DNA from: Flavobacteriales bacterium
Lineage (GTDB): Bacteria > Bacteroidota > Bacteroidia > Flavobacteriales_E > Vicingaceae
NCBI GenBank assembly: GCA_002706365.1
Contig: PALM01000043.1
Coordinates: 1 to 59,403, forward strand
Length of the DNA: 59,403 bases
Direction of reading: 5' to 3'
Under the pieces are notes generated by a model that was not told where the DNA came from, did not search any database, and was given only the letters and a program-made list of their open reading frames with translations. Numbering within the stretch: the first letter of the stretch is position 1; each line of letters begins with the position of its first letter. The translations under genes were made by a program, and so were the position numbers. Positions 1 through 59,403 of the stretch are shown here, in pieces.

Positions 1-2
1 CA

Positions 3-842
3 TTTGGAAATGAAGAGCAAAAGAAGAAGTACTTACCAAAGTTGGCTACAGCTGAGTTTATTGGAGCATGGGCATTAACTGAACCGAATACGGGCTCTGA
101 TGCTATGCGTATGAAGTGCACGGCTAAGAAAGATGGAGAGGATTGGGTACTCAATGGAACCAAATGTTGGATCACTCATGGGATCTCATCAGATGTAGTG
201 GTGGTAATTGCCAGAACAGGCGATCTTTTAGATTCTCATGGTATGACTGCTTTTATCGTAGATCGCGATAATCCAGGATTGAAAGCCGGGAAGAAAGAAG
301 ATAAGCTGGGAATGCGTTCATCAGAAACAGCTGAAGTGATCTTTGAAGATTGTAAAGTCCATGAGAGCATGATCCTAGGGAAAGAAGGAGAAGGTTTTCA
401 GCAGGCTATGAAGATCTTGGATGGAGGAAGGATCTCTATTGCGGCCCTTTCATTGGGAATTGCTAAAGGGGCTTATGAAGCATCTAAGAAGTATGCAAAA
501 GAAAGAGAGCAGTTTGGTCAGGCTATCGCAAACTTCCAGGCAATAGCTTTTAAACTAGCAGATATGGCAACCGAGATCGAAGCAGCCGAGCTATTGACGC
601 ATCAAGCGGCCGACTTGAAGAATAAAGGAAAGAAGATGACGAAGGAATCTGCCTTTGCAAAGTACTACGCTTCGGAAGTTGCTGTGAAAGTTTCAACTGA
701 TGCTGTTCAGATCTTTGGAGGCTATGGTTATACCAAAGAGTTCCCGGTTGAGAAGTTCTACAGAGATTCCAAGTTATGTACCATAGGTGAGGGAACTTCG
801 GAGATCCAGAAGTTGGTTATTTCACGTGAGGTACTGAAGTAG
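3..842 (+). CDS. Acyl-CoA dehydrogenase, 5' end cut off by the window edge
   Basis: FAD-dependent acyl-CoA dehydrogenase that oxidises the alpha-beta bond of an acyl-CoA thioester, probably in fatty-acid or amino-acid breakdown. The frame is open from the first bases, so the N-terminus lies outside; about 280 residues remain of the usual 380-390. Visible family marks are the FAD-binding signature WALTEPNTGSD near the start of the fragment, the QIFGGYGY signature near the end, and the catalytic base in GEGTSEIQ. The exact substrate class (short chain, glutaryl or other) cannot be settled from this part. A 32-bp segment including the last codons and the stop is duplicated in tandem just downstream. 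Confidence 0.93.
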   Translation, partial: FGNEEQKKKYLPKLATAEFIGAWALTEPNTGSDAMRMKCTAKKDGEDWVLNGTKCWITHGISSDVVVVIARTGDLLDSHGMTAFIVDRDNPGLKAGKKEDKLGMRSSETAEVIFEDCKVHESMILGKEGEGFQQAMKILDGGRISIAALSLGIAKGAYEASKKYAKEREQFGQAIANFQAIAFKLADMATEIEAAELLTHQAADLKNKGKKMTKESAFAKYYASEVAVKVSTDAVQIFGGYGYTKEFPVEKFYRDSKLCTIGEGTSEIQKLVISREVLK

Positions 843-891
843 ACTGTTAGGAAGATTTTGAGGTACTGAAGTAGACTGTTAGGAAGATTTT
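828..891. repeat. 32-bp perfect tandem duplication across the stop codon
   Basis: Bases 828-859 and 860-891 are identical. The first copy holds the last four sense codons and the TAG stop of the acyl-CoA dehydrogenase; the second lies in non-coding sequence. The protein end is unchanged. This looks like a recent slippage or unequal-exchange event. Confidence 0.95.
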
Positions 892-894
892 AGA

Positions 895-967
895 GATTAG
901 ATATTAGAGTTTAGACAGATTTCGTTTTTTTCATCTAACATCTAACATCTAACATCTAACATCTAAC
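895..967. repeat. Two opposing heptamer arrays (NNTTAGA x3, ATCTAAC x5)
   Basis: Bases 895-915 are three in-phase 7-mers ending in TTAGA (GATTAGA, TATTAGA, GTTTAGA). Bases 933-967 are five exact copies of ATCTAAC. The word TCTAA in the second array is the reverse complement of TTAGA in the first, so the transcript could fold back on itself downstream of the acyl-CoA dehydrogenase and might act as a weak terminator. The fold is inference; the arrays are read directly. Confidence 0.9.
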
Positions 968-976
968 ATTATTTTT

Positions 977-1004
977 CAGATTTCTGATTTCATATTTCTG
1001 ATTT
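977..1004. repeat. Heptamer array CAGATTT-CTGATTT-CATATTT-CTGATTT
   Basis: Four in-phase 7-mers end 6 bp before the rpsU -7 promoter box. Read on the other strand they are AAATCAG, AAATATG, AAATCAG and AAATCTG, the same word family as the arrays at 16187-16228 and 54714-54783. Confidence 0.9.
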
Positions 1005-1010
1005 TATAAC

Positions 1011-1042
1011 TACTTTTGCCAACCAATTAAATTAAAGGAGAT
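1011..1042 (+). promoter_or_regulatory. rpsU promoter -7 box and strong Shine-Dalgarno
   Basis: TACTTTTG at 1011-1018 matches the Bacteroidota -7 consensus TAnnTTTG exactly. AAAGGAG lies at 1034-1040, 7 nt before the rpsU ATG, an ideal SD position. SDs are rare in this phylum because S21, S18 and S6 hide the anti-SD; published work on Flavobacterium johnsoniae describes a strong SD in rpsU used for S21 feedback. No clear -33 TTG is seen; a heptamer array occupies that place. Confidence 0.75.
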
Positions 1043-1047
1043 ACAAA

Positions 1048-1242
1048 ATGCTAATTGTACCTGTAAAAGAAGGCGAGAATATTGAGAGAGCGCTTAAGAA
1101 GTTCAAGAAGAAGTTTGAAAGAACTGGAACTGTAAAAGAGCTTAGATCACGTCAGCACTTTACCAAGCCATCGGTAGAGCGTCGTGAGGAGATCAAGAAA
1201 GCCATCTATAAAGAGAAGATGCAGAGAGAAGAAGAGGCTTAA
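1048..1242 (+). CDS. rpsU: 30S ribosomal protein bS21
   Basis: Small basic 64-residue protein of the 30S subunit, full length for the family, starting MLIVPVKEGENIERALKKFK. In Bacteroidota bS21 helps to hold the anti-Shine-Dalgarno end of 16S rRNA in a pocket on the 30S platform, so ribosomes ignore most SDs. The gene has its own promoter (1011-1018), a strong SD, and a strong intrinsic terminator at 1271-1320, so it is probably a single-gene transcript. SD-driven translation should rise when ribosomes lack S21, which makes feedback control likely; that part is inferred from published work on relatives. Confidence 0.97.
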   Translation: MLIVPVKEGENIERALKKFKKKFERTGTVKELRSRQHFTKPSVERREEIKKAIYKEKMQREEEA

Positions 1243-1270
1243 GTCTTTTCATTCCCCATATAGATATTGC

Positions 1271-1320
1271 ACCACTTTGGTACTTTGCTTAAATTGCAAA
1301 GAAATCAAGGTGGTTTTTTT
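1271..1320 (+). terminator. Intrinsic terminator of rpsU, abutting the xerC start codon
   Basis: The outer stem pairs 1271-1281 with 1304-1314 (11 bp, two wobbles) and the inner stem pairs CTTTGC 1283-1288 with GCAAAG 1296-1301. A T run at 1314-1320 follows. The xerC ATG is the very next base, 1321. Confidence 0.85.
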
Positions 1321-2196
1321 ATGCCTTATTCCGACTTCCTTTCCTATCTCAAAAACGAGAAGCGATATTCATCGCATACCATTAAGGCGTATGAGAATGA
1401 CCTTAATCAGTTTGCCACTTTCTTAAGTGAAGTTTACAATGAGGATGATCCATTAAAAGTGATCCCGTCAACTTTAAGATCATGGGTGGTTGCTTTATTG
1501 GATGAAGGTGTAAGTGCTAGATCTGTCAATCGAAAGATCTCCACATTAAAATCCTATTATAAGTTTCACAAGAGGCAGGGTGATATTGATGCGATGCCAA
1601 CCGCTCAATTACAATCGCCCAAGCAGAAGAAGCAATTGCCTTCATTCTTAAAAGAGAGCGAGATGGATCTTTTATTGGACAAGGTTCATTTTGAAGAAGG
1701 CTTTGAAGGCTTGCGTGATCGGATACTGATAGAACTATTGTACTCTTCTGGAATGAGATTGAGTGAATTGATTGGCTTGAAGCTAGGGGATCTAGACCTA
1801 AGAGTACAAACAGTTAAGGTCTTGGGTAAGCGGAATAAAGAAAGGATCATTCCATTGCATAAGGAGATTGTCAAGTTACTGGAGGAATATTTGGAAGGAC
1901 GAAAAGAGAATGCCCAAAGTACACACCTTATTGTAACAGATAAGGGTAATATGATATATCCCAAATTTGTATATCGAAAGGTTAATTACTACCTTAGTCA
2001 GGTGACATCAATGAGCAAGAAAAGTCCTCATGTACTTCGTCACACATTTGCTACTCACATGCTGAATAACGGAGCGGATCTAAATACCATCAAAGAGATT
2101 CTCGGACACGCTAACCTATCCGCTACACAAGTCTATACCCACAACTCAATTGAAAAGCTAAAGAACATATACAAACAAGCTCATCCTCGAGCATAA
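1321..2196 (+). CDS. xerC: Tyrosine recombinase XerC
   Basis: Site-specific recombinase of 291 residues that resolves chromosome dimers at dif with XerD before division. It has an N-terminal SAM-like core-binding domain (about 1-95) and a C-terminal catalytic domain with Arg146 (GMRLSEL), His237 and Arg240 (HVLRHTF), His263 (LGHAN) and nucleophile Tyr272 (QVYTH). The tail HPRA is typical of XerC rather than XerD. I start it at ATG 1321; a TTG 54 bases upstream is in frame but lies before the rpsU terminator hairpin. Expression would need readthrough of that terminator or a promoter I cannot see. hpf follows after 12 bases. Confidence 0.93.
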   Translation: MPYSDFLSYLKNEKRYSSHTIKAYENDLNQFATFLSEVYNEDDPLKVIPSTLRSWVVALLDEGVSARSVNRKISTLKSYYKFHKRQGDIDAMPTAQLQSPKQKKQLPSFLKESEMDLLLDKVHFEEGFEGLRDRILIELLYSSGMRLSELIGLKLGDLDLRVQTVKVLGKRNKERIIPLHKEIVKLLEEYLEGRKENAQSTHLIVTDKGNMIYPKFVYRKVNYYLSQVTSMSKKSPHVLRHTFATHMLNNGADLNTIKEILGHANLSATQVYTHNSIEKLKNIYKQAHPRA

Positions 2197-2208
2197 AACC
2201 AATACGCT

Positions 2209-2517
2209 ATGAACGTAAAATTGAATGTAAGATCTGTCAACTTCGACGCCGATAGAAAACTCATCAACTTTATTCAAGAGAGATTGAATAAGCTTACTCA
2301 CTTTTTCGACCGCATAATTGAGGCTGATGTCTACCTAAAAGTTGATAATAATCACGAGATAGAAAATAAGACCGTAGAAATACGTTTAATGATTCCTGGA
2401 AACGACCTTTTTGCCAAAAAAACGGCTAAAAATTTTGAGGCAGCCACTGATGAGGTGACAGAAGCCTTAAGAAGACAAGCAAAAAAGCGAAAGGAAAAAG
2501 TTTGGGGAGTCCAGTAA
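2209..2517 (+). CDS. hpf: Ribosome hibernation-promoting factor, short form
   Basis: A 102-residue protein of the HPF/YfiA (RaiA) family, which binds the decoding centre of idle 30S subunits, blocks mRNA and tRNA sites and helps form inactive ribosomes in starvation. The beta-alpha-beta-beta-beta-alpha fold spans the whole protein and the C-terminus is basic (RRQAKKRKEK). It lacks the C-terminal dimerisation domain of long HPF, so it belongs to the short class. It sits 12 bases after xerC and is probably co-transcribed. A 9-bp inverted repeat (2558-2591) lies between it and the tRNA operon. Confidence 0.93.
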   Translation: MNVKLNVRSVNFDADRKLINFIQERLNKLTHFFDRIIEADVYLKVDNNHEIENKTVEIRLMIPGNDLFAKKTAKNFEAATDEVTEALRRQAKKRKEKVWGVQ

Positions 2518-2557
2518 AGCCTGAAAAAATCACCCCTTTTTTCCTCTTGTGAATCAT

Positions 2558-2591
2558 ATCCTAAAAAAAATCCGAAATAATATTTTAGGAT
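2558..2591. other. 9-bp inverted repeat between hpf and the tRNA operon
   Basis: ATCCTAAAA (2558-2566) is the reverse complement of TTTTAGGAT (2583-2591), with a 16-nt loop. It may end hpf transcription or act as an operator, as it sits where the -33 region of the tRNA promoter would be. There is no clean T run, so the role is open. Confidence 0.5.
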
Positions 2592-2605
2592 ACTAGAATC
2601 TTTTC

Positions 2606-2657
2606 TAAATTTGCAGACCTTTTTCGAGCCTACTTTGGTAGTGTCCGGGAAAGGTCT
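2606..2657 (+). promoter_or_regulatory. tRNA-tuf operon promoter and leader hairpin
   Basis: TAAATTTG at 2606-2613 matches TAnnTTTG exactly. The predicted leader holds an 8-bp inverted repeat, AGACCTTT (2615-2622) with AAAGGTCT (2650-2657), enclosing a CTAC-TTTG-GTAG mini-hairpin (2630-2641). Transcription should begin near 2618-2620, inside or at the base of this stem. It may be a processing or stability element for the tRNA precursor. Confidence 0.6.
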
Positions 2658-2668
2658 TTGTAATTGAT

Positions 2669-2742
2669 GCCGATGTAGCTCAGTTGGCCAGAGCAGCTGA
2701 TTTGTAATCAGCGGGTCGGGGGTTCGAATCCCTCCATCGGCT
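2669..2742 (+). tRNA. tRNA-Thr(TGT)
   Basis: Acceptor arms GCCGATG (2669-2675) and CATCGGC (2735-2741) pair fully; the anticodon stem GCTGA/TCAGC holds loop TTTGTAA with anticodon TGT, reading ACA codons. The T-loop GTTCGAATC is normal. No encoded CCA is seen. First gene of a Thr-Tyr-Gly-Thr-tuf operon. Confidence 0.97.
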
Positions 2743-2776
2743 CACGTTCTTTGTAAGATTGTACGACATAAAAGTC

Positions 2777-2858
2777 GGGGAGATACTCAAGCGGCCAACG
2801 AGGACAGACTGTAAATCTGTTGACTATGTCTTCGCAGGTTCGAATCCTGCTCTCCCCA
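2777..2858 (+). tRNA. tRNA-Tyr(GTA)
   Basis: Class II tRNA of 82 nt with a long variable arm. Acceptor arms GGGGAGA and TCTCCCC pair; the loop CTGTAAA in stem ACAGA/TCTGT gives anticodon GTA. Confidence 0.97.
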
Positions 2859-2888
2859 CTTAGATATGTTCTTGAAGATGATAAATCA

Positions 2889-2962
2889 GCGGGAGTAGCT
2901 CAGCTGGCTAGAGCATCAGCCTTCCAAGCTGAGGGTCGCGGGTTCGAATCCCGTTTCCCGCT
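2889..2962 (+). tRNA. tRNA-Gly(TCC)
   Basis: Acceptor arms GCGGGAG (2889-2895) and TTCCCGC (2955-2961); anticodon stem TCAGC/GCTGA with loop CTTCCAA, anticodon TCC for GGA and GGG codons. Confidence 0.96.
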
Positions 2963-3042
2963 CATGTTTTCTCATCGGAAGAGAATAGCTTTTGATGATC
3001 ATTGCCGATGCGCTCAGACGCTGTCTGTTCATTGGCTGAAAA

Positions 3043-3114
3043 GCCGATGTAGCTCAGGGGTAGAGCGTTTCCTTGGTAAGGAAGAGGTCAGGGGTTCAAA
3101 TCCCCTCATTGGCT
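3043..3114 (+). tRNA. tRNA-Thr(GGT)
   Basis: Acceptor arms GCCGATG (3043-3049) and CATTGGC (3107-3113) pair with one G-T wobble; the anticodon loop TTGGTAA gives GGT, reading ACC and ACT. It lies 187 bases before tuf, as thrT precedes tufB in E. coli. Confidence 0.97.
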
Positions 3115-3188
3115 CGAAAGTTAAACGGAAAGTCGATCCCCCTTGTGCTGCGAAGCTTGAAAAGCGAAGCAGTATCATTGGCTCGAAA
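3106..3188 (+). repeat. Duplicated 3' end of tRNA-Thr(GGT)
   Basis: The 14 bases TCATTGGCTCGAAA at the tRNA 3' end (3106-3119) recur exactly at 3175-3188. The rest of the tRNA is not repeated. The spacer 3120-3174 holds no gene I recognise. Confidence 0.85.
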
Positions 3189-3301
3189 TTCAAAGAAGGA
3201 ATCAACTTTTTGTCGACACCTTATATAAGAGTGATATAAAGATTAGAAAGTAAACTATATATAATTAATAAACTGTAACCTAAATTAAAGTAAAATAAGT
3301 C

Positions 3302-4489
3302 ATGGCTAAAGAAACCTTTGACCGGTCAAAACCACACTTAAATATTGGTACCATCGGTCACGTTGACCACGGAAAGACTACCCTAACTGCTGCTATTACA
3401 ACTGTACTAGCTAAGAAAGGATTCTCTGAGCAAGTAGCATTCGATAAAATTGATAACGCTCCTGAGGAGAAAGAAAGAGGTATCACAATTAACTCTTCAC
3501 ACGTTGAGTACTCAACTGAGAACAGACACTACGCACACGTTGACTGTCCAGGTCACGCCGATTACGTTAAGAACATGGTAACTGGTGCTGCACAAATGGA
3601 TGGAGCGATCTTGGTAGTTGCTGCTACTGATGGTCCTATGCCACAAACTCGTGAGCACATCCTATTGGCTCGTCAGGTTGGTGTGCCTAAGATTGTTGTT
3701 TTCATGAACAAAGCTGATATGGTAGACGATGAAGAGCTACTTGAGCTTGTTGAGATGGAAGTAAGAGAATTGTTGAGCTTCTACGATTTTGACGGAGACA
3801 ACACTCCTGTAATCACTGGTTCTGCTCTAGGTGCATTGAACGGTGAAGCTCAGTGGGAAGATAAAGTAATGGAATTGATGAACGCTGTAGATGAGTTCAT
3901 TCCAATCCCACCACGTGATACTGATAAAGATTTCTTGATGCCTGTAGAGGATGTATTTACGATTACTGGTCGTGGTACTGTTGCTACTGGTAGAATCGAA
4001 ACTGGTGTAATCAACACAGGTGACGAAGTAGAGTTGAACGGTATGGGTGCTGAAGGAAAGAAGACTACCGTTACTGGTGTTGAGATGTTCCGTAAGATCT
4101 TGGATAGAGGTGAAGCTGGAGATAACGTTGGACTATTGTTGAGAGGTATTGAGAAGAAAGATATCTCAAGAGGTATGGTAATCGCTAAGCCTGGTTCAAT
4201 CACTCCTCACACTAAGTTCAAAGCTGAGGTTTATATCTTGAAGAAAGAAGAAGGTGGACGTCACACTCCATTCCAGAACAAATATCGTCCACAGTTCTAC
4301 TTGAGAACTACTGACGTAACTGGTGAGATTCTTCTAGAAGAAGGAAGAGAAATGGTGATGCCTGGTGATAACGTAACTATTACTGTTCATTTGATCAACA
4401 AAGTAGCCTTGAACAAAGGTCTTCAGTTTGCGATCAGAGAAGGTGGTAGAACTGTTGGAGCTGGTCAGGTCACTGAGATCATTGAATAA
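3302..4489 (+). CDS. tuf: Elongation factor Tu
   Basis: GTPase of 395 residues that delivers aminoacyl-tRNA to the ribosomal A site. The G domain shows GHVDHGKT (P-loop, about residues 19-26), a switch I with RGITI, DCPGH, and NKAD; domains II and III follow and the end [10 protein letters not shown] is typical. Length and sequence are normal. It is most likely co-transcribed with the four upstream tRNAs and ends at the strong hairpin 4513-4544. Only one tuf is in the window. Confidence 0.99.
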
Positions 4490-4512
4490 TTGGTTATAGA
4501 TTTTTAGTTGTG

Positions 4513-4544
4513 AAAGGTGTCCGCCAACCGGCGGATACCTTTTT
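4513..4544 (+). terminator. Intrinsic terminator after tuf
   Basis: Bases 4513-4525 pair with 4530-4542 over 13 positions (one G-T) around the loop AACC, followed by T's to 4544. It closes the tRNA-tuf operon 23 bases past the tuf stop. Confidence 0.9.
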
Positions 4545-4559
4545 GCGGCTTAAGAATTT

Positions 4560-4632
4560 ACGGGTGTAGCTCAATTGGTAGAGTAGTGGTCTCCAAAACC
4601 ATTGGCTGGGAGTTCGAGTCTCTCCACCCGTG
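4560..4632 (+). tRNA. tRNA-Trp(CCA)
   Basis: Acceptor arms ACGGGTG (4560-4566) and CACCCGT (4625-4631) pair fully; the anticodon loop CTCCAAA gives CCA. It lies between the tuf terminator and secE, a common place for trpT in Bacteroidota. Its 3' end is repeated twice downstream. Confidence 0.96.
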
Positions 4633-4848
4633 CTGAAAAAATGCACAAAAGGTGCTGAGACGAGAAGTTTACCCTGAGCGTAGTCGAAGGGAGTCTCCCC
4701 ACCCGTGCTGAAATAATGCACAAAAAGGTGCTGAGACGAGAAGTTTACCCTGCTTGTCCACCGAAACGAAAGTGAAGGTGGAAGCGAGAAAACCAAAACT
4801 CTCCACCCGTGCTGAAAAAATGCACAAAAGGTGCTGAGACGAGAAAGT
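4621..4848 (+). repeat. Three copies of tRNA-Trp 3' end plus downstream tail
   Basis: A unit that begins in the T-arm/acceptor end of tRNA-Trp and runs about 35-40 bases past it occurs at 4621-4676 (with the real tRNA), 4694-4752 and 4800-4848. All share CACCCGTGCTGAAA and AAAGGTGCTGAGACGAGAA; copies 1 and 2 also share AGTTTACCCTG. The spacers differ. The second and third copies lack the 5' part of the tRNA and cannot form one. Confidence 0.9.
4671..4690. repeat. REP-like palindromic word in the tRNA-Trp repeat spacer
   Basis: The CCCTGAGCG...GTCGAAGGG type sequence here has CCCT/AGGG ends and, from memory, resembles short imperfect palindromes common between genes in Bacteroidota. A second spacer (about 4753-4786) has GTCCACC and GGTGGA arms around a similar centre. 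Confidence 0.5.
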
Positions 4849-4882
4849 TGAAGAGCCCGAAGTGCTTTTAAGAATAAAATAG

Positions 4883-5074
4883 ATGTCGAAGATTAGAACA
4901 TATATAGAAGAGTCGACTGATGAGCTTAAGAATAAAGTAAGCTGGCCGACTTGGAGTGAACTGCAAAGCAGTGGAGTGGTAGTAATGATTGCTTCTATTA
5001 TTATTTCTCTTATCATCTTTTTGATGGATACTAGCTTTAGTAGTATGATGGAGTACATCTATAGCTTGTTTTAA
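4883..5074 (+). CDS. secE: Preprotein translocase subunit SecE
   Basis: Short 63-residue SecE with a cytosolic amphipathic helix (about 1-30, with VSWPTWSEL, the conserved SecE motif) and one membrane helix (about 32-50). It clamps SecY in the SecYEG channel. Its stop overlaps by one base (TAATG) a possible upstream nusG start, so the two genes are tightly coupled. Confidence 0.96.
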   Translation: MSKIRTYIEESTDELKNKVSWPTWSELQSSGVVVMIASIIISLIIFLMDTSFSSMMEYIYSLF

Positions 5075-5094
5075 TGGGAGAAGGAGCAGTAAGT

Positions 5095-5646
5095 ATGAGC
5101 GAGAACACTAAGAAGTGGTACGTTGTAAGAGCCATTAGCGGTAAGGAGAAGAAGGTAAAGCTTTACCTTGAAGACGAGATTAGCCGCATGGGTTTACAAG
5201 ATTATGTAAGCCAGATTTTGATCCCTACCGAAAAGGTATATCAAATAAGAAATGGTAAGAAGGTAAGTAAAGAAAGAAGTTTCTTTCCGGGTTATGTGCT
5301 TATTGAAGCTAACCTAACGGGAGAAATTCCTCACTTGATCAAGAACACAACCAATGTGATTGGGTTTTTGGGAGCTGAGAAAGGAGGAGAGCCTTTACCA
5401 CTAAGACAGAATGAGGTCAACAGGATCCTAGGTAAAGTGGATGAGTTGGCAGAGAGCGAAGAAGAATTGAACATACCATATATCGTTGGTGAATCTGTGA
5501 AGGTTATCGACGGTCCATTCAACGGCTTCAACGGAACCATTGAAGATATCAATGAGGAGAAGAAGAAGTTGAAAGTGATGGTAAAGATCTTTGGAAGAAA
5601 GCAGCCTTTGGAATTGAGTTTCCTTCAGGTTGAGAAAGAATCTTAA
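5095..5646 (+). CDS. nusG: Transcription termination/antitermination factor NusG
   Basis: 183 residues: an N-terminal NGN domain beginning KKWYVVRAISGKEKKVK that binds RNA polymerase, with FFPGYVLIEA, and a C-terminal KOW domain (VKVIDGPFNGFNGTIEDI) that contacts Rho or ribosomal S10. I choose ATG 5095, which gives the usual MSE start and has AAGGAG at 5081-5086, 8 nt upstream. An ATG at 5074 overlapping the secE stop is in frame and would add seven residues; both could be used. rplK follows after 59 bases. Confidence 0.95.
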   Translation: MSENTKKWYVVRAISGKEKKVKLYLEDEISRMGLQDYVSQILIPTEKVYQIRNGKKVSKERSFFPGYVLIEANLTGEIPHLIKNTTNVIGFLGAEKGGEPLPLRQNEVNRILGKVDELAESEEELNIPYIVGESVKVIDGPFNGFNGTIEDINEEKKKLKVMVKIFGRKQPLELSFLQVEKES

Positions 5647-5661
5647 GATCAATAGAATAGA

Positions 5662-5682
5662 ATTTAGACTTAGATATTTAGA
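5662..5682. repeat. Loose TTAGA word repeat before rplK
   Basis: TTAGA occurs at 5664, 5670 and 5678 in the nusG-rplK gap. Spacing is 6 and 8, so it is not in strict 7-bp phase, but the word is that of the array at 895-915. Confidence 0.4.
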
Positions 5683-5705
5683 TAGTATTATATAATCAAC
5701 GAGAA

Positions 5706-6143
5706 ATGGCTAAAGAAGTAAGCGGAATCATTAAGCTACAGATTAGAGGAGGTGCAGCAAATCCTTCTCCTCCAGTTGGTCCAGCCCTTGGTGCTAAAGG
5801 GGTTAACATCATGGACTTCTGTAAGCAGTTTAACGGAAGAACTCAGGAAAAAGCCGGAAAGGTACTTCCAGTAGTGATCACTGTATATAGTGATAAATCT
5901 TTCGATTTCGTAATTAAGACTCCTCCAGCAGCTGTACAGTTGCTAGAGAAAGCTAAGGTCAAAAGCGGCTCAGCTGAACCAAACCGTAAGCGTGTGGCAT
6001 CAGTAAGCTGGGATGATGTTAGAGCGATTGCCGAAGACAAAATGCAAGATTTGAATGCTTTTAAAGTAGAGTCAGCTATGAGTATGGTAGCAGGAACGGC
6101 AAGAAGCATGGGTATTAATATTAAAGGTCAGAGACCTTTTTAA
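5706..6143 (+). CDS. rplK: 50S ribosomal protein uL11
   Basis: 145-residue L11, which forms the GTPase-associated centre with 23S rRNA and is needed for the RelA stringent response. It has the N-terminal proline-rich segment ([20 protein letters not shown]) and the C-terminal rRNA-binding domain. It is full length, in the L11-L1-L10-L7/L12 cluster, and its stop codon is followed at once by TAAGGAGGTG. Confidence 0.98.
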
Positions 6144-6153
6144 TAAGGAGGTG
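6144..6153 (+). promoter_or_regulatory. Anti-SD match before rplA, badly spaced
   Basis: TAAGGAGGTG directly follows the rplK stop. It is an almost complete complement of the 16S 3' tail but ends 14 nt before the rplA ATG, beyond the usual SD spacing; no nearer in-frame ATG, GTG or TTG exists. Confidence 0.5.
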
Positions 6154-6167
6154 CAATAAATTAGATT

Positions 6168-6869
6168 ATGGCAAGCCTAACAAAGAAGAGAAAAGAAGCA
6201 CTTAGCAAAGTTGAAGCTGAGAAGAAGTATACGCTTAAAGAAGCGTCTGCTCTAGTGAAAGAAATGTCAACTGTAAACTTTGACGCTTCTGTAGATCTAA
6301 GCATCCGTTTGGGTGTAGATCCACGTAAAGCTAACCAAATGGTAAGAGGTACTGTTGCCCTTCCACATGGTGTTGGTAAGACTGTAAAAGTTTTGGCTCT
6401 GGTAACTCCAGACAAAGCTGAAGAAGCTAAAGAAGCTGGTGCAGATTTCGTTGGACTAGATGAATATGTAGAAAAAATCAAAGGTGGTTGGACTGATGTT
6501 GATGTAATCATCACTATGCCATCTGTAATGGGTAAAGTAGGTGCTTTGGGTAGAGTTCTTGGACCGAGAGGTTTGATGCCTAACCCTAAGTCGGGTACTG
6601 TAACCATGGATATAGCCAAAGCAGTTTCAGATGTGAAGGCAGGTAAGATTGATTTCAAGGTTGATAAATACGGTATCATCCACGCTTCCATCGGTCGTGC
6701 CTCTTTCGAAGCAGATAAGCTTAGAGAGAATGCCTTGGAACTGATCCAAACCGTAGTAAAATTGAAGCCCGCGGCTGCCAAAGGTATCTATCTGAAAAGC
6801 ATTTGCATTTCAGGTACTATGACTCCTGGAGTTCATATTGATACCAAGAGGTTTACCGACGAGGACTAA
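6168..6869 (+). CDS. rplA: 50S ribosomal protein uL1
   Basis: 233-residue L1, the main protein of the mobile L1 stalk that handles deacylated tRNA at the E site. The motifs [15 protein letters not shown] and [14 protein letters not shown] are conserved. Length is normal. In many bacteria L1 represses its own operon by binding the mRNA leader; no site mimicking the rRNA is obvious to me here. Confidence 0.98.
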
Positions 6870-6904
6870 TTAAAGTATATTCTATTCATTAGATAATAGA
6901 AACA

Positions 6905-7426
6905 ATGACAAGAGCAGAAAAAGAAGAAATCGTAAAGCATCTGTCGCAGAAGTTGAATGAGAATTCAATCTTCTATTTGGCAGATATCTCAGATTTGGAT
7001 GCAGAGACATCTACAAAACTGAGAAGATTAGCCCATAAAAGAGAAGTTTCTCTTAATGTGGTGAAGAACACCTTGCTACGCAAAGCCCTGGAAGCGGCTG
7101 AAGGAAGTTATGAGCAGTTTTATGACCTATTGAAAGGGAATACTTCTATCATGTTTTCTGAAGTTGGTAATGCTCCAGCAAAGCTGATCAAGGAATTTAG
7201 AAAGGATTACGACCGTCCTATCCTCAAAGGAGCCTTTATTGAAGAAGCAGTATTCATCGGAGATGATCAGGTGAAGTCGCTTGCTGAGATGAAGTCTAAA
7301 GAAGAGGTTATTGCGGATATTATCGCAATCCTTCAATCTCCAGCCAAGAATGTTGTATCTGCCCTACAATCAGGTGGAAATACTATTTCTGGCTTGGTGA
7401 AAGCTCTCGGAGAAAGAGCAGAATAA
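6905..7426 (+). CDS. rplJ: 50S ribosomal protein uL10
   Basis: 173-residue L10, base of the L7/L12 stalk. An N-terminal rRNA-binding domain with VVKNTLLRKAL is followed by the C-terminal helix that binds L7/L12 dimers. It sits 35 bases after rplA and 51 before rplL. Confidence 0.97.
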   Translation: MTRAEKEEIVKHLSQKLNENSIFYLADISDLDAETSTKLRRLAHKREVSLNVVKNTLLRKALEAAEGSYEQFYDLLKGNTSIMFSEVGNAPAKLIKEFRKDYDRPILKGAFIEEAVFIGDDQVKSLAEMKSKEEVIADIIAILQSPAKNVVSALQSGGNTISGLVKALGERAE

Positions 7427-7477
7427 ATGTGTACGCACTCTCAACTCATATAAATTAAAAATCAAAAACTGAATAAA

Positions 7478-7855
7478 ATGGCGGATTTAAAAGCGCTTGC
7501 TGAAGAGTTAGTAAACTTGACAGTAAAAGATGTAAACGAATTAGCAGATATCCTGAAGGAAGAGTACGGTATTGAACCAGCTGCAGCTGCAGTTGCTGTT
7601 GCCGGTCCTGCTGGCGGCGGTGCAGAAGGTGGAGCAGAAGAGAAATCTGACTTCGACGTAATCTTGAACGCTGCTGGTGGATCTAAGCTAGCTGTTGTTA
7701 AGCTTGTAAAAGAGCTTACTGGACTAGGACTTAAGGAAGCTAAAGAATTAGTAGACGGTGCACCTAAAGCAATCAAAGAAGGTGTAGCAAAAGACGAAGC
7801 AGAATCTCTTAAAAAGCAATTAGAAGAGGCAGGAGCGGAAGTTGAACTTAAGTAA
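7478..7855 (+). CDS. rplL: 50S ribosomal protein bL7/L12
   Basis: 125-residue acidic stalk protein: N-terminal dimerisation helices (1-30), an Ala/Gly-rich hinge (about 34-55), and a C-terminal factor-binding domain with [21 protein letters not shown]. It recruits EF-Tu, EF-G, IF2 and RF3. A long hairpin lies between it and rpoB. Confidence 0.98.
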
Positions 7856-7881
7856 ACGCAACCGCTACTAGTGTTTTAAAA

Positions 7882-7924
7882 GGTTTAGAACTCATCCCAA
7901 AATTTGCGGGATGAGCTCTAAACC
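7882..7924 (+). promoter_or_regulatory. Long hairpin between rplL and rpoB
   Basis: Arms 7882-7898 and 7908-7924 pair over 17 positions with one A/C mismatch, closed by a 9-nt loop. No T run follows, so it is not a classical terminator. The same gap in E. coli holds an attenuator and an RNase III site that lower rpoBC relative to rplJL; this hairpin is a likely functional counterpart (inference). Confidence 0.8.
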
Positions 7925-7974
7925 CTTCGTAGTTTGTACCTGTTACTAAGTAATAATTAATCCCACTTCTTGAG

Positions 7975-10900
7975 ATGGCCAACTCAACTCCCAAGATCGC
8001 GGAACGTCATACTTTCGCATCTATAAAAAATACACTTGATTATCCAGACTTTTTGGATATTCAGTTACAATCTTTTCAAGACTTTTTTCAATTAGACACT
8101 TCTCCTGAGTTACGTGACTCAGAAGGTCTATACAAAGTATTTAGCGAGAACTTTCCTATTACCGATGCGAGAAATCAATTCGTATTGGAGTTTCTCGATT
8201 ACTTCGTAGATCCACCGAGATACGATATCGAAGAATGTATCGATCGCGGTCTAACATACTCTGTGCCTCTTAAGGCAAAGCTTAAGCTTTACTGTACAGA
8301 TCCAGAGCACGAAGATTTCGAGACTATCGTTCAGGATGTATATCTTGGAACGATTCCTTATATGACTCCAAAGGGAACTTTCCTAGTTAATGGTGCTGAG
8401 CGAGTAATCGTTTCTCAGCTACACCGTTCTCCTGGGGTGTTCTTCGGACAGTCTCGTCATGCTAACGGTACAAAACTATATTCTGCCAGAGTAATTCCTT
8501 TCAAAGGAAGCTGGATCGAATTTGCAACTGACATCAACAATGTGATGTACGCTTACATCGATCGTAAGAAGAAGTTGCCTGTAACTACATTGCTTAGAGC
8601 GATTGGTTATGAGTTCGATAAGGATATCTTGGATATCTTCGACCTCGCAGATGAGGTTAAAGTGAGTAAAGCAGCACTTAAGCGTTCTATTGGTAGAAAG
8701 CTTGCTGCGAGAGTGTTGAGAACCTGGGTAGAAGACTTCGTAGATGAAGATACAGGTGAGGTTGTTTCTATCGAAAGAAACGAAGTAGTTATCGATCGTG
8801 AAACGGTTCTTGAAAAAGAGCATATCGATGCTATCTTGGATGCAGGTACTAAGACCATCATCCTACACAAAGAGGATGTGAACTCTGCAGACTTTGCTAT
8901 CATTTACAATACCCTGCAGAAAGATCCATCTAACTCTGAGAAAGAGGCAGTAGAGCACATCTACCGTCAGTTGAGAAACTCTGAGCCGCCAGACGAGGAA
9001 ACAGCTCGTGGTGTGATCGACAAATTGTTCTTCTCAGAAACTCGTTATGATCTAGGTGAAGTTGGTCGTTATAGAATCAACAAGAAGCTGAATCTTGAGA
9101 TCGAAGAGAATACAAAGATCCTTACCAAAGAGGATATCATCTCTATCATCAAGTACTTGATCGAATTGATCAACTCTAAGGCTGATGTGGATGATATCGA
9201 TCACTTGAGTAACAGAAGAGTTAGAACTGTTGGTGAACAACTTTACAATCAGTTCGGAGTTGGTTTGGCTCGTATGGCTAGAACCATCCGTGAAAGAATG
9301 AACGTTAGGGATAATGAAGTATTTACCCCTGCCGACTTGATCAATGCGAAGACACTTTCTTCTGTGATCAACTCATTCTTTGGAACAAACCAGCTATCTC
9401 AGTTCATGGATCAAACGAATCCACTTTCTGAGGTAACTCACAAAAGAAGAATGTCGGCACTCGGACCAGGAGGTCTTTCTCGTGAAAGAGCAGGTTTCGA
9501 GGTTCGTGATGTTCACTATACTCACTACGGAAGACTTTGTCCGATCGAGACCCCTGAAGGTCCGAACATTGGACTGATCTCTTCTCTATGTGTGTATGCA
9601 AAAGTGAACCGTCTTGGCTTTATCGAAACTCCATATAGAAAAGTAGAAGAAGGTAAAGTAGGTCTAAAAGCTAAAGACATCGTTTACCTAAGTGCAGAAG
9701 AAGAGGATGAGCAAACTATTGCTCAGGCAAACGCTATCGTTAAAGATAACGGTCAGTTCGAGAGCGACAGAGTTAAAGCGAGATATGAAGGTGATTTCCC
9801 AATGGCAGAGCCGGGTGAAGTTACTTTGATGGACGTTGCTCCAAACCAGATTGCATCTATTGCAGCATCATTGATTCCATTCTTGGAGCATGATGATGCG
9901 AACCGTGCATTGATGGGATCTAACATGCAGCGTCAGGCAGTACCATTGTTGCAGCCTGATTCTCCAATTGTTGGAACTGGTCTTGAGAAGCAAGTTGCTG
10001 TTGATTCAAGAGTTTTGATCAATGCCGAAGGAAGTGGAGTGATCGAATATGTTGATGCGAAGAAGATCATCGTTACCTACGATAGAACGAAAGAAGATGA
10101 GCTAGTATCATTCAATGATGCTACAAAAACATATTACTTAACGAAGTTCAAGAAGACCAACCAAAGTACTGTGATCAACTTGAATCCTATTGTTCACAAA
10201 GGACAAAAAGTTACAAAAGGTCAAGTGCTATGTGAAGGTTATGCAACTGAAAAAGGAGAGCTTGCTCTAGGTAGAAATCTTAAAGTGGCCTTTATGCCAT
10301 GGAAAGGTTACAACTTTGAGGATGCGATCGTGATCTCTGAGAAAGTAGTTTCAGAAGATCTATTTACCTCAGTTCATGTGGATGAGTTCACTCTTGAGGT
10401 TAGAGATACCAAGAGAGGTGTTGAGGAACTTACTGCTGATATTCCTAACGTAAGTGAGGAAGCTACTGCAGACCTCGATGAGAACGGTTTGATCAGAATT
10501 GGAGCTGAAGTTAAGGAAGGAGATATTCTGATTGGTAAGATCACACCTAAAGGTGAGTCTGATCCTACTCCGGAAGAGAAACTTTTAAGAGCGATCTTCG
10601 GTGACAAAGCCGGTGATGTGAAAGATGCTTCATTGAAAGTACCACCATCAACTAAAGGTGTGGTAGTTGATAAGAAGCTATTCGAGAGAGCTGTTAAAGA
10701 CCGTAAGTCTAGAGCAGAAGAGAAGAATGTGATCGCTAAATTGGATGAGGAAGAGAAGAAAGAATTGGCCGAATTGAAAGAAAGGCTGATCGAGAAACTC
10801 TACTCAGTAGTAAATGGTAAAACCGCTCAAGGTATTACGAACTACTACAATGAGGAAATCATTCCTAAAGGAACCAAGTTTACTCAGAAAGTACTTCAAA

Positions 10901-11817
10901 AGATCGATGATTTTGCTTTCATCGATTACAAGAACTGGACAACCTCTGATGATCTTAATCAGACCATCAAGACCATGTTGCACAATCACAACTTGAAGGC
11001 TACTGAGATCCAAGGTAATTACAAGCGTAAGAAATATGCGCTTACTGTGGGTGATGAGCTACCAACTGGTATCATGAAGTTGGCCAAAGTTTATCTTGCT
11101 AAAAAGCGTAAGCTTAAGGTGGGTGATAAAATGGCCGGTCGTCACGGTAACAAAGGTATCGTAGCAAAGATCGTTCGTCAGGAAGACATGCCATTCCTTG
11201 AGGATGGAACTCCGGTGGATATCGTATTGAATCCATTGGGTGTACCTTCAAGGATGAACCTTGGTCAGATCTATGAGACCGTTCTAGGATGGGCCGGAGA
11301 GAAATTGGGTGTGAAATTCTCAACTCCAATTTTCGACGGTGCAAGCATCGATGAGATCAACGATTACACCGATAAGGCTGGAGTACCAAGATTTGGTAGA
11401 ACTCCGATCTTCGATGGTGGAACTGGTGAGAAATTCGACCAGCCAGCAACAGTAGGTATTATCTACATGTTGAAACTAGGCCACATGGTTGAAGATAAGA
11501 TGCACGCTAGATCTATCGGACCTTACTCGCTTATTACACAGCAGCCATTGGGTGGTAAAGCTCAATTTGGTGGTCAGCGTTTTGGTGAGATGGAAGTATG
11601 GGCATTGGAGGCATTTGGTGCTGCCAATATCCTACAGGAAATCCTTACTATCAAGTCAGACGACGTAATGGGAAGAGCCAAAGCTTACGAGGCAATCGTG
11701 AAAGGAGAGAATATGCCAGTTCCTGGTATTCCAGAATCTTTCAATGTATTGCTGCATGAGCTAAGAGGTTTGGGACTGAATATCACATTGACAGAAGAGG
11801 AAAAGACTCCTGCTTAA
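7975..11817 (+). CDS. rpoB: DNA-directed RNA polymerase subunit beta
   Basis: 1280 residues, full length for Bacteroidota. The rifampicin pocket (about residues 468-500) reads [20 protein letters not shown] then [20 protein letters not shown], with the residues equal to E. coli D516, H526 and S531 unchanged, so no common resistance change is visible. The C-terminal part holds [12 protein letters not shown] and the terminal GLGLNITL segment. rpoC follows 57 bases later without a terminator. Confidence 0.99.
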
Positions 11818-11874
11818 TTTGATCGATCAACCCAATCCTAACTAATTAGATTATAAAAACACAATAATATTATC

Positions 11875-14800
11875 ATGGCTTTTAGAAGAGATAAAAAAGA
11901 AACTAGCAGATTCTCTAAGATTACCATAAGCCTTTCTTCTCCGGAAATGATCCTTGAAAGATCCCATGGAGAAGTTTTAAAGCCTGAGACTATCAATTAC
12001 CGGACATACAAGCCGGAAAGAGATGGTTTATTCTGCGAAAGAATCTTCGGTCCGGTAAAAGATTACGAATGTCATTGCGGTAAATACAAGCGTATCCGTT
12101 ATAAAGGCATCGTATGTGACCGTTGTGGTGTAGAGGTTACAGAGAAAAAGGTTAGACGTGAAAGAATGGGACACATTTCATTGGTGGTTCCCGTAGCTCA
12201 CATCTGGTATTTCAAATCACTACCTAATAAGATCGGTTATTTGCTTGGACTCCCAACTAAGAAGTTGGATTCAATCATCTATTACGAGCGTTATGTAGTT
12301 GTACAAGCTGGAAATGCGAAGAATGCACAAGGGGAAGACCTTGAGTATTTAGATTTCCTTACCGAAGAAGAGTATTTGGATATTCTGGATACACTTCCTA
12401 AGGAGAACGCTTATTTGGAAGATACTGATCCAAATAAATTCATCGCCAAAATGGGTGCTGAAGCGCTTTACGAATTGTTGAAGCGTTGCGATCTTGATGA
12501 GCTTTCTTACTCTCTTCGTCACAAAGCAAATACTGAGACTTCTCAGCAGAGAAAGAATGAAGCATTGAAGAGACTTCAAGTTGTTGAAGCATTCCGTCAG
12601 GCTAATGAGCATATCGAGAACCGTCCTGAGTGGATGATCGTGAAAGTAGTTCCGGTTATTCCACCAGAATTGCGTCCGCTTGTGCCATTGGATGGTGGAA
12701 GATTCGCTACTTCTGACTTGAATGACTTGTACAGAAGAGTAATCATCCGTAACAACCGTCTGAAGAGATTGATGGAAATCAAAGCTCCTGAAGTGATCCT
12801 TCGAAATGAGAAGAGAATGCTTCAAGAAGCGGTTGATTCACTATTCGATAACTCGAGAAAATCATCAGCAGTAAAAACTGATTCTAACCGTGCGCTGAAG
12901 TCACTTTCAGACAGCTTGAAAGGTAAGTCGGGTCGTTTCCGTCAAAACCTTTTGGGTAAGCGTGTTGATTATTCTGCACGTTCGGTAATCGTTGTTGGAC
13001 CAGACCTCAAACTACATGAATGTGGTCTTCCAAAAGATATGGCTGCTGAGCTTTATAAGCCATTCATTATTCGCAAGCTTATCGAAAGAGGTATTGTGAA
13101 GACTGTGAAGTCGGCTAAGAAGATCGTAGATAAGAAAGAGCCAGTTGTTTGGGATATTTTGGAAAATGTGTTGAAAGGACATCCAGTTCTCCTCAACCGT
13201 GCTCCTACACTCCACAGATTAGGTATTCAGGCATTCCAGCCTAAATTGATCGAAGGTAAAGCAATTCGTCTTCACCCATTAGTATGTACGGCATTCAACG
13301 CCGACTTCGACGGTGACCAGATGGCTGTTCACTTGCCTTTGGGTAATGCTGCAATCTTGGAGGCTCAACTATTGATGTTGGCTTCTCATAATATCTTGAA
13401 CCCTGCGAACGGATCACCAATTACGGTTCCATCTCAGGATATGGTATTGGGTCTTTACTACTTGACCAAAGAGAGAACTAACACTAAAGAAGTTCCTGTT
13501 AAAGGTGAAGGGAAAATATTCTATTCTCCAGAAGAGGTGATCATTGCGAAGAATGAAGGTCGTCTAGACATTCACGCTAAGATCAAGGTGAAGGTAACTA
13601 AGGGAGATAAGACTGAGATTATTGAGACTACTTGTGGTAGAGTGATCTTCAATCAGGTTGTACCTGAGGAAGTACCATTCATCAACGAGCTGCTTACTAA
13701 GAAATCATTGAGAGATATTATCGGTGAGATCTTGAAAGTTGCCGGTACTGCAAAAACTGCCAACTTCCTTGATGATATCAAGAAATTGGGATACGAAATG
13801 TCGTTCAGAGGTGGACTATCGTTCAACCTTCAAGATGTTGTTATTCCAGATGCCAAGGAAGATATGATGGCAAAAGCTCAAGAACAAGTTCAGGAAGTTT
13901 GGAATAACTATAACATGGGATTCATTACGAATAACGAGCGTTATAACCAGATCATTGATATTTGGACGCATACCAACACTCGTTTGACAAATACCGTAAT
14001 GGATCGATTGAAGAACGATAATCAGGGATTCAACTCTGTTTATATGATGTTCGATTCTGGTGCAAGGGGTTCTAAAGAGCAGATTCGTCAGCTTTCAGGA
14101 ATGAGAGGTTTGATGGCTAAGCCACAGAAGTCTGGATCTACCGGTCAGGAAATTATTGAAAACCCTATTCTATCTAACTTTAAAGAAGGTCTATCAATCC
14201 TTGAGTACTTTATCTCTACTCACGGTGCACGTAAAGGTCTTGCGGATACTGCATTGAAAACAGCAGATGCCGGTTACCTAACTCGTCGTTTGGTAGATGT
14301 GTCTCAGGATGTAGTAATTACAGATGAGGATTGTGGAACATTGAGAGGTGTTTCTATTTCAGCATTGATGAAGAATGATGAAGAAGTTGAGTCACTTTAC
14401 GATAGAATTCTAGGTAGAACTACTGTTCACGATATCTATCATCCAAATACAGGCGACTTGATCGTAGCTGCAGGAGAAGAGGTAACTGAAAAAGTAGCTA
14501 GAGAGATCGAAGAATCGCCAATCGATGAAGTAGAAATGAGATCTGTACTATCATGCGAGAACAAGCGTGGTGTATGTTCTAAATGTTACGGACGTAGTTT
14601 GGCAACTGGAAGAATGGCTCAAAAAGGAGAGTCTGTGGGTGTTATCGCTGCACAGTCGATCGGTGAGCCTGGTACTCAGCTTACACTTCGTACTTTCCAC
14701 GTGGGTGGTACGGCATCTAAGATTGCCGACGAATCTAGAGTGGAAGCCAAATATGATGGTATCCTTGAGATCGACGAATTGAGAACGGTAGAAGGAGAAG

Positions 14801-16182
14801 ATAGAGATGGTAAGAAGGTAACCATTGTTGTTGGACGTTCTGCTGAGGCAAGAATCCTTGATCCTAAGACTAAGATCGCCCTTACAACTTCAGTAATTCC
14901 TTACGGATCTATTCTTGAGAAGAAGAATGGTTCTAAAGTGAAGAAAGGAGATTTGATCTGTCATTGGGACCCATATAACGCCTTGATCATTGCAGAAATG
15001 AAAGGTACCATTGCTTTCGAAAATCTTGTTGATGGGGTAACCTATAAAGAAGAGACCGATGAGCAAACTGGATTTACCGAGAAGGTGATCACTGAAACAA
15101 GAGATAAGAAATTGATCCCTGAGATCAAGGTCTTGAACTCTAAGAAAGAAGTGATCAAAACTTATAACCTACCGGTAGGTGCTCACATTGTGGTGAAAGA
15201 AGGTGATAAGATCGAAAGCGGAAAGACTTTGGTTAAGATCCCAAGAGTTTCCGGTAAAACTGGTGATATCACCGGTGGTCTTCCAAGAGTTACCGAGCTA
15301 TTTGAAGCACGTAACCCTTCTAACCCAGCTGTGGTTTCTGAGATCGACGGTATTGTGTCTTTCGGTAAGATCAAAAGAGGTAACCGCGAGGTTATCGTTG
15401 AATCACGTACCGGTGAGATCAAAAAATACTTGATCAATCTATCTAAACACATCCTTGTACAGGAGAACGACTTCGTAAGAGCGGGTACACCACTTTCAGA
15501 CGGAGCTATTACTCCAGCGGATATCCTTGCAATTAAAGGACCTACTCAAGTACAGGAATATCTTGTAAATGAGGTACAGGAAGTTTACCGTCTGCAGGGT
15601 GTGAAGATCAACGATAAGCACTTTGAAGTGATCGTACGTCAGATGATGAGAAAAGTGATCATTGAAGATCCAGGAGATACTAGATTCCTAGAGAAGCAAA
15701 TTGTAAATAAGATCGATTTTGCTGAAGAGAACGATTGGATCTTCGGTAAGAAAGTGGTTGAAGAAGCAGGAGATTCTGATACTATGAAGCAGGGTCAGAT
15801 CGTTTCACCTAGAAAACTTCGCGAGGAGAATTCTAAATTGAAGCGTCAAGACAAGCAAATTGTAGTAGCAAGAGATGCTGTTCCGGCAACTTCTAACTCG
15901 GTTCTTCAAGGTATTACAAGAGCTTCACTTCAAACAGATAGCTTTATTTCAGCAGCTTCATTCCAGGAAACTACTAAAGTCTTGAACGAGGCAGCAGTAA
16001 ATGGAAAGCAAGATACTCTAGAAGGCTTGAAGGAGAATGTGATCGTAGGTCACTTAATCCCAGCAGGTACTGGATTAAGAGAGTATCAGAAGTATATCGT
16101 AGGAAATACCGAAGAGTACGAAAAGCTAAAATCTGCTAAGTCTGAGAAGACTGTTGAAGAGGAAGTAGAAAGCGAAGAATAG
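11875..16182 (+). CDS. rpoC: DNA-directed RNA polymerase subunit beta'
   Basis: 1435 residues. The N-terminal zinc site [20 protein letters not shown] lies near residues 66-85, the catalytic Mg-binding NADFDGDQM near 475-483, and the second zinc cluster [13 protein letters not shown] near 893. The C-terminal region has [16 protein letters not shown]. It is the last large gene of the rplKAJL-rpoBC cluster; a heptamer array fills the gap to the next gene. Confidence 0.99.
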
Positions 16183-16186
16183 TCCC

Positions 16187-16228
16187 AAATCTGAAATCTG
16201 AAATCAGAGATCAGAAAATGGAAATCAG
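16187..16228. repeat. Six in-phase heptamers after rpoC
   Basis: AAATCTG, AAATCTG, AAATCAG, AGATCAG, AAAATGG, AAATCAG follow one another without a break in 7-bp phase, between the rpoC stop and the DUF3467 ATG. It is the same word family as 977-1004 (opposite strand) and 54714-54783. Confidence 0.92.
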
Positions 16229-16242
16229 AAAATTTATTTAAT

Positions 16243-16581
16243 ATGAGCGACGATAATAACAATCAGAATCCGGAAGGACCACAAGAAGGAAAACTCAATA
16301 TTGAGCTTACTGAAGAGGTAGCTGATGGAATATATTCGAACTTGGCAATTATCAGTCACTCAAATTCTGAATTCGTTTTCGACTTTATCAAAGTAATGCC
16401 CGGACTACCAAAGGCGAAGGTAAAGTCGAGGATCATGATGACGCCTCAGCATGCCAAGCGTTTGATGAAGGCCTTGCAAGACAATGTAGCCAAGTTCGAA
16501 GCACAGAATGGAGCGATCAGAGAGTCTCAAGGTGGACCGGAATTCCCGATGAATTTCGGAGGTCCAAAGGCTGAAGCTTAA
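16243..16581 (+). CDS. DUF3467 domain protein
   Basis: 112-residue acidic protein of the DUF3467 family. It has an N-terminal Asn/Gln-rich tail, then ELTEEVADGIYSNLAIISHS, FVFDFIKVMPGLPKAKVKSR and MTPQHAKRLMKALQDN. The family is often found right after rpoC in Bacteroidota; no function is firmly known to me. The fold recalls small DNA/RNA-associated or chaperone-like proteins, but that is a guess. It lies 60 bases from rpoC and ends at a strong terminator, so it is probably the last gene of the rpoBC operon. Confidence 0.9.
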   Translation: MSDDNNNQNPEGPQEGKLNIELTEEVADGIYSNLAIISHSNSEFVFDFIKVMPGLPKAKVKSRIMMTPQHAKRLMKALQDNVAKFEAQNGAIRESQGGPEFPMNFGGPKAEA

Positions 16582-16604
16582 AGCTTATTCATATAATACA
16601 ATAC

Positions 16605-16634
16605 AAGGCGTCTCGAAAGGGGCGCCTTTTTTTT
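16605..16634 (+). terminator. Intrinsic terminator of the rpoBC operon
   Basis: A 10-bp stem (16605-16614 with 16619-16628, two G-T pairs) capped by a GAAA tetraloop and followed by T's to 16634. Confidence 0.95.
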
Positions 16635-16641
16635 GTTGGCT

Positions 16642-16728
16642 CACAGAGTAGCTCAGGGAAGTCGCAGGGAACCGCAGGGAGGCTCTGTGTATCTCAATGC
16701 TCCCCTGTGTTTCCCTGTGAAACAACTA
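16642..16728. repeat. CAGGGAA/CCCTGTG word element in a convergent gap
   Basis: Outer arms CACAGAG (16642) and CTCTGTG (16683) are inverted. CAGGGAR occurs at 16654, 16665 and 16675 (spacing 11 and 10), and CCCTGTG at 16703 and 16713 (spacing 10), then AAACAACT. The element at 57770-57848 has the same plan. Confidence 0.8.
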
Positions 16729-16741
16729 AGGAGTGATTTTG

Positions 16742-19018
16742 CTATTCAAACGCCTTTCTGTTGAATAAGATGTATCCAAAGTGCAGCAGAAAACTCAATT
16801 TCTGATCGGTATCATCGAAATAGTTGACAGAGAAAGCCAATGGGCCAACTCGTGAATGATATACGGTTGTAAAGGTTCCTATGAAACTTCGTTCAATTAC
16901 TTCCTCGCCTAATTTTGCTTTACCTTCAGAGTCTCTCTGAATAGCTTGATAGGGCTGAAAAGCATAGGCCTCTGCCCTGAAGTCGATGCGATCATTTATG
17001 GTATAAATGGTCTTTAAACCAGCCCCCAAATAGCTAAGAGCACGATACTCTTCTTGGAATAGCGTAAGATTTTCAGGAATAGGAGAGAATGAAGGAATAC
17101 TCAAGGCTGTAGCTGTATAGTTTTGGAAGAATGGATGGTCTGAGTATACTCCCTCTACCAATAGTCCTAGACGAAAGGCTTTTCTTTCTAAAAAATAGTC
17201 TTCATAAACTGCTCTGGCAACCCACCAGCTCCTATCTGCTTTCAATGGTTCTTTGCCAAGAGCCGTAGACCCAGGGGTAGTATGCTCTTCACCTTGGATG
17301 TTCCTAATCATCACACTCATTCGCTCTCCTTTTGATGCATACAAGCGATGGTTTAGAGTATTGAGCTCAAATCTTATGAAGGTAGATATGCCTTCAAATT
17401 CAGTGAGGTCTGAAGTGTCGCCCCTTTCAAATTGATCAGTCTGATAATAGTTGAAGTTCTGCCAAGTGTAGTTTGCTCCCAACTCAATCTTCCCTTTCGT
17501 CATAAAGGGCAAACCAATCTTAACTTCTGCATAATTCTCAGACGAAATGATATAGGGAGGGTCTTCTTCTTCAATGAATGTTGATCGGCTATTAAAGAAG
17601 TCGAACTGATTTACAGTGTAGTTGGCTTCAAGATAAAAGGGAATATCAAATGGGATTTCCCATTTAATTCTTCCTTCAGTAGAACTATAGAAGTTACCGA
17701 AGTATATATTTCCAGATACTTGAAGTCCTGTAGCTCCTAGATTTTGATATTTCAATTCAAAGAAACCTGTACTGAATGGCTTGGAAGAGATCACACCTCC
17801 AAAAGTGGCTTTGAAATGTTTTTCTTTTTTAGCCTGAAGATAGATGTCGTACAATCCTGAAGCGCTATCGAACTTTGCAGTGGGGTATAGACTTTTTATC
17901 TTTTGATCTGATGCCATTCTAAAATAGGCATCATTGAGTGCTTCAATATCAAAGGTGTCTTTACTCCCTACATCTTTTCGAAAATACCGCTCTTGTGCAG
18001 GGTGAAGGCCATCAATATATGCTTCTCTGAACCTTAAATCCGGCATTTTCTTTCTAAAAGCTGCTCTTTTTTCATCTACTTTGAATTCAGGCTTGCCCAA
18101 TTGCATCCTTATGGAGTCAATCAATTTCACTGTACTCTCATAACCTCTGGAAATGATCTTCTCATTTTGAAAGAAGTTGAAAGTACCAATATCTTCTACT
18201 TCCGACTGAATAATGATGCCCCTTGTACATTCTAGCTCAAACTTTGATTCTCTTATGAGCATATTCTTGACTTGAGAAACCAAATTGTCTTCAGTGGGGT
18301 CATCTAGTCTTGATGTAACATTACTTGCAATTATATAGTCCAGATCGAATTCTTCACATATGATATCGACTGGGAAGTTATTATACAATCCTCCATCTAA
18401 CATCACACCGCCATCTACTGAAATTGGAGCAATATAGAATGGATAAGTCATTGATGCTCGAATTGAAGTAGCTAGCTGGCCAGATCTAAATACTTTTTGC
18501 TCTTTAGTTGAAATATTCGCTGCTAAGCATCTGAATGGGATCATTAGGCTGTCAAAATTCTCTTTGCTCGCTGCATTGGGCTGAGCAAATAACTCCATCA
18601 AACCAATATCAATTGGGATGGAGGAAATGAAGTTGACGGGAATGTTAGTTTCAAATAATGAGTCGAGGTTGAATTTCCAATTCAGCATTCCCGGATCATT
18701 TCTGTCTTGCTTTAGATAGAAGATCTTGTTCTTATTGATTATCCCCTCTGCAGCAGCCCTGAAATCTTCAGAATTTACAATTGCTTCAATCTGATCTGGT
18801 GTATAACCTGAAGCATAGAATCCACCTACTAGTGCCCCAATAGAAGTGCCAATGATATAATCTACCTCTATTTGGTTTTCCTCAAGGGCTTTAAGTACAC
18901 CCACATGAGCTAAACCAGAAGCACCTCCGCCGCTTAAGACCAATCCAACCTTCTTTTGCTGTGCCGGCAAAAAAAGAATTGCAAATAGTCCCAAAAGAAG
19001 CAGTGCGAGCTTTTTCAT
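16742..19018 (-). CDS. Patatin-like phospholipase with outer-membrane barrel
   Basis: 758 residues: a signal peptide (1-19), a patatin domain (about 24-300) with oxyanion loop GGGASG (30-35), catalytic Ser59 in GTSIG and Asp208 in DGG, then a POTRA-like segment (about 310-385) and a C-terminal Omp85/BamA-like beta-barrel ending in Phe-Glu. This is the plan of type Vd (PlpD-like) autotransporters, where the lipase passes through its own barrel. All catalytic residues are present, so lipase activity is likely. Whether it is released or stays on the surface cannot be told. It converges on the rpoBC operon. Confidence 0.88.
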   Translation of the reverse strand: MKKLALLLLGLFAILFLPAQQKKVGLVLSGGGASGLAHVGVLKALEENQIEVDYIIGTSIGALVGGFYASGYTPDQIEAIVNSEDFRAAAEGIINKNKIFYLKQDRNDPGMLNWKFNLDSLFETNIPVNFISSIPIDIGLMELFAQPNAASKENFDSLMIPFRCLAANISTKEQKVFRSGQLATSIRASMTYPFYIAPISVDGGVMLDGGLYNNFPVDIICEEFDLDYIIASNVTSRLDDPTEDNLVSQVKNMLIRESKFELECTRGIIIQSEVEDIGTFNFFQNEKIISRGYESTVKLIDSIRMQLGKPEFKVDEKRAAFRKKMPDLRFREAYIDGLHPAQERYFRKDVGSKDTFDIEALNDAYFRMASDQKIKSLYPTAKFDSASGLYDIYLQAKKEKHFKATFGGVISSKPFSTGFFELKYQNLGATGLQVSGNIYFGNFYSSTEGRIKWEIPFDIPFYLEANYTVNQFDFFNSRSTFIEEEDPPYIISSENYAEVKIGLPFMTKGKIELGANYTWQNFNYYQTDQFERGDTSDLTEFEGISTFIRFELNTLNHRLYASKGERMSVMIRNIQGEEHTTPGSTALGKEPLKADRSWWVARAVYEDYFLERKAFRLGLLVEGVYSDHPFFQNYTATALSIPSFSPIPENLTLFQEEYRALSYLGAGLKTIYTINDRIDFRAEAYAFQPYQAIQRDSEGKAKLGEEVIERSFIGTFTTVYHSRVGPLAFSVNYFDDTDQKLSFLLHFGYILFNRKAFE

Positions 19019-19114
19019 CGATCCTTCAATTCAGCATAAAAGTATTAATAGCAGCTGATTTGAAGTTTTATGCATGTGATTTTAATTGAAAACCAATTGT
19101 TTATAACTGATGCT

Positions 19115-20479
19115 TCAGTTATTTAAGGCTTCTATGATGTCGTGAATAGTAATGATGTGAGTTTCTCCAGCCCTATTCTTCACTAAGACTGCAGGGTTTT
19201 GCTTATCGATCTTTGAAGCAATCTCTTCAAGACTGGCGTTGGCATCAACGAATTCATATGGCTCCGACATATAATCCTTCACTTTGGCCTTAGCCGCATC
19301 AGTTCCATTTCTCAATGCAGAATAGAGATCATTGTCTTTAACCGAACCAACAATATCATCTCCATCCATTACTGGTACTTGTGAAATATTGTATTGAGTC
19401 ATTTTACTCATCACTTCTTGTAAGCCATCATTTGGGTTAGCAGTGATCAGCTTTTTTGTACCGTGCTGTCGGATTAGGCTAATGGCATTAACCTTGTCTT
19501 TTTCCATGAACCCACGATCTCTTACCCAATCATCATTAAACATCTTGCCTACATATCTACTTCCATGATCGTGGAAGATTACCACCACTACATCATCCTT
19601 CTTCAGTCTATCTTTCAATTGAAGCAATCCGGCAACAGCAGATCCAGCTGAGTTTCCCATGAAGAAGCCTTCTTCTCTGGCCAACCTTCTGGTCATGATC
19701 ACACCGTCTTTATCGGTTACTTTTTCAAAATGATCGATCAAGTCAAAATCTACATTCTTTGGGAGAATATCTTCACCAATTCCTTCGGTGATATACGAAT
19801 ATATCTCATTCTCATCAAACTCACCGGTTTCGTGATATTTCTTGAAAACTGATCCGTATGTGTCGATTCCCCAGATCTTGATGTTTGGATTCTTTTCTTT
19901 CAAATACTTCGCTGTACCTGAAATGGTTCCTCCTGTTCCAACACCTACCACCAAATGGGTGATCTTTCCATCTGTTTGTTCCCAGATCTCAGGACCAGTT
20001 TGTTCGTAATGCGCTGTGCGGTTAGAGAGATTATCGTACTGGTTTGGATAGAATGAATTTGGAATCTCTTCATTCAATCGCTTTGCAACTGAGTAATACG
20101 ATCTTGAATCATCAGAAGATACATTCGTTGGGCAAACGATCACTTCAGCACCCATGGCACGAAGAATATCCATCTTCTCTTTTGATTGCTTATCTGCAAG
20201 TGTACAGATTAATTTATAGCCCTTTACAATGGCGGCAAGTGCCAATCCCATTCCGGTATTTCCGGATGTACCTTCTATAATTGTACCTCCTGGCTTCAAA
20301 AGACCAGCTTTTTCAGCGTCTTCAACCATTTTTACCGCCATTCTATCTTTGATCGAATGACCTGGATTGAAGGTTTCGACTTTAGCCAGACAAAGTGCCG
20401 GAATATCTTTGGTGATCTTATTGAATTTTACCAATGGGGTATTGCCAATGGTCTCCAGTATATTTTCGTAGTATTTCAT
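19115..20479 (-). CDS. Cystathionine beta-synthase type PLP enzyme with CBS pair
   Basis: 454 residues. The PLP fold type II domain (1-320) has Lys44 in HSIKDR as Schiff-base lysine, EGTSGNTG (69-76) binding substrate carboxylate and the glycine loop GVGTGGTISG. Two CBS domains (about 335-454) follow, as in cystathionine beta-synthase; an N-terminal haem domain is absent. It would condense serine and homocysteine to cystathionine, though cysteine synthase activity is possible. A TAACTTTG -7 box lies 17 bases upstream of the ATG. Confidence 0.9.
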   Translation of the reverse strand: MKYYENILETIGNTPLVKFNKITKDIPALCLAKVETFNPGHSIKDRMAVKMVEDAEKAGLLKPGGTIIEGTSGNTGMGLALAAIVKGYKLICTLADKQSKEKMDILRAMGAEVIVCPTNVSSDDSRSYYSVAKRLNEEIPNSFYPNQYDNLSNRTAHYEQTGPEIWEQTDGKITHLVVGVGTGGTISGTAKYLKEKNPNIKIWGIDTYGSVFKKYHETGEFDENEIYSYITEGIGEDILPKNVDFDLIDHFEKVTDKDGVIMTRRLAREEGFFMGNSAGSAVAGLLQLKDRLKKDDVVVVIFHDHGSRYVGKMFNDDWVRDRGFMEKDKVNAISLIRQHGTKKLITANPNDGLQEVMSKMTQYNISQVPVMDGDDIVGSVKDNDLYSALRNGTDAAKAKVKDYMSEPYEFVDANASLEEIASKIDKQNPAVLVKNRAGETHIITIHDIIEALNN

Positions 20480-20496
20480 GCTATTTTTTCCTGCCG

Positions 20497-20504
20497 CAAA
20501 GTTA
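20497..20504 (-). promoter_or_regulatory. -7 box of the cystathionine beta-synthase gene
   Basis: The minus strand reads TAACTTTG, an exact TAnnTTTG match, 17 bases before the ATG at 20479. No clear -33 TTG is seen. Confidence 0.6.
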
Positions 20505-20554
20505 TTAAAAGCCTTTGGGCCTGCGACTTGAAATTCAGCTTTTTAAATAGAGAA

Positions 20555-21772
20555 TTAGTCGAATCGTATTGAGCGCACAGGTTCAATACCGGCTATGATG
20601 CTAGAAGGAAAAATCAACATCAAAATTGAAATAGCAAGTGTTCCAAGATTAAGCAATGCCAATTTCCACCAACTGAAGACAATAGGCACCCTATCTATGA
20701 AATAAGCTTCTTGTGGAAGTTTCATAAAACCGACTTCCAACTGCAGGTATGCTATTCCCAAACCCATCAGATTTCCAATGATCAATCCGCTTATTACCAA
20801 ATAGGCTGCATGATAGATAAAGATCTTGCGAATACTGGCATCCCTGCTTCCCAGAGCTTTTAATACTCCAATGGTTCGTGTTTTCTCCAAGATCAAGATC
20901 AATAGAGCCGATATGATGTCTATTCCGCAAACAAGAATTAACAAACCAATGATAATGACCACATTTACGTCTTGCAGTTCCAGCCAATTGAAAATATCTA
21001 CCCTGCTTTCAGTAATGCTAGTAGCAGCTAGATCATAATCGATTTGCTCGTTGATCTTCGCCATGCTTTCTTCCATTCTCTCGAAATCATTCAACATTAC
21101 TTCAAGTCCACCAACTTGCCTATCATCCCAATTATTGAGTTTTTGAAGGTGTTTGATGTCGCCTACCATTACTTTGTCGTCCATTTCACCTAAACCGGTA
21201 TTGTAAAGTCCTGTAATAGTGAATTTTCTAAAACGCGGTGGTTGTTGAACAAAGTACAATAACACTTCGTCGTTTAAGCTTAGCTTGAGCTTTTTAGCCA
21301 GATTCTCAGAGATCATGACTTCATTGGAACGACTGCTATCTTCAATTCTGGGCAATCGTCCATCTTTTAGATAAGAATTGAAGAATTCCCAATTATAATC
21401 GCTTCCAACTCCTTTCAAAAGGACCGCCTGGTTCTCTTCATCGGTCTTTAATACCGCTCCTTTATAGGCAAAGGATTGTATATGGCGAATGTTATCAATT
21501 CCAGAAAGACTGTCGATAAACCCCCTATTCAATGAAATTGGGTTGCTATCATATTGACCGCGATTTTGGAATTTTTGAATGGTAATATGGGCACCAAAGC
21601 CACTTATTTTGTCTCTTATCTGTTCTTGAAAGCCCTCAACTATAGTGAGCGAAAGAGTCATCATTGCTATTCCCAGAGCAATCGCAAGAATAGAAATTCG
21701 CACGATAGGCTTTGAAAATGAATGATTTCCTCCCTTTATTATTTTCTTTGCAAAGAAAAATTCGAAATTCAC
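20555..21772 (-). CDS. LolC/LolE-type ABC transporter permease
   Basis: 405 residues with an N-terminal membrane helix (about 22-45), a large periplasmic MacB-like domain (46-265) and three C-terminal membrane helices (about 270-395) forming an FtsX domain. In Gram-negatives such permeases with LolD extract lipoproteins from the inner membrane for outer-membrane delivery. The start MNFEFFFAKKIIKGGNHSFS is typical for the phylum. No ATPase gene is adjacent. The start lies only tens of bases from that of the divergent DUF1343 gene. Confidence 0.88.
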   Translation of the reverse strand: MNFEFFFAKKIIKGGNHSFSKPIVRISILAIALGIAMMTLSLTIVEGFQEQIRDKISGFGAHITIQKFQNRGQYDSNPISLNRGFIDSLSGIDNIRHIQSFAYKGAVLKTDEENQAVLLKGVGSDYNWEFFNSYLKDGRLPRIEDSSRSNEVMISENLAKKLKLSLNDEVLLYFVQQPPRFRKFTITGLYNTGLGEMDDKVMVGDIKHLQKLNNWDDRQVGGLEVMLNDFERMEESMAKINEQIDYDLAATSITESRVDIFNWLELQDVNVVIIIGLLILVCGIDIISALLILILEKTRTIGVLKALGSRDASIRKIFIYHAAYLVISGLIIGNLMGLGIAYLQLEVGFMKLPQEAYFIDRVPIVFSWWKLALLNLGTLAISILMLIFPSSIIAGIEPVRSIRFD

Positions 21773-21780
21773 GCTCTTGA

Positions 21781-21788
21781 TAGCTTTG
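21781..21788 (+). promoter_or_regulatory. -7 box of the DUF1343 gene
   Basis: TAGCTTTG is an exact match, and the same 8-mer occurs as -7 box at 26424 and 42131. It implies transcription from about 21793, which excludes the two upstream TTG codons (21777, 21786) as starts of the gene. Confidence 0.6.
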
Positions 21789-21818
21789 AAAAATTACAGA
21801 AGAAATAAAATTAGGCTT

Positions 21819-23030
21819 TTGCTAACTAAGAGCCTATGGATGTTAATGGGTCTTTTCTTTTTCTCAAGTCTCAGTGCTTGTGAAGGGCAGACAAATGAAG
21901 TAGCAAAGTCGGTAGGTGCCTCTAAAGGAGTAATTACTGGGGCAGAACAGCTTTCCGATTATCTGCCAATGATCAAAGGAAAGCGAATAGCCCTCGTAGC
22001 TAATCATGCTTCAAGGATTAACAGAACCCATCTTTTAGACACCTTACTGAGTTTGGGAATGGAAGTGACGGTGATATTTAGTCCGGAACATGGTTTTAGG
22101 GGAGAGGAAGATGCAGGTGCTAAAGTAAAAGATGGCCTTGATCCAAAATCCGGATTACCGGTTTATTCGCTTTATGGTGACCATAAGAAGCCAAGCAATG
22201 ACGACTTAGCGAATGTAGATGTGATCCTTTTCGATCTCCAGGATGTTGGAGTGCGTTTCTATACTTACTTATCAACTCTGCATTATGTGATGCAGGCTGC
22301 AGCTGAGCAATCTTTACCCATCATAGTGCTCGACCGTCCAAACCCTTTTATGGATGTGGTTGATGGTCCTTTAATGCAGGAAGAATCTATGAGCTTTGTG
22401 GGCTTACATCCAGTGCCATTGATCTATGGAATGAGTATTGGAGAATATGCCAGCATGATTGCCGAAGAGAATTGGATTCAGACTGAATATCAAGTCGACT
22501 ACACCGTAGTTCATTGTCGGAATTTAGCCAGAGAGACAGAATATACCTTGCCTTTTGCCCCTTCTCCCAATTTGCCGAATATGAGATCTATTATGCTATA
22601 TCCTTCATTGGCGCTTTTTGAAGGGACGGTAATCTCCGTTGGCAGAGGTACTGATCTACCTTTTCAGCAGATCGGTCATCCGAAACTGGAAGGAGCTTAT
22701 ACCCACACCTTCACCCCCAAGGCGACGAAGGGAGCATCCAATCCTAAGCTAAAAGGGGAAGTCTGTTATGGTGTCTTATTGGATCAAAAGGAAGGAAAAT
22801 CATTTGATCTTCAATATTTGCTCGACTTCTATTCAAATTACCCCGAAAAAGAGAATTTCTTTAATAATTACTTCCATCTTTTAGCAGGTAATAAGGCCTT
22901 GATAGATCAGATCAAATCGGGAAAATCTGCAGCTAAGATTAAAGCTAGCTGGGAAGAGGATCTAAAAAATTTCAAGAAACTCAGGAAGAAGTATTTGTAT
23001 TACAATTCGATGTCGGATGTGAGGAACTAA
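21819..23030 (+). CDS. DUF1343 / NamZ-like exo-N-acetylmuramidase lipoprotein
   Basis: About 403 residues. The family (GH171) includes NamZ, an exo-beta-N-acetylmuramidase that removes MurNAc from peptidoglycan fragments. Conserved stretches are LVANHASRI, SPEHGFRG, VDVILFDLQDVGVRFYTY and DRPNPF. A lipobox SLSAC follows a hydrophobic stretch, so it is an envelope lipoprotein. The start is uncertain: TTG 21819 gives a basic n-region, ATG 21840 a very short signal, and TTG 21786 the best signal but falls in the -7 box. It suggests recycling or feeding on cell-wall sugars. Confidence 0.85.
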   Translation: MLTKSLWMLMGLFFFSSLSACEGQTNEVAKSVGASKGVITGAEQLSDYLPMIKGKRIALVANHASRINRTHLLDTLLSLGMEVTVIFSPEHGFRGEEDAGAKVKDGLDPKSGLPVYSLYGDHKKPSNDDLANVDVILFDLQDVGVRFYTYLSTLHYVMQAAAEQSLPIIVLDRPNPFMDVVDGPLMQEESMSFVGLHPVPLIYGMSIGEYASMIAEENWIQTEYQVDYTVVHCRNLARETEYTLPFAPSPNLPNMRSIMLYPSLALFEGTVISVGRGTDLPFQQIGHPKLEGAYTHTFTPKATKGASNPKLKGEVCYGVLLDQKEGKSFDLQYLLDFYSNYPEKENFFNNYFHLLAGNKALIDQIKSGKSAAKIKASWEEDLKNFKKLRKKYLYYNSMSDVRN

Positions 23031-23320
23031 ATTGATCATGCTTTCATGTCATAATCAAAAGCGTGTTTTTTCTTAAGGGTCGCATTAAAGATTGCCTTCA
23101 GCAGCTATACCACAAAGTTTTGCAAAGGCCCCGATGGTTCCCGTTGATTCCGTTCCGCGGAATTGTATCGGGGGAAGGGCTCACAAAGGTTCACTTTGAA
23201 GAAAAATGGAAAACTGCTTTACAGAAAAACCCTCAGTGGTCCTCTGTGCCTTCTCAGTGTCGTCCCGCTGAAAAGCGGGACCTCTGTGTCCCAGCAAAAA
23301 GAGCATTTCTTTTACTGAAT
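23031..23320. repeat. Convergent gap with hairpins and CTCTGTG-type words
   Basis: No gene is seen. It contains CCCCGAT (23129-23135) inverted with ATCGGGG (23167-23173) around the palindrome TTCCGCGGAA (23153-23162); an exact hairpin GTCCCGCT-GAAA-AGCGGGAC (23262-23281); and words CTCAGTG 23232, CTCTGTG 23242, CTCAGTG 23253, CTCTGTG 23282. The first three words are 10 and 11 bases apart. The hairpins may stop transcription from both sides. Confidence 0.75.
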
Positions 23321-24031
23321 TCAATTCACTTGCTCCAGCTTCCCGGAACCATTGATCTCTGAATTCAGCTCTTTTGGACTACCAACATATTTAACATCAC
23401 CACTGCCATTCACTTCTACGTTTAGGCTGTATGAAGTAGATACCTCCACATCACCGGAGCCATTGATTTCCACTTCTGTATTGTCGCTATTCAATTGTAT
23501 GGCAAGAACGTCACCTGAACCATTGATCTGTATCTCTTGACTCTTGACTTTTCCCCTTAATTTGATTGTTCCTGATCCATTGATCTCATTACTTAGCGAT
23601 TTGTAATCCAGGTCCAGGTCTATATCACCGGAGCCCGCAATTTCCAGCTCAAGATCGTCTCCCATAAAAGTATTGCTGCCAATAATTTTTCCAGATCCAT
23701 TTATTTCAAGTCCTTTTAGATCAACAAGACTTATGTTCAGTTTAACTTTTTGAGCCTCTTTTAAGCAACGGTCGAATTTGATAACCCACTCGCCATTTTT
23801 CACATTTTGGTTTAACACTTCAAGATAGTTAGCAGGCCCTTCAAAGCTCACACTTTGACTTTCTGCCTGTTGAATATGGACTTCTATTCCACTGGCAAGG
23901 CTGAGCTCATTTATTTTGTCAAGGCTTAACTCTTCTGTTACTATTTCTGGATCTGCTTCTATACAATTCTGAAAGAATGTACATGCACTTAGTAGGCTTA
24001 TTGTTAGGAATGCAAAAAATAGCTTATTCAT
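23321..24031 (-). CDS. DUF2807 (head-GIN type) lipoprotein
   Basis: 236 residues from ATG 24031; a TTG further upstream would add eight. Lipoprotein signal MNKLFFAFLTISLLSAC, then a DUF2807 domain made of a repeating turn: GLEINGSGK, LEIAGSGD, NEINGSGT, QINGSGD, EINGSGD, EVNGSGD and SEINGSGK, seven in all at roughly 16-22 residue steps, which predicts a beta-helix. Such proteins are common at the Bacteroidota surface; the function is unknown. It lies 53 bases after the response-regulator gene and may share its transcript. Confidence 0.87.
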   Translation of the reverse strand: MNKLFFAFLTISLLSACTFFQNCIEADPEIVTEELSLDKINELSLASGIEVHIQQAESQSVSFEGPANYLEVLNQNVKNGEWVIKFDRCLKEAQKVKLNISLVDLKGLEINGSGKIIGSNTFMGDDLELEIAGSGDIDLDLDYKSLSNEINGSGTIKLRGKVKSQEIQINGSGDVLAIQLNSDNTEVEINGSGDVEVSTSYSLNVEVNGSGDVKYVGSPKELNSEINGSGKLEQVN

Positions 24032-24084
24032 TTTCAATGGTTTGGATTGTAGCATAGAAAGTTACAAAAAGCTGCTGTATAGAA

Positions 24085-24777
24085 TCAGTCTTCTATGTTT
24101 AATTCAAAACCGTTACCGTGAATATTGATCACCGAAATCTTTGGATCCCGAGCTAAGTACTTTCTCAACTTAGCTATATATACATCCATACTTCTGGCAG
24201 TGAAGTAGTTGTCGTCACCCCAAATCTTATTGAGCGCATCTGCTCTTGTAAGAACTCCACCTTTACTCAAACAAAGCGCCTCCAATAATGCTGATTCTTT
24301 AGGAGATAGTCTTTTTTCTTCATCTCCTATTTTAAGAATCCGATTATGAGGAGTAAAAATGTAGTTTCCCAACTGATGTTCTTTGATCTTATGTTCAGCT
24401 CGGTCTTCTTTTTTGCGAAGAATCACCTTGATTTTCTCTATAAGTATCTCTGAATCAAATGGTTTTGTAAGATAGTCGTCGGCACCTAGTTTAAAGCCCT
24501 TTAGCACATCTTCTTTCATCGATTTGGCTGTAAGGAAGATGAAAGGAAGGTCAGATTTAGTTGATTTTATCTCTTTTGCTAAGGTGAAGCCATCCATTTC
24601 AGGCATCATCACATCCAAAATGCAGAGGTCGTAATCGTAGTTCTTTAGTTTTGAAAAAGCCTCTTTTCCATGTTTACACCAGTCGACCTCAAATTTGGCT
24701 AGCCTTAAATAGCTTTCCAAGACAGCGCCAAAGTTTAGCTCGTCCTCAGCAAGGAGTATTTTAGCTTTCTTAGTCAT
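24085..24777 (-). CDS. OmpR/PhoB-family response regulator
   Basis: 230 residues. The receiver domain has the acidic pair Glu11-Asp12, phospho-acceptor Asp55 in LDVMMPEMDG, Thr83 and Lys105 (LTKPF). A winged-helix DNA-binding domain (about 135-228) follows, with ARSMDVYIAKLRKYL as recognition helix and INIHGNGFEL as wing. It overlaps the kinase gene by 8 bases, so the two are translated together. Confidence 0.95.
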   Translation of the reverse strand: MTKKAKILLAEDELNFGAVLESYLRLAKFEVDWCKHGKEAFSKLKNYDYDLCILDVMMPEMDGFTLAKEIKSTKSDLPFIFLTAKSMKEDVLKGFKLGADDYLTKPFDSEILIEKIKVILRKKEDRAEHKIKEHQLGNYIFTPHNRILKIGDEEKRLSPKESALLEALCLSKGGVLTRADALNKIWGDDNYFTARSMDVYIAKLRKYLARDPKISVINIHGNGFELNIED

Positions 24778-26323
24778 TGAGTTCTGACTTTAGTCGAATA
24801 AAGAAACTACTTCCTTCTTTCAATTTGCTTTCTGCCCAGATCTCTCCATTCATTTTATGGATCACATCTTTAACATATGAAAGACCAAGACCAAAGCCCT
24901 TGGTCTGATGCAAATTCCCTTCGGTATATCTGTAAAAGCTATCGAAGATATGTTCAAGTGTTTTCTTGCTCATACCAATGCCTTGATCCCTTACTTCAAC
25001 AATGAGATCCCCATTATCATTTTTAGTGCTAACTGTGATTTTGGCATTATCTGTACTGAATTTTATGGCATTATCGAATAGATTCCTAAACACATTGAAT
25101 AAATGCATTCTATCTGAGATGATCAAGTGATTCTTTGCCTCGAAATTGTAGTCGATAAAAGGAGCTTGTTCTGCTTTTCTAGACTCCACCATCAGATCAC
25201 CTAACTCCTTAATGAGTTCATTCGCTTCGAGCTTTTCCATTTTAAGATTGATCTCTCCTTTCTCAAATTGGGCTGCCTGCAATAGACTCTCAACTTGCCT
25301 GTTCATCCGTTCATTCTCTTTGCGGATGATATCTCCAAACTTCTCAACTTCTTTCTTGTCAGCCTTAGATTCTGGATGAAAGATTGCATCCAGCGCTAGT
25401 GATATGGTTGCAATTGGGGTTTTGAACTCATGAGTCATGTTATTTATGAAATCAGACTTCATTTGAGATAATCTCTTTTGGCGAAATATACTTTGAAGGG
25501 TATAGCCAAATGTGAGAAGCATTACCAAGCTCAAGATGATTGTAGCGGTAATGATTGGCCAAAGGCTCCATAAAAGATAGCTGTCTTCACCCATAAGTTG
25601 GAAGCTAAGTACACCACTTTCCACGCTGTTGATACTCTTGAGTAAAGGCTTATCAATGACCTTATCCACATCTTTATCTAGATTATTCCCAGATATTAGG
25701 CTGTCTTTCTCGCTGTCTCTGATCTCATAATGGTATTTAAGACCTTTTAGACCTTCATTTTCAAGACTTGCTTGAAGTAATGAATCTGTGTTCACTCCTT
25801 CAAGTCGCTCTGCAAATGATCTTTCCTTGAATGCGAACTCAAAAGCTATATTGTTGATAGCCTCGCTTAATTCACTCTTCTTCTGATTAAAGCGCTCAAT
25901 AAGCTTAACCTTAGTGACATTGCTATCTTCAATATGAAGTACTTCTAAGTCTTCTTCTCCATCATCGTATATGACTACTTTTCCTTCATAGCCCTCAGTT
26001 GTCAGCACTTCGAATTTTTGGCTGATCTCATTCTTGATAGCACTATCATCTTCTACTCTAACTTCAGATACAAAATTGAATTTGGCATCTCCCAATCGAT
26101 GAAAATTATTACTTCTGATCTTAACGCCTTTACTTAGGAACTCCATTGCCTCATTTTCTTTGAGGCCTTCCTCAAAACCTACAAGGGCCTTATCCAGATC
26201 TCTGCTGAGTTCAGCTTGTTTTTGATCCATTAACTCGCCAATCCAGTATAGCTGAAAAAAGATAATGCCTAGGAAAGATAGGCTCATCAAAAGAATGATC
26301 AGACGTATAGTTCTGTTGCTCAT
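24770..26323 (-). CDS. Sensor histidine kinase
   Basis: 517 residues: membrane helix (about 6-24), a periplasmic sensor region (25-250) without a domain I recognise, a second helix (about 252-275), HisKA with the phospho-His in NNMTHEFKTP (about 300), and HATPase_c with N box RNLFDNAIKF, G1 DQGIGM, F box and G2 GFGLGLSY. It pairs with the overlapping response regulator. The divergent T9SS cargo gene shares its upstream region and may be a target; the signal is unknown. Confidence 0.95.
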   Translation of the reverse strand: MSNRTIRLIILLMSLSFLGIIFFQLYWIGELMDQKQAELSRDLDKALVGFEEGLKENEAMEFLSKGVKIRSNNFHRLGDAKFNFVSEVRVEDDSAIKNEISQKFEVLTTEGYEGKVVIYDDGEEDLEVLHIEDSNVTKVKLIERFNQKKSELSEAINNIAFEFAFKERSFAERLEGVNTDSLLQASLENEGLKGLKYHYEIRDSEKDSLISGNNLDKDVDKVIDKPLLKSINSVESGVLSFQLMGEDSYLLWSLWPIITATIILSLVMLLTFGYTLQSIFRQKRLSQMKSDFINNMTHEFKTPIATISLALDAIFHPESKADKKEVEKFGDIIRKENERMNRQVESLLQAAQFEKGEINLKMEKLEANELIKELGDLMVESRKAEQAPFIDYNFEAKNHLIISDRMHLFNVFRNLFDNAIKFSTDNAKITVSTKNDNGDLIVEVRDQGIGMSKKTLEHIFDSFYRYTEGNLHQTKGFGLGLSYVKDVIHKMNGEIWAESKLKEGSSFFIRLKSELND

Positions 26324-26362
26324 TGGTATAAAAATAGGCAGCTTATAGTCCTTTTGGAAGCA

Positions 26363-26401
26363 CTTTAACTTTTCCTTAACTCTTTTTGGCTAGGCTTTAA
26401 C
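26363..26401. promoter_or_regulatory. Phased CTTTAAC direct repeats, likely regulator site
   Basis: CTTTAAC at 26363-26369, CCTTAAC at 26374-26380 (11-bp step) and CTTTAAC at 26395-26401 (21-bp step) lie between the kinase start and the cargo gene. Direct repeats one or two turns apart are the usual binding pattern of OmpR/PhoB-family dimers. Confidence 0.55.
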
Positions 26402-26402
26402 G

Positions 26403-26431
26403 CTAGAAGCTGAGCTCTCATTCTAGCTTTG
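26403..26431 (+). promoter_or_regulatory. Promoter of the T9SS cargo gene, with inverted repeat
   Basis: TAGCTTTG at 26424-26431 is an exact -7 box. An inverted repeat CTAGAA (26403) / TTCTAG (26421) around GAGCTC (26412-26417) overlaps its first bases. Confidence 0.6.
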
Positions 26432-26456
26432 AACCATAATCAAAAACCAAAATGTC

Positions 26457-27353
26457 ATGAAAAATTTAAATTACTCACTCTGGCTGATATTCGCTTTAAT
26501 GATGTCTTCTTCCAATTTAGTGGCTCAAGAAGCTGAGAAGGCTGAACCAAAGTCAGAAAAAGGAAAGGTCAAAATAATGATTGTTGAAGATGAGAATGGT
26601 GAAAAGAAAGAGTTCATCAAAGAGTACGACTTCAATAGCAAAGAAGAACTTCACGAATTACTTAAAGAACAAAACATTGAAATAGAAGATGCGAGGGTAA
26701 GAACTAAAGTGATCAATCTTTCCGAGAATCCAAGTGATGAAGCAGACCATAAGATTATGAAATGGATCGATGGTAGTAGCCCTGACAGTATGAAAGTGCG
26801 CATGATTCGATTTCATGGAGATAGCGGAGCACACGACTTTGACTTTGAGGAAGGTGACTTTCGTTTTGAATTCAAATTCAAAGAAGGGGATAGTGCTCAT
26901 AGTAATTTGAGAATCGAGGAATTGATCAATGGAGATTCTGTAAAAGTTAGAATGTTCAAAGAGGCTATGCATTCTGCCGATGAGAATGTGGAGCTCGTAA
27001 ACTCTTTTGTATTTATCAGAAGAGTAGAGGGTGGTCAAAAAGAAAAGGAAGATGAAGGTTTTGGCAGCAGCTTGCGTCTTGAGAAGCTAAATAATATGCC
27101 AGTGGAAGAGCTGAGAATCTTTCCAAATCCAACTAAAGGAGCATTTACTACAGAATTCAATGTAACTGAAGCTTCAAATGTTTTGATCACAGTAACAGAT
27201 ACCAAAGGGTCTCAGATCTACACTAAAGAGCTCAACAACTTTAAAGGAAGATACCGTGAGCAGGTAGATCTTTCAGATGTAGAAGCTGGCTTGTATTTCT
27301 TTAACCTTCAGATAGGTGCAGAAAGAGAGACACACAAGATCGTTGTGCAATAA
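26457..27353 (+). CDS. Acidic secreted protein with T9SS type A sorting domain
   Basis: 298 residues: signal peptide (1-23, ending VAQ), an acidic charged middle region (about 24-215) of no family I recognise, and a C-terminal T9SS sorting domain (about 218-298) beginning ELRIFPNPTKGAF and ending AGLYFFNLQIGAERETHKIVV. It should cross the inner membrane by Sec and the outer membrane by T9SS. It is divergent from a two-component system and has an intrinsic terminator. Its role is unknown; dependence on that system is a guess from position. Confidence 0.88.
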   Translation: MKNLNYSLWLIFALMMSSSNLVAQEAEKAEPKSEKGKVKIMIVEDENGEKKEFIKEYDFNSKEELHELLKEQNIEIEDARVRTKVINLSENPSDEADHKIMKWIDGSSPDSMKVRMIRFHGDSGAHDFDFEEGDFRFEFKFKEGDSAHSNLRIEELINGDSVKVRMFKEAMHSADENVELVNSFVFIRRVEGGQKEKEDEGFGSSLRLEKLNNMPVEELRIFPNPTKGAFTTEFNVTEASNVLITVTDTKGSQIYTKELNNFKGRYREQVDLSDVEAGLYFFNLQIGAERETHKIVVQ

Positions 27354-27375
27354 GAACTACAGTTCGACGATGGGA

Positions 27376-27406
27376 AACATCCATGAGAAATCATGGGTGT
27401 TTTTTT
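27376..27406 (+). terminator. Intrinsic terminator after the T9SS cargo gene
   Basis: An 11-bp stem (27376-27386 with 27391-27401, one T-G) closed by GAAA and followed by T's to 27406. It lies in a 56-bp convergent gap. Confidence 0.9.
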
Positions 27407-27409
27407 ATT

Positions 27410-28423
27410 TTAGAATTTAGGGCAGGGAACTCTGAAGAATCTTCTCTTTTTCCTTTTTGGCTTAGGGTACTCAAGTATTAAGCTGATCTCATGAGAACCT
27501 GCAGTGAATCCTGCCAAAGGAGAAATAGTGATGTCGTAGGAATATGCTACTGAGATTCGATCTGCTTTCATTCCTACCATCACCAGTATTGCGTCAACAT
27601 TTGGTATAGAACTTTCATTGTTTTTCAATGGAAGCCCTCTATACCACAATCCAAACAATATAGGCTCTGTTCTATAATATACTCCAAGGTCTAGTTGATC
27701 CCACTTTAGTTGAGACTTATAGAGTCCGGCAAATGTTACCGTTGCTCTTGTTCTTGTACCAAGCGGACTTACAACTTCTACATTATATCCAGCTTGTATA
27801 GAGGTGCGAATTGGTAAAAATGCATCTTGATCTGAAAAGGAATTGTTTGGCTCGTTGATGTGATCGAAAGAGATACCTCCCCAATATTTCTCTTGGTGAT
27901 AGATCACAACACCAGTACCAAAATTGGCGAAGTTAGCTTGCTCTCTGAAGCCAGTAGTATTACTTGTTGGCGCGCCATCTCTGGCAATTTGATCAGCAAA
28001 TATGAACTTCTCAAAGTCGTATCTTCTATTGATATAACCGGCTTTTATTCCACCCATCATAGCCACCTTTCTATTCAACCTTACTTGGTATGAATAAAAT
28101 AAATTGAACATATTGGTGGTTAATCCACCACTTCCTGCTCTATCAGTCAAGAATTGTACCCCTACACCTGAATTTAATTCATTTAGATAGTGATCGTAAG
28201 AAGCTGCAAATGATACAAAACGACCGGGAATTGCAGGCCATTGATCCCGATAAGAAAATGCAAATCTTCCTAATTCCACATTCCCCGTTAATGCGGGATT
28301 ATAGAGCATTGAATTGCTATAGAAATGGCCGAATTGAGGGTCTTGAGCTTTCAATTCTCCTGAGATACAGCAAATAGCAGCAACTACAAGCAGTTGGATT
28401 ATATGTCTTCTAAACGTTTTCAA
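27410..28423 (-). CDS. PorP/SprF family outer-membrane protein
   Basis: 337 residues: signal peptide, then DPQFGHFYSNSMLYNPALTG, the family start, and a predicted barrel of about 14 strands. PorP/SprF proteins work with the T9SS and are needed to export or anchor type B cargo such as SprB. The only good start is TTG at 28423, touching the stop of the adhesin gene, so the two are translationally coupled; no ATG gives a signal peptide. It is probably the dedicated partner of that adhesin. Confidence 0.93.
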   Translation of the reverse strand: MKTFRRHIIQLLVVAAICCISGELKAQDPQFGHFYSNSMLYNPALTGNVELGRFAFSYRDQWPAIPGRFVSFAASYDHYLNELNSGVGVQFLTDRAGSGGLTTNMFNLFYSYQVRLNRKVAMMGGIKAGYINRRYDFEKFIFADQIARDGAPTSNTTGFREQANFANFGTGVVIYHQEKYWGGISFDHINEPNNSFSDQDAFLPIRTSIQAGYNVEVVSPLGTRTRATVTFAGLYKSQLKWDQLDLGVYYRTEPILFGLWYRGLPLKNNESSIPNVDAILVMVGMKADRISVAYSYDITISPLAGFTAGSHEISLILEYPKPKRKKRRFFRVPCPKF

Positions 28424-31400
28424 TTATCTTAGTAATGTTACATCACCTACTTTGGTGGCCTTTTGTCCGTTTATGAATACCAATTCTAATTTGTATACAT
28501 AAACATCTGCTTGACAAAGCTCACCTTTATAATATCCATCCCAGCCTTGATTTTGGTCTTTGCTTTCAAAAACCAATTCTCCCCATCTATTGAAAATACT
28601 TAGCCTATATTGATCTACATACTCTACGAACGGGAAGAATACTGTGTTGTTTGGATTGTTAGGATCATAACCGCCTCCGCCAGATCCACCAGTACGTGGA
28701 GTAAAAACATTCGGAATTCTTATCGTGTAGTTTGGCTCTACTCTAAATACACGGTAAGCAATATCGCTACAACCATATGAATTCTCTTTATAAAGAGAAA
28801 TCGTATAGGATCCGGTATCCGCATAAGTGTGAATAGGGTCATTTACAAAAGCCGAATCACCATCTCCAAATGTCCAATAGAAATTTGTAGCATCATTCAA
28901 ATCTCCAAAGCCTTGTACTACCGGATTTTCAATATCGGTGACTTCAGGACTGATTTGGAAGCTACTCACTGGAGTAGGCCATACATTCACTTCAAAATTG
29001 CCAGTGAAATCAGACTCACATCCATCGAGGTTTTGAACGCTATAAGTCACAAAATAGCTCACCTCATTCAAATTGTCTGTATTGATGTATGTGTGTGTGG
29101 GAGTTGCCTGATTTGAATTATTTCCATCACCAAAATCCCAGAAGTGAGTATAGCCCGCTGGACTGCCATTGTCGAAGGTTACTGTGAGTGGACTGCAGCC
29201 TTCAATTAAACTATCGCCAAGATTGATCGCAGGAGGTTGAGAGACTTCAACCAAGGCACTGTCGATGATTGAATTACTACATCCATCCACAATTGCTAGC
29301 GAATAATATGTATCTACTGTTGGACCAACAACAACAGGACCGGTTCCACTCAAACCTTGACTCCATATATAAGAAAAAGGTCCAATTGCATTTGCCGAAG
29401 GGTTGAAAATAGGGGTAAGGGTAGCCGAATCGCCCAAACAGATGATTCCAGAAGCGGTTAAACTCACATTCTCATTATAAATATTCCTAACTCCAATAGT
29501 TACTGAGCCTGTTGCAGGAGGACAAGCATTTCCATCTGTCACAGAAACTGAATAAGTAGTGGTTTGCGTAGGAGAAACTGAATGGTCTGGAGCATTTCCC
29601 AATCCATTTGTCCAGTTATATTGATAGTTGCCAACTCCACCGTTAACATTTGCGGTAAGAAGTATAGGAGTATTCACACAAATGGTATCATCTTCTGTTA
29701 AGGTCAAAAGGATTGAATCCGGCTGTAGGATAAATGCAGTATCGGCAATCGTACAGCCATTAGCGTCTGTAAGTGTGAGTGAATAATCTCCCGGACTTAG
29801 ATTGAAGATGTCTTGAGTGTTTTGGCTATTGCTCCAGCTATAGGTGTATGGAGTAGTTCCGCCTACAGGAGTGCTTCTGATCCTTCCATCACTAAAGCCA
29901 TTACAAGTGATTGAATCCTCATCCAGACTAAGGCCAAGGGCAGTAGGTTCAGCGATTGATACCGAATCAACAATAACACAGCCACTTGAGTCGGTCACTG
30001 TTACATAATAATTTCCTCCAGCTAAACCTACAGCAGATGAACTATCTGAATTATTGGACCATGAATAAGTATATGGCATTCTTCCTCCAACTACACTAAT
30101 GTTGGCAGAACCGTCGGCCAGACCAAAGCAGCTAACTGCTATAAAGCTTATGTTTGAGGTGCTAAGTACAGGGGCTTGACTAATTACAATAGAATTTGTA
30201 CTTGTACATTGATTTGCATCTGTTACAGTCACCGTATAAGCTCCTGGGGGAAGGTTGTTGATTTGAGCGGTGCTTGAATTCGCCGGATCATTCCACAAAT
30301 ATGTATAGGGTGTAGTTCCTCCATTTGCACTTACACTTGCATAACCATCAATAAGACCATTACAACTGATATTGAAACTACTATCGATGGTGCTAGTCAA
30401 TTGAGTGGGTTCATTCAAGACCACTGAAAGGGTGTCTGTACATTGTCTAGCATCTGTAACAGTTAGTTGATAGCTTCCTGCTACAACTCCACTAAGACTA
30501 TCGGTATTGTTATTATTACTCCACAAGTAAGTAAGTGGTGCCGTTCCACCTTGAATATTAGTAAGCACTCTTCCATCGCTTCCACCAAAGCAACTGATGT
30601 CTTGTGTTACTGCTAAGCTGCTAACTAGACTATCTGACTCTCCCACTTCAATAGAATCAACCGCATTACAGCCATTGGCATCTGTAAGAACTATATAGTA
30701 CATCCCAGCAGCTAGATTGGAAATTGTATCTGTTGTTGAACTTGATGGGTCACTCCACAGATAAGTGTATGGTTGAGTTCCACCCGTAACTGTGACATAT
30801 GATTTCCCATCGAGAAGTCCATAACAGCTTACACTATCTTCAAGGCTTGTACTTAAACTGAGAATTTGAGGTTCGGTAATGACAATACTTGCAGTATCTG
30901 AACAGGAGTTTTGGTCTGTGACAGTAACATTGTATACTCCAGCAGCAAGATTGAAGATACTATCGTTGGTTGAGTTTGTAGGGTCATCCCATTGAATCAA
31001 ATAAGGAGCAGTGCCTCCTTGGATCTGAATTGAAGCAGAGCCATCACCTGAATTGAAACAGCTGAGGTTAGCAGAAGCACTAATTGTTGCTACTAAACTA
31101 TCTGGTTCACTAATAACCACAGAATCTGAAACTGAACACAAATTGGTATCAGTAACACTTATTGAATAGATCCCTGGACTTAGATTGGCAACACTGTCAA
31201 TGCTTGTGCTTGCGGCATCATTCCATTGAATGTTATAAGGTAAAGTTCCACCATTGATAACTGCACGTGCTGTACCATTTGCCAATCCAAAACAGCTGAC
31301 GTTAGCAGAGTCTACAATATCTACAGTAAGTTGAGGTGGTTCAGTAATGGTGAAGCTTAGAACAGAATCACAACCTAGAGTATTGGTCATGGTTACCGTA

Positions 31401-34015
31401 TATGTGCCTGCTCCAAGATTAGCTCTATTCTGAGTTGATGGTCCATCAGACCATGAATACGTAAATGGAGTAAATCCACCTGCCGGACTCACAGCAATAC
31501 TTCCATCATTGGCACCAAAACAGCTAACGTCTGTTACAGTAGCAATTGGGTTACCTGTAAAACGAACAATGGTAACTCTAACTCGATCCGTGTCTGGATC
31601 ACAAATGCCAATGTTGTCGGTCACTAGATCCAGATTGACAAAACCACTTGCAATCTCAGCATTTGAAGGAGTATATAAAGCATTCAAAGTGTTTCTGTTC
31701 GGCGTAAAAGTTCCGGTACCGCCTACCCATCTTCCACTATTGCTAATACTAACATTACCGTAAAGTTGGAAAGGAAAATTCTCAATACAAACTAGTGTAT
31801 CTACTCCCGCAGTGGCAATTGGTTTTTCTCTTGTGTTTACAACAATACTATCTATTGAAGTACACCCTCTTTCATCGCTAACAGTTAGTAGGTAGGTTGT
31901 TGTATCGGAAGGACTGGCAATTGGGTTTGCTAGAGTATCATCATCCAAGCTCGTGGCAGGAGTCCATAAATAGCTAGCTCCAATTGTAGTAGTCGTTGGT
32001 GAACCACCTATTGGAGTACTTTGTCCATCACAGATAGCGGTATCATTTCCAGCATCAACTATAGGGTTAGGATAATCGAATCGAATTCCTACCACATTAG
32101 AATTAGACACACAAGAATTACCCACATTCACCAATTCTATTCTGTATGCAACTGTATCTGTACACACATTAAAGGTGTCGCAAAAGCTTTCTGTTGCTGA
32201 TGTGGCATATAGATTGAATCCCGAGCCAATTGGGTATTCCCTGTAAATATTATAAGCAGTATCACTGCCATTTGGCCATGGAGAACTTAATGGATTCCAA
32301 TTGAGCTCAACACAACTGTTGTTAAAGCTGATCTGCTGGAAGATGGTTGAAATGGTATCCGTTTCCAGGATAGTCCAGCCATCATTACAACCGGATTTAG
32401 CCCGAACGATATAGTGCATCGACTGCTGATCGGCAGCAGCCCCTACATGAGTATAGGTAGTTTGGTTTATGTTTGCTACAGAGTCTATCAAAGCGTAAGG
32501 ACCAGCTTTATTTGGTGCAGCATAGATCATCCATTGAATGAAGGCGCTATCGGGATCGACAGGATTTTCCCATGTGAGGCTTACATCTCCATTTGATTGT
32601 ACGTCTGCACAATAGATCTCAGGGTTCACAACCAATGAATCTCCGAGAATAGTAATTGCAATAGAGGTGATCACCTGTCCTGCCGCTGGGCAATAGTCGT
32701 CAAAAGCTCTAATGGTAAAGAGATATGTATTCTTATTTACATTACAAACAGGAGTGTAATTAGCGATTTGATCACAACTTGTTCTCCATCTAAACCTAGT
32801 ATTGTAAACGCTGAATCCGGTATCAGGAGTAGGGTAGCTAAGTGTTGCACAAGGAGGGTTCGGACAACCAGTAGTTGAATCGGTGAAATTATTACCAAAC
32901 ATCAATCCACTCGCAAATATGAAAAGGCTATCATCCTTAGGATTTCCTGCTCTTAATGAATCGATTATACCAATATTGAAGTCGACAAAGTCGCCAACTT
33001 TCACCGTATCTCTTAGAATAGTGGAAGAGAATGATGTAACAACCTGTGGCGGTTCATTTGGAGCACAGCCTGCAGTAATAACTGTTTGAAGCTCTCTATA
33101 GATCTCCGCAATCTTTTGTCCGCAACGCCAAGCAGAAACCTTAATTACCGATATGTATTCACCTTGATTATATGAGGTGAAAGTGATCTCTCCAGTTTCT
33201 GGATCAAGCACGGCGGGTATATTTCGATTATCGAGATTGGTATCGGGAAAAGGGCTCAAATAACTAAAGCCAGAGCCTGCATCCAAAGGCAAGAAAGGCG
33301 GATTGATGTTCTCTTGATATAATCCACCAATTACACATGGAGTAGGATTACAGAAATTACCGTCCAGTGGCCTTGCCCATTCATATGAAAGTGAATCCAA
33401 TTCATTATCAAAGGCAGAGTGGTTGTAGGTAAACTCTTTACCTGCACAGATAATGGTAGATGGTTTCTGAAAAAAGTTAGGCGAAGAATCAAAACAGTTA
33501 TTTACGTTCTGATTATTATATGCAAACATCTTTGCTCTCAGTGTGATTCCAAAGTTTTGAGCATTTACAATATTGTCGATAGCTGCATTTCGATCTCCAT
33601 ATGTCCAAGTGAAAACCCAACCATTTGCCGGCGGGGTTCCATTCAGATTAATCTGGTTACTTACCAATACATATTCTTCAATAGCTCCTGGAATATCCGG
33701 ATCAGCTTGAGTAAGGGTAGCACAAGGACTGCCCTCGCATGAAGCAGTAATATCTTCAACCGAGAAGAATGTGAGGGGAATTTGTGTGATATTCCCAATG
33801 TTTGGGTAATTGTGAACTTGTAAGGCGTGATTATTGGTGTTAAAGGCCACACCATTACAATCGCGATATATTTTTAGAGTAAATATGTATCGGCCATTGG
33901 CTAAACATTCCCAGGTGATTTCTCCACCCATTACGTGCGTAGCCTTCACTTCATTTAAGCCTGAAAAAAAAGCGAAAATGATTAGTAGCAGAAAGAAAAT
34001 TCTTTTCAGAAACAT
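28424..34015 (-). CDS. Giant SprB-repeat surface adhesin, T9SS type B cargo
   Basis: 1863 residues. Signal peptide (1-25), an N-terminal domain starting THVMGGEITWECLANGRYIF, beta-sandwich modules to about 830, then eight SprB repeats (about 830-1420) of the form [VI]SC-G--DG...GG--PY-Y-WS...L--G-Y-V-VTD---C. Two Ig-like and two PKD modules (HFWDFGDGNNSN, FYWTFGDGDS) follow, then a gliding-motility C-terminal domain (about 1765-1863) with NVFTPR, FNRWGELVFE and QGWDGYYKG. SprB is the moving adhesin of gliding Flavobacteria, so this may bind surfaces or polymers. The PorP/SprF partner is next in the operon. Whether the cell glides is not shown here. Confidence 0.93.
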   Translation of the reverse strand: MFLKRIFFLLLIIFAFFSGLNEVKATHVMGGEITWECLANGRYIFTLKIYRDCNGVAFNTNNHALQVHNYPNIGNITQIPLTFFSVEDITASCEGSPCATLTQADPDIPGAIEEYVLVSNQINLNGTPPANGWVFTWTYGDRNAAIDNIVNAQNFGITLRAKMFAYNNQNVNNCFDSSPNFFQKPSTIICAGKEFTYNHSAFDNELDSLSYEWARPLDGNFCNPTPCVIGGLYQENINPPFLPLDAGSGFSYLSPFPDTNLDNRNIPAVLDPETGEITFTSYNQGEYISVIKVSAWRCGQKIAEIYRELQTVITAGCAPNEPPQVVTSFSSTILRDTVKVGDFVDFNIGIIDSLRAGNPKDDSLFIFASGLMFGNNFTDSTTGCPNPPCATLSYPTPDTGFSVYNTRFRWRTSCDQIANYTPVCNVNKNTYLFTIRAFDDYCPAAGQVITSIAITILGDSLVVNPEIYCADVQSNGDVSLTWENPVDPDSAFIQWMIYAAPNKAGPYALIDSVANINQTTYTHVGAAADQQSMHYIVRAKSGCNDGWTILETDTISTIFQQISFNNSCVELNWNPLSSPWPNGSDTAYNIYREYPIGSGFNLYATSATESFCDTFNVCTDTVAYRIELVNVGNSCVSNSNVVGIRFDYPNPIVDAGNDTAICDGQSTPIGGSPTTTTIGASYLWTPATSLDDDTLANPIASPSDTTTYLLTVSDERGCTSIDSIVVNTREKPIATAGVDTLVCIENFPFQLYGNVSISNSGRWVGGTGTFTPNRNTLNALYTPSNAEIASGFVNLDLVTDNIGICDPDTDRVRVTIVRFTGNPIATVTDVSCFGANDGSIAVSPAGGFTPFTYSWSDGPSTQNRANLGAGTYTVTMTNTLGCDSVLSFTITEPPQLTVDIVDSANVSCFGLANGTARAVINGGTLPYNIQWNDAASTSIDSVANLSPGIYSISVTDTNLCSVSDSVVISEPDSLVATISASANLSCFNSGDGSASIQIQGGTAPYLIQWDDPTNSTNDSIFNLAAGVYNVTVTDQNSCSDTASIVITEPQILSLSTSLEDSVSCYGLLDGKSYVTVTGGTQPYTYLWSDPSSSTTDTISNLAAGMYYIVLTDANGCNAVDSIEVGESDSLVSSLAVTQDISCFGGSDGRVLTNIQGGTAPLTYLWSNNNNTDSLSGVVAGSYQLTVTDARQCTDTLSVVLNEPTQLTSTIDSSFNISCNGLIDGYASVSANGGTTPYTYLWNDPANSSTAQINNLPPGAYTVTVTDANQCTSTNSIVISQAPVLSTSNISFIAVSCFGLADGSANISVVGGRMPYTYSWSNNSDSSSAVGLAGGNYYVTVTDSSGCVIVDSVSIAEPTALGLSLDEDSITCNGFSDGRIRSTPVGGTTPYTYSWSNSQNTQDIFNLSPGDYSLTLTDANGCTIADTAFILQPDSILLTLTEDDTICVNTPILLTANVNGGVGNYQYNWTNGLGNAPDHSVSPTQTTTYSVSVTDGNACPPATGSVTIGVRNIYNENVSLTASGIICLGDSATLTPIFNPSANAIGPFSYIWSQGLSGTGPVVVGPTVDTYYSLAIVDGCSNSIIDSALVEVSQPPAINLGDSLIEGCSPLTVTFDNGSPAGYTHFWDFGDGNNSNQATPTHTYINTDNLNEVSYFVTYSVQNLDGCESDFTGNFEVNVWPTPVSSFQISPEVTDIENPVVQGFGDLNDATNFYWTFGDGDSAFVNDPIHTYADTGSYTISLYKENSYGCSDIAYRVFRVEPNYTIRIPNVFTPRTGGSGGGGYDPNNPNNTVFFPFVEYVDQYRLSIFNRWGELVFESKDQNQGWDGYYKGELCQADVYVYKLELVFINGQKATKVGDVTLLR

Positions 34016-34143
34016 AGCTTGTCAGTAGTGCGAACCTACCGTTTTTTACGGATTTGTCTTGCTCAAAGTTGCACCTAAATTAAGAGATTTACGAATGCTT
34101 TAGTATGAGTCTGTATGTCAGGCATGTACAGCTGTATTTTTCT

Positions 34144-34938
34144 TTACAATGATTCGAATAGTGAGCCTTGACTGGCCATATAAAGAAGGAAAACTACGCC
34201 TATCAGAATTCGATAGTATCCAAAGTGCTTAAAACCGTAGTTCATTACGATCTTCAAAAAGATCTTTACTGCAAACCATGCAGTTACAAAGGCCACTGCA
34301 AGTCCTATTCCCAATAAGATCAACTGCTCTTGATTAAAGTCTATTGGAGTTTGCAGTAAGTCGTATCCGGTTGCCGCTATCATTGTAGGTACTGCCAATA
34401 AGAAAGAGAATTCAGTAGCCTGGGTCTTGTTCAGTTTATTGAATACTCCACCAATAATGGTAGCAGCTGCTCTTGAAGTTCCGGGAATCATGCTTAAACA
34501 TTGAATCAGACCAATGAAAACAGCATTCTTATAAGGGAGGTCCACCACATCATCTACCTTTTCTTCTTTCTCAACTACTCTTTTGTCGATCAAGATCAAA
34601 ATGATTCCGCCAATAATAAGTGAAACGGAAACCACAACTGGATTAAATAGAACAGATTTAATGAAGTCGTAAGCTAAAAGTCCAATTACCGCCGTAGGAA
34701 TAAATGCAGCTGCCAATTTAAAATAGATCTGCAAACCTTGAAGGAATCGATTCAAATACATGATCACAATAGCTAAAATGGCCCCTAACTGAATAGCTAT
34801 TTCAAATGTCTTCACGAATTCATCTTCGTGAATTCCCATTAAAGAAGAAGTGAGGATCATGTGTCCGGTAGAAGAAACGGGAAGGAATTCGGTAAGGCCT
34901 TCAACTATGGCCAGAATAATACTCTGAAGTATGCTCAT
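34144..34938 (-). CDS. uppP: Undecaprenyl-diphosphatase UppP (BacA)
   Basis: 264-residue multi-pass membrane enzyme that dephosphorylates undecaprenyl diphosphate to recycle the lipid carrier for peptidoglycan and O-antigen. The two catalytic motifs EFLPVSSTGHM (near 17-27) and PGTSRAA (near 152-158) are intact. Excess activity gives bacitracin resistance. Its start is 105 bases from the divergent phosphoesterase gene. Confidence 0.97.
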   Translation of the reverse strand: MSILQSIILAIVEGLTEFLPVSSTGHMILTSSLMGIHEDEFVKTFEIAIQLGAILAIVIMYLNRFLQGLQIYFKLAAAFIPTAVIGLLAYDFIKSVLFNPVVVSVSLIIGGIILILIDKRVVEKEEKVDDVVDLPYKNAVFIGLIQCLSMIPGTSRAAATIIGGVFNKLNKTQATEFSFLLAVPTMIAATGYDLLQTPIDFNQEQLILLGIGLAVAFVTAWFAVKIFLKIVMNYGFKHFGYYRILIGVVFLLYMASQGSLFESL

Positions 34939-35003
34939 CTATGATTCAAGAGAGGTTTAAGCGACCAAATTAAGGAATACAAGCTGATTTCTGGAATAGA
35001 ATT

Positions 35004-35039
35004 TTGGCTTCAAATCCGCAGCATTCTTGCATACATTTG
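35004..35039 (+). promoter_or_regulatory. Promoter of the DHH phosphoesterase operon, leaderless
   Basis: TACATTTG at 35032-35039 is an exact -7 box; a TTG at 35004-35006 may be the -33. The ATG is at 35044, so the transcript should begin at or next to the start codon. Confidence 0.65.
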
Positions 35040-35043
35040 TCAG

Positions 35044-36045
35044 ATGCAAATAAAGCCGGAATTACTCAAAACCATTAGAGCTGCAAATCAGGCAGTTATT
35101 CTATCACATCGTTCACCCGATGGAGATTCTATTGGCTCTTCACTTGCCATCTGTCATTTTTTAAATGACTTGGGAGTGAAGGCGAATGTGATCACTCCGG
35201 ATCCGGCACCTGATTTTTTGAGCTGGATAAAGGGATTTGATCAGATGCATAATCATGAGCAGCACTCTTCTGAAGTAGAGGGCATGATTGCAAATTCCGA
35301 TCTCATTTTTTGTCTCGATTTCAATTCACCATCTAGAGTAGGTTCTTTGGAAGAAGCTCTGCAGGCTAATACCAATGCATATCGCATCAATATAGATCAT
35401 CATCAAGAGCCTGAAGACTTTTGCGATCTGCAAATTGTAGACACTTCAGCTAGTTCTACTGCAGAATTGGTTTATCAATTCATCATTGAATTGGCTACCC
35501 TTGAAACCATCGACCTTGCTATGGCCGAAGCAATTTATACAGGTATACTCACAGATACAGGCTCTTTTAGGTTCTCTTCTACTTCGGCAAAGACTCATGA
35601 GATTGCAGCAAGATTGATATCAATTGGTGTACAACCACAGAATGTGCATGCAGCAGTATACGATAGTTATTCTGCAGAGCGTTTAAGACTTCTGGGTTAT
35701 GCATTGAATGAAGGCCTCAAGCTATATGAGAATGATAAGTTGGCCATTATTTCATTAGATGATAGTGTGCTTAAGAAATTCCAATTCAAGAGAGGAGATA
35801 CGGAAGGACTTGTAAATTACCCCTTGAGTATTAAGTCGGTAAAGATTTCCATTCTACTCACTGAAAAGGATGGCAAGATCAAGATGTCGTTTCGTTCGAA
35901 AGGAGATATGGCAGTAAATGGCTTTGCAAGGGATCATTTTGACGGAGGTGGACACATAAATGCTGCCGGTGGTATAAGCCACATTGGAATGCAAGCTACC
36001 ATAGAAAAAATTGAAGGATTGATCGATGAATTGCTTAAAAGCTAA
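35044..36045 (+). CDS. nrnA: DHH/DHHA1 phosphoesterase, NrnA-like
   Basis: 333 residues. The DHH domain shows SHRSPDGDSIGSS near residue 20, a DFNSP motif and IDHHQEPED near 118, which bind two metals; the C-terminal DHHA1 domain has GGGHINAAGG. NrnA enzymes degrade nano-RNA or c-di-nucleotide products and hydrolyse pAp to AMP. All metal ligands are present. It heads an operon with three FKBP lipoproteins; the first begins 1 base after its stop. Confidence 0.9.
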   Translation: MQIKPELLKTIRAANQAVILSHRSPDGDSIGSSLAICHFLNDLGVKANVITPDPAPDFLSWIKGFDQMHNHEQHSSEVEGMIANSDLIFCLDFNSPSRVGSLEEALQANTNAYRINIDHHQEPEDFCDLQIVDTSASSTAELVYQFIIELATLETIDLAMAEAIYTGILTDTGSFRFSSTSAKTHEIAARLISIGVQPQNVHAAVYDSYSAERLRLLGYALNEGLKLYENDKLAIISLDDSVLKKFQFKRGDTEGLVNYPLSIKSVKISILLTEKDGKIKMSFRSKGDMAVNGFARDHFDGGGHINAAGGISHIGMQATIEKIEGLIDELLKS

Positions 36046-36046
36046 T

Positions 36047-36592
36047 ATGACTAGGTTCATTACTGGATCTTTCGCATGCTTTCTAATTGCTTTTTCATTA
36101 ATGGCTTGTGATAATGAGCCTAAAAAGAAGAGCATCCCTCTAAAAGTGCAGAGTAAGAAGGAGTATCAAGACTTGATGATCGAGTCGCACAAAGCCTATC
36201 TTCAAAGAGAAAGGGAAAAGCTGGATCATTTTACAGATTCACTTCCCTATGATTTCGTTCAAACAGAATCGGGTTTGAGGTATACTGTAACCCACACCGA
36301 GAAATCAACTGATAGCATTACAGCCGGAGATATTGCTGTAATCCATTACACCTTGACCCTTCTTAACGGAGATACAGCCTATCAAACATTGACTCAGAAG
36401 CCTCAAGAGTTTATGGTGAATATGGATGATGTGGAAGCCGGATTGCATGAAGGAATACAATATCTGGCAGTAGGAGATAAGGCGATCATGGTGCTGCCTG
36501 CACATTTGGCCCATGGTTTAACGGGGGATCAAGCCGCAATTCCAATTCAAACTCCTGTAGTATACCACCTTGAATTATTGGCTAAGAAATGA
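36047..36592 (+). CDS. FKBP-type lipoprotein, GldI-like
   Basis: 181 residues from ATG 36047. Lipoprotein signal ending LMAC, a charged helix (about 30-60), then an FKBP domain. Relative to FKBP12 several active-site residues are lost: no Phe-Asp pair, no VIPGW and LAHG in place of the AYG turn, so proline isomerase activity is doubtful. GldI, a lipoprotein needed for gliding in F. johnsoniae, has this layout. First of three tandem FKBP genes; overlaps the next by 4 bases (ATGA). Confidence 0.85.
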   Translation: MTRFITGSFACFLIAFSLMACDNEPKKKSIPLKVQSKKEYQDLMIESHKAYLQREREKLDHFTDSLPYDFVQTESGLRYTVTHTEKSTDSITAGDIAVIHYTLTLLNGDTAYQTLTQKPQEFMVNMDDVEAGLHEGIQYLAVGDKAIMVLPAHLAHGLTGDQAAIPIQTPVVYHLELLAKK

Positions 36593-37431
36593 AGCAGTTT
36601 ATTGGAATTCTTGCGCTTGTTTCACTCTTCTTGTTTTCCTGCGAAAGGAGCGAGAAGGAAGAATTTAAGAAAATTGCTGAGGGAGTATCCTATAAGTATT
36701 TGAAGTTTGGCGATGGCGATACTGTGAAGACGGGAGATCATATCATGCTTTACATTACGGTATTGGATGAGAAGAATGACACCCTTCATTATGTGCCTAG
36801 ATATCCATACTTTGTTGAGGTCGGCGATAAGAAGATAGACTCTGTCTGGATGCGAATAGGAGAAGGTGATAGTGTGCACATTAGATGTGATCGCAAATTG
36901 CTCAATCAATATTTGAGATTGTACAATCCCTTGCAGTCGGATGAGGGAGTTGTAGAGATCAGAGCTTCACTTCAAGAGGCTATGTCGGCCGAGGAAGCGA
37001 AAATGAGAAAGGCAGAGGAACTTTCTAAAAGAGAGTTGCAAGAACAACTAGAGTTGAAGAAATATCTCGAAAAGTACGGTCGTGACTTCCAAGAGATCAA
37101 TGGGATCTACAGAAAGATTCTGGAAAGAACGGATGGAGATAGCATCAAATATGGCGATCAATTGAGGGTTGCATACACCGGAAAATTCATGAATGGATAT
37201 GTCTTTGACGATACAGATTCCAAAGGACTAACCCCAACTTTCAGATATGGAGAAGATTTTCAGCTTTTAGAAGGGGTTCAAAGTGGATTAAAGGGCATGA
37301 AAGAAGGTGAAAGCGTTAAAATAATATTACCTTCGCGCCGAGCTTTTGGAGAGAAGGGTTCTTTAGCTGGAATTGTTCCTCCATATACCTCAGTAATATT
37401 TGAAATTAAGATCTTAAAAATTGAAAAGTAA
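36589..37431 (+). CDS. Two-domain FKBP-type lipoprotein, divergent
   Basis: 280 residues: lipoprotein signal (LFSC), a first degenerate FKBP domain (about 25-125), a charged linker helix (130-165) and a second FKBP domain (170-280). The second keeps VAYTGKFMNGYVFDD but has LLEGVQSGL where active enzymes have VIPGW, and RAFGEKG for AYG. It is likely a chaperone rather than a fast isomerase (inference). It starts inside the stop of the previous gene and is followed by the third FKBP gene after 7 bases. Confidence 0.85.
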   Translation: MKQFIGILALVSLFLFSCERSEKEEFKKIAEGVSYKYLKFGDGDTVKTGDHIMLYITVLDEKNDTLHYVPRYPYFVEVGDKKIDSVWMRIGEGDSVHIRCDRKLLNQYLRLYNPLQSDEGVVEIRASLQEAMSAEEAKMRKAEELSKRELQEQLELKKYLEKYGRDFQEINGIYRKILERTDGDSIKYGDQLRVAYTGKFMNGYVFDDTDSKGLTPTFRYGEDFQLLEGVQSGLKGMKEGESVKIILPSRRAFGEKGSLAGIVPPYTSVIFEIKILKIEK

Positions 37432-37438
37432 TAGCAAA

Positions 37439-38362
37439 ATGAAGAATTTATTAGCCGCTGTTTTATTGTTGTCATTGGGAGTATTGGTTTCCTGTGGTCA
37501 GAAGGAGATGAGCAGATTCCCAGATTATACAAAATTGCAAGATAATCTGTACATCAAGTACTTCACTCAGAACCAAGAAGGAAGAGAAGTACAACAAGGA
37601 GATGTAGTGACTTTGAACATGAAATACACTACTGAAGACGATTCTGTATTGTTTGAATCAGGTGCAGGTCAGCCGCCAATTCAGGTGCCAGCTGATACCG
37701 CTAAATACCCTGGTGATTTCATGGGCGTATTCATTGGAATGCACAAAGGTGATAGCGCTTCTGTATTGGTAAACGCAGACACTTTCTTTATTAAAACTGC
37801 AGGAATGCCTCAAAGCCCAAACTTTATTGATTCTGGTAGTGTGTTGAAATTCACGATTGCCGTTCTAGAAGTACAATCAATGGAGGAAATGCAAGCTGTG
37901 AAAGCTAAGGAAGCTGAAGCGAAGCAAGCTGATGAGATGGCTCAACTAAGCCAGTATATTCAAGAAAATAACATTACTGTAGAGCCAACTTCTACTGGAA
38001 TGTACTACATCAGCCGTAATAAAGGTGCGGGTAAGCAAGCTGAAGCTGGTAAAAAGGTGAAAGTGAATTACTCAGGTCGTTTGATCAACGGACAATATTT
38101 TGATACTTCTATTGAAGAAGTAGCAAAAGCTCAAGGCCTGTACGATGAGAGAAGAACTTATCAGCCTCTTGAATTCACACTGGGTCAAGGCCAAGTAATT
38201 CCAGGATGGGATGAAGGTATTGCCAAGATGAAAGAAGGTGAAAAAGCTACTTTAATTATTCCTTCTAAATTGGCTTATGGTGCGAACCCTAGACCAGGTG
38301 GAGTAATTCAACCATTCAATACTTTGATCTTCGAAGTTGAATTGATCGAAGTGATGGACTAA
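37439..38362 (+). CDS. FKBP-type peptidyl-prolyl isomerase lipoprotein
   Basis: 307 residues from ATG 37439 (a TTG 18 bases upstream is less likely). Lipoprotein signal ending LVSC, an N-terminal divergent FKBP-like domain (about 25-140), a helix (145-180) and a C-terminal domain with a full active site: VNYSGRLINGQYFDTS, QVIPGWDEG, KLAYGANP, PFNTLIFEVEL. This one should be an active periplasmic-side isomerase. The operon ends at the terminator 38391-38432. Confidence 0.9.
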   Translation: MKNLLAAVLLLSLGVLVSCGQKEMSRFPDYTKLQDNLYIKYFTQNQEGREVQQGDVVTLNMKYTTEDDSVLFESGAGQPPIQVPADTAKYPGDFMGVFIGMHKGDSASVLVNADTFFIKTAGMPQSPNFIDSGSVLKFTIAVLEVQSMEEMQAVKAKEAEAKQADEMAQLSQYIQENNITVEPTSTGMYYISRNKGAGKQAEAGKKVKVNYSGRLINGQYFDTSIEEVAKAQGLYDERRTYQPLEFTLGQGQVIPGWDEGIAKMKEGEKATLIIPSKLAYGANPRPGGVIQPFNTLIFEVELIEVMD

Positions 38363-38390
38363 GAAACCATCTTTTAAAAGAAAATAAAAG

Positions 38391-38432
38391 CCCTGAGGTT
38401 CTTCTGTTAAAGAATCTTCAGGGTTTTTTTTT
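38391..38432 (+). terminator. Intrinsic terminator after the FKBP operon
   Basis: CCCTGA (38391) pairs with TCAGGG (38418-38423), with an inner TTCTT/AAGAA stem, followed by nine T's. Confidence 0.92.
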
Positions 38433-38489
38433 AACACAATTTGACTGAAAAGTTGTTAGATATAAAATAGGTGACCAATAAAGCGGCTC

Positions 38490-38497
38490 TATATTTG
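38490..38497 (+). promoter_or_regulatory. -7 box of the pyridine-nucleotide oxidoreductase gene
   Basis: TATATTTG, an exact match, 44 bases before the ATG. Confidence 0.6.
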
Positions 38498-38541
38498 TTA
38501 TATTAGAAAAATAGGATGAAATTTCATCATTCCTAAGCGAC

Positions 38542-40104
38542 ATGGAAAAATACGACTTGTGCGTGATTGGTGGAGGACCTGCAGGATATGCTGCGGCGAT
38601 GCGAGCAATCGATTTTGGTAAAAAGGTTCTTCTTGTGGAGAAGTCAAAACTAGGAGGTTATGGCATCTATGATGGTGCTTTGGCTTCAAAAACCATGTGG
38701 GAACTATCTAATAAAGCCAAGACGGTAAAGGATGAGATCGGCCAAGACAAACGTTTAGACCTTCCCTTTAGCAAAGTAAAAGAGATCATTGATGAGGCGC
38801 TTTTCGAAAGAAAGTTTCAATTGTCTTGTCATTTAAGAATCATCCATGCCGAAACAAGTCTGATCAATTACGAAAAAGGAACAGCGAGCTTTGTTTCAGA
38901 TAAAGAGATCCTAATTACCAAAGAAGACGGTAATTCATTTCAAATCCATGCAGAAAACACCATAATTGCCTCAGGTTCTCGTCCTAGGACTTTACCGGAT
39001 ATCAAAGTTGATGAAGATGTGATTCTCACTTCTGATGGAATTCTACATTTGGATGAATTTCCCAAGAGCATGGTAATCTTGGGTGCAGGGGTGATTGGTT
39101 GTGAATTCGCAACCATGTTCTCAAATTTTGGTCAGACCAAAGTCTATTTGATCGATAAGGCAGATCGCATCTTGCCTTTTGAAGATAAGGATGTAGCTGA
39201 TCTAGTAGCCACAAACCTTGAAGAGAATGGGGTGGTAATTCACCGTGGAGCCCAGTTAATCCGAATGGATCACCTAGGCAATGAGGTAGAGTACGAGATC
39301 GAGAATCCGGATGGAAGTAGAGAGGTTATTCGCGTTGAAAAGGCAATGCTTTCTATTGGAAGGGTTCCAAATATTGAAGATCTGAAGTTAGAGAATGCCA
39401 ATGTGCAAATGAGCAAAAGAGGTGTTCATATTGGCGATGAAGATACACGCACCAATGTTCCGAATATATATGCGGTAGGTGATGTTTCCGGTCATCTTGC
39501 ACTCGTGAATGTTGGCGAAAGAGAAGCTAGACATGCAGTAGTGAAGATGTTTGGTGACTTTCCTGTTAAACCAATCCACTACGAAAACATCAGTACCATC
39601 ATGTTCCTTAATCCTGAGGTAGCTGCTGTGGGACTAAACGAGCAAAAGGCTGAAGAATTGGGAATTCCCATTCGCGTATCAAAAGTTGATTACTCTACAA
39701 TTGCTAGGGCAATTGCAATGCGCAAGACGAATGGGTTTTTCAAGATCATTGTCTCAGATGACGAAGAAATGAAAGTCCTCGGTATGCGTGCTATTGGAGA
39801 GCACGCTTCTAGTGCAATACAATCGGTTTCTTTATTGATGTATATGAATAAGGGAATTGATGAATTGGCTCATATGATTCACCCTCACCCTTCAATCGTA
39901 GAAGGTGTTCAAGAATGTGTGAGAATGCTATTGGGTAAGTCAGTTTACAAATCCTCTATCTTCAAAGACAAACTGAAGTGCTATAGAAGAACCGTAGCAG
40001 GTGAAAAATTGCCATTACATGTCTTGAGAGCTAAGGAGCAAGATGTGGATAACCAAGACGACCTCAAGAAGATTGCTCAGATCAATAAGAGCAATATCCG
40101 TTAA
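38542..40104 (+). CDS. Dihydrolipoamide-dehydrogenase-like flavoprotein without redox cysteines
   Basis: 520 residues of the class I pyridine-nucleotide disulphide oxidoreductase family. FAD motif GGGPAG (10-15), NAD motif ILGAGVIGCEFA (about 183), second FAD motif NIYAVGDV, and the dimerisation domain with HPHPSIVEG. The redox pair (C-x4-C) is missing: the aligned stretch is GGYGIYDGALASK (38-50), with Gly41 and Ala46 where the cysteines should be. It cannot act as a normal dithiol enzyme. Soluble transhydrogenase (SthA) also lacks the pair and is the best functional analogue, but this is inference. The C-terminal 45 residues extend past the usual end. Its stop is shared with the convergent gene (TTAA). 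Confidence 0.85.
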   Translation: MEKYDLCVIGGGPAGYAAAMRAIDFGKKVLLVEKSKLGGYGIYDGALASKTMWELSNKAKTVKDEIGQDKRLDLPFSKVKEIIDEALFERKFQLSCHLRIIHAETSLINYEKGTASFVSDKEILITKEDGNSFQIHAENTIIASGSRPRTLPDIKVDEDVILTSDGILHLDEFPKSMVILGAGVIGCEFATMFSNFGQTKVYLIDKADRILPFEDKDVADLVATNLEENGVVIHRGAQLIRMDHLGNEVEYEIENPDGSREVIRVEKAMLSIGRVPNIEDLKLENANVQMSKRGVHIGDEDTRTNVPNIYAVGDVSGHLALVNVGEREARHAVVKMFGDFPVKPIHYENISTIMFLNPEVAAVGLNEQKAEELGIPIRVSKVDYSTIARAIAMRKTNGFFKIIVSDDEEMKVLGMRAIGEHASSAIQSVSLLMYMNKGIDELAHMIHPHPSIVEGVQECVRMLLGKSVYKSSIFKDKLKCYRRTVAGEKLPLHVLRAKEQDVDNQDDLKKIAQINKSNIR

Positions 40105-41261
40105 GGACGGAAATCAGGATTATTTACGAATACTGTATCAGTAATAGTCTTTAAAAAGGCTACCAAATCCGCTTTTTCCTGTGTGGTAAGATTGGGATTT
40201 ACGAATCCTCTATCAGCCATTAGAGGGTCTGTAAGAGGTCCATCCTGAACTCCTGTGCTGTAGAATTCTACCACTTCTTCAAGAGTCTGGAATCTTCCAT
40301 CGTGCATATAAGGTGCAGTATATACCAGATTCCTCAATGAGGGTGTCTTGAATTTGCCTACATCTGATGCTTTCTTAGTCACCAAAGCCAAACCAGAGTC
40401 TGGGTTTAAGTCAAGACCATTATTCCTGAATTCAAAATCAGTCCAAAGTGGATTCCTCAAATTCACATTGCCATGACAATGAAAGCAATCACCTTTTGCG
40501 GTTGAAACATAGATGTTGAATCCTCTTAATTCTTGGGCTGTTAAATCTGAACTACCAGGAGGGTTCAAATTCAATAATTCTTTCACATACTCATCCATTC
40601 TGGAGTCACCACTAATTAGGGTGCGCTCAAATTGAGCAATGGCTTTTACCACTAATGTGGAGTCGATCACATTAGTGCCAAATGCAGCTTCAAACATTGG
40701 TGGATACATCGCATCATTTTGAAGCTTATTCACCACATTGGGCCATGTTTCTCCCATTTCAAAATGAATGGTCACAGGCTCTAAAGCTTGATCTTCTAGG
40801 CTTTCGGCAGATCCTCGCCAATTGAATTTTGAGTCGAATGTGGGTGTCCAGGCAAGATTGAATAAGGGCATGGCATTTCTGGTGCCCGTTAGTCCATTGA
40901 TACCGGTACTTACAGCTTTCCCCGGATCGTTAAAGGCGCTTTCCGGACGGTGACAGCTAGCACATGATATCTGATTTGTGGCCGATAATTTTTTTTCGAA
41001 GAATAGTTTCTTACCTAAGGCAATTCCTTCAACTGTCAGTGGGTTGTCTTCTGGTAGAGTTGGGCCAAAAATGATGGAAAAATGCTCTGGAAGCTCTAAA
41101 ATATAAGGAGTTGGTTGATGAGAAGGAGGTGGGTCAGTGCCATCAGGAGTATCTTCCTTGTCTTTACGACAAGCGATACTAAGCAAAACGATAAGCGCAA
41201 AGAATATTGCGCTTACCCTTATGCTAAAAAGTTTATTCAATTGTAAAAACCGACGGTCCAT
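40101..41261 (-). CDS. Dihaem cytochrome c peroxidase/MauG family lipoprotein (MbnH-like)
   Basis: 386 residues. Lipobox LSIAC (Cys31), then two c-type haem sites CASCH (100-104) and CFHCH (259-263), and YMHDG (318-322), where the family often has a haem ligand. Members reduce hydrogen peroxide or, like MauG and MbnH, oxidise residues of a partner protein. The gene overlaps by 29 bases the upstream MbnP-like gene, so the pair looks like MbnP/MbnH: MbnH converts a tryptophan of MbnP to kynurenine to build a copper site. A TTG at 41240 is an alternative start. Confidence 0.88.
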   Translation of the reverse strand: MDRRFLQLNKLFSIRVSAIFFALIVLLSIACRKDKEDTPDGTDPPPSHQPTPYILELPEHFSIIFGPTLPEDNPLTVEGIALGKKLFFEKKLSATNQISCASCHRPESAFNDPGKAVSTGINGLTGTRNAMPLFNLAWTPTFDSKFNWRGSAESLEDQALEPVTIHFEMGETWPNVVNKLQNDAMYPPMFEAAFGTNVIDSTLVVKAIAQFERTLISGDSRMDEYVKELLNLNPPGSSDLTAQELRGFNIYVSTAKGDCFHCHGNVNLRNPLWTDFEFRNNGLDLNPDSGLALVTKKASDVGKFKTPSLRNLVYTAPYMHDGRFQTLEEVVEFYSTGVQDGPLTDPLMADRGFVNPNLTTQEKADLVAFLKTITDTVFVNNPDFRP

Positions 41262-42060
41262 TCAGATTCAACTTACGCTGAGCATCATAATTCGGCATAA
41301 TCATCACATTATACACATTGAAGTCCCACTGATATGGATCTTCATACCATTGCTCAACATTCATAACAATATTCAGTTCAAAATCTCCATCTACAGTCAG
41401 TGGACTAATAGTAGGATAGGCTACAAAGTGATTGTCCTCGTAAGTAGTTGGCGTTACATTATTGTTTCTTGCAGTTCCCATATGGGTAAGGAACCTCTTT
41501 TCAACTCCCAATGAGTCGTAATTTCCTTCCAATTGCATGAAGTGATAACCTCCACCTAGATTAGGAGTTCCACCAATTCCAGATGGCCAAGCCCAACTTA
41601 AAGCATTTAGATCCGGATAAGCTCCACTGATGTTGTCGAATCTGTCAAATCCAAACTTGAATGAAACCATTTCATAGGTCCCAGCTGGGATTTCTGCAGT
41701 TGGTGCATATGTGAAAGTTGAACTATCGCTAGCATCTACAAAATGATAACCATCAATTGTAAATGAACTTCCATTATCCATATGGAATGTAATATCTGAG
41801 ATCAAGTAACGCAACCTGGTCACGTTGAAGTCTTGTCCGGCCTCATTGGTATAGGGCTTTCCTGCAGTACTCATTTGTAGGTCCATTCCATTGGCTTTCT
41901 GAGACATGCGGAAGGTAGCATTGTATGTCGGTACTTCTTTTTCGACAAAAACTCTTTCGATTGCAGGCTCTTCATCATCCTCACAAGATCCCAATGATAA
42001 CATTGCCGAAGAGGCGATAAATAGGGCAATTAATTTTAAGCTTGATTTGATTCTTTTCAT
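41233..42060 (-). CDS. MbnP-like copper-binding lipoprotein
   Basis: 275 residues. Lipoprotein signal ending LGSC (Cys26), then a single beta-rich domain. The stretch ALSWAWPSG (Trp156, Trp158) followed by GGGYHFMQLEGNY matches the W-W...GY-F--EG pattern I associate with the MbnP family; one tryptophan there is oxidised to kynurenine in the studied protein. Translationally coupled to the dihaem enzyme gene. No methanobactin precursor or transporter gene is nearby, so it would work outside that pathway, perhaps in copper storage or sensing at the envelope. Confidence 0.8.
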   Translation of the reverse strand: MKRIKSSLKLIALFIASSAMLSLGSCEDDEEPAIERVFVEKEVPTYNATFRMSQKANGMDLQMSTAGKPYTNEAGQDFNVTRLRYLISDITFHMDNGSSFTIDGYHFVDASDSSTFTYAPTAEIPAGTYEMVSFKFGFDRFDNISGAYPDLNALSWAWPSGIGGTPNLGGGYHFMQLEGNYDSLGVEKRFLTHMGTARNNNVTPTTYEDNHFVAYPTISPLTVDGDFELNIVMNVEQWYEDPYQWDFNVYNVMIMPNYDAQRKLNLNGPSVFTIE

Positions 42061-42130
42061 TTTAGTATGTATTAACTACACAATGTTATGCAAAATGCAG
42101 ACGGAGAAATGTAACTTAGGTTGCCTTAGC

Positions 42131-42138
42131 TAGCTTTG
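42131..42138 (+). promoter_or_regulatory. -7 box of miaA, near-leaderless
   Basis: TAGCTTTG, exact match and identical to the boxes at 21781 and 26424. The miaA ATG at 42148 is only 9 bases past it. Confidence 0.6.
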
Positions 42139-42147
42139 ATTCATTTG

Positions 42148-43080
42148 ATGTTAAAACGTGATAATCTTCCATTAGTTGTTGTTCTAGGTCCTACTGCTGT
42201 AGGAAAGACAAAGGTTGCGGTGAATTTGGCCCATAGAATTGAAGGGGAAGTTATTTCAGCTGATAGCAGGCAAGTTTATCGCAAAATGGACATCGGCACA
42301 GGTAAAGACCTGAATGAATATAGGATTGGAGAGAAGAATGTCCCATATCATCTCATTGATATACTTGAGGCTGGTGAAGAGTACGATCTGTTCAATTTTC
42401 AAAGGGATTTTTATCAGGCTGTGGCCGATGTGCAATTTCGGGCTAAAGTGCCAATACTGTGCGGAGGAACCGGCATGTACCTAGAAGCGGCAATAAGTCC
42501 CTTCCAATTACTGGAAGTACCAGAGGATAATGACCTTAGAAAAGAATTGGCGAGCATGTCCTTGACCGAGCTCGAAGAAATTTTAAGATCACTAAATCCA
42601 GATTTGCACAACACAACTGATACGGAGGATAGGAACAGAGCTATTCGAGCTATTGAAATTGAAAAGTATAAGAAAGAGCATCAGCCAGAGCGATCAGCTA
42701 TCCAGAATTATCGTTTATATGGGATAAGAATGGATAGGGAACAATTGAGAAGTCGTATTAAAGAACGCTTAGACCAACGATTGCAAGAGGGGATGATCAA
42801 AGAAGTGGAGTCACTATTGAATGATGGGATCGAAGCGGATAAACTCTTTTATTATGGACTTGAATATCGCTATATTGCTCAATACTTAATTGGCGAGATC
42901 GATTACAATCAAATGTATACTTCCCTTTTGCAAGGCATTAGAAGGTTTGCCAAAAAGCAAATGACTTGGTATAGAAGAATGGAAAAGAAAGGAGAGGATA
43001 TTCTGTGGTTTGATGCCAATGAAGGAATAGAAAAGATCTGTCAAAAGATCATCAAAGACTTAGAGAATGCAACAATTTAA
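42148..43080 (+). CDS. miaA: tRNA dimethylallyltransferase
   Basis: 310 residues. Transfers dimethylallyl to N6 of A37 in tRNAs that read UNN codons. P-loop GPTAVGKT (14-21), DSRQVYRKMDIGTGK and CGGTGMYLEA are conserved. I start at ATG 42148; a TTG 12 bases upstream lies in the promoter box. It overlaps the next gene by 14 bases, so the two form an operon. Confidence 0.96.
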   Translation: MLKRDNLPLVVVLGPTAVGKTKVAVNLAHRIEGEVISADSRQVYRKMDIGTGKDLNEYRIGEKNVPYHLIDILEAGEEYDLFNFQRDFYQAVADVQFRAKVPILCGGTGMYLEAAISPFQLLEVPEDNDLRKELASMSLTELEEILRSLNPDLHNTTDTEDRNRAIRAIEIEKYKKEHQPERSAIQNYRLYGIRMDREQLRSRIKERLDQRLQEGMIKEVESLLNDGIEADKLFYYGLEYRYIAQYLIGEIDYNQMYTSLLQGIRRFAKKQMTWYRRMEKKGEDILWFDANEGIEKICQKIIKDLENATI

Positions 43081-46000
43081 GGTATTCAAATCTTCTGCCG
43101 GATCCGGAAAGACATTCACGCTTGTGAAGGAATTCTTGAAACTTTGTTTGTCGCAAAAGGAACCCTTTTATTTTTCAAGAATACTGGCAATAACCTTTAC
43201 CAATAAGGCCAGTAAAGAGATGAAAGAACGTTTGGTCAAAACGCTAAAATTGGCCAGTAGAGATGACAAAAACGAAGAAGACTCCTTAGCTAAAGCCGTT
43301 CGCGAAGATCTAAGTATGAGTCGCGAAGAACTGCGAGAGGCCGCCTCCCTTACACTGAGGTGGTTGCTGCACGCCTACGGAGATTTGAGCATAAGTACCA
43401 TCGACCGTTTTAACCTCAAGGTGATCAGATCCTTTGCCAGAGACCTCAAGCTTCCATTGAATTTTGAGATCGAGATGCAGCAAGTGCAATTGCTGGAAAG
43501 AGTGATCAACTCCATGCTCTCAAACATTGGACATAACCCTTCTGTAGATAAGGCGATCCTAGATTACAGTCGCTGGAAGATCAGTGAAGGCAAGAATTGG
43601 AAGATAGAAACGGATCTTCTTAAATCATCTAAGCGCCTCTATGATGACAATGCGCAGGATTTGCTGAATAAGATCCAACAACTTACTACAAATGAATATC
43701 TTGAACTTATTCAAAGGCTGAGGACTGCAATAGGCAACTTTGAAAGCAAACTGCAGCAGATTGCAAAGCAGGCAATTGACCTGATCGAACAGCCCAGCTT
43801 AAGCTATGACGATTTTCACTATAAAAAGGCCGGGGCAATCAACTTTTATTACAAGATCTACAATGGAGACTATGATGCTGGTGGTGCCAGAATATCTGCA
43901 GCTATAGAAAATGAAAGTTTTGTTGCCAATAAAACAAATAATCAGGACTTAGTAGAGCAGATCACTCCTGAACTTATTCGACTATATCATGAAATCAAGG
44001 GAGTTCTAGAAAAGGACTTAGAGAAATACATCAGCTGGAAACATCTTTCCACTCAGCTGCCCACCCAAGCCTTAATGGCCAATATTCATAGCGAGATAGA
44101 GGAATTAAAGAAAGATGAACAGCTATTGAACATATCTGACTTTAATCAACAGATTAGCAAGGTGGTTCAAACAGAGCCACTTCCATTCATCTATGAGCGA
44201 ATTGGTGAGCGCTATTATCACATTATGATCGATGAGTTTCAGGATACTTCTATTCTGCAGTTTCAAAATCTTTTGCCTTTACTAGATGAGAGTCTGGCAA
44301 ATGGGAATATGAGTTTGATCGTTGGCGATGCCAAGCAGTCGATCTACCGTTTTAGAGGTGGAGAGGTAGAGCAATTCAGTCAGATGCCGAATATTCAACA
44401 TAAGAAATTCAAAGAGGGTTTTAATCCTGAACGACTGTCTTCGCTCATTCGCAATTATCATCCACAAGAGCTCAACTACAACTTTAGATCTAGTAGAAAG
44501 ATCATTGAGTTCAACAACCTTTTCTTCGATTGTCTGGGGGAGAATTACCCAATAAATGATAGAAATCTAGAGATCTTCAAGTCCCATAAACAAGAGATCC
44601 CAGCTCATGCTGATGATGATGGTTATGTGGATTTGAGAATCATGGAAAGGGAGGAAGATGGGGAGAAACTTCATCTCAACGAAATGCTATCCATAATTGA
44701 AGAGCTTAAGGGAAGAGGCTATGCTTATGAAGATATGGCTGTTTTATGCCAGTCGAACAAACAGATCAGGGAAGCCGCTGAATTCTTGAATGAAAAGAAT
44801 GTGCCTTTGCTCACTTCAGAGGCGCTGAAAGTAGAAAGTTCTCCAAAAGTGGAATTCCTGCTTTCGCTAATGCGACTCCAACTCAATTCAGATGATTTAG
44901 CATCCCGACTATTCATTTTTGATTACCTATTTGAAGAAGCTTATCTAAATGGAGAGAAAAGTGAACTTCAAATGTGCTTTGTATCTAAGAGTGTGAAGGG
45001 GTTTAATATACTCTTCAACGCATTGGACTTTGAAGTGAGCATTGATCGCAAGAGTAATGAGAACCTTCTGCAATGGTTTGAGCGACAAATTCGCGATTTT
45101 AAGTTAGCAGATGAGTATGACCTTTACTTGCAATTCTTCGAAGAAAAGGTTTTGGAATTCCAAGAACGCAATCATGGAGGTACAGAAGAGTTTCTGAATT
45201 TTTGGGAAGAGCGCAGTAAGGATGTGAATGTAGATCTGCTTGAATCCGGGGATGCTGTTCAAATGCTGAGTATCCACAAGTCGAAAGGCTTGGAGTTCCC
45301 AATAGTGATCATGCCATTCTTGAGCGGGAAGGTTGAACCAAGTCGTTCGAATCTGTGGGTTGATGAACTTCCCGAACCGGCAGAAGAGTTGGAGTTGGCT
45401 TTGCTTAAGGGGAGTAATGAACTCTTGAAAAGTACATTCAAGGATGATTTTGAAAGAGAACTCATCAAGGCTGAAGGGGATCTATTGAATATGCTTTATG
45501 TGGCTTTTACCAGAGCTGAGAAGGAGCTCTATCTGATCAGTATCCCTCCAACTGAATCCAAGTCTCAACTTTCAGTTCCAATACTGCTCAACGATTTCAA
45601 GCAAAAGCTTGAGCAGCTGGAAGGGGAACACTATTGTTATGGAAAGCCCAGCACGAAGGTGCTCGAAGAAGAAGTTCGTACGCTAGAATCAGATCAGATC
45701 AATCTGAAGAAATATCACAGTTCCTCATGGAATGATAAAGTAAACTTGAGTCTTGAGATGCGCACTCAATGGACTGATAATGCAGATGAAATGGATTCTA
45801 GAAAGTATGGTAGTCTCTTGCATGAGATATTGGCTAGGATCTATACTATAGCTGATATTGAGCCTACACTTTCCGCATTTTGGCATGCTGGCAGGATTAC
45901 TGAAGTTGAAAAGAATGAACTTCTTGACCAACTCAGTCATATCATTAATTCTGAAGAGCTCAAAGCTTATTTTTCTCAATCAGTGAAGATCAAGAATGAG

Positions 46001-46219
46001 GCTACATTGATCACAGAAGATGGGGAACTATTACGACCTGATCGACTCATTTTCTTTCCGGATAGAGTGGTTGTCCTAGATTATAAAAGTGGAGCTGAGA
46101 AAAGCGAGCATGTCCAACAGCTGGAGAATTACGCCAAAGAAGTAGCAAAGATCAGCAAGCAGCCAGTAGAAGCTAAATTGTATTATTTACAGAGTCGAGA
46201 AGTGAAGATTGTGGCCTAG
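43067..46219 (+). CDS. UvrD/AddA/RecB-like helicase-nuclease
   Basis: 1050 residues. Superfamily 1A helicase with Walker A AGSGKT (11-16), TFTNKASKEMKER (Ia), DEFQDTS (II), GDAKQSIYRFRGG (III), YNFRSS (IV), SIHKSKGLEFP (V) and YVAFTRAEKELY (VI), plus a C-terminal PD-(D/E)XK nuclease core RPDRL...VVVLDYKSG near residue 1000. It should process double-strand DNA ends for recombination, as AddA or RecB does. No AddB-like partner is adjacent. It overlaps miaA by 14 bases and shares a CTAG stop with the convergent adhesin gene. Confidence 0.9.
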   Translation: MQQFKVFKSSAGSGKTFTLVKEFLKLCLSQKEPFYFSRILAITFTNKASKEMKERLVKTLKLASRDDKNEEDSLAKAVREDLSMSREELREAASLTLRWLLHAYGDLSISTIDRFNLKVIRSFARDLKLPLNFEIEMQQVQLLERVINSMLSNIGHNPSVDKAILDYSRWKISEGKNWKIETDLLKSSKRLYDDNAQDLLNKIQQLTTNEYLELIQRLRTAIGNFESKLQQIAKQAIDLIEQPSLSYDDFHYKKAGAINFYYKIYNGDYDAGGARISAAIENESFVANKTNNQDLVEQITPELIRLYHEIKGVLEKDLEKYISWKHLSTQLPTQALMANIHSEIEELKKDEQLLNISDFNQQISKVVQTEPLPFIYERIGERYYHIMIDEFQDTSILQFQNLLPLLDESLANGNMSLIVGDAKQSIYRFRGGEVEQFSQMPNIQHKKFKEGFNPERLSSLIRNYHPQELNYNFRSSRKIIEFNNLFFDCLGENYPINDRNLEIFKSHKQEIPAHADDDGYVDLRIMEREEDGEKLHLNEMLSIIEELKGRGYAYEDMAVLCQSNKQIREAAEFLNEKNVPLLTSEALKVESSPKVEFLLSLMRLQLNSDDLASRLFIFDYLFEEAYLNGEKSELQMCFVSKSVKGFNILFNALDFEVSIDRKSNENLLQWFERQIRDFKLADEYDLYLQFFEEKVLEFQERNHGGTEEFLNFWEERSKDVNVDLLESGDAVQMLSIHKSKGLEFPIVIMPFLSGKVEPSRSNLWVDELPEPAEELELALLKGSNELLKSTFKDDFERELIKAEGDLLNMLYVAFTRAEKELYLISIPPTESKSQLSVPILLNDFKQKLEQLEGEHYCYGKPSTKVLEEEVRTLESDQINLKKYHSSSWNDKVNLSLEMRTQWTDNADEMDSRKYGSLLHEILARIYTIADIEPTLSAFWHAGRITEVEKNELLDQLSHIINSEELKAYFSQSVKIKNEATLITEDGELLRPDRLIFFPDRVVVLDYKSGAEKSEHVQQLENYAKEVAKISKQPVEAKLYYLQSREVKIVA

Positions 46220-49200
46220 CGGATAAGAGTGATGTTGCCTTTCTTGGTGAGTACCTCGCCGGCGTATGTTTCGGCTTCAACTGTATAGACATATGTCTCT
46301 ACCATTTGATCTTTACCATTATAGGTGCCATCCCAACCCTGATCGAATTCCGTTCCCTCGAATACCAATTCGCCAAATCGATTGTAGATCTTGAATGCAA
46401 TCAATTCCTTCAATCCCCAACCTTTGACGTAGATGATATCATTTACCCCATCTCCGTTTGGACTGAACGCTTGTGGCACATCTAGGGTAAATTCCTCTAC
46501 TACTTCAACCAATATAGTATCGGTAATTGAAAAACATCCTAAACTATCACTAATGGTGAGTATGTACTCAGTAGTGGTGAATGGCTGCATTCTTGGGTCT
46601 GGACAATCTGTACAGCTCAAGCCTCTTTCAGGTGTCCAACTGTAAGAGAATCCCGCACCGGAGCTCACATTTGGAAATAGCTCTTCACCAATGATTATAG
46701 TTGTATCCTCAAGAGGAACATAAGTTGGCTCCTGTTGCACCAGAACATCAAGAATTGCGGTATCAGTACAATTGAATATGTTTTCAACTATTAAGCTAAT
46801 GCTGGTGCTACTATCAGGACTGAAGGCGATATTATTTGCCAAAGAAAATAAGGTGTCAGCAGTAAACCATCCAACTATTGTACCTCCACTTCCACTTAAG
46901 TTTAAACTATCCCCCGCACAGAGGTAATTGTCTCCGTTAATTACAGCTGTTGGAGATGGAAGTACAGTAATATCTACTGAATACTGGTCTGTACAGCCGT
47001 TATTATTAGACACATTTAGCGTTAAGGTAAACTGTCCGTCTTGATCGTAAGTTAGATCGGGTACTTGGTCATTAGAAGTCCTGCCATCGCCAAAATCCCA
47101 ACTAAAATTATCGGCGCCAATCATATTGTTGGTGATTGTGGGGCTAAATGGCTGACAACCAATGGTGTCGCTTACTTCAAAATCAGCCAGTACATCTAAA
47201 ATGGTCACTGTGTCACGCAGGAATACTTCACAGTTACCTGCAATATCTCTAATGATCAGTGAAGGTTGAATAAGTCCAACCGTATCTGTATAGATATGAG
47301 TTGCCGGATCATTTGTGGAGCTATTTCCATCTCCAAAAGCCCAACGGAAGCTTCCCACACCGTTTGTAGAGTTAATAGTAAAATTCACAGGCTCGTTCAA
47401 GCAAGCGGTATCCGGACTGATGTCAAAGTCGGCAGTTGGGCCTGTAATTTGGATGTAGTCTTGTTTTGTGAGTGTGTCTGAGCATCCATTAGGTGTAAAT
47501 ACAATGAGGGTAATATCGTAATCTCCAGGTTGAAGGAAGTTCCTAAATGGGTTCTGCACTATAATACTATCAGCTCTACCTAAATCCCAGATCCATTGAT
47601 TCACATTTCCGCTAGAGGTATCTGTAAAGTTTACTGCAAAAGGATAGCAACTGGCTTGAGTGGTGTCTGCGGTAAAAGCAGCAACGGGCTTCCTTTCCAC
47701 ATTCACAGTATAGCGTTCAAGAGTATCGCGACAACCGGTGGCATCTTCTACTATTAATCTCACATTAAAACTACCTGCTGAATCATATTGATGCGTTACA
47801 AAGGAATTGTTATTCGTATCTAACTGTCCATCGCGCCAATCCCAGATGCTGGTCAATTGAATACCAGTTGAACGGTTGAAGAACTGTATGGTATCGCCCT
47901 GACAAAGATCTCGTGATTGATTGGTCACAAAATCAACGATCGGATTGGTAGTTCGTATGAAATTCTTGATCAAAGTGTCTGATTTACATCCATTCTCATC
48001 AATTACCTGAAGACGAACATCAATCGATGCAGTGAATGTAAATCTTCTATCCACAATCGTATCAGCAATCGTATCTCCGGGAAGATCGGAGAAGAACCAA
48101 TAGTGATCGATAATAGGAAGTGAGCTAGTGGAACTATCCCTAAGCTGCACATCAATTGGTATACAGCCCGTATTGTTGATTCCAATAAATGATGCTTGAA
48201 CATCACTAATAGCTAGAAAGTCTCGAACAGTATCCTTACAGCCAAATATATTGGTACCCACTAGCCATACTTCTGAATTACCTTTAGGTAGATCTTCATA
48301 AGCAAAAGTGGTATCCTCAAACTCAGCAAGGAAGTTTCCATTGATATACCATTCAGATTTTACATACTGCAGAGTATTGTTGAAATACAATCTCACAGAG
48401 TCGCCTTCACAATGTCTTTTGTCGTAAGGTAATCTCACCGGTGGGAGACGCTGTTGAAGGTCAATTATGATTGTGTCTGTCTTTGGACCACAACCATTGG
48501 TGTCATTAAATAAGGTTAAGCTGGCATAGTACACTGTATCTTGTGAATAGAAGTGAACTGGGTTTAAATTGACAGAATCAATAGGACTTCCATCTCCAAA
48601 ATTCCAGTAGAAGCGAGTGTAACCTAAGGCTCTAGCCTCAAAATTGACTGAATCGGGATTTAGGCAGTTTCCAGTGAATATAGGGTCGCTTACAGGGCCT
48701 AATACATAGAATGCACTATCAATAACTAATGCAGTGTCACAAAAGAGCCCAACCTTAACAGAGGCAGAATAATAACCTGTATCCAGATATCTGGTGAATT
48801 GACCAAAGTTATTTACCTCCTCCTCAAATGAGCTACCAAAATTTGCGGTGAAGATCCCGAAATTATATACCGAACCAGAATCGTTGGTCATTTGAATGGT
48901 CACCGTATCTCCAAAACAAACAGTATCTGGTGAAACGGTAAAGGCAGGGTCTCTCTGATCTCTAACTCGTATTACGGCATCATCAATTGATTCACATCCA
49001 AACTCATTCCGAACTCTAAGTTGAATTGTAAAATCACCAGAAGTGTCGTACAATCGAGGTGGTGGAGTTCTTCCATTGAATGTCATTCCATTTCCAAAGT
49101 CCCAGAAGTAAGTGAAAGTATTACCCGGTCCGTAAGTAGTGTCGGAAAAGGAAATATTGAAAGGTGCACAGGCTCCATAATTGTCAAATGTGCCAATGGG

Positions 49201-50562
49201 GCCAGTTAACTTGATTCGAAGGTCTATGGTATCAAGTCTTCTCAGGCTTTTGACCATGGTGTCGGCACATCCAAAATTAGAAGTTGCAATCAATGTATCT
49301 CTAAAAAGACCTTCATTTCGACTTATATGGAACGGATTAACAGTATTGTAGATGTCAATTAGATCGATATTGGTAATGGTGTCTTCTCTGATCAATATTC
49401 TCCAATTGTAATAATCAGCATTGATTGACTGGTTGAGGAATCTAATAGTGTCTGGCAAGTCACAACTAAAAGTATCGCTAAGCGCAAAGTCTGCTATTAC
49501 TCTCTGTACATAGATCTGTTTTGTGATTTGATCTGTACAGCCTGCTCCTAATGACGAGACTAACCTCACATCAAACCATCCTGAGTCTAGAAATACATGT
49601 CGTGGATCCTTTACAAAACTGAAAGGAGAGCCATCATCAAAATCCCAACTAAAACTAGTAGCACCAACAGATAGATTTGTAAAGTCAACCACTTGTCCAA
49701 AGCAAACAGTATCATTTGCAAGTGTAAAATCTGCTTGGGTATTATTGATTTGAACCAGATTTGCCTTGGTAATGGTATCACTACAATTAGGACCAACTAT
49801 GATCAATTGAACGGAATAATTACCCAATGCGGTGTAAGTGTGTGATGGATTGGCCTGAGTAGATCCATTGCCATCACCAAAATCCCACTGATAAGTCAAT
49901 CCACTACCAATTGAATTGTTCACGAAGTTCACATTGAATGGTGTTGCACAACCAATGGGAGTAGACTGGGTTGTGAAGTCAGCTATAGGTGATGCGGTTG
50001 GAGTAATATTTGTCGTGCTTTGTTTTGAGTCTGAACAACCATTCACATCTATAACTTGCAAAGTAGGTTGGTATGGTCCACCTCCTATGTAAGTGTGGGT
50101 GAAATTAGCCTGGCTTGGGCCCTGAGTACCATCATCCAAATCCCAGATGTAAGTCTGAATGGGTCCACCAGCAGGTGTTGAAGTACTAGTGAAACTTACC
50201 GGTAAAGGAGTACAGCCAGTAGCCGGAGTGAAGGTGAAATCTGCAGTGGGCTCTGAGAAAACTCTGATATAAGCCACTTTGGTTTCCGTATCACTATTCG
50301 TTCCATCGCTAACGGTTAGGGATACTGTATATACCCCAACACTATAGTTCTCGAAAGGATTGGTAAGTGTAGAATTGTTGGTATTGCCAAAACTCCAGCT
50401 TCTAGAGGTGATGTTTCCGGTAGATTGATCGGTAAACTGTACACCCAGAGAACCGCAGCCAAATGTGGTGTCGGCAGTGAATTCAGCATTCAATTGACCA
50501 AAGCTTACTAAAGAAAGTAGGCTTAATAAGCCAACCATTAGATACCTACTTGCGTCAATCAT
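46216..50562 (-). CDS. PKD-repeat surface protein, T9SS type B cargo
   Basis: 1448 residues from ATG 50562. Signal peptide (to SFGQ, about 23), then about a dozen PKD-type modules with cores such as WSFGN, WDLDDG, WDFGDGNGS, WDFDDG, WNFGDGSP, WDWRDG, WAFGDGNSS and WDFGDGR, some degenerate. A gliding-motility C-terminal domain follows (last 90) with AFSPNGDGVNDI, YNRFGELVFEG and QGWDGTYNGK. PKD arrays act as stalks or bind polysaccharide and protein. It has no enzyme domain that I can see. Divergent from a PorP/SprF gene, 46 bases away. Confidence 0.92.
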   Translation of the reverse strand: MIDASRYLMVGLLSLLSLVSFGQLNAEFTADTTFGCGSLGVQFTDQSTGNITSRSWSFGNTNNSTLTNPFENYSVGVYTVSLTVSDGTNSDTETKVAYIRVFSEPTADFTFTPATGCTPLPVSFTSTSTPAGGPIQTYIWDLDDGTQGPSQANFTHTYIGGGPYQPTLQVIDVNGCSDSKQSTTNITPTASPIADFTTQSTPIGCATPFNVNFVNNSIGSGLTYQWDFGDGNGSTQANPSHTYTALGNYSVQLIIVGPNCSDTITKANLVQINNTQADFTLANDTVCFGQVVDFTNLSVGATSFSWDFDDGSPFSFVKDPRHVFLDSGWFDVRLVSSLGAGCTDQITKQIYVQRVIADFALSDTFSCDLPDTIRFLNQSINADYYNWRILIREDTITNIDLIDIYNTVNPFHISRNEGLFRDTLIATSNFGCADTMVKSLRRLDTIDLRIKLTGPIGTFDNYGACAPFNISFSDTTYGPGNTFTYFWDFGNGMTFNGRTPPPRLYDTSGDFTIQLRVRNEFGCESIDDAVIRVRDQRDPAFTVSPDTVCFGDTVTIQMTNDSGSVYNFGIFTANFGSSFEEEVNNFGQFTRYLDTGYYSASVKVGLFCDTALVIDSAFYVLGPVSDPIFTGNCLNPDSVNFEARALGYTRFYWNFGDGSPIDSVNLNPVHFYSQDTVYYASLTLFNDTNGCGPKTDTIIIDLQQRLPPVRLPYDKRHCEGDSVRLYFNNTLQYVKSEWYINGNFLAEFEDTTFAYEDLPKGNSEVWLVGTNIFGCKDTVRDFLAISDVQASFIGINNTGCIPIDVQLRDSSTSSLPIIDHYWFFSDLPGDTIADTIVDRRFTFTASIDVRLQVIDENGCKSDTLIKNFIRTTNPIVDFVTNQSRDLCQGDTIQFFNRSTGIQLTSIWDWRDGQLDTNNNSFVTHQYDSAGSFNVRLIVEDATGCRDTLERYTVNVERKPVAAFTADTTQASCYPFAVNFTDTSSGNVNQWIWDLGRADSIIVQNPFRNFLQPGDYDITLIVFTPNGCSDTLTKQDYIQITGPTADFDISPDTACLNEPVNFTINSTNGVGSFRWAFGDGNSSTNDPATHIYTDTVGLIQPSLIIRDIAGNCEVFLRDTVTILDVLADFEVSDTIGCQPFSPTITNNMIGADNFSWDFGDGRTSNDQVPDLTYDQDGQFTLTLNVSNNNGCTDQYSVDITVLPSPTAVINGDNYLCAGDSLNLSGSGGTIVGWFTADTLFSLANNIAFSPDSSTSISLIVENIFNCTDTAILDVLVQQEPTYVPLEDTTIIIGEELFPNVSSGAGFSYSWTPERGLSCTDCPDPRMQPFTTTEYILTISDSLGCFSITDTILVEVVEEFTLDVPQAFSPNGDGVNDIIYVKGWGLKELIAFKIYNRFGELVFEGTEFDQGWDGTYNGKDQMVETYVYTVEAETYAGEVLTKKGNITLIR

Positions 50563-50608
50563 ATAATGTGTAATCTTGGCGAGCCGTAAAACTATTATTT
50601 TTAGGCAG

Positions 50609-51631
50609 ATGAAAGGCAACTTATATGGACTGTTTCTCTCGACTCTACTCTTTGTAGTCCATATTCTCCCTGCACAAGACGTACATTTCTCCCAAAGGTT
50701 GGCTCTGAATAATCAAAGAAATCCAGTTTTGCGAGGCGATTTTGAGGGAAGTTGGAGAGCTGCAACTGTCTATCGCTCGCAATGGCAGGCTATAGGTGTA
50801 CCTTTTGAAAGTTCAGGCTTATGGTTTACCAAGCGCATTTTAACATCAAATCAGGGACTTGACTTTTTAGCAGGAATAGGATATCAGCACGACCAAAGTG
50901 GGGATTCAAAGCTAACCGGCGACTACCTACAATTGCATTTCGGAGGATTTAAGAAAATTGACAATCACAAGTTTGGTCTGGGTATGCAGACGGGTTTGGT
51001 TCAAAAGACCTTTGATCCAAACGGGCTTACATTCCCCTCTCAATACGATAGATCAATTGGGCTTTTCAACGAGCAATTGAACAATGGTGAAGGGACTTTT
51101 GGAGATGCATTCTCATACTTTGATCTAGGATTAGGGGTGAGCTGGGAAATGGAAGTCAGCAAAAAGCTATCAGTTTCAGCCGCATTAAGCTCAAATCATT
51201 TGCTAGAGCCTGTTGAAGGCTTCTTTGCAGAGGGACAAAGAAGGGAACGCACATATGAAAGTCAGTTAGGAGCCAAGATAAGAGCAGAGAACGATTGGAT
51301 ATATCAACCTTATTTCACCTACTATTACAGTCAGGGTGCATCGGAAGGCTTAATAGGTTCTTCTGTTACTTTACCATTGGAATACAAAGAACTCATCAGT
51401 GGAGTAAGTCCTTTCATCTTCTTTAGAACTGCCCCTTCAAGGAATACAGATGCTTTGATCATAGGGTCCACTGTTGATTTGAAGAACTTTCAATTTGGGA
51501 TTTCCTATGATTTCAATATATCCGATCTTGAGTTGGCTTCCAATTACAGAGGAGGATTTGAATTAACCCTTGTGTATACCGCACCATATCCTAAAGCACA
51601 AAAAATACGCATACCCTGTGTCCGCTATTAA
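50609..51631 (+). CDS. PorP/SprF family outer-membrane protein
   Basis: 340 residues from ATG 50609 (an upstream start at 50576 would precede the signal peptide). Signal peptide ending LPAQ, then DVHFSQRLALNNQRNPVLRG, the family opening, and a predicted barrel. Second PorP/SprF of the window; likely partner for the divergent PKD protein. The next gene begins inside its last codons. Confidence 0.92.
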   Translation: MKGNLYGLFLSTLLFVVHILPAQDVHFSQRLALNNQRNPVLRGDFEGSWRAATVYRSQWQAIGVPFESSGLWFTKRILTSNQGLDFLAGIGYQHDQSGDSKLTGDYLQLHFGGFKKIDNHKFGLGMQTGLVQKTFDPNGLTFPSQYDRSIGLFNEQLNNGEGTFGDAFSYFDLGLGVSWEMEVSKKLSVSAALSSNHLLEPVEGFFAEGQRRERTYESQLGAKIRAENDWIYQPYFTYYYSQGASEGLIGSSVTLPLEYKELISGVSPFIFFRTAPSRNTDALIIGSTVDLKNFQFGISYDFNISDLELASNYRGGFELTLVYTAPYPKAQKIRIPCVRY

Positions 51632-53618
51632 GAAGTATATCATAATCGCCCTAATCCTGATTCCTCTTGGAAGTCTTTTCGGACAAGAGTTGGACAACTA
51701 TTCCAATTCAAATTTGAAGTATTTGGCAAGCGATGCAGAGAATAGAAGAGACTTTCTATCGGCAGCGATTTATTATGAAGAATTGAATCGGCGAAAGCCC
51801 AAAAACGACAACTTCAAGTATCAATTGGCAAGGAATTATCATTTGAGCTCACAGTTTGATAAGGCAGCTAAACTTTATGAAGCATTGGAGCAAAGTGGTG
51901 CAGATAAATATCCATTGTTAGGGTTTTACTTGGGCAGGATAAAAATCATGCAAGGCAAATGCAATGAGGCAATTGAGATTCTAGAGCAGTTCAGCAAAGA
52001 TTATAGGGGAGAGAAAGATGATCGAAAATATCGCCGCATGTCTAAATTTTCAATTGAAGGATGTGAAAGCTTAAAGGAGAGTAGTAAAAATCGATTTGTG
52101 GTAGATCCACTAGATACTGAGATCAATGGGGCCAATATGGAAGGTGCTCCTCTTTTTGAGTCTGAGGATAGGATCATCTATAACAGTTTATTCGTACCTG
52201 CTGGAAAAGCTTATGATACTGAGGTAGCAGAATTGCCTACTCCCCAGTATTATACCGCTAGTAAGAGTGATGGAGACTGGGAGAAGGAAGGAGAATGGAA
52301 GCAAGTAGAATTGGGTGGAGGATATTATGCAGTGAGTGCAGCTTTCAATTTGGAGCGCAATCGACTTTATATAAGTGGTTGTAAGAATTTACACACTTCC
52401 GAACAGAATTGTGATATCTTCAAAGTAGAGCTAAAAAATGGCAAATGGGGCTCAGCTGAACGAATAGCCGAAGGGATTAGTACAGATGCTCAAGAGCGGC
52501 ATCCTGCTGTAGGTATCGACGATAAAGGAAGGGAAACGCTCTATTTTGCTTCAGATCGCGAAGATGGTAAAGGCGGTTTTGATATTTGGTATTCTACCTA
52601 TTATGAAAAGAAAGACGAGTATCGAGAGCCTCGAAATTCAGGTTCCAAGATCAACTCTGTTGGAGATGAGCTCACGCCCTATATAGATTCTGAAAGTGGG
52701 GAATTCTATTTCAGTTCAGATGGCCATCCCGGTTATGGAGGCTTAGATATCTTCCGATCTGTTGGTGCGCGCAGTAAGTGGAAAGAACCTGAGAATATTG
52801 GCTCAGAGATCAATAGTCCGATGGATGAGCTCTATTACGTTCTTGCTCCTAGCGGACAATCGGGCTTGTTTGTGAGTAATAGACTTTACGATAACAAATC
52901 TCAACCTTGCTGTGATGATCTATTCTATTTTATTGATCCAGACCTGGTGAAATTGATGTATGTAGGCCAGGTTAAGAACGAAGATGGAGAGCCTCTGGCA
53001 AATTCGGTGATCTCTATTTATGAATCGGACGATAGCACTAGTGAGTCTTATTTGAGAAAAAGGGTGGTTACCGATGATGAAGGGAATTACAGATTTAGAT
53101 TAGAGCCGGATAAGCATTATTTGATCAATGCGGCTAGTGATGGCTATTTTGTTGATGAGAAAAGGATATCTACGGAAAGGAAGGTTGCATCGGAAGAGTA
53201 TAAAGTCGACATGACGCTAAGTAAAATGGATGAAGGTCCAATTTTGTTGGGGAATGTCTACTATGAATTCAATAGTGCTGAACTTACTGAAGAATCAAAG
53301 CAAACATTGGATACCACCTTCTATCAGCTGATGGTTCACAATCCGGAGATCGTTGTTGAGGTGAGTTCACACACAGACTCTAAAGGACAGTCGAATTACA
53401 ATCAATCTCTTTCTCAGCGCAGGGCTGAGGCGGTGATCAATTATTTGATCAAGAAAGGCATTGATCGATCTCGATTAAAGGCGAAGGGTTATGGAGAAAC
53501 TAAGCCTATTGCTCCGAATAAGAATCCAGATGGTACAGATAATCCTGAAGGTAGAGCGAAGAACCGTAGAACGGAATTTCAGGTTATTGGGAAGATGGAA
53601 GTTGAGGAGGAAGATTAA
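51618..53618 (+). CDS. PorE-like OmpA-family protein (TPR, propeller, CRD, OmpA)
   Basis: 666 residues from GTG 51618, which overlaps the previous stop by 14 bases and gives a good signal peptide (SAIKKYIIIALILIPLGSLF); a TTG 48 bases upstream does not, and there is no ATG. Layout: TPR-like helices (about 25-150), a PD40/WD40-like propeller (160-445) with ISGCKN, YFASDREDGKGGFD and YFSSDGHPGYGGLD, a carboxypeptidase-regulatory-like domain (about 450-530) and an OmpA peptidoglycan-binding domain (545-650) with YYEFNSAELT and HTDSKGQSNYNQSLSQRRAEAV. This is the domain order of PorE, a T9SS component linking complex and cell wall. Whether it is the core PorE or a paralogue tied to this PorP is open. 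Confidence 0.87.
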   Translation: MSAIKKYIIIALILIPLGSLFGQELDNYSNSNLKYLASDAENRRDFLSAAIYYEELNRRKPKNDNFKYQLARNYHLSSQFDKAAKLYEALEQSGADKYPLLGFYLGRIKIMQGKCNEAIEILEQFSKDYRGEKDDRKYRRMSKFSIEGCESLKESSKNRFVVDPLDTEINGANMEGAPLFESEDRIIYNSLFVPAGKAYDTEVAELPTPQYYTASKSDGDWEKEGEWKQVELGGGYYAVSAAFNLERNRLYISGCKNLHTSEQNCDIFKVELKNGKWGSAERIAEGISTDAQERHPAVGIDDKGRETLYFASDREDGKGGFDIWYSTYYEKKDEYREPRNSGSKINSVGDELTPYIDSESGEFYFSSDGHPGYGGLDIFRSVGARSKWKEPENIGSEINSPMDELYYVLAPSGQSGLFVSNRLYDNKSQPCCDDLFYFIDPDLVKLMYVGQVKNEDGEPLANSVISIYESDDSTSESYLRKRVVTDDEGNYRFRLEPDKHYLINAASDGYFVDEKRISTERKVASEEYKVDMTLSKMDEGPILLGNVYYEFNSAELTEESKQTLDTTFYQLMVHNPEIVVEVSSHTDSKGQSNYNQSLSQRRAEAVINYLIKKGIDRSRLKAKGYGETKPIAPNKNPDGTDNPEGRAKNRRTEFQVIGKMEVEEED

Positions 53619-53867
53619 GTCTAATTACGAATTACGAATTTGGAATTACGAATGGCTTCGGATTAAGAATCTAGATTAGCAGAGTACAGAGTACTTAGGA
53701 TACTTAGAGTACTTAGAGTGAGGTTGAAGTTCAGAGTACTTGAAATACTTGAAGTGAAAGTTATGGTATGGAGTATAGATTAAATCTGCGCTAATCAGCG
53801 AGATCTGCGGGAGAGAATATTAATTTCATTCAACAATAACATTTGTGACTCAGCTGTATATTAAACT
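53619..53867. repeat. Convergent gap built of three short-word arrays
   Basis: No gene. ATTACGA, ATTACGA, ATTTGGA, ATTACGA run in 7-bp phase at 53624-53651. TACTTAG occurs at 53692, 53701 and 53710 and TACTTGA at 53737 and 53746 (9-bp steps). ATCTGCG, ATCAGCG, ATCTGCG occur at 53784, 53794 and 53803 (steps 10 and 9), the same design as at 56398-56423. Confidence 0.88.
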
Positions 53868-54680
53868 TTATATTACAGCTTTCCTTACTCTAACTAATTT
53901 CTCCAACAAACCATCCAAATTCTCCAAATCCAGCATATTCGCTGCATCTGACTTGGCATTGGCTATGTCGTCGTGGGTTTCTAGGAAGATACCATCTGCA
54001 CCTACGGCAATTGCAGCTTTGGCGATGGTTTCTATAAGTTGAGGTTTACCACCCGTAACTCCACTACCTTGATTGGGCTGTTGAAGCGAATGGGTTACGT
54101 CCATCACCACCGGCTTGCCGAATTCTCTCATTTCCGGAATGCCTCTAAAATCAACTACCAAGTCTTGATATCCAAAAGTAGTTCCTCTTTCGGTCAGCCA
54201 TACCTTTTCATTTCCCGACTCAACTACCTTGTCGATAGCGAACTTCATTGCGTTGGCAGAGAGGAATTGTCCCTTTTTGATGTTCACCACTTTATTGCTC
54301 TTTGCAGCTGCAACAAGCAGATCTGTTTGTCGGCAGAGGAAAGCTGGAATCTGCAGCACATCCACATATTCAGCAGCCATAGCAGCTTCTTCTGCAGTAT
54401 GAATATCTGTGAGTACAGGAAGATCGAATTCGCGGCCAACTTCAGCTAAGATCTTTAATGCTTTTTCATCGCCAATTCCAGTAAATGAATCCAATCTAGA
54501 TCGGTTTGCCTTGCGATAAGAGCCTTTGAAGATGTAAGGGATCTTATGTTTCTCAGTGATGGTCTTCACCTTTTCTCCAATCCTTAAAGCCATATCGCGA
54601 CCTTCAATGGCGCACGGACCGGCAATAAGGAAGAAATTATCTGAATCGAGCTGTTTGATCTTTGGGACTTGATTGAGCAT
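53868..54680 (-). CDS. kdsA: 3-deoxy-8-phosphooctulonate synthase
   Basis: 270 residues from ATG 54680. Condenses arabinose 5-phosphate and phosphoenolpyruvate to KDO 8-phosphate for lipopolysaccharide. Motifs: FLIAGPCAIEG, FKGSYRKANRS, LQIPAFLCRQTDLL, NIKKGQFLS, ERGTTFGYQDLVVDFR, DVTHSLQQPNQ and GIFLETHDD. Cys in PAFLCRQ-type positions and the metal-site layout cannot settle the metal class. An exact TATCTTTG -7 box lies 15 bases upstream. Confidence 0.96.
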   Translation of the reverse strand: MLNQVPKIKQLDSDNFFLIAGPCAIEGRDMALRIGEKVKTITEKHKIPYIFKGSYRKANRSRLDSFTGIGDEKALKILAEVGREFDLPVLTDIHTAEEAAMAAEYVDVLQIPAFLCRQTDLLVAAAKSNKVVNIKKGQFLSANAMKFAIDKVVESGNEKVWLTERGTTFGYQDLVVDFRGIPEMREFGKPVVMDVTHSLQQPNQGSGVTGGKPQLIETIAKAAIAVGADGIFLETHDDIANAKSDAANMLDLENLDGLLEKLVRVRKAVI

Positions 54681-54695
54681 TCGGAGAATTTTTTG

Positions 54696-54703
54696 CAAAG
54701 ATA
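54696..54703 (-). promoter_or_regulatory. -7 box of kdsA
   Basis: The minus strand reads TATCTTTG, an exact match. A ten-unit heptamer array lies 10 bases upstream of it and takes the -33 place. Confidence 0.65.
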
Positions 54704-54713
54704 AGTTTTTAGA

Positions 54714-54783
54714 AAATCGGAAATCGGAAATCTAAAATCGGAGATTTTAAATATGAGATATGAAATATGAAATAAGAAAGTAG
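54714..54783. repeat. Ten in-phase heptamers upstream of kdsA
   Basis: On the + strand: AAATCGG x2, AAATCTA, AAATCGG, AGATTTT, AAATATG, AGATATG, AAATATG, AAATAAG, AAAGTAG, with no break in 7-bp phase over 70 bases. Read toward kdsA the units are CCGATTT, CATATTT and so on, like those before rpsU. Confidence 0.93.
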
Positions 54784-54818
54784 ATTTGAATTCAAAATGC
54801 CGCCGTGGCTTCGCTGTG

Positions 54819-54838
54819 CCTGCCTGCCGGCAGGCAGG
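54819..54838. repeat. 20-bp perfect palindrome CCTGCCTGCC/GGCAGGCAGG
   Basis: Self-complementary over all 20 bases and much richer in G+C than its surroundings, in the gap between kdsA and the TPR gene. The shorter form TTGCCTGCCG occurs near 56480. It could be a terminator stem on either strand or a mobile palindrome. Confidence 0.85.
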
Positions 54839-54873
54839 TCGCCGTGGTTAAGGCGGATGGCTCTTTAGAATAC

Positions 54874-55737
54874 TTAAAGCGACTCTAAATTCTCAATCTG
54901 TAGTTCAATCTCTTCAAGAAATACCTTATCCACAGGATGGCTATATCCATCTCTCATCCTTTTTCCAGAGGTATAGAGTTCTTTGGCCTTGATGAATTCA
55001 TTCAAAGCCTTTTCTTTTTCAGCAAGGCCTCTTTGATAATCTGATCGAACCATCGACATTCGATAGTAGTTCATTCCAAGATAATAGTGAACTTCAGCCA
55101 TATCGTTTTCATTGATCTGCTTCTCCAAAGCTTCAATCGAGCGCTCAAATTCCCCAACTTCCAAATACAATGATCCTAGATGCAAATAGTCGTATAGTCC
55201 GGCAAAATGTTTTTCATTCCCGATCTGTTCTTCGATCAATTTGATGGCTTTTTCTTTTTCTCCTATAGATCGATAGCAAATGGCCATAGCAATTTTCAAA
55301 TGGTACTCTCCTGTAACGGAATAACCGATGTCGTAATCTACTAGTTTATCTAGCTCTTCAAGATCGGCGATTGCGCCTTCATAATCGCGGAAGAACTGAA
55401 ATCTGCACCATCCTCTGTAACCCAGCATATTTTCTGGATCATATTGAACTGCTTTGTCCATGAGCTCTTTCCATCGAATGAAATCGCCACTCTTCAAATA
55501 GGCAACAGATTTTGCCCTGTAAGCCCAAGCGAAAGTAGAGTCTATCTCTAGGACTTCATCCAGCTTCTCTTGAAACTCCTTACTGAATTGATAATGTCCA
55601 GCTAGCTCTGAGCATTTTTCACAAGCTTCGTATTTTTTCATATCGCCTTCATTCTTGTAGACAAGACAGTTTGGCTGAGCAGTTGCAGCAAGAGTTGTGA
55701 GCAAGAGCAAGAGAAGGGTGGTGATGATATTTTTCAT
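54874..55737 (-). CDS. Secreted TPR-repeat protein
   Basis: 287 residues: signal peptide (1-20, ending TAQ), then helical repeats over the whole length, for example FAWAYRAKSVAYLKSGDFIRWKE-type and HYYLGMNYYRMSMV-type helices, typical of tetratricopeptide repeats. Two cysteines in ACEKC may form a disulphide or metal site. No specific function is evident. Its ATG overlaps the stop of the upstream lipoprotein gene by 4 bases, so the two are co-translated. Confidence 0.85.
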   Translation of the reverse strand: MKNIITTLLLLLLTTLAATAQPNCLVYKNEGDMKKYEACEKCSELAGHYQFSKEFQEKLDEVLEIDSTFAWAYRAKSVAYLKSGDFIRWKELMDKAVQYDPENMLGYRGWCRFQFFRDYEGAIADLEELDKLVDYDIGYSVTGEYHLKIAMAICYRSIGEKEKAIKLIEEQIGNEKHFAGLYDYLHLGSLYLEVGEFERSIEALEKQINENDMAEVHYYLGMNYYRMSMVRSDYQRGLAEKEKALNEFIKAKELYTSGKRMRDGYSHPVDKVFLEEIELQIENLESL

Positions 55738-56252
55738 GGCAAGATCTCCTGTATTTGTCCGTCCTTCAATTTAAAGGTCAGGTAGTAATAGTAATCGATA
55801 GGGTTTTCGTCTTTATATTGAATAGGCCAGCTTTCTATGCTTTTGGTGATCTCGAATAAGCTTGAACTGATCTCTTCATCAAAATCAAATGCTTTATAGT
55901 TCTGATCAGCTTCTAGGAGTCGGTACCTACCGGCTTTTCCTTCACAATTGACAATGAACCTGACCCTGAGCCAGCCACTTTGTCCTTCTAAAGTATCTAA
56001 TTGAAACTCTTCTTTAAACAATCGCTCGATCTTTGGTTTTTCACCCAGGTATTGTGGTCCATTACTTAAATTGAAATACTGGAATTCACCATTTTCTCCA
56101 TTGCAGACTTTGAAGTTTGGATCGTCTAGTTTATCGTTTTGCTCTATGTCGCCCACCCAGCGCAAATACTTGTCTTTTTTGGGAGCTTCATCACAGGAAT
56201 AGAGCCAAATGCATGACAGCAGAATAATGACTAGGACAATTAAATTTTTCAT
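55734..56252 (-). CDS. Hypothetical lipoprotein, perhaps TonB-C-like
   Basis: 172 residues. Lipoprotein signal ending LYSC, a charged segment, then GWLRVRFIVNCEGKAGRYRL and a C-terminal YYYYLTFKLKDGQIQ. The middle stretch recalls the C-terminal domain of TonB-like energy transducers often seen in small Bacteroidota lipoproteins, but the match is weak. Coupled to the TPR gene; the two products may act together at the envelope. Confidence 0.75.
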   Translation of the reverse strand: MKNLIVLVIILLSCIWLYSCDEAPKKDKYLRWVGDIEQNDKLDDPNFKVCNGENGEFQYFNLSNGPQYLGEKPKIERLFKEEFQLDTLEGQSGWLRVRFIVNCEGKAGRYRLLEADQNYKAFDFDEEISSSLFEITKSIESWPIQYKDENPIDYYYYLTFKLKDGQIQEILP

Positions 56253-56571
56253 CGGCTTGATTTATTCTCCGAAGTACTGAAAAAGTCTTAAGTCGCTCTG
56301 TTAAAGGATGTTATTTAATGTGAGTAAGTGTGAAGAATGGTGTTTGGATGAATGAGTAAGGAGTAAGGAGTAAGGAGTAAGGAGTAAGGAGAAATGAATC
56401 TGCGAGAATCTGCGTGATCTGCGGGAAAGAAATAAGAGTACAGGTTATAAGATTACACAGTTCAGATTCAAGCCTAAACTTGCCTGCCGTATGAGGGACC
56501 AAGGATCGAAGACGAAGACGGGATACATTACTTAAAAGCTTTCTAAGCTCTAAGCTCTAAGCTCTAAAATC
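56253..56571. repeat. 319-bp gap of word arrays, no gene
   Basis: GAGTAAG occurs five times exactly at 56354-56388. ATCTGCG occurs at 56398, 56408 and 56417 (steps 10 and 9). TTCTAAG, CTCTAAG, CTCTAAG, CTCTAAA, ATCTTAA are in phase at 56541-56575 and run into the stop codon of the next minus-strand gene. Between them, about 56480-56525, is a less AT-rich stretch with TTGCCTGCCG. I see no RNA gene here. Confidence 0.9.
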
Positions 56572-57021
56572 TTAAGAATCAATAGCTTCTGCAACTTCTT
56601 TCAATTTCGGAAGCACCATTTCCCATCCATTTTTGGAGTCATTGTAGCGTTTTTCTCCTTCGGCAGCAGTTTCAAATCCGTATTGCTCAATCTCTAGACT
56701 GCATTCATTCTCTCCAATTGCTTCAATTCTGTAGAGCACATGAATATGATTCTCATCTGTTGGAGGATAAGAGGCTCCTTTAGGATAAAGACTATGTTCG
56801 AGGATTTTTCCTTCCTCTATCCTTTCAATAACACCACTCACCATATCTATTCGCTTTCCATCTTGCAACATGAAATAGAGAATGGGGTCGCCAACTTTCC
56901 AATTGCATTCCAATGATGAGCCGAACATATATTGCTGCACAAACTCACTTTCAGTCAATGTCTTCCACAGGCTTTTTGCACTGCAGGAGATGTTTATCTT
57001 CGTCTTGAATTTCTTTCCCAT
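56572..57021 (-). CDS. SRPBCC (AHSA1/START-like) domain protein
   Basis: 149 residues from ATG 57021. Begins GKKFKTKINISCSAKSLWKTL and has the AHSA1-like pattern of a helix-grip fold with a hydrophobic cavity (LIYF-type core strands, WKVGDPILYFM, EHSLYPKG, GWEMVLPKLKEV). Members bind lipids or small molecules or stimulate Hsp90; the ligand is unknown. Divergent from the DUF2461 gene, 45 bases away. Confidence 0.85.
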   Translation of the reverse strand: MGKKFKTKINISCSAKSLWKTLTESEFVQQYMFGSSLECNWKVGDPILYFMLQDGKRIDMVSGVIERIEEGKILEHSLYPKGASYPPTDENHIHVLYRIEAIGENECSLEIEQYGFETAAEGEKRYNDSKNGWEMVLPKLKEVAEAIDS

Positions 57022-57066
57022 TTTTATAGATACAATAGAACTTAAAGAAACGAAAAGCAATTTGCG

Positions 57067-57750
57067 ATGGCAACAATAACGAATACAACTTTCGACTTTT
57101 TAAAGAAGCTCAAAAAGAACAACAATCGCGATTGGTTTACCGAGAATAAGAAACTCTACCAAGCATCTCATGAAGAAATGATCGCTTTGGCTGATAGCAT
57201 ATTCCAAAAGATCAGTGCATTCGATCAGTTGGAAGAGATAAGTGCAAAGAAGGCCCTATTTAGAATTTATAGAGATGTCCGTTTTTCAAAGAATAAAGAG
57301 CCTTACAAGACCAATAGATCCGGATATTACACCAGAAAGGGAGCCGAGAGAAGAGGTTCTTATTATTTCAGCATTGAGCCGGGCAACACCTTTATTGGAG
57401 GTGGTTTTTATCAGCCTGAACCTTCCGACCTAAACCACATCCGTCAGCAGATCGATCTGGATGCCTCCCCTTTGAGAAAAGTGCTGGCCAATAAGAAGTT
57501 CAAGGAGTATTATGGGGAGATGCTAGGGGAGCAGTTAAAAACAGCTCCTCGAGATTTCGATAAGGATCATCCGGATATAGATCTATTGCGTTACAAAGGC
57601 TTTTACTTTATGCATGGCTTTACAGATAAGGAAGTCTTGGCTGATGACTTTGAGGATAAAGCAGCAGAGGGCTTCAAATTGATATTGCCTTTTATGGAGG
57701 TGATGACGGAGTATTTGACTACGGATTTGAATGGAGCTCCGATTGTTTAA
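57067..57750 (+). CDS. DUF2461 family protein
   Basis: 227 residues of the DUF2461 family, with NNRDWFTENKKLYQ, RIYRDVRFSKNKEPYKTN, YYFSIEPGNTFIGGGFYQP and the terminal FMEVMTEY segment. The family is widespread in bacteria and fungi and has no established function. It is a cytosolic single-domain protein of full length. Confidence 0.92.
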   Translation: MATITNTTFDFLKKLKKNNNRDWFTENKKLYQASHEEMIALADSIFQKISAFDQLEEISAKKALFRIYRDVRFSKNKEPYKTNRSGYYTRKGAERRGSYYFSIEPGNTFIGGGFYQPEPSDLNHIRQQIDLDASPLRKVLANKKFKEYYGEMLGEQLKTAPRDFDKDHPDIDLLRYKGFYFMHGFTDKEVLADDFEDKAAEGFKLILPFMEVMTEYLTTDLNGAPIV

Positions 57751-57769
57751 ATCTTGATTAGCTTATAGT

Positions 57770-57848
57770 GCTCTGCCAATGGCAGAGCGACACAGGGAAT
57801 ACTCAGGGGACCACAGTCTTATACCCCGTGGAACCCTGTGACACAACT
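57770..57848. repeat. Convergent-gap element with hairpin and CAGGGAA/CCCTGTG words
   Basis: A perfect hairpin GCTCTGCC-AAT-GGCAGAGC (57770-57788) is followed by CAGGGAA 57793 and CAGGGGA 57804 (step 11), then CCCCGTG 57824 and CCCTGTG 57834 (step 10), then ACACAACT. It has the same order and spacing as 16642-16728. Confidence 0.82.
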
Positions 57849-57877
57849 CAATAGTTCTCTTGATGCGTTTAAGCTAA

Positions 57878-58228
57878 TTAAGCTTTTCTCACAAACTCAG
57901 ACTTCAAGCCCATAGACCCAAAGCCATCGATCTTGCAGTCGATGTTATGATCCCCATCTGTAAGTCGGATACTCTTCACCTTAGTTCCAGCCTTTATTGG
58001 CTTGGGTGCGCCTTTGACAGGCAGATCTTTGATCACGACCACAGAATCTCCATCCTGAAGCTCATTGCCGTTGCTATCCAATACTTTTGGTTCAGAAACT
58101 TCCTCAGACTGGACTTCCTCAACAATGTTCCATTCGTTGCCACATTCCGGACAAGCATAGACTTCATTTCCCATGGAATATCCATAGGGCGATTTACATG
58201 CTGGGCATGCTTTTAGTTCTTCTGACAT
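57878..58228 (-). CDS. PhnA/YjdM-like zinc-ribbon protein
   Basis: 116 residues. An N-terminal zinc ribbon ([11 protein letters not shown]...[10 protein letters not shown], two CxxC pairs), a short acidic linker and a C-terminal KOW-like beta domain ([19 protein letters not shown]). Despite the name PhnA, YjdM is not a phosphonate hydrolase; the exact role is unknown. Confidence 0.92.
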
Positions 58229-58301
58229 ATTTCTTTGGGACTCTGTGGTTTAAGCGTAAAGCTAGTGAATAAAGGACTATTATACTGCTGATTGCAGTCC
58301 A

Positions 58302-59403
58302 TCAATTCTTGATCAATTTAATGATCTTAAATAATCCTTCGCTCTGAACCTTAACAAAGTAGATGCCTTTTGCGAAATGATCAGTTTGGACTATTAGGCT
58401 ATTTGAAAAGGTGCCATCATAAACTATCTGTCCAGAAGTGTTTACTATTTCAACCCTTGCACTCTCATTGTTCCCATCAATCTGAATGCTCAAATCATTC
58501 TTAAAAGGATTGGGGAATATGCTTACTCCCAATTCATTCGTATTCGACTCAATTCCGGTAGTTGTGATATTGATATTATTCGAAGAATCCGATTCACATC
58601 CCAATAAGGTGACAATCGAATAGTAAGTGCCATTCGAAGTAGCTGTATAAGTCTGTCCATTGGCTCCGATGATCAAGCCATTTTGATCATACCATTGATT
58701 GCCAATTGAAGCGCTTGATGTTAACACAAATCCATTTACACTAATGATTGGTGTTGCCGGTTTCGGATTCACTGTAACCGATATAGTAGAAGTGCTTCCA
58801 ATTCCACAACTATTGCTTCCTGTGACAGTAATATCGCCTGAAATGGCAGTATTGCTATATATCACCACAATACTATCTGCATTGCTAGATCCGATTGCTC
58901 CAGTGGGTAATGTCCACAAATAAGATGTGGCATCTGCAATAGGAGGTACACGATAGGTAATTGTATCTCCCTGACACACATTTGTGCTACCCAAAATACT
59001 TCCGGCATTGGCTGGAAGAGGGTTAACGGTCACTGTAATTGAAGAGCTGTTTCCGTTTCCACAGCTATTCGTTCCAATGACAGTAATGTCACCTGAGTTT
59101 GCTGTGTTGCTAAAGGCTACAATTATGCTATCTGCATTACTGCTTCCGATTGCTCCGGCAGGTAGCGTCCATAGATAAGTGCTTGCATCTGCAATTGGTG
59201 ATACTCTATAAACTACGGTATCTCCTTGGCACACATTTGTGCTTCCAGTGATACTTCCTGCATTTGCCGGTAATGGATTGACAGTCACCGAAAGGGTAGA
59301 AGTGCTTCCATTTCCACAACTATTTGTTCCTGTCGCGGTGATATCCCCTGAAACAGCTGTATTGCTATATGTCACCACAATACTATCTACATTGCTAGAT
59401 CCA
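58302..59403 (-). CDS. Repeat-built T9SS type A cargo protein, N-terminus outside the window
   Basis: The frame is open to the window end. At least two and a half copies of an 85-residue PKD/Ig-like module (NPLPANAGSI-GSTNVCQGDT, YLWTLP-GAIGSSNADSI, SGDIT--G-NSCG) are followed by another Ig-like segment and a C-terminal sorting domain (about the last 80 residues) starting LGVSIFPNPFKNDL and ending KIIKLIKN. The modules are near identical at DNA level, period 255 bp. Secreted by T9SS; any enzyme domain would be upstream and unseen. Confidence 0.9.
   Translation of the reverse strand, partial: GSSNVDSIVVTYSNTAVSGDITATGTNSCGNGSTSTLSVTVNPLPANAGSITGSTNVCQGDTVVYRVSPIADASTYLWTLPAGAIGSSNADSIIVAFSNTANSGDITVIGTNSCGNGNSSSITVTVNPLPANAGSILGSTNVCQGDTITYRVPPIADATSYLWTLPTGAIGSSNADSIVVIYSNTAISGDITVTGSNSCGIGSTSTISVTVNPKPATPIISVNGFVLTSSASIGNQWYDQNGLIIGANGQTYTATSNGTYYSIVTLLGCESDSSNNINITTTGIESNTNELGVSIFPNPFKNDLSIQIDGNNESARVEIVNTSGQIVYDGTFSNSLIVQTDHFAKGIYFVKVQSEGLFKIIKLIKN

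Follow-up and report, generated by a model that had tools for sequence, protein, structure and literature searches.

Two adjacent genes on the minus strand of the window, the whole 59,403-nucleotide stretch of DNA analysed here, encode an MbnP-like lipoprotein of 275 residues (P0001; positions 41233–42060) and an MbnH/MauG-like dihaem lipoprotein of 386 residues (P0002; positions 40101–41261). The pair is a divergent, lipid-anchored member of the MbnP/MbnH family that lacks the four-cysteine motif, and not a new kind of system. Taken as a whole, the evidence is probably best explained by a Bacteroidota version of MbnP/MbnH, in which the dihaem enzyme would make kynurenine at Trp156 of its partner and the MbnP-like protein would then bind copper, for handling of the metal in the envelope without methanobactin.

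A tightly linked gene pair

The original prediction described the two genes as coupled by a 29-base overlap, and both open reading frames are indeed found to share positions 41233–41261 on the minus strand. The exact size of the overlap is open to the choice of start codon, because translation of the dihaem gene from a TTG at its codon 8 would leave 8 nt. In relatives from the same family the spacing between the MbnP gene and the dihaem gene ranges from −29 to +134 nt; the overlap was therefore rejected as a signal in its own right and is read as tight linkage only. The pair sits between a gene for an Lpd-like flavoprotein and miaA, both of which recur as neighbours in many relatives, and a UvrD/AddA-like helicase gene is also found in its neighbourhood; no copper-related gene flanks the pair within the window. 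Three consecutive genes for FKBP-type prolyl isomerase-like lipoproteins (36026–38362) adjoin the Lpd-like gene, and similar neighbours occur in relatives.

The MbnP-like lipoprotein

The family assignment is clear at the level of Pfam, where the MbnP-like protein matches PF20243 with 95.9 bits (E 3.7e-27; gathering cut-off 27). Against the narrower NCBIfam equivalog TIGR04052 (MbnP_like_WxW) it scores 14.2 bits (E 0.022), which misses the curated cut-off of 140. The four-cysteine motif that gave TIGR04052 its older name, “metallo-mystery pair system four-Cys motif protein”, is absent, the sole cysteine being that of the lipobox, whereas the Methylosinus homologues of MbnP carry the extra cysteines.

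A search of the PDB with the single sequence gave no match, and a profile built from 33 relatives found one relevant entry, 7l6g (MbnP of Methylosinus trichosporium OB3b), at E 0.004, so a comparison of folds was needed. In the profile alignment the WxW motif falls on the WxW of 7l6g (MAWNW) and His-Met-Gly on its His-Val-Gly. The AlphaFold model has a mean pLDDT of 84.8 and is weak at residues 157–171 (pLDDT <50), which adjoin the WxW motif. In a fold search this model matches 7l6g with a Z-score of 15.1 over 206 residues (3.5 Å), the next entry being unrelated with a Z-score of 4.6, and 7l6g is also the top hit in Foldseek (E 2.4e-08). Matches of the model to folds other than MbnP had Z-scores below 5 and were not used. 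The window protein resembles 7l6g (TIGR04052/PF20243) in its fold, in the WxW and His-x-Gly motifs, in a C-terminal methionine and in the adjacent dihaem gene. It differs from the Methylosinus protein in being a lipoprotein without the four cysteines and outside a methanobactin operon, and the two share 13–16% identity over the aligned part.

The signal peptide (41986–42060) bears the lipobox LSLGSC, and its Cys26 (41983–41985), conserved in 36 of 47 relatives, is followed by the acidic stretch EDDEE. The tryptophans of the original prediction are present as W156-A-W158 (41587–41595), aligned with MAWNW of 7l6g. Their loss from orthologues had been named in advance as grounds for giving the idea up, and they turned out to be conserved: of the MbnP proteins of the host’s family 44/47 have W156 and 43/47 have W158, and WxW is present in 30/30 phylum-wide loci, these being the highest-scoring loci and not a random draw. 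His193 (41482–41484), a predicted copper ligand, is found in 45 of the 47 relatives, its HMG aligning with HVG of 7l6g and with HxGST of Methylosinus MbnP, and G137 and N143 are invariant (47/47). Met255 (41296–41298) is the predicted second ligand. The alignment at this C-terminal site was read by eye and not scored automatically; across the 47 relatives it has either Met (IMP, VMS) or His (THAT, YHGE, GHGG), according to the subgroup, where Methylosinus MbnP has GCMS. The sole exception is a degenerate MbnP paralogue (L075:3846-4685), adjoined by an intact pair, which has lost both tryptophans, the histidine and the C-terminal Met/His together, as expected if these residues form one site.

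In MbnP, the first tryptophan of WxW is reportedly converted to kynurenine, and Cu(I) is reported to be bound by a histidine, a methionine and a solvent molecule, close to the kynurenine (Manesis et al., PNAS 2021). W156, H193 and M255 are the predicted counterparts of these site residues. By this analogy the predicted kynurenine site is narrowed from “Trp156 or Trp158” to Trp156, the first of the two. A further candidate copper ligand, the methionine two residues before the first tryptophan (GMAWNW), was discarded, as the window’s subgroup lacks it and position 255 is Met or His. Two MbnP proteins (L047:4901-5635 and L049:4966-5700) contain only one tryptophan of the motif (MYWPDH) but have an intact dihaem partner.

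The dihaem enzyme is of the MauG/MbnH type

The second protein matches Pfam CCP_MauG with 176.9 bits (E 5.1e-52), in agreement with the MauG/CcP-type assignment made from the sequence at the outset. Its best NCBIfam model is TIGR04039, “MbnH family di-heme enzyme” (252.1 bits, E 7e-75), whose curated cut-off of 362.85 it does not reach. Since both narrower NCBIfam cut-offs are missed, the window proteins are regarded as divergent members of the broad family. The closest solved structure is 6e1c, the MbnH of Methylosinus trichosporium OB3b, by all three approaches used: it scores 177 bits by single sequence against 109 for the next entry and 297 by profile against 223, and it ranks first by fold (E 4.8e-19).

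The features expected of an MbnH/MauG enzyme in the broad sense are found, and they are shared with 6e1c: two c-type haem sites, an inter-haem tryptophan, a tyrosine ligand and an adjoining MbnP gene. The first haem-c site, C100-A-S-C103-H104 (40950–40964), is invariant in 55/55 relatives, as are C259, C262 and H263 of the second, C259-F-H-C262-H263 (40473–40487). Trp148 (40818–40820), aligned with the inter-haem tryptophan of 6e1c and with the FWDGRA motif of peroxidases, is Trp in 45/55, and seven paralogues have Arg at this position. Tyr334 (40260–40262) is the predicted axial ligand of the six-coordinate haem; it is Tyr in 55/55 and aligns with a tyrosine of 6e1c and with the methionine of the bacterial cytochrome c peroxidase 4aal, so that the Met axial ligand of such peroxidases is absent from the window protein. 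Unlike the Methylosinus enzyme, with which it has 33–35% identity in the structural alignment, the window enzyme is a lipoprotein, with the lipobox LLSIAC at the end of its signal peptide (41169–41261) and Cys31 kept in 48/55 relatives.

The protein could in principle be an ordinary cytochrome c peroxidase that removes peroxide, with an MbnP-like neighbour unrelated to its activity, as CCP_MauG is its Pfam domain and peroxidases are the next best structures after 6e1c. This is highly improbable, however: the peroxidase methionine is replaced by tyrosine in 55/55, every peroxidase ranks below MbnH by sequence and by fold, and pairing with MbnP is nearly universal. The replacement of the methionine by Tyr334, together with the first rank of 6e1c by sequence, profile and fold, places the protein with MauG and MbnH and not with the peroxidases.

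A comparison with MauG of methylamine dehydrogenase raises a different alternative. MauG is likewise a dihaem enzyme with an axial tyrosine (Tyr294), and it modifies tryptophan, a principle that would extend to the window enzyme; it acts on another substrate and makes another product (TTQ), and the window enzyme is less similar to it than to MbnH. The dihaem protein might, by oxidation, turn Trp156 and Trp158 together into a TTQ-like redox cofactor, either cross-linked or hydroxylated, and its partner would then be an electron carrier and not a copper protein. The conservation of both tryptophans (43–44 of 47) and the close homology to MauG, with the same type of tyrosine ligand, agree with such a product. 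We nevertheless consider it unlikely, as conservation extends to His193 and Met/His255 next to the tryptophan pair, the fold of the partner is that of MbnP, and W158 has been lost with W156 retained in two relatives (L055:4915 and L064).

Location, distribution and the absence of methanobactin genes

Both proteins carry lipoboxes, as originally predicted, and are probably exported and lipid-anchored. The mature N-termini would be CEDDEE for the MbnP-like protein and CRKDKED for the dihaem protein. In some Bacteroidota an acidic stretch after the lipoprotein cysteine is a surface-export signal (PMC5080379); the resemblance of the two N-termini to this signal is suggestive only, and the acidic stretches are weaker in many relatives.

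The statement that no methanobactin genes are near the pair was corroborated: the window contains none, including no mbnB-type gene, and a search of the whole genome for PF05114 (MbnB/TglH/ChrH) gave no match with positive controls found. This absence is ordinary, given that conservation of the pair extends well past the organisms that make methanobactin, as a 2013 paper already stated (PMC3621798), and that such pairs are common in Bacteroidota without methanobactin genes. PF20243 is present in 97/395 Bacteroidota genomes and in 40/46 genomes of the host’s family, where the dihaem gene directly follows 42 of the 47 MbnP genes; in the 30 phylum-wide loci, selected by highest score and not drawn at random, the dihaem gene is adjacent and on the same strand every time. 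Being a lipoprotein is also the norm for MbnP in Bacteroidota, with a simple lipobox pattern in most MbnPs of the 30 loci. No relative of the MbnP-like protein was found in viral contigs. What endures of the original interpretation is therefore the homology, the pairing and the parts list for a kynurenine/copper site, borne out by conservation, fold and adjacency; the weight it had put on the missing methanobactin genes and on the lipoprotein nature of both partners has been given up, the location outside a methanobactin operon being neither special nor a new observation.

Upstream genes in relatives and a second locus in the same genome

Many members of the family have two further genes directly upstream of MbnP (examples are L054:3369-4859, L068:5763-7167, L046, L058, L065 and L076, among others). 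One encodes a small protein with the pattern FC[IV]NK...CxGKCHL and the other a protein of about 330 residues in which a signal peptide is followed by CDLCS, and which we guess from its sequence to be a β-barrel. No Pfam or NCBIfam model matches either protein above its cut-off. In a search of 46 family genomes the small cysteine protein was found in 28 and the barrel-like protein in 23, and neither is present in the window’s genus (two genomes), so the window carries a shorter form of the locus.

With these genes missing throughout the genus, and with broken remnants of the barrel-like gene elsewhere in the family (G034 and G036), the pair in the window might itself be a remnant, decaying or taken over for another task after the loss of its upstream partners. 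This is unlikely, as the site residues are all intact both in the window and in the genus-mate L040, the nonsynonymous divergence is ~0.28 with synonymous sites saturated, and the pair also stands alone in other relatives.

The same genome has a second locus on contig C20 (L038:8021-11116), where an MbnP (L038:10166-11116) with a T9SS type-A sorting tail (PF18962) precedes two dihaem genes, and the product of the second has Arg in place of the inter-haem tryptophan. Seven loci whose MbnP has a long, T9SS-like C-terminal tail (L038, L042, L043, L045, L060, L066 and L072) each encode one dihaem protein with this Trp-to-Arg change, which occurs at no other locus. At L042, L043, L045 and L072 a small protein of the HYC_CC_PP family is encoded ~400 bases upstream of the T9SS-tailed MbnP, and may resemble the copper-responsive CruR (DUF2946) leaders described elsewhere (PMC9426467). 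On contig C36 the genome also encodes a 605-residue CCP_MauG-domain protein with an N-terminal extension (L039:7216-9033), which has no MbnP neighbour and has Tyr in place of the inter-haem tryptophan.

A broader proposal, which we put forward tentatively, is that in Bacteroidota a lipoprotein with a kynurenine-copper site and the dihaem enzyme that matures it make up a copper module that is displayed on the cell surface and works without methanobactin. Ancestrally, this module might have included the small cysteine protein (FCINKE...CxGKCHL) and the CDLCS β-barrel-like protein of no known family, and two dihaem enzymes, of which one has lost the inter-haem tryptophan, would act for a second, T9SS-exported MbnP in the same genome.

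A proposed copper-site maturation

In the preferred reading, that of a Bacteroidota MbnP/MbnH pair, the dihaem enzyme would be activated by peroxide or oxygen, and its haems, linked through Trp148, would oxidise the partner’s Trp156 to kynurenine. Once matured, the MbnP-like protein would bind one copper ion, probably as Cu(I), with His193, Met255 and the kynurenine making up the site. It may then serve in copper handling in the envelope without methanobactin, either in uptake or in delivery to the haem-copper oxidases, of which the genome encodes two as possible clients. A search for nitrous oxide reductase as another client gave no match, and its control gave none either. MbnPH-like genes are reported from copper operons elsewhere (PMC9426467). 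A similar arrangement is known from MopE/CorA with SACCP/CorB, where a surface protein has a copper site with a kynurenine made from tryptophan and the dihaem protein is co-transcribed; for CorA, whose gene is accompanied by that for CorB, crystallography shows a Kyn/2-His Cu(I) site (PMC3912023). MopE/CorA differ from the pair described here in belonging to another sequence family, to which no match was found, and in using two histidine ligands. Several points count against the preferred reading: there is no adjacent copper gene, the two upstream partner genes of relatives are missing, the MbnP-like protein lacks the four cysteines and scores 14 bits against the NCBIfam MbnP model, its model has low pLDDT at residues 157–171, and a few relatives are without one tryptophan.

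Systems in which a metal site is built by one protein oxidising a tryptophan of another are few, and MbnP/MbnH is among them. The window pair by itself changes little: it adds a divergent, lipid-anchored branch that is common in Bacteroidota, and the upstream gene pair and the second, T9SS-tailed locus are more interesting leads. From a cultivable member of this branch one could learn whether kynurenine-copper sites are of general use for taking up or delivering copper.
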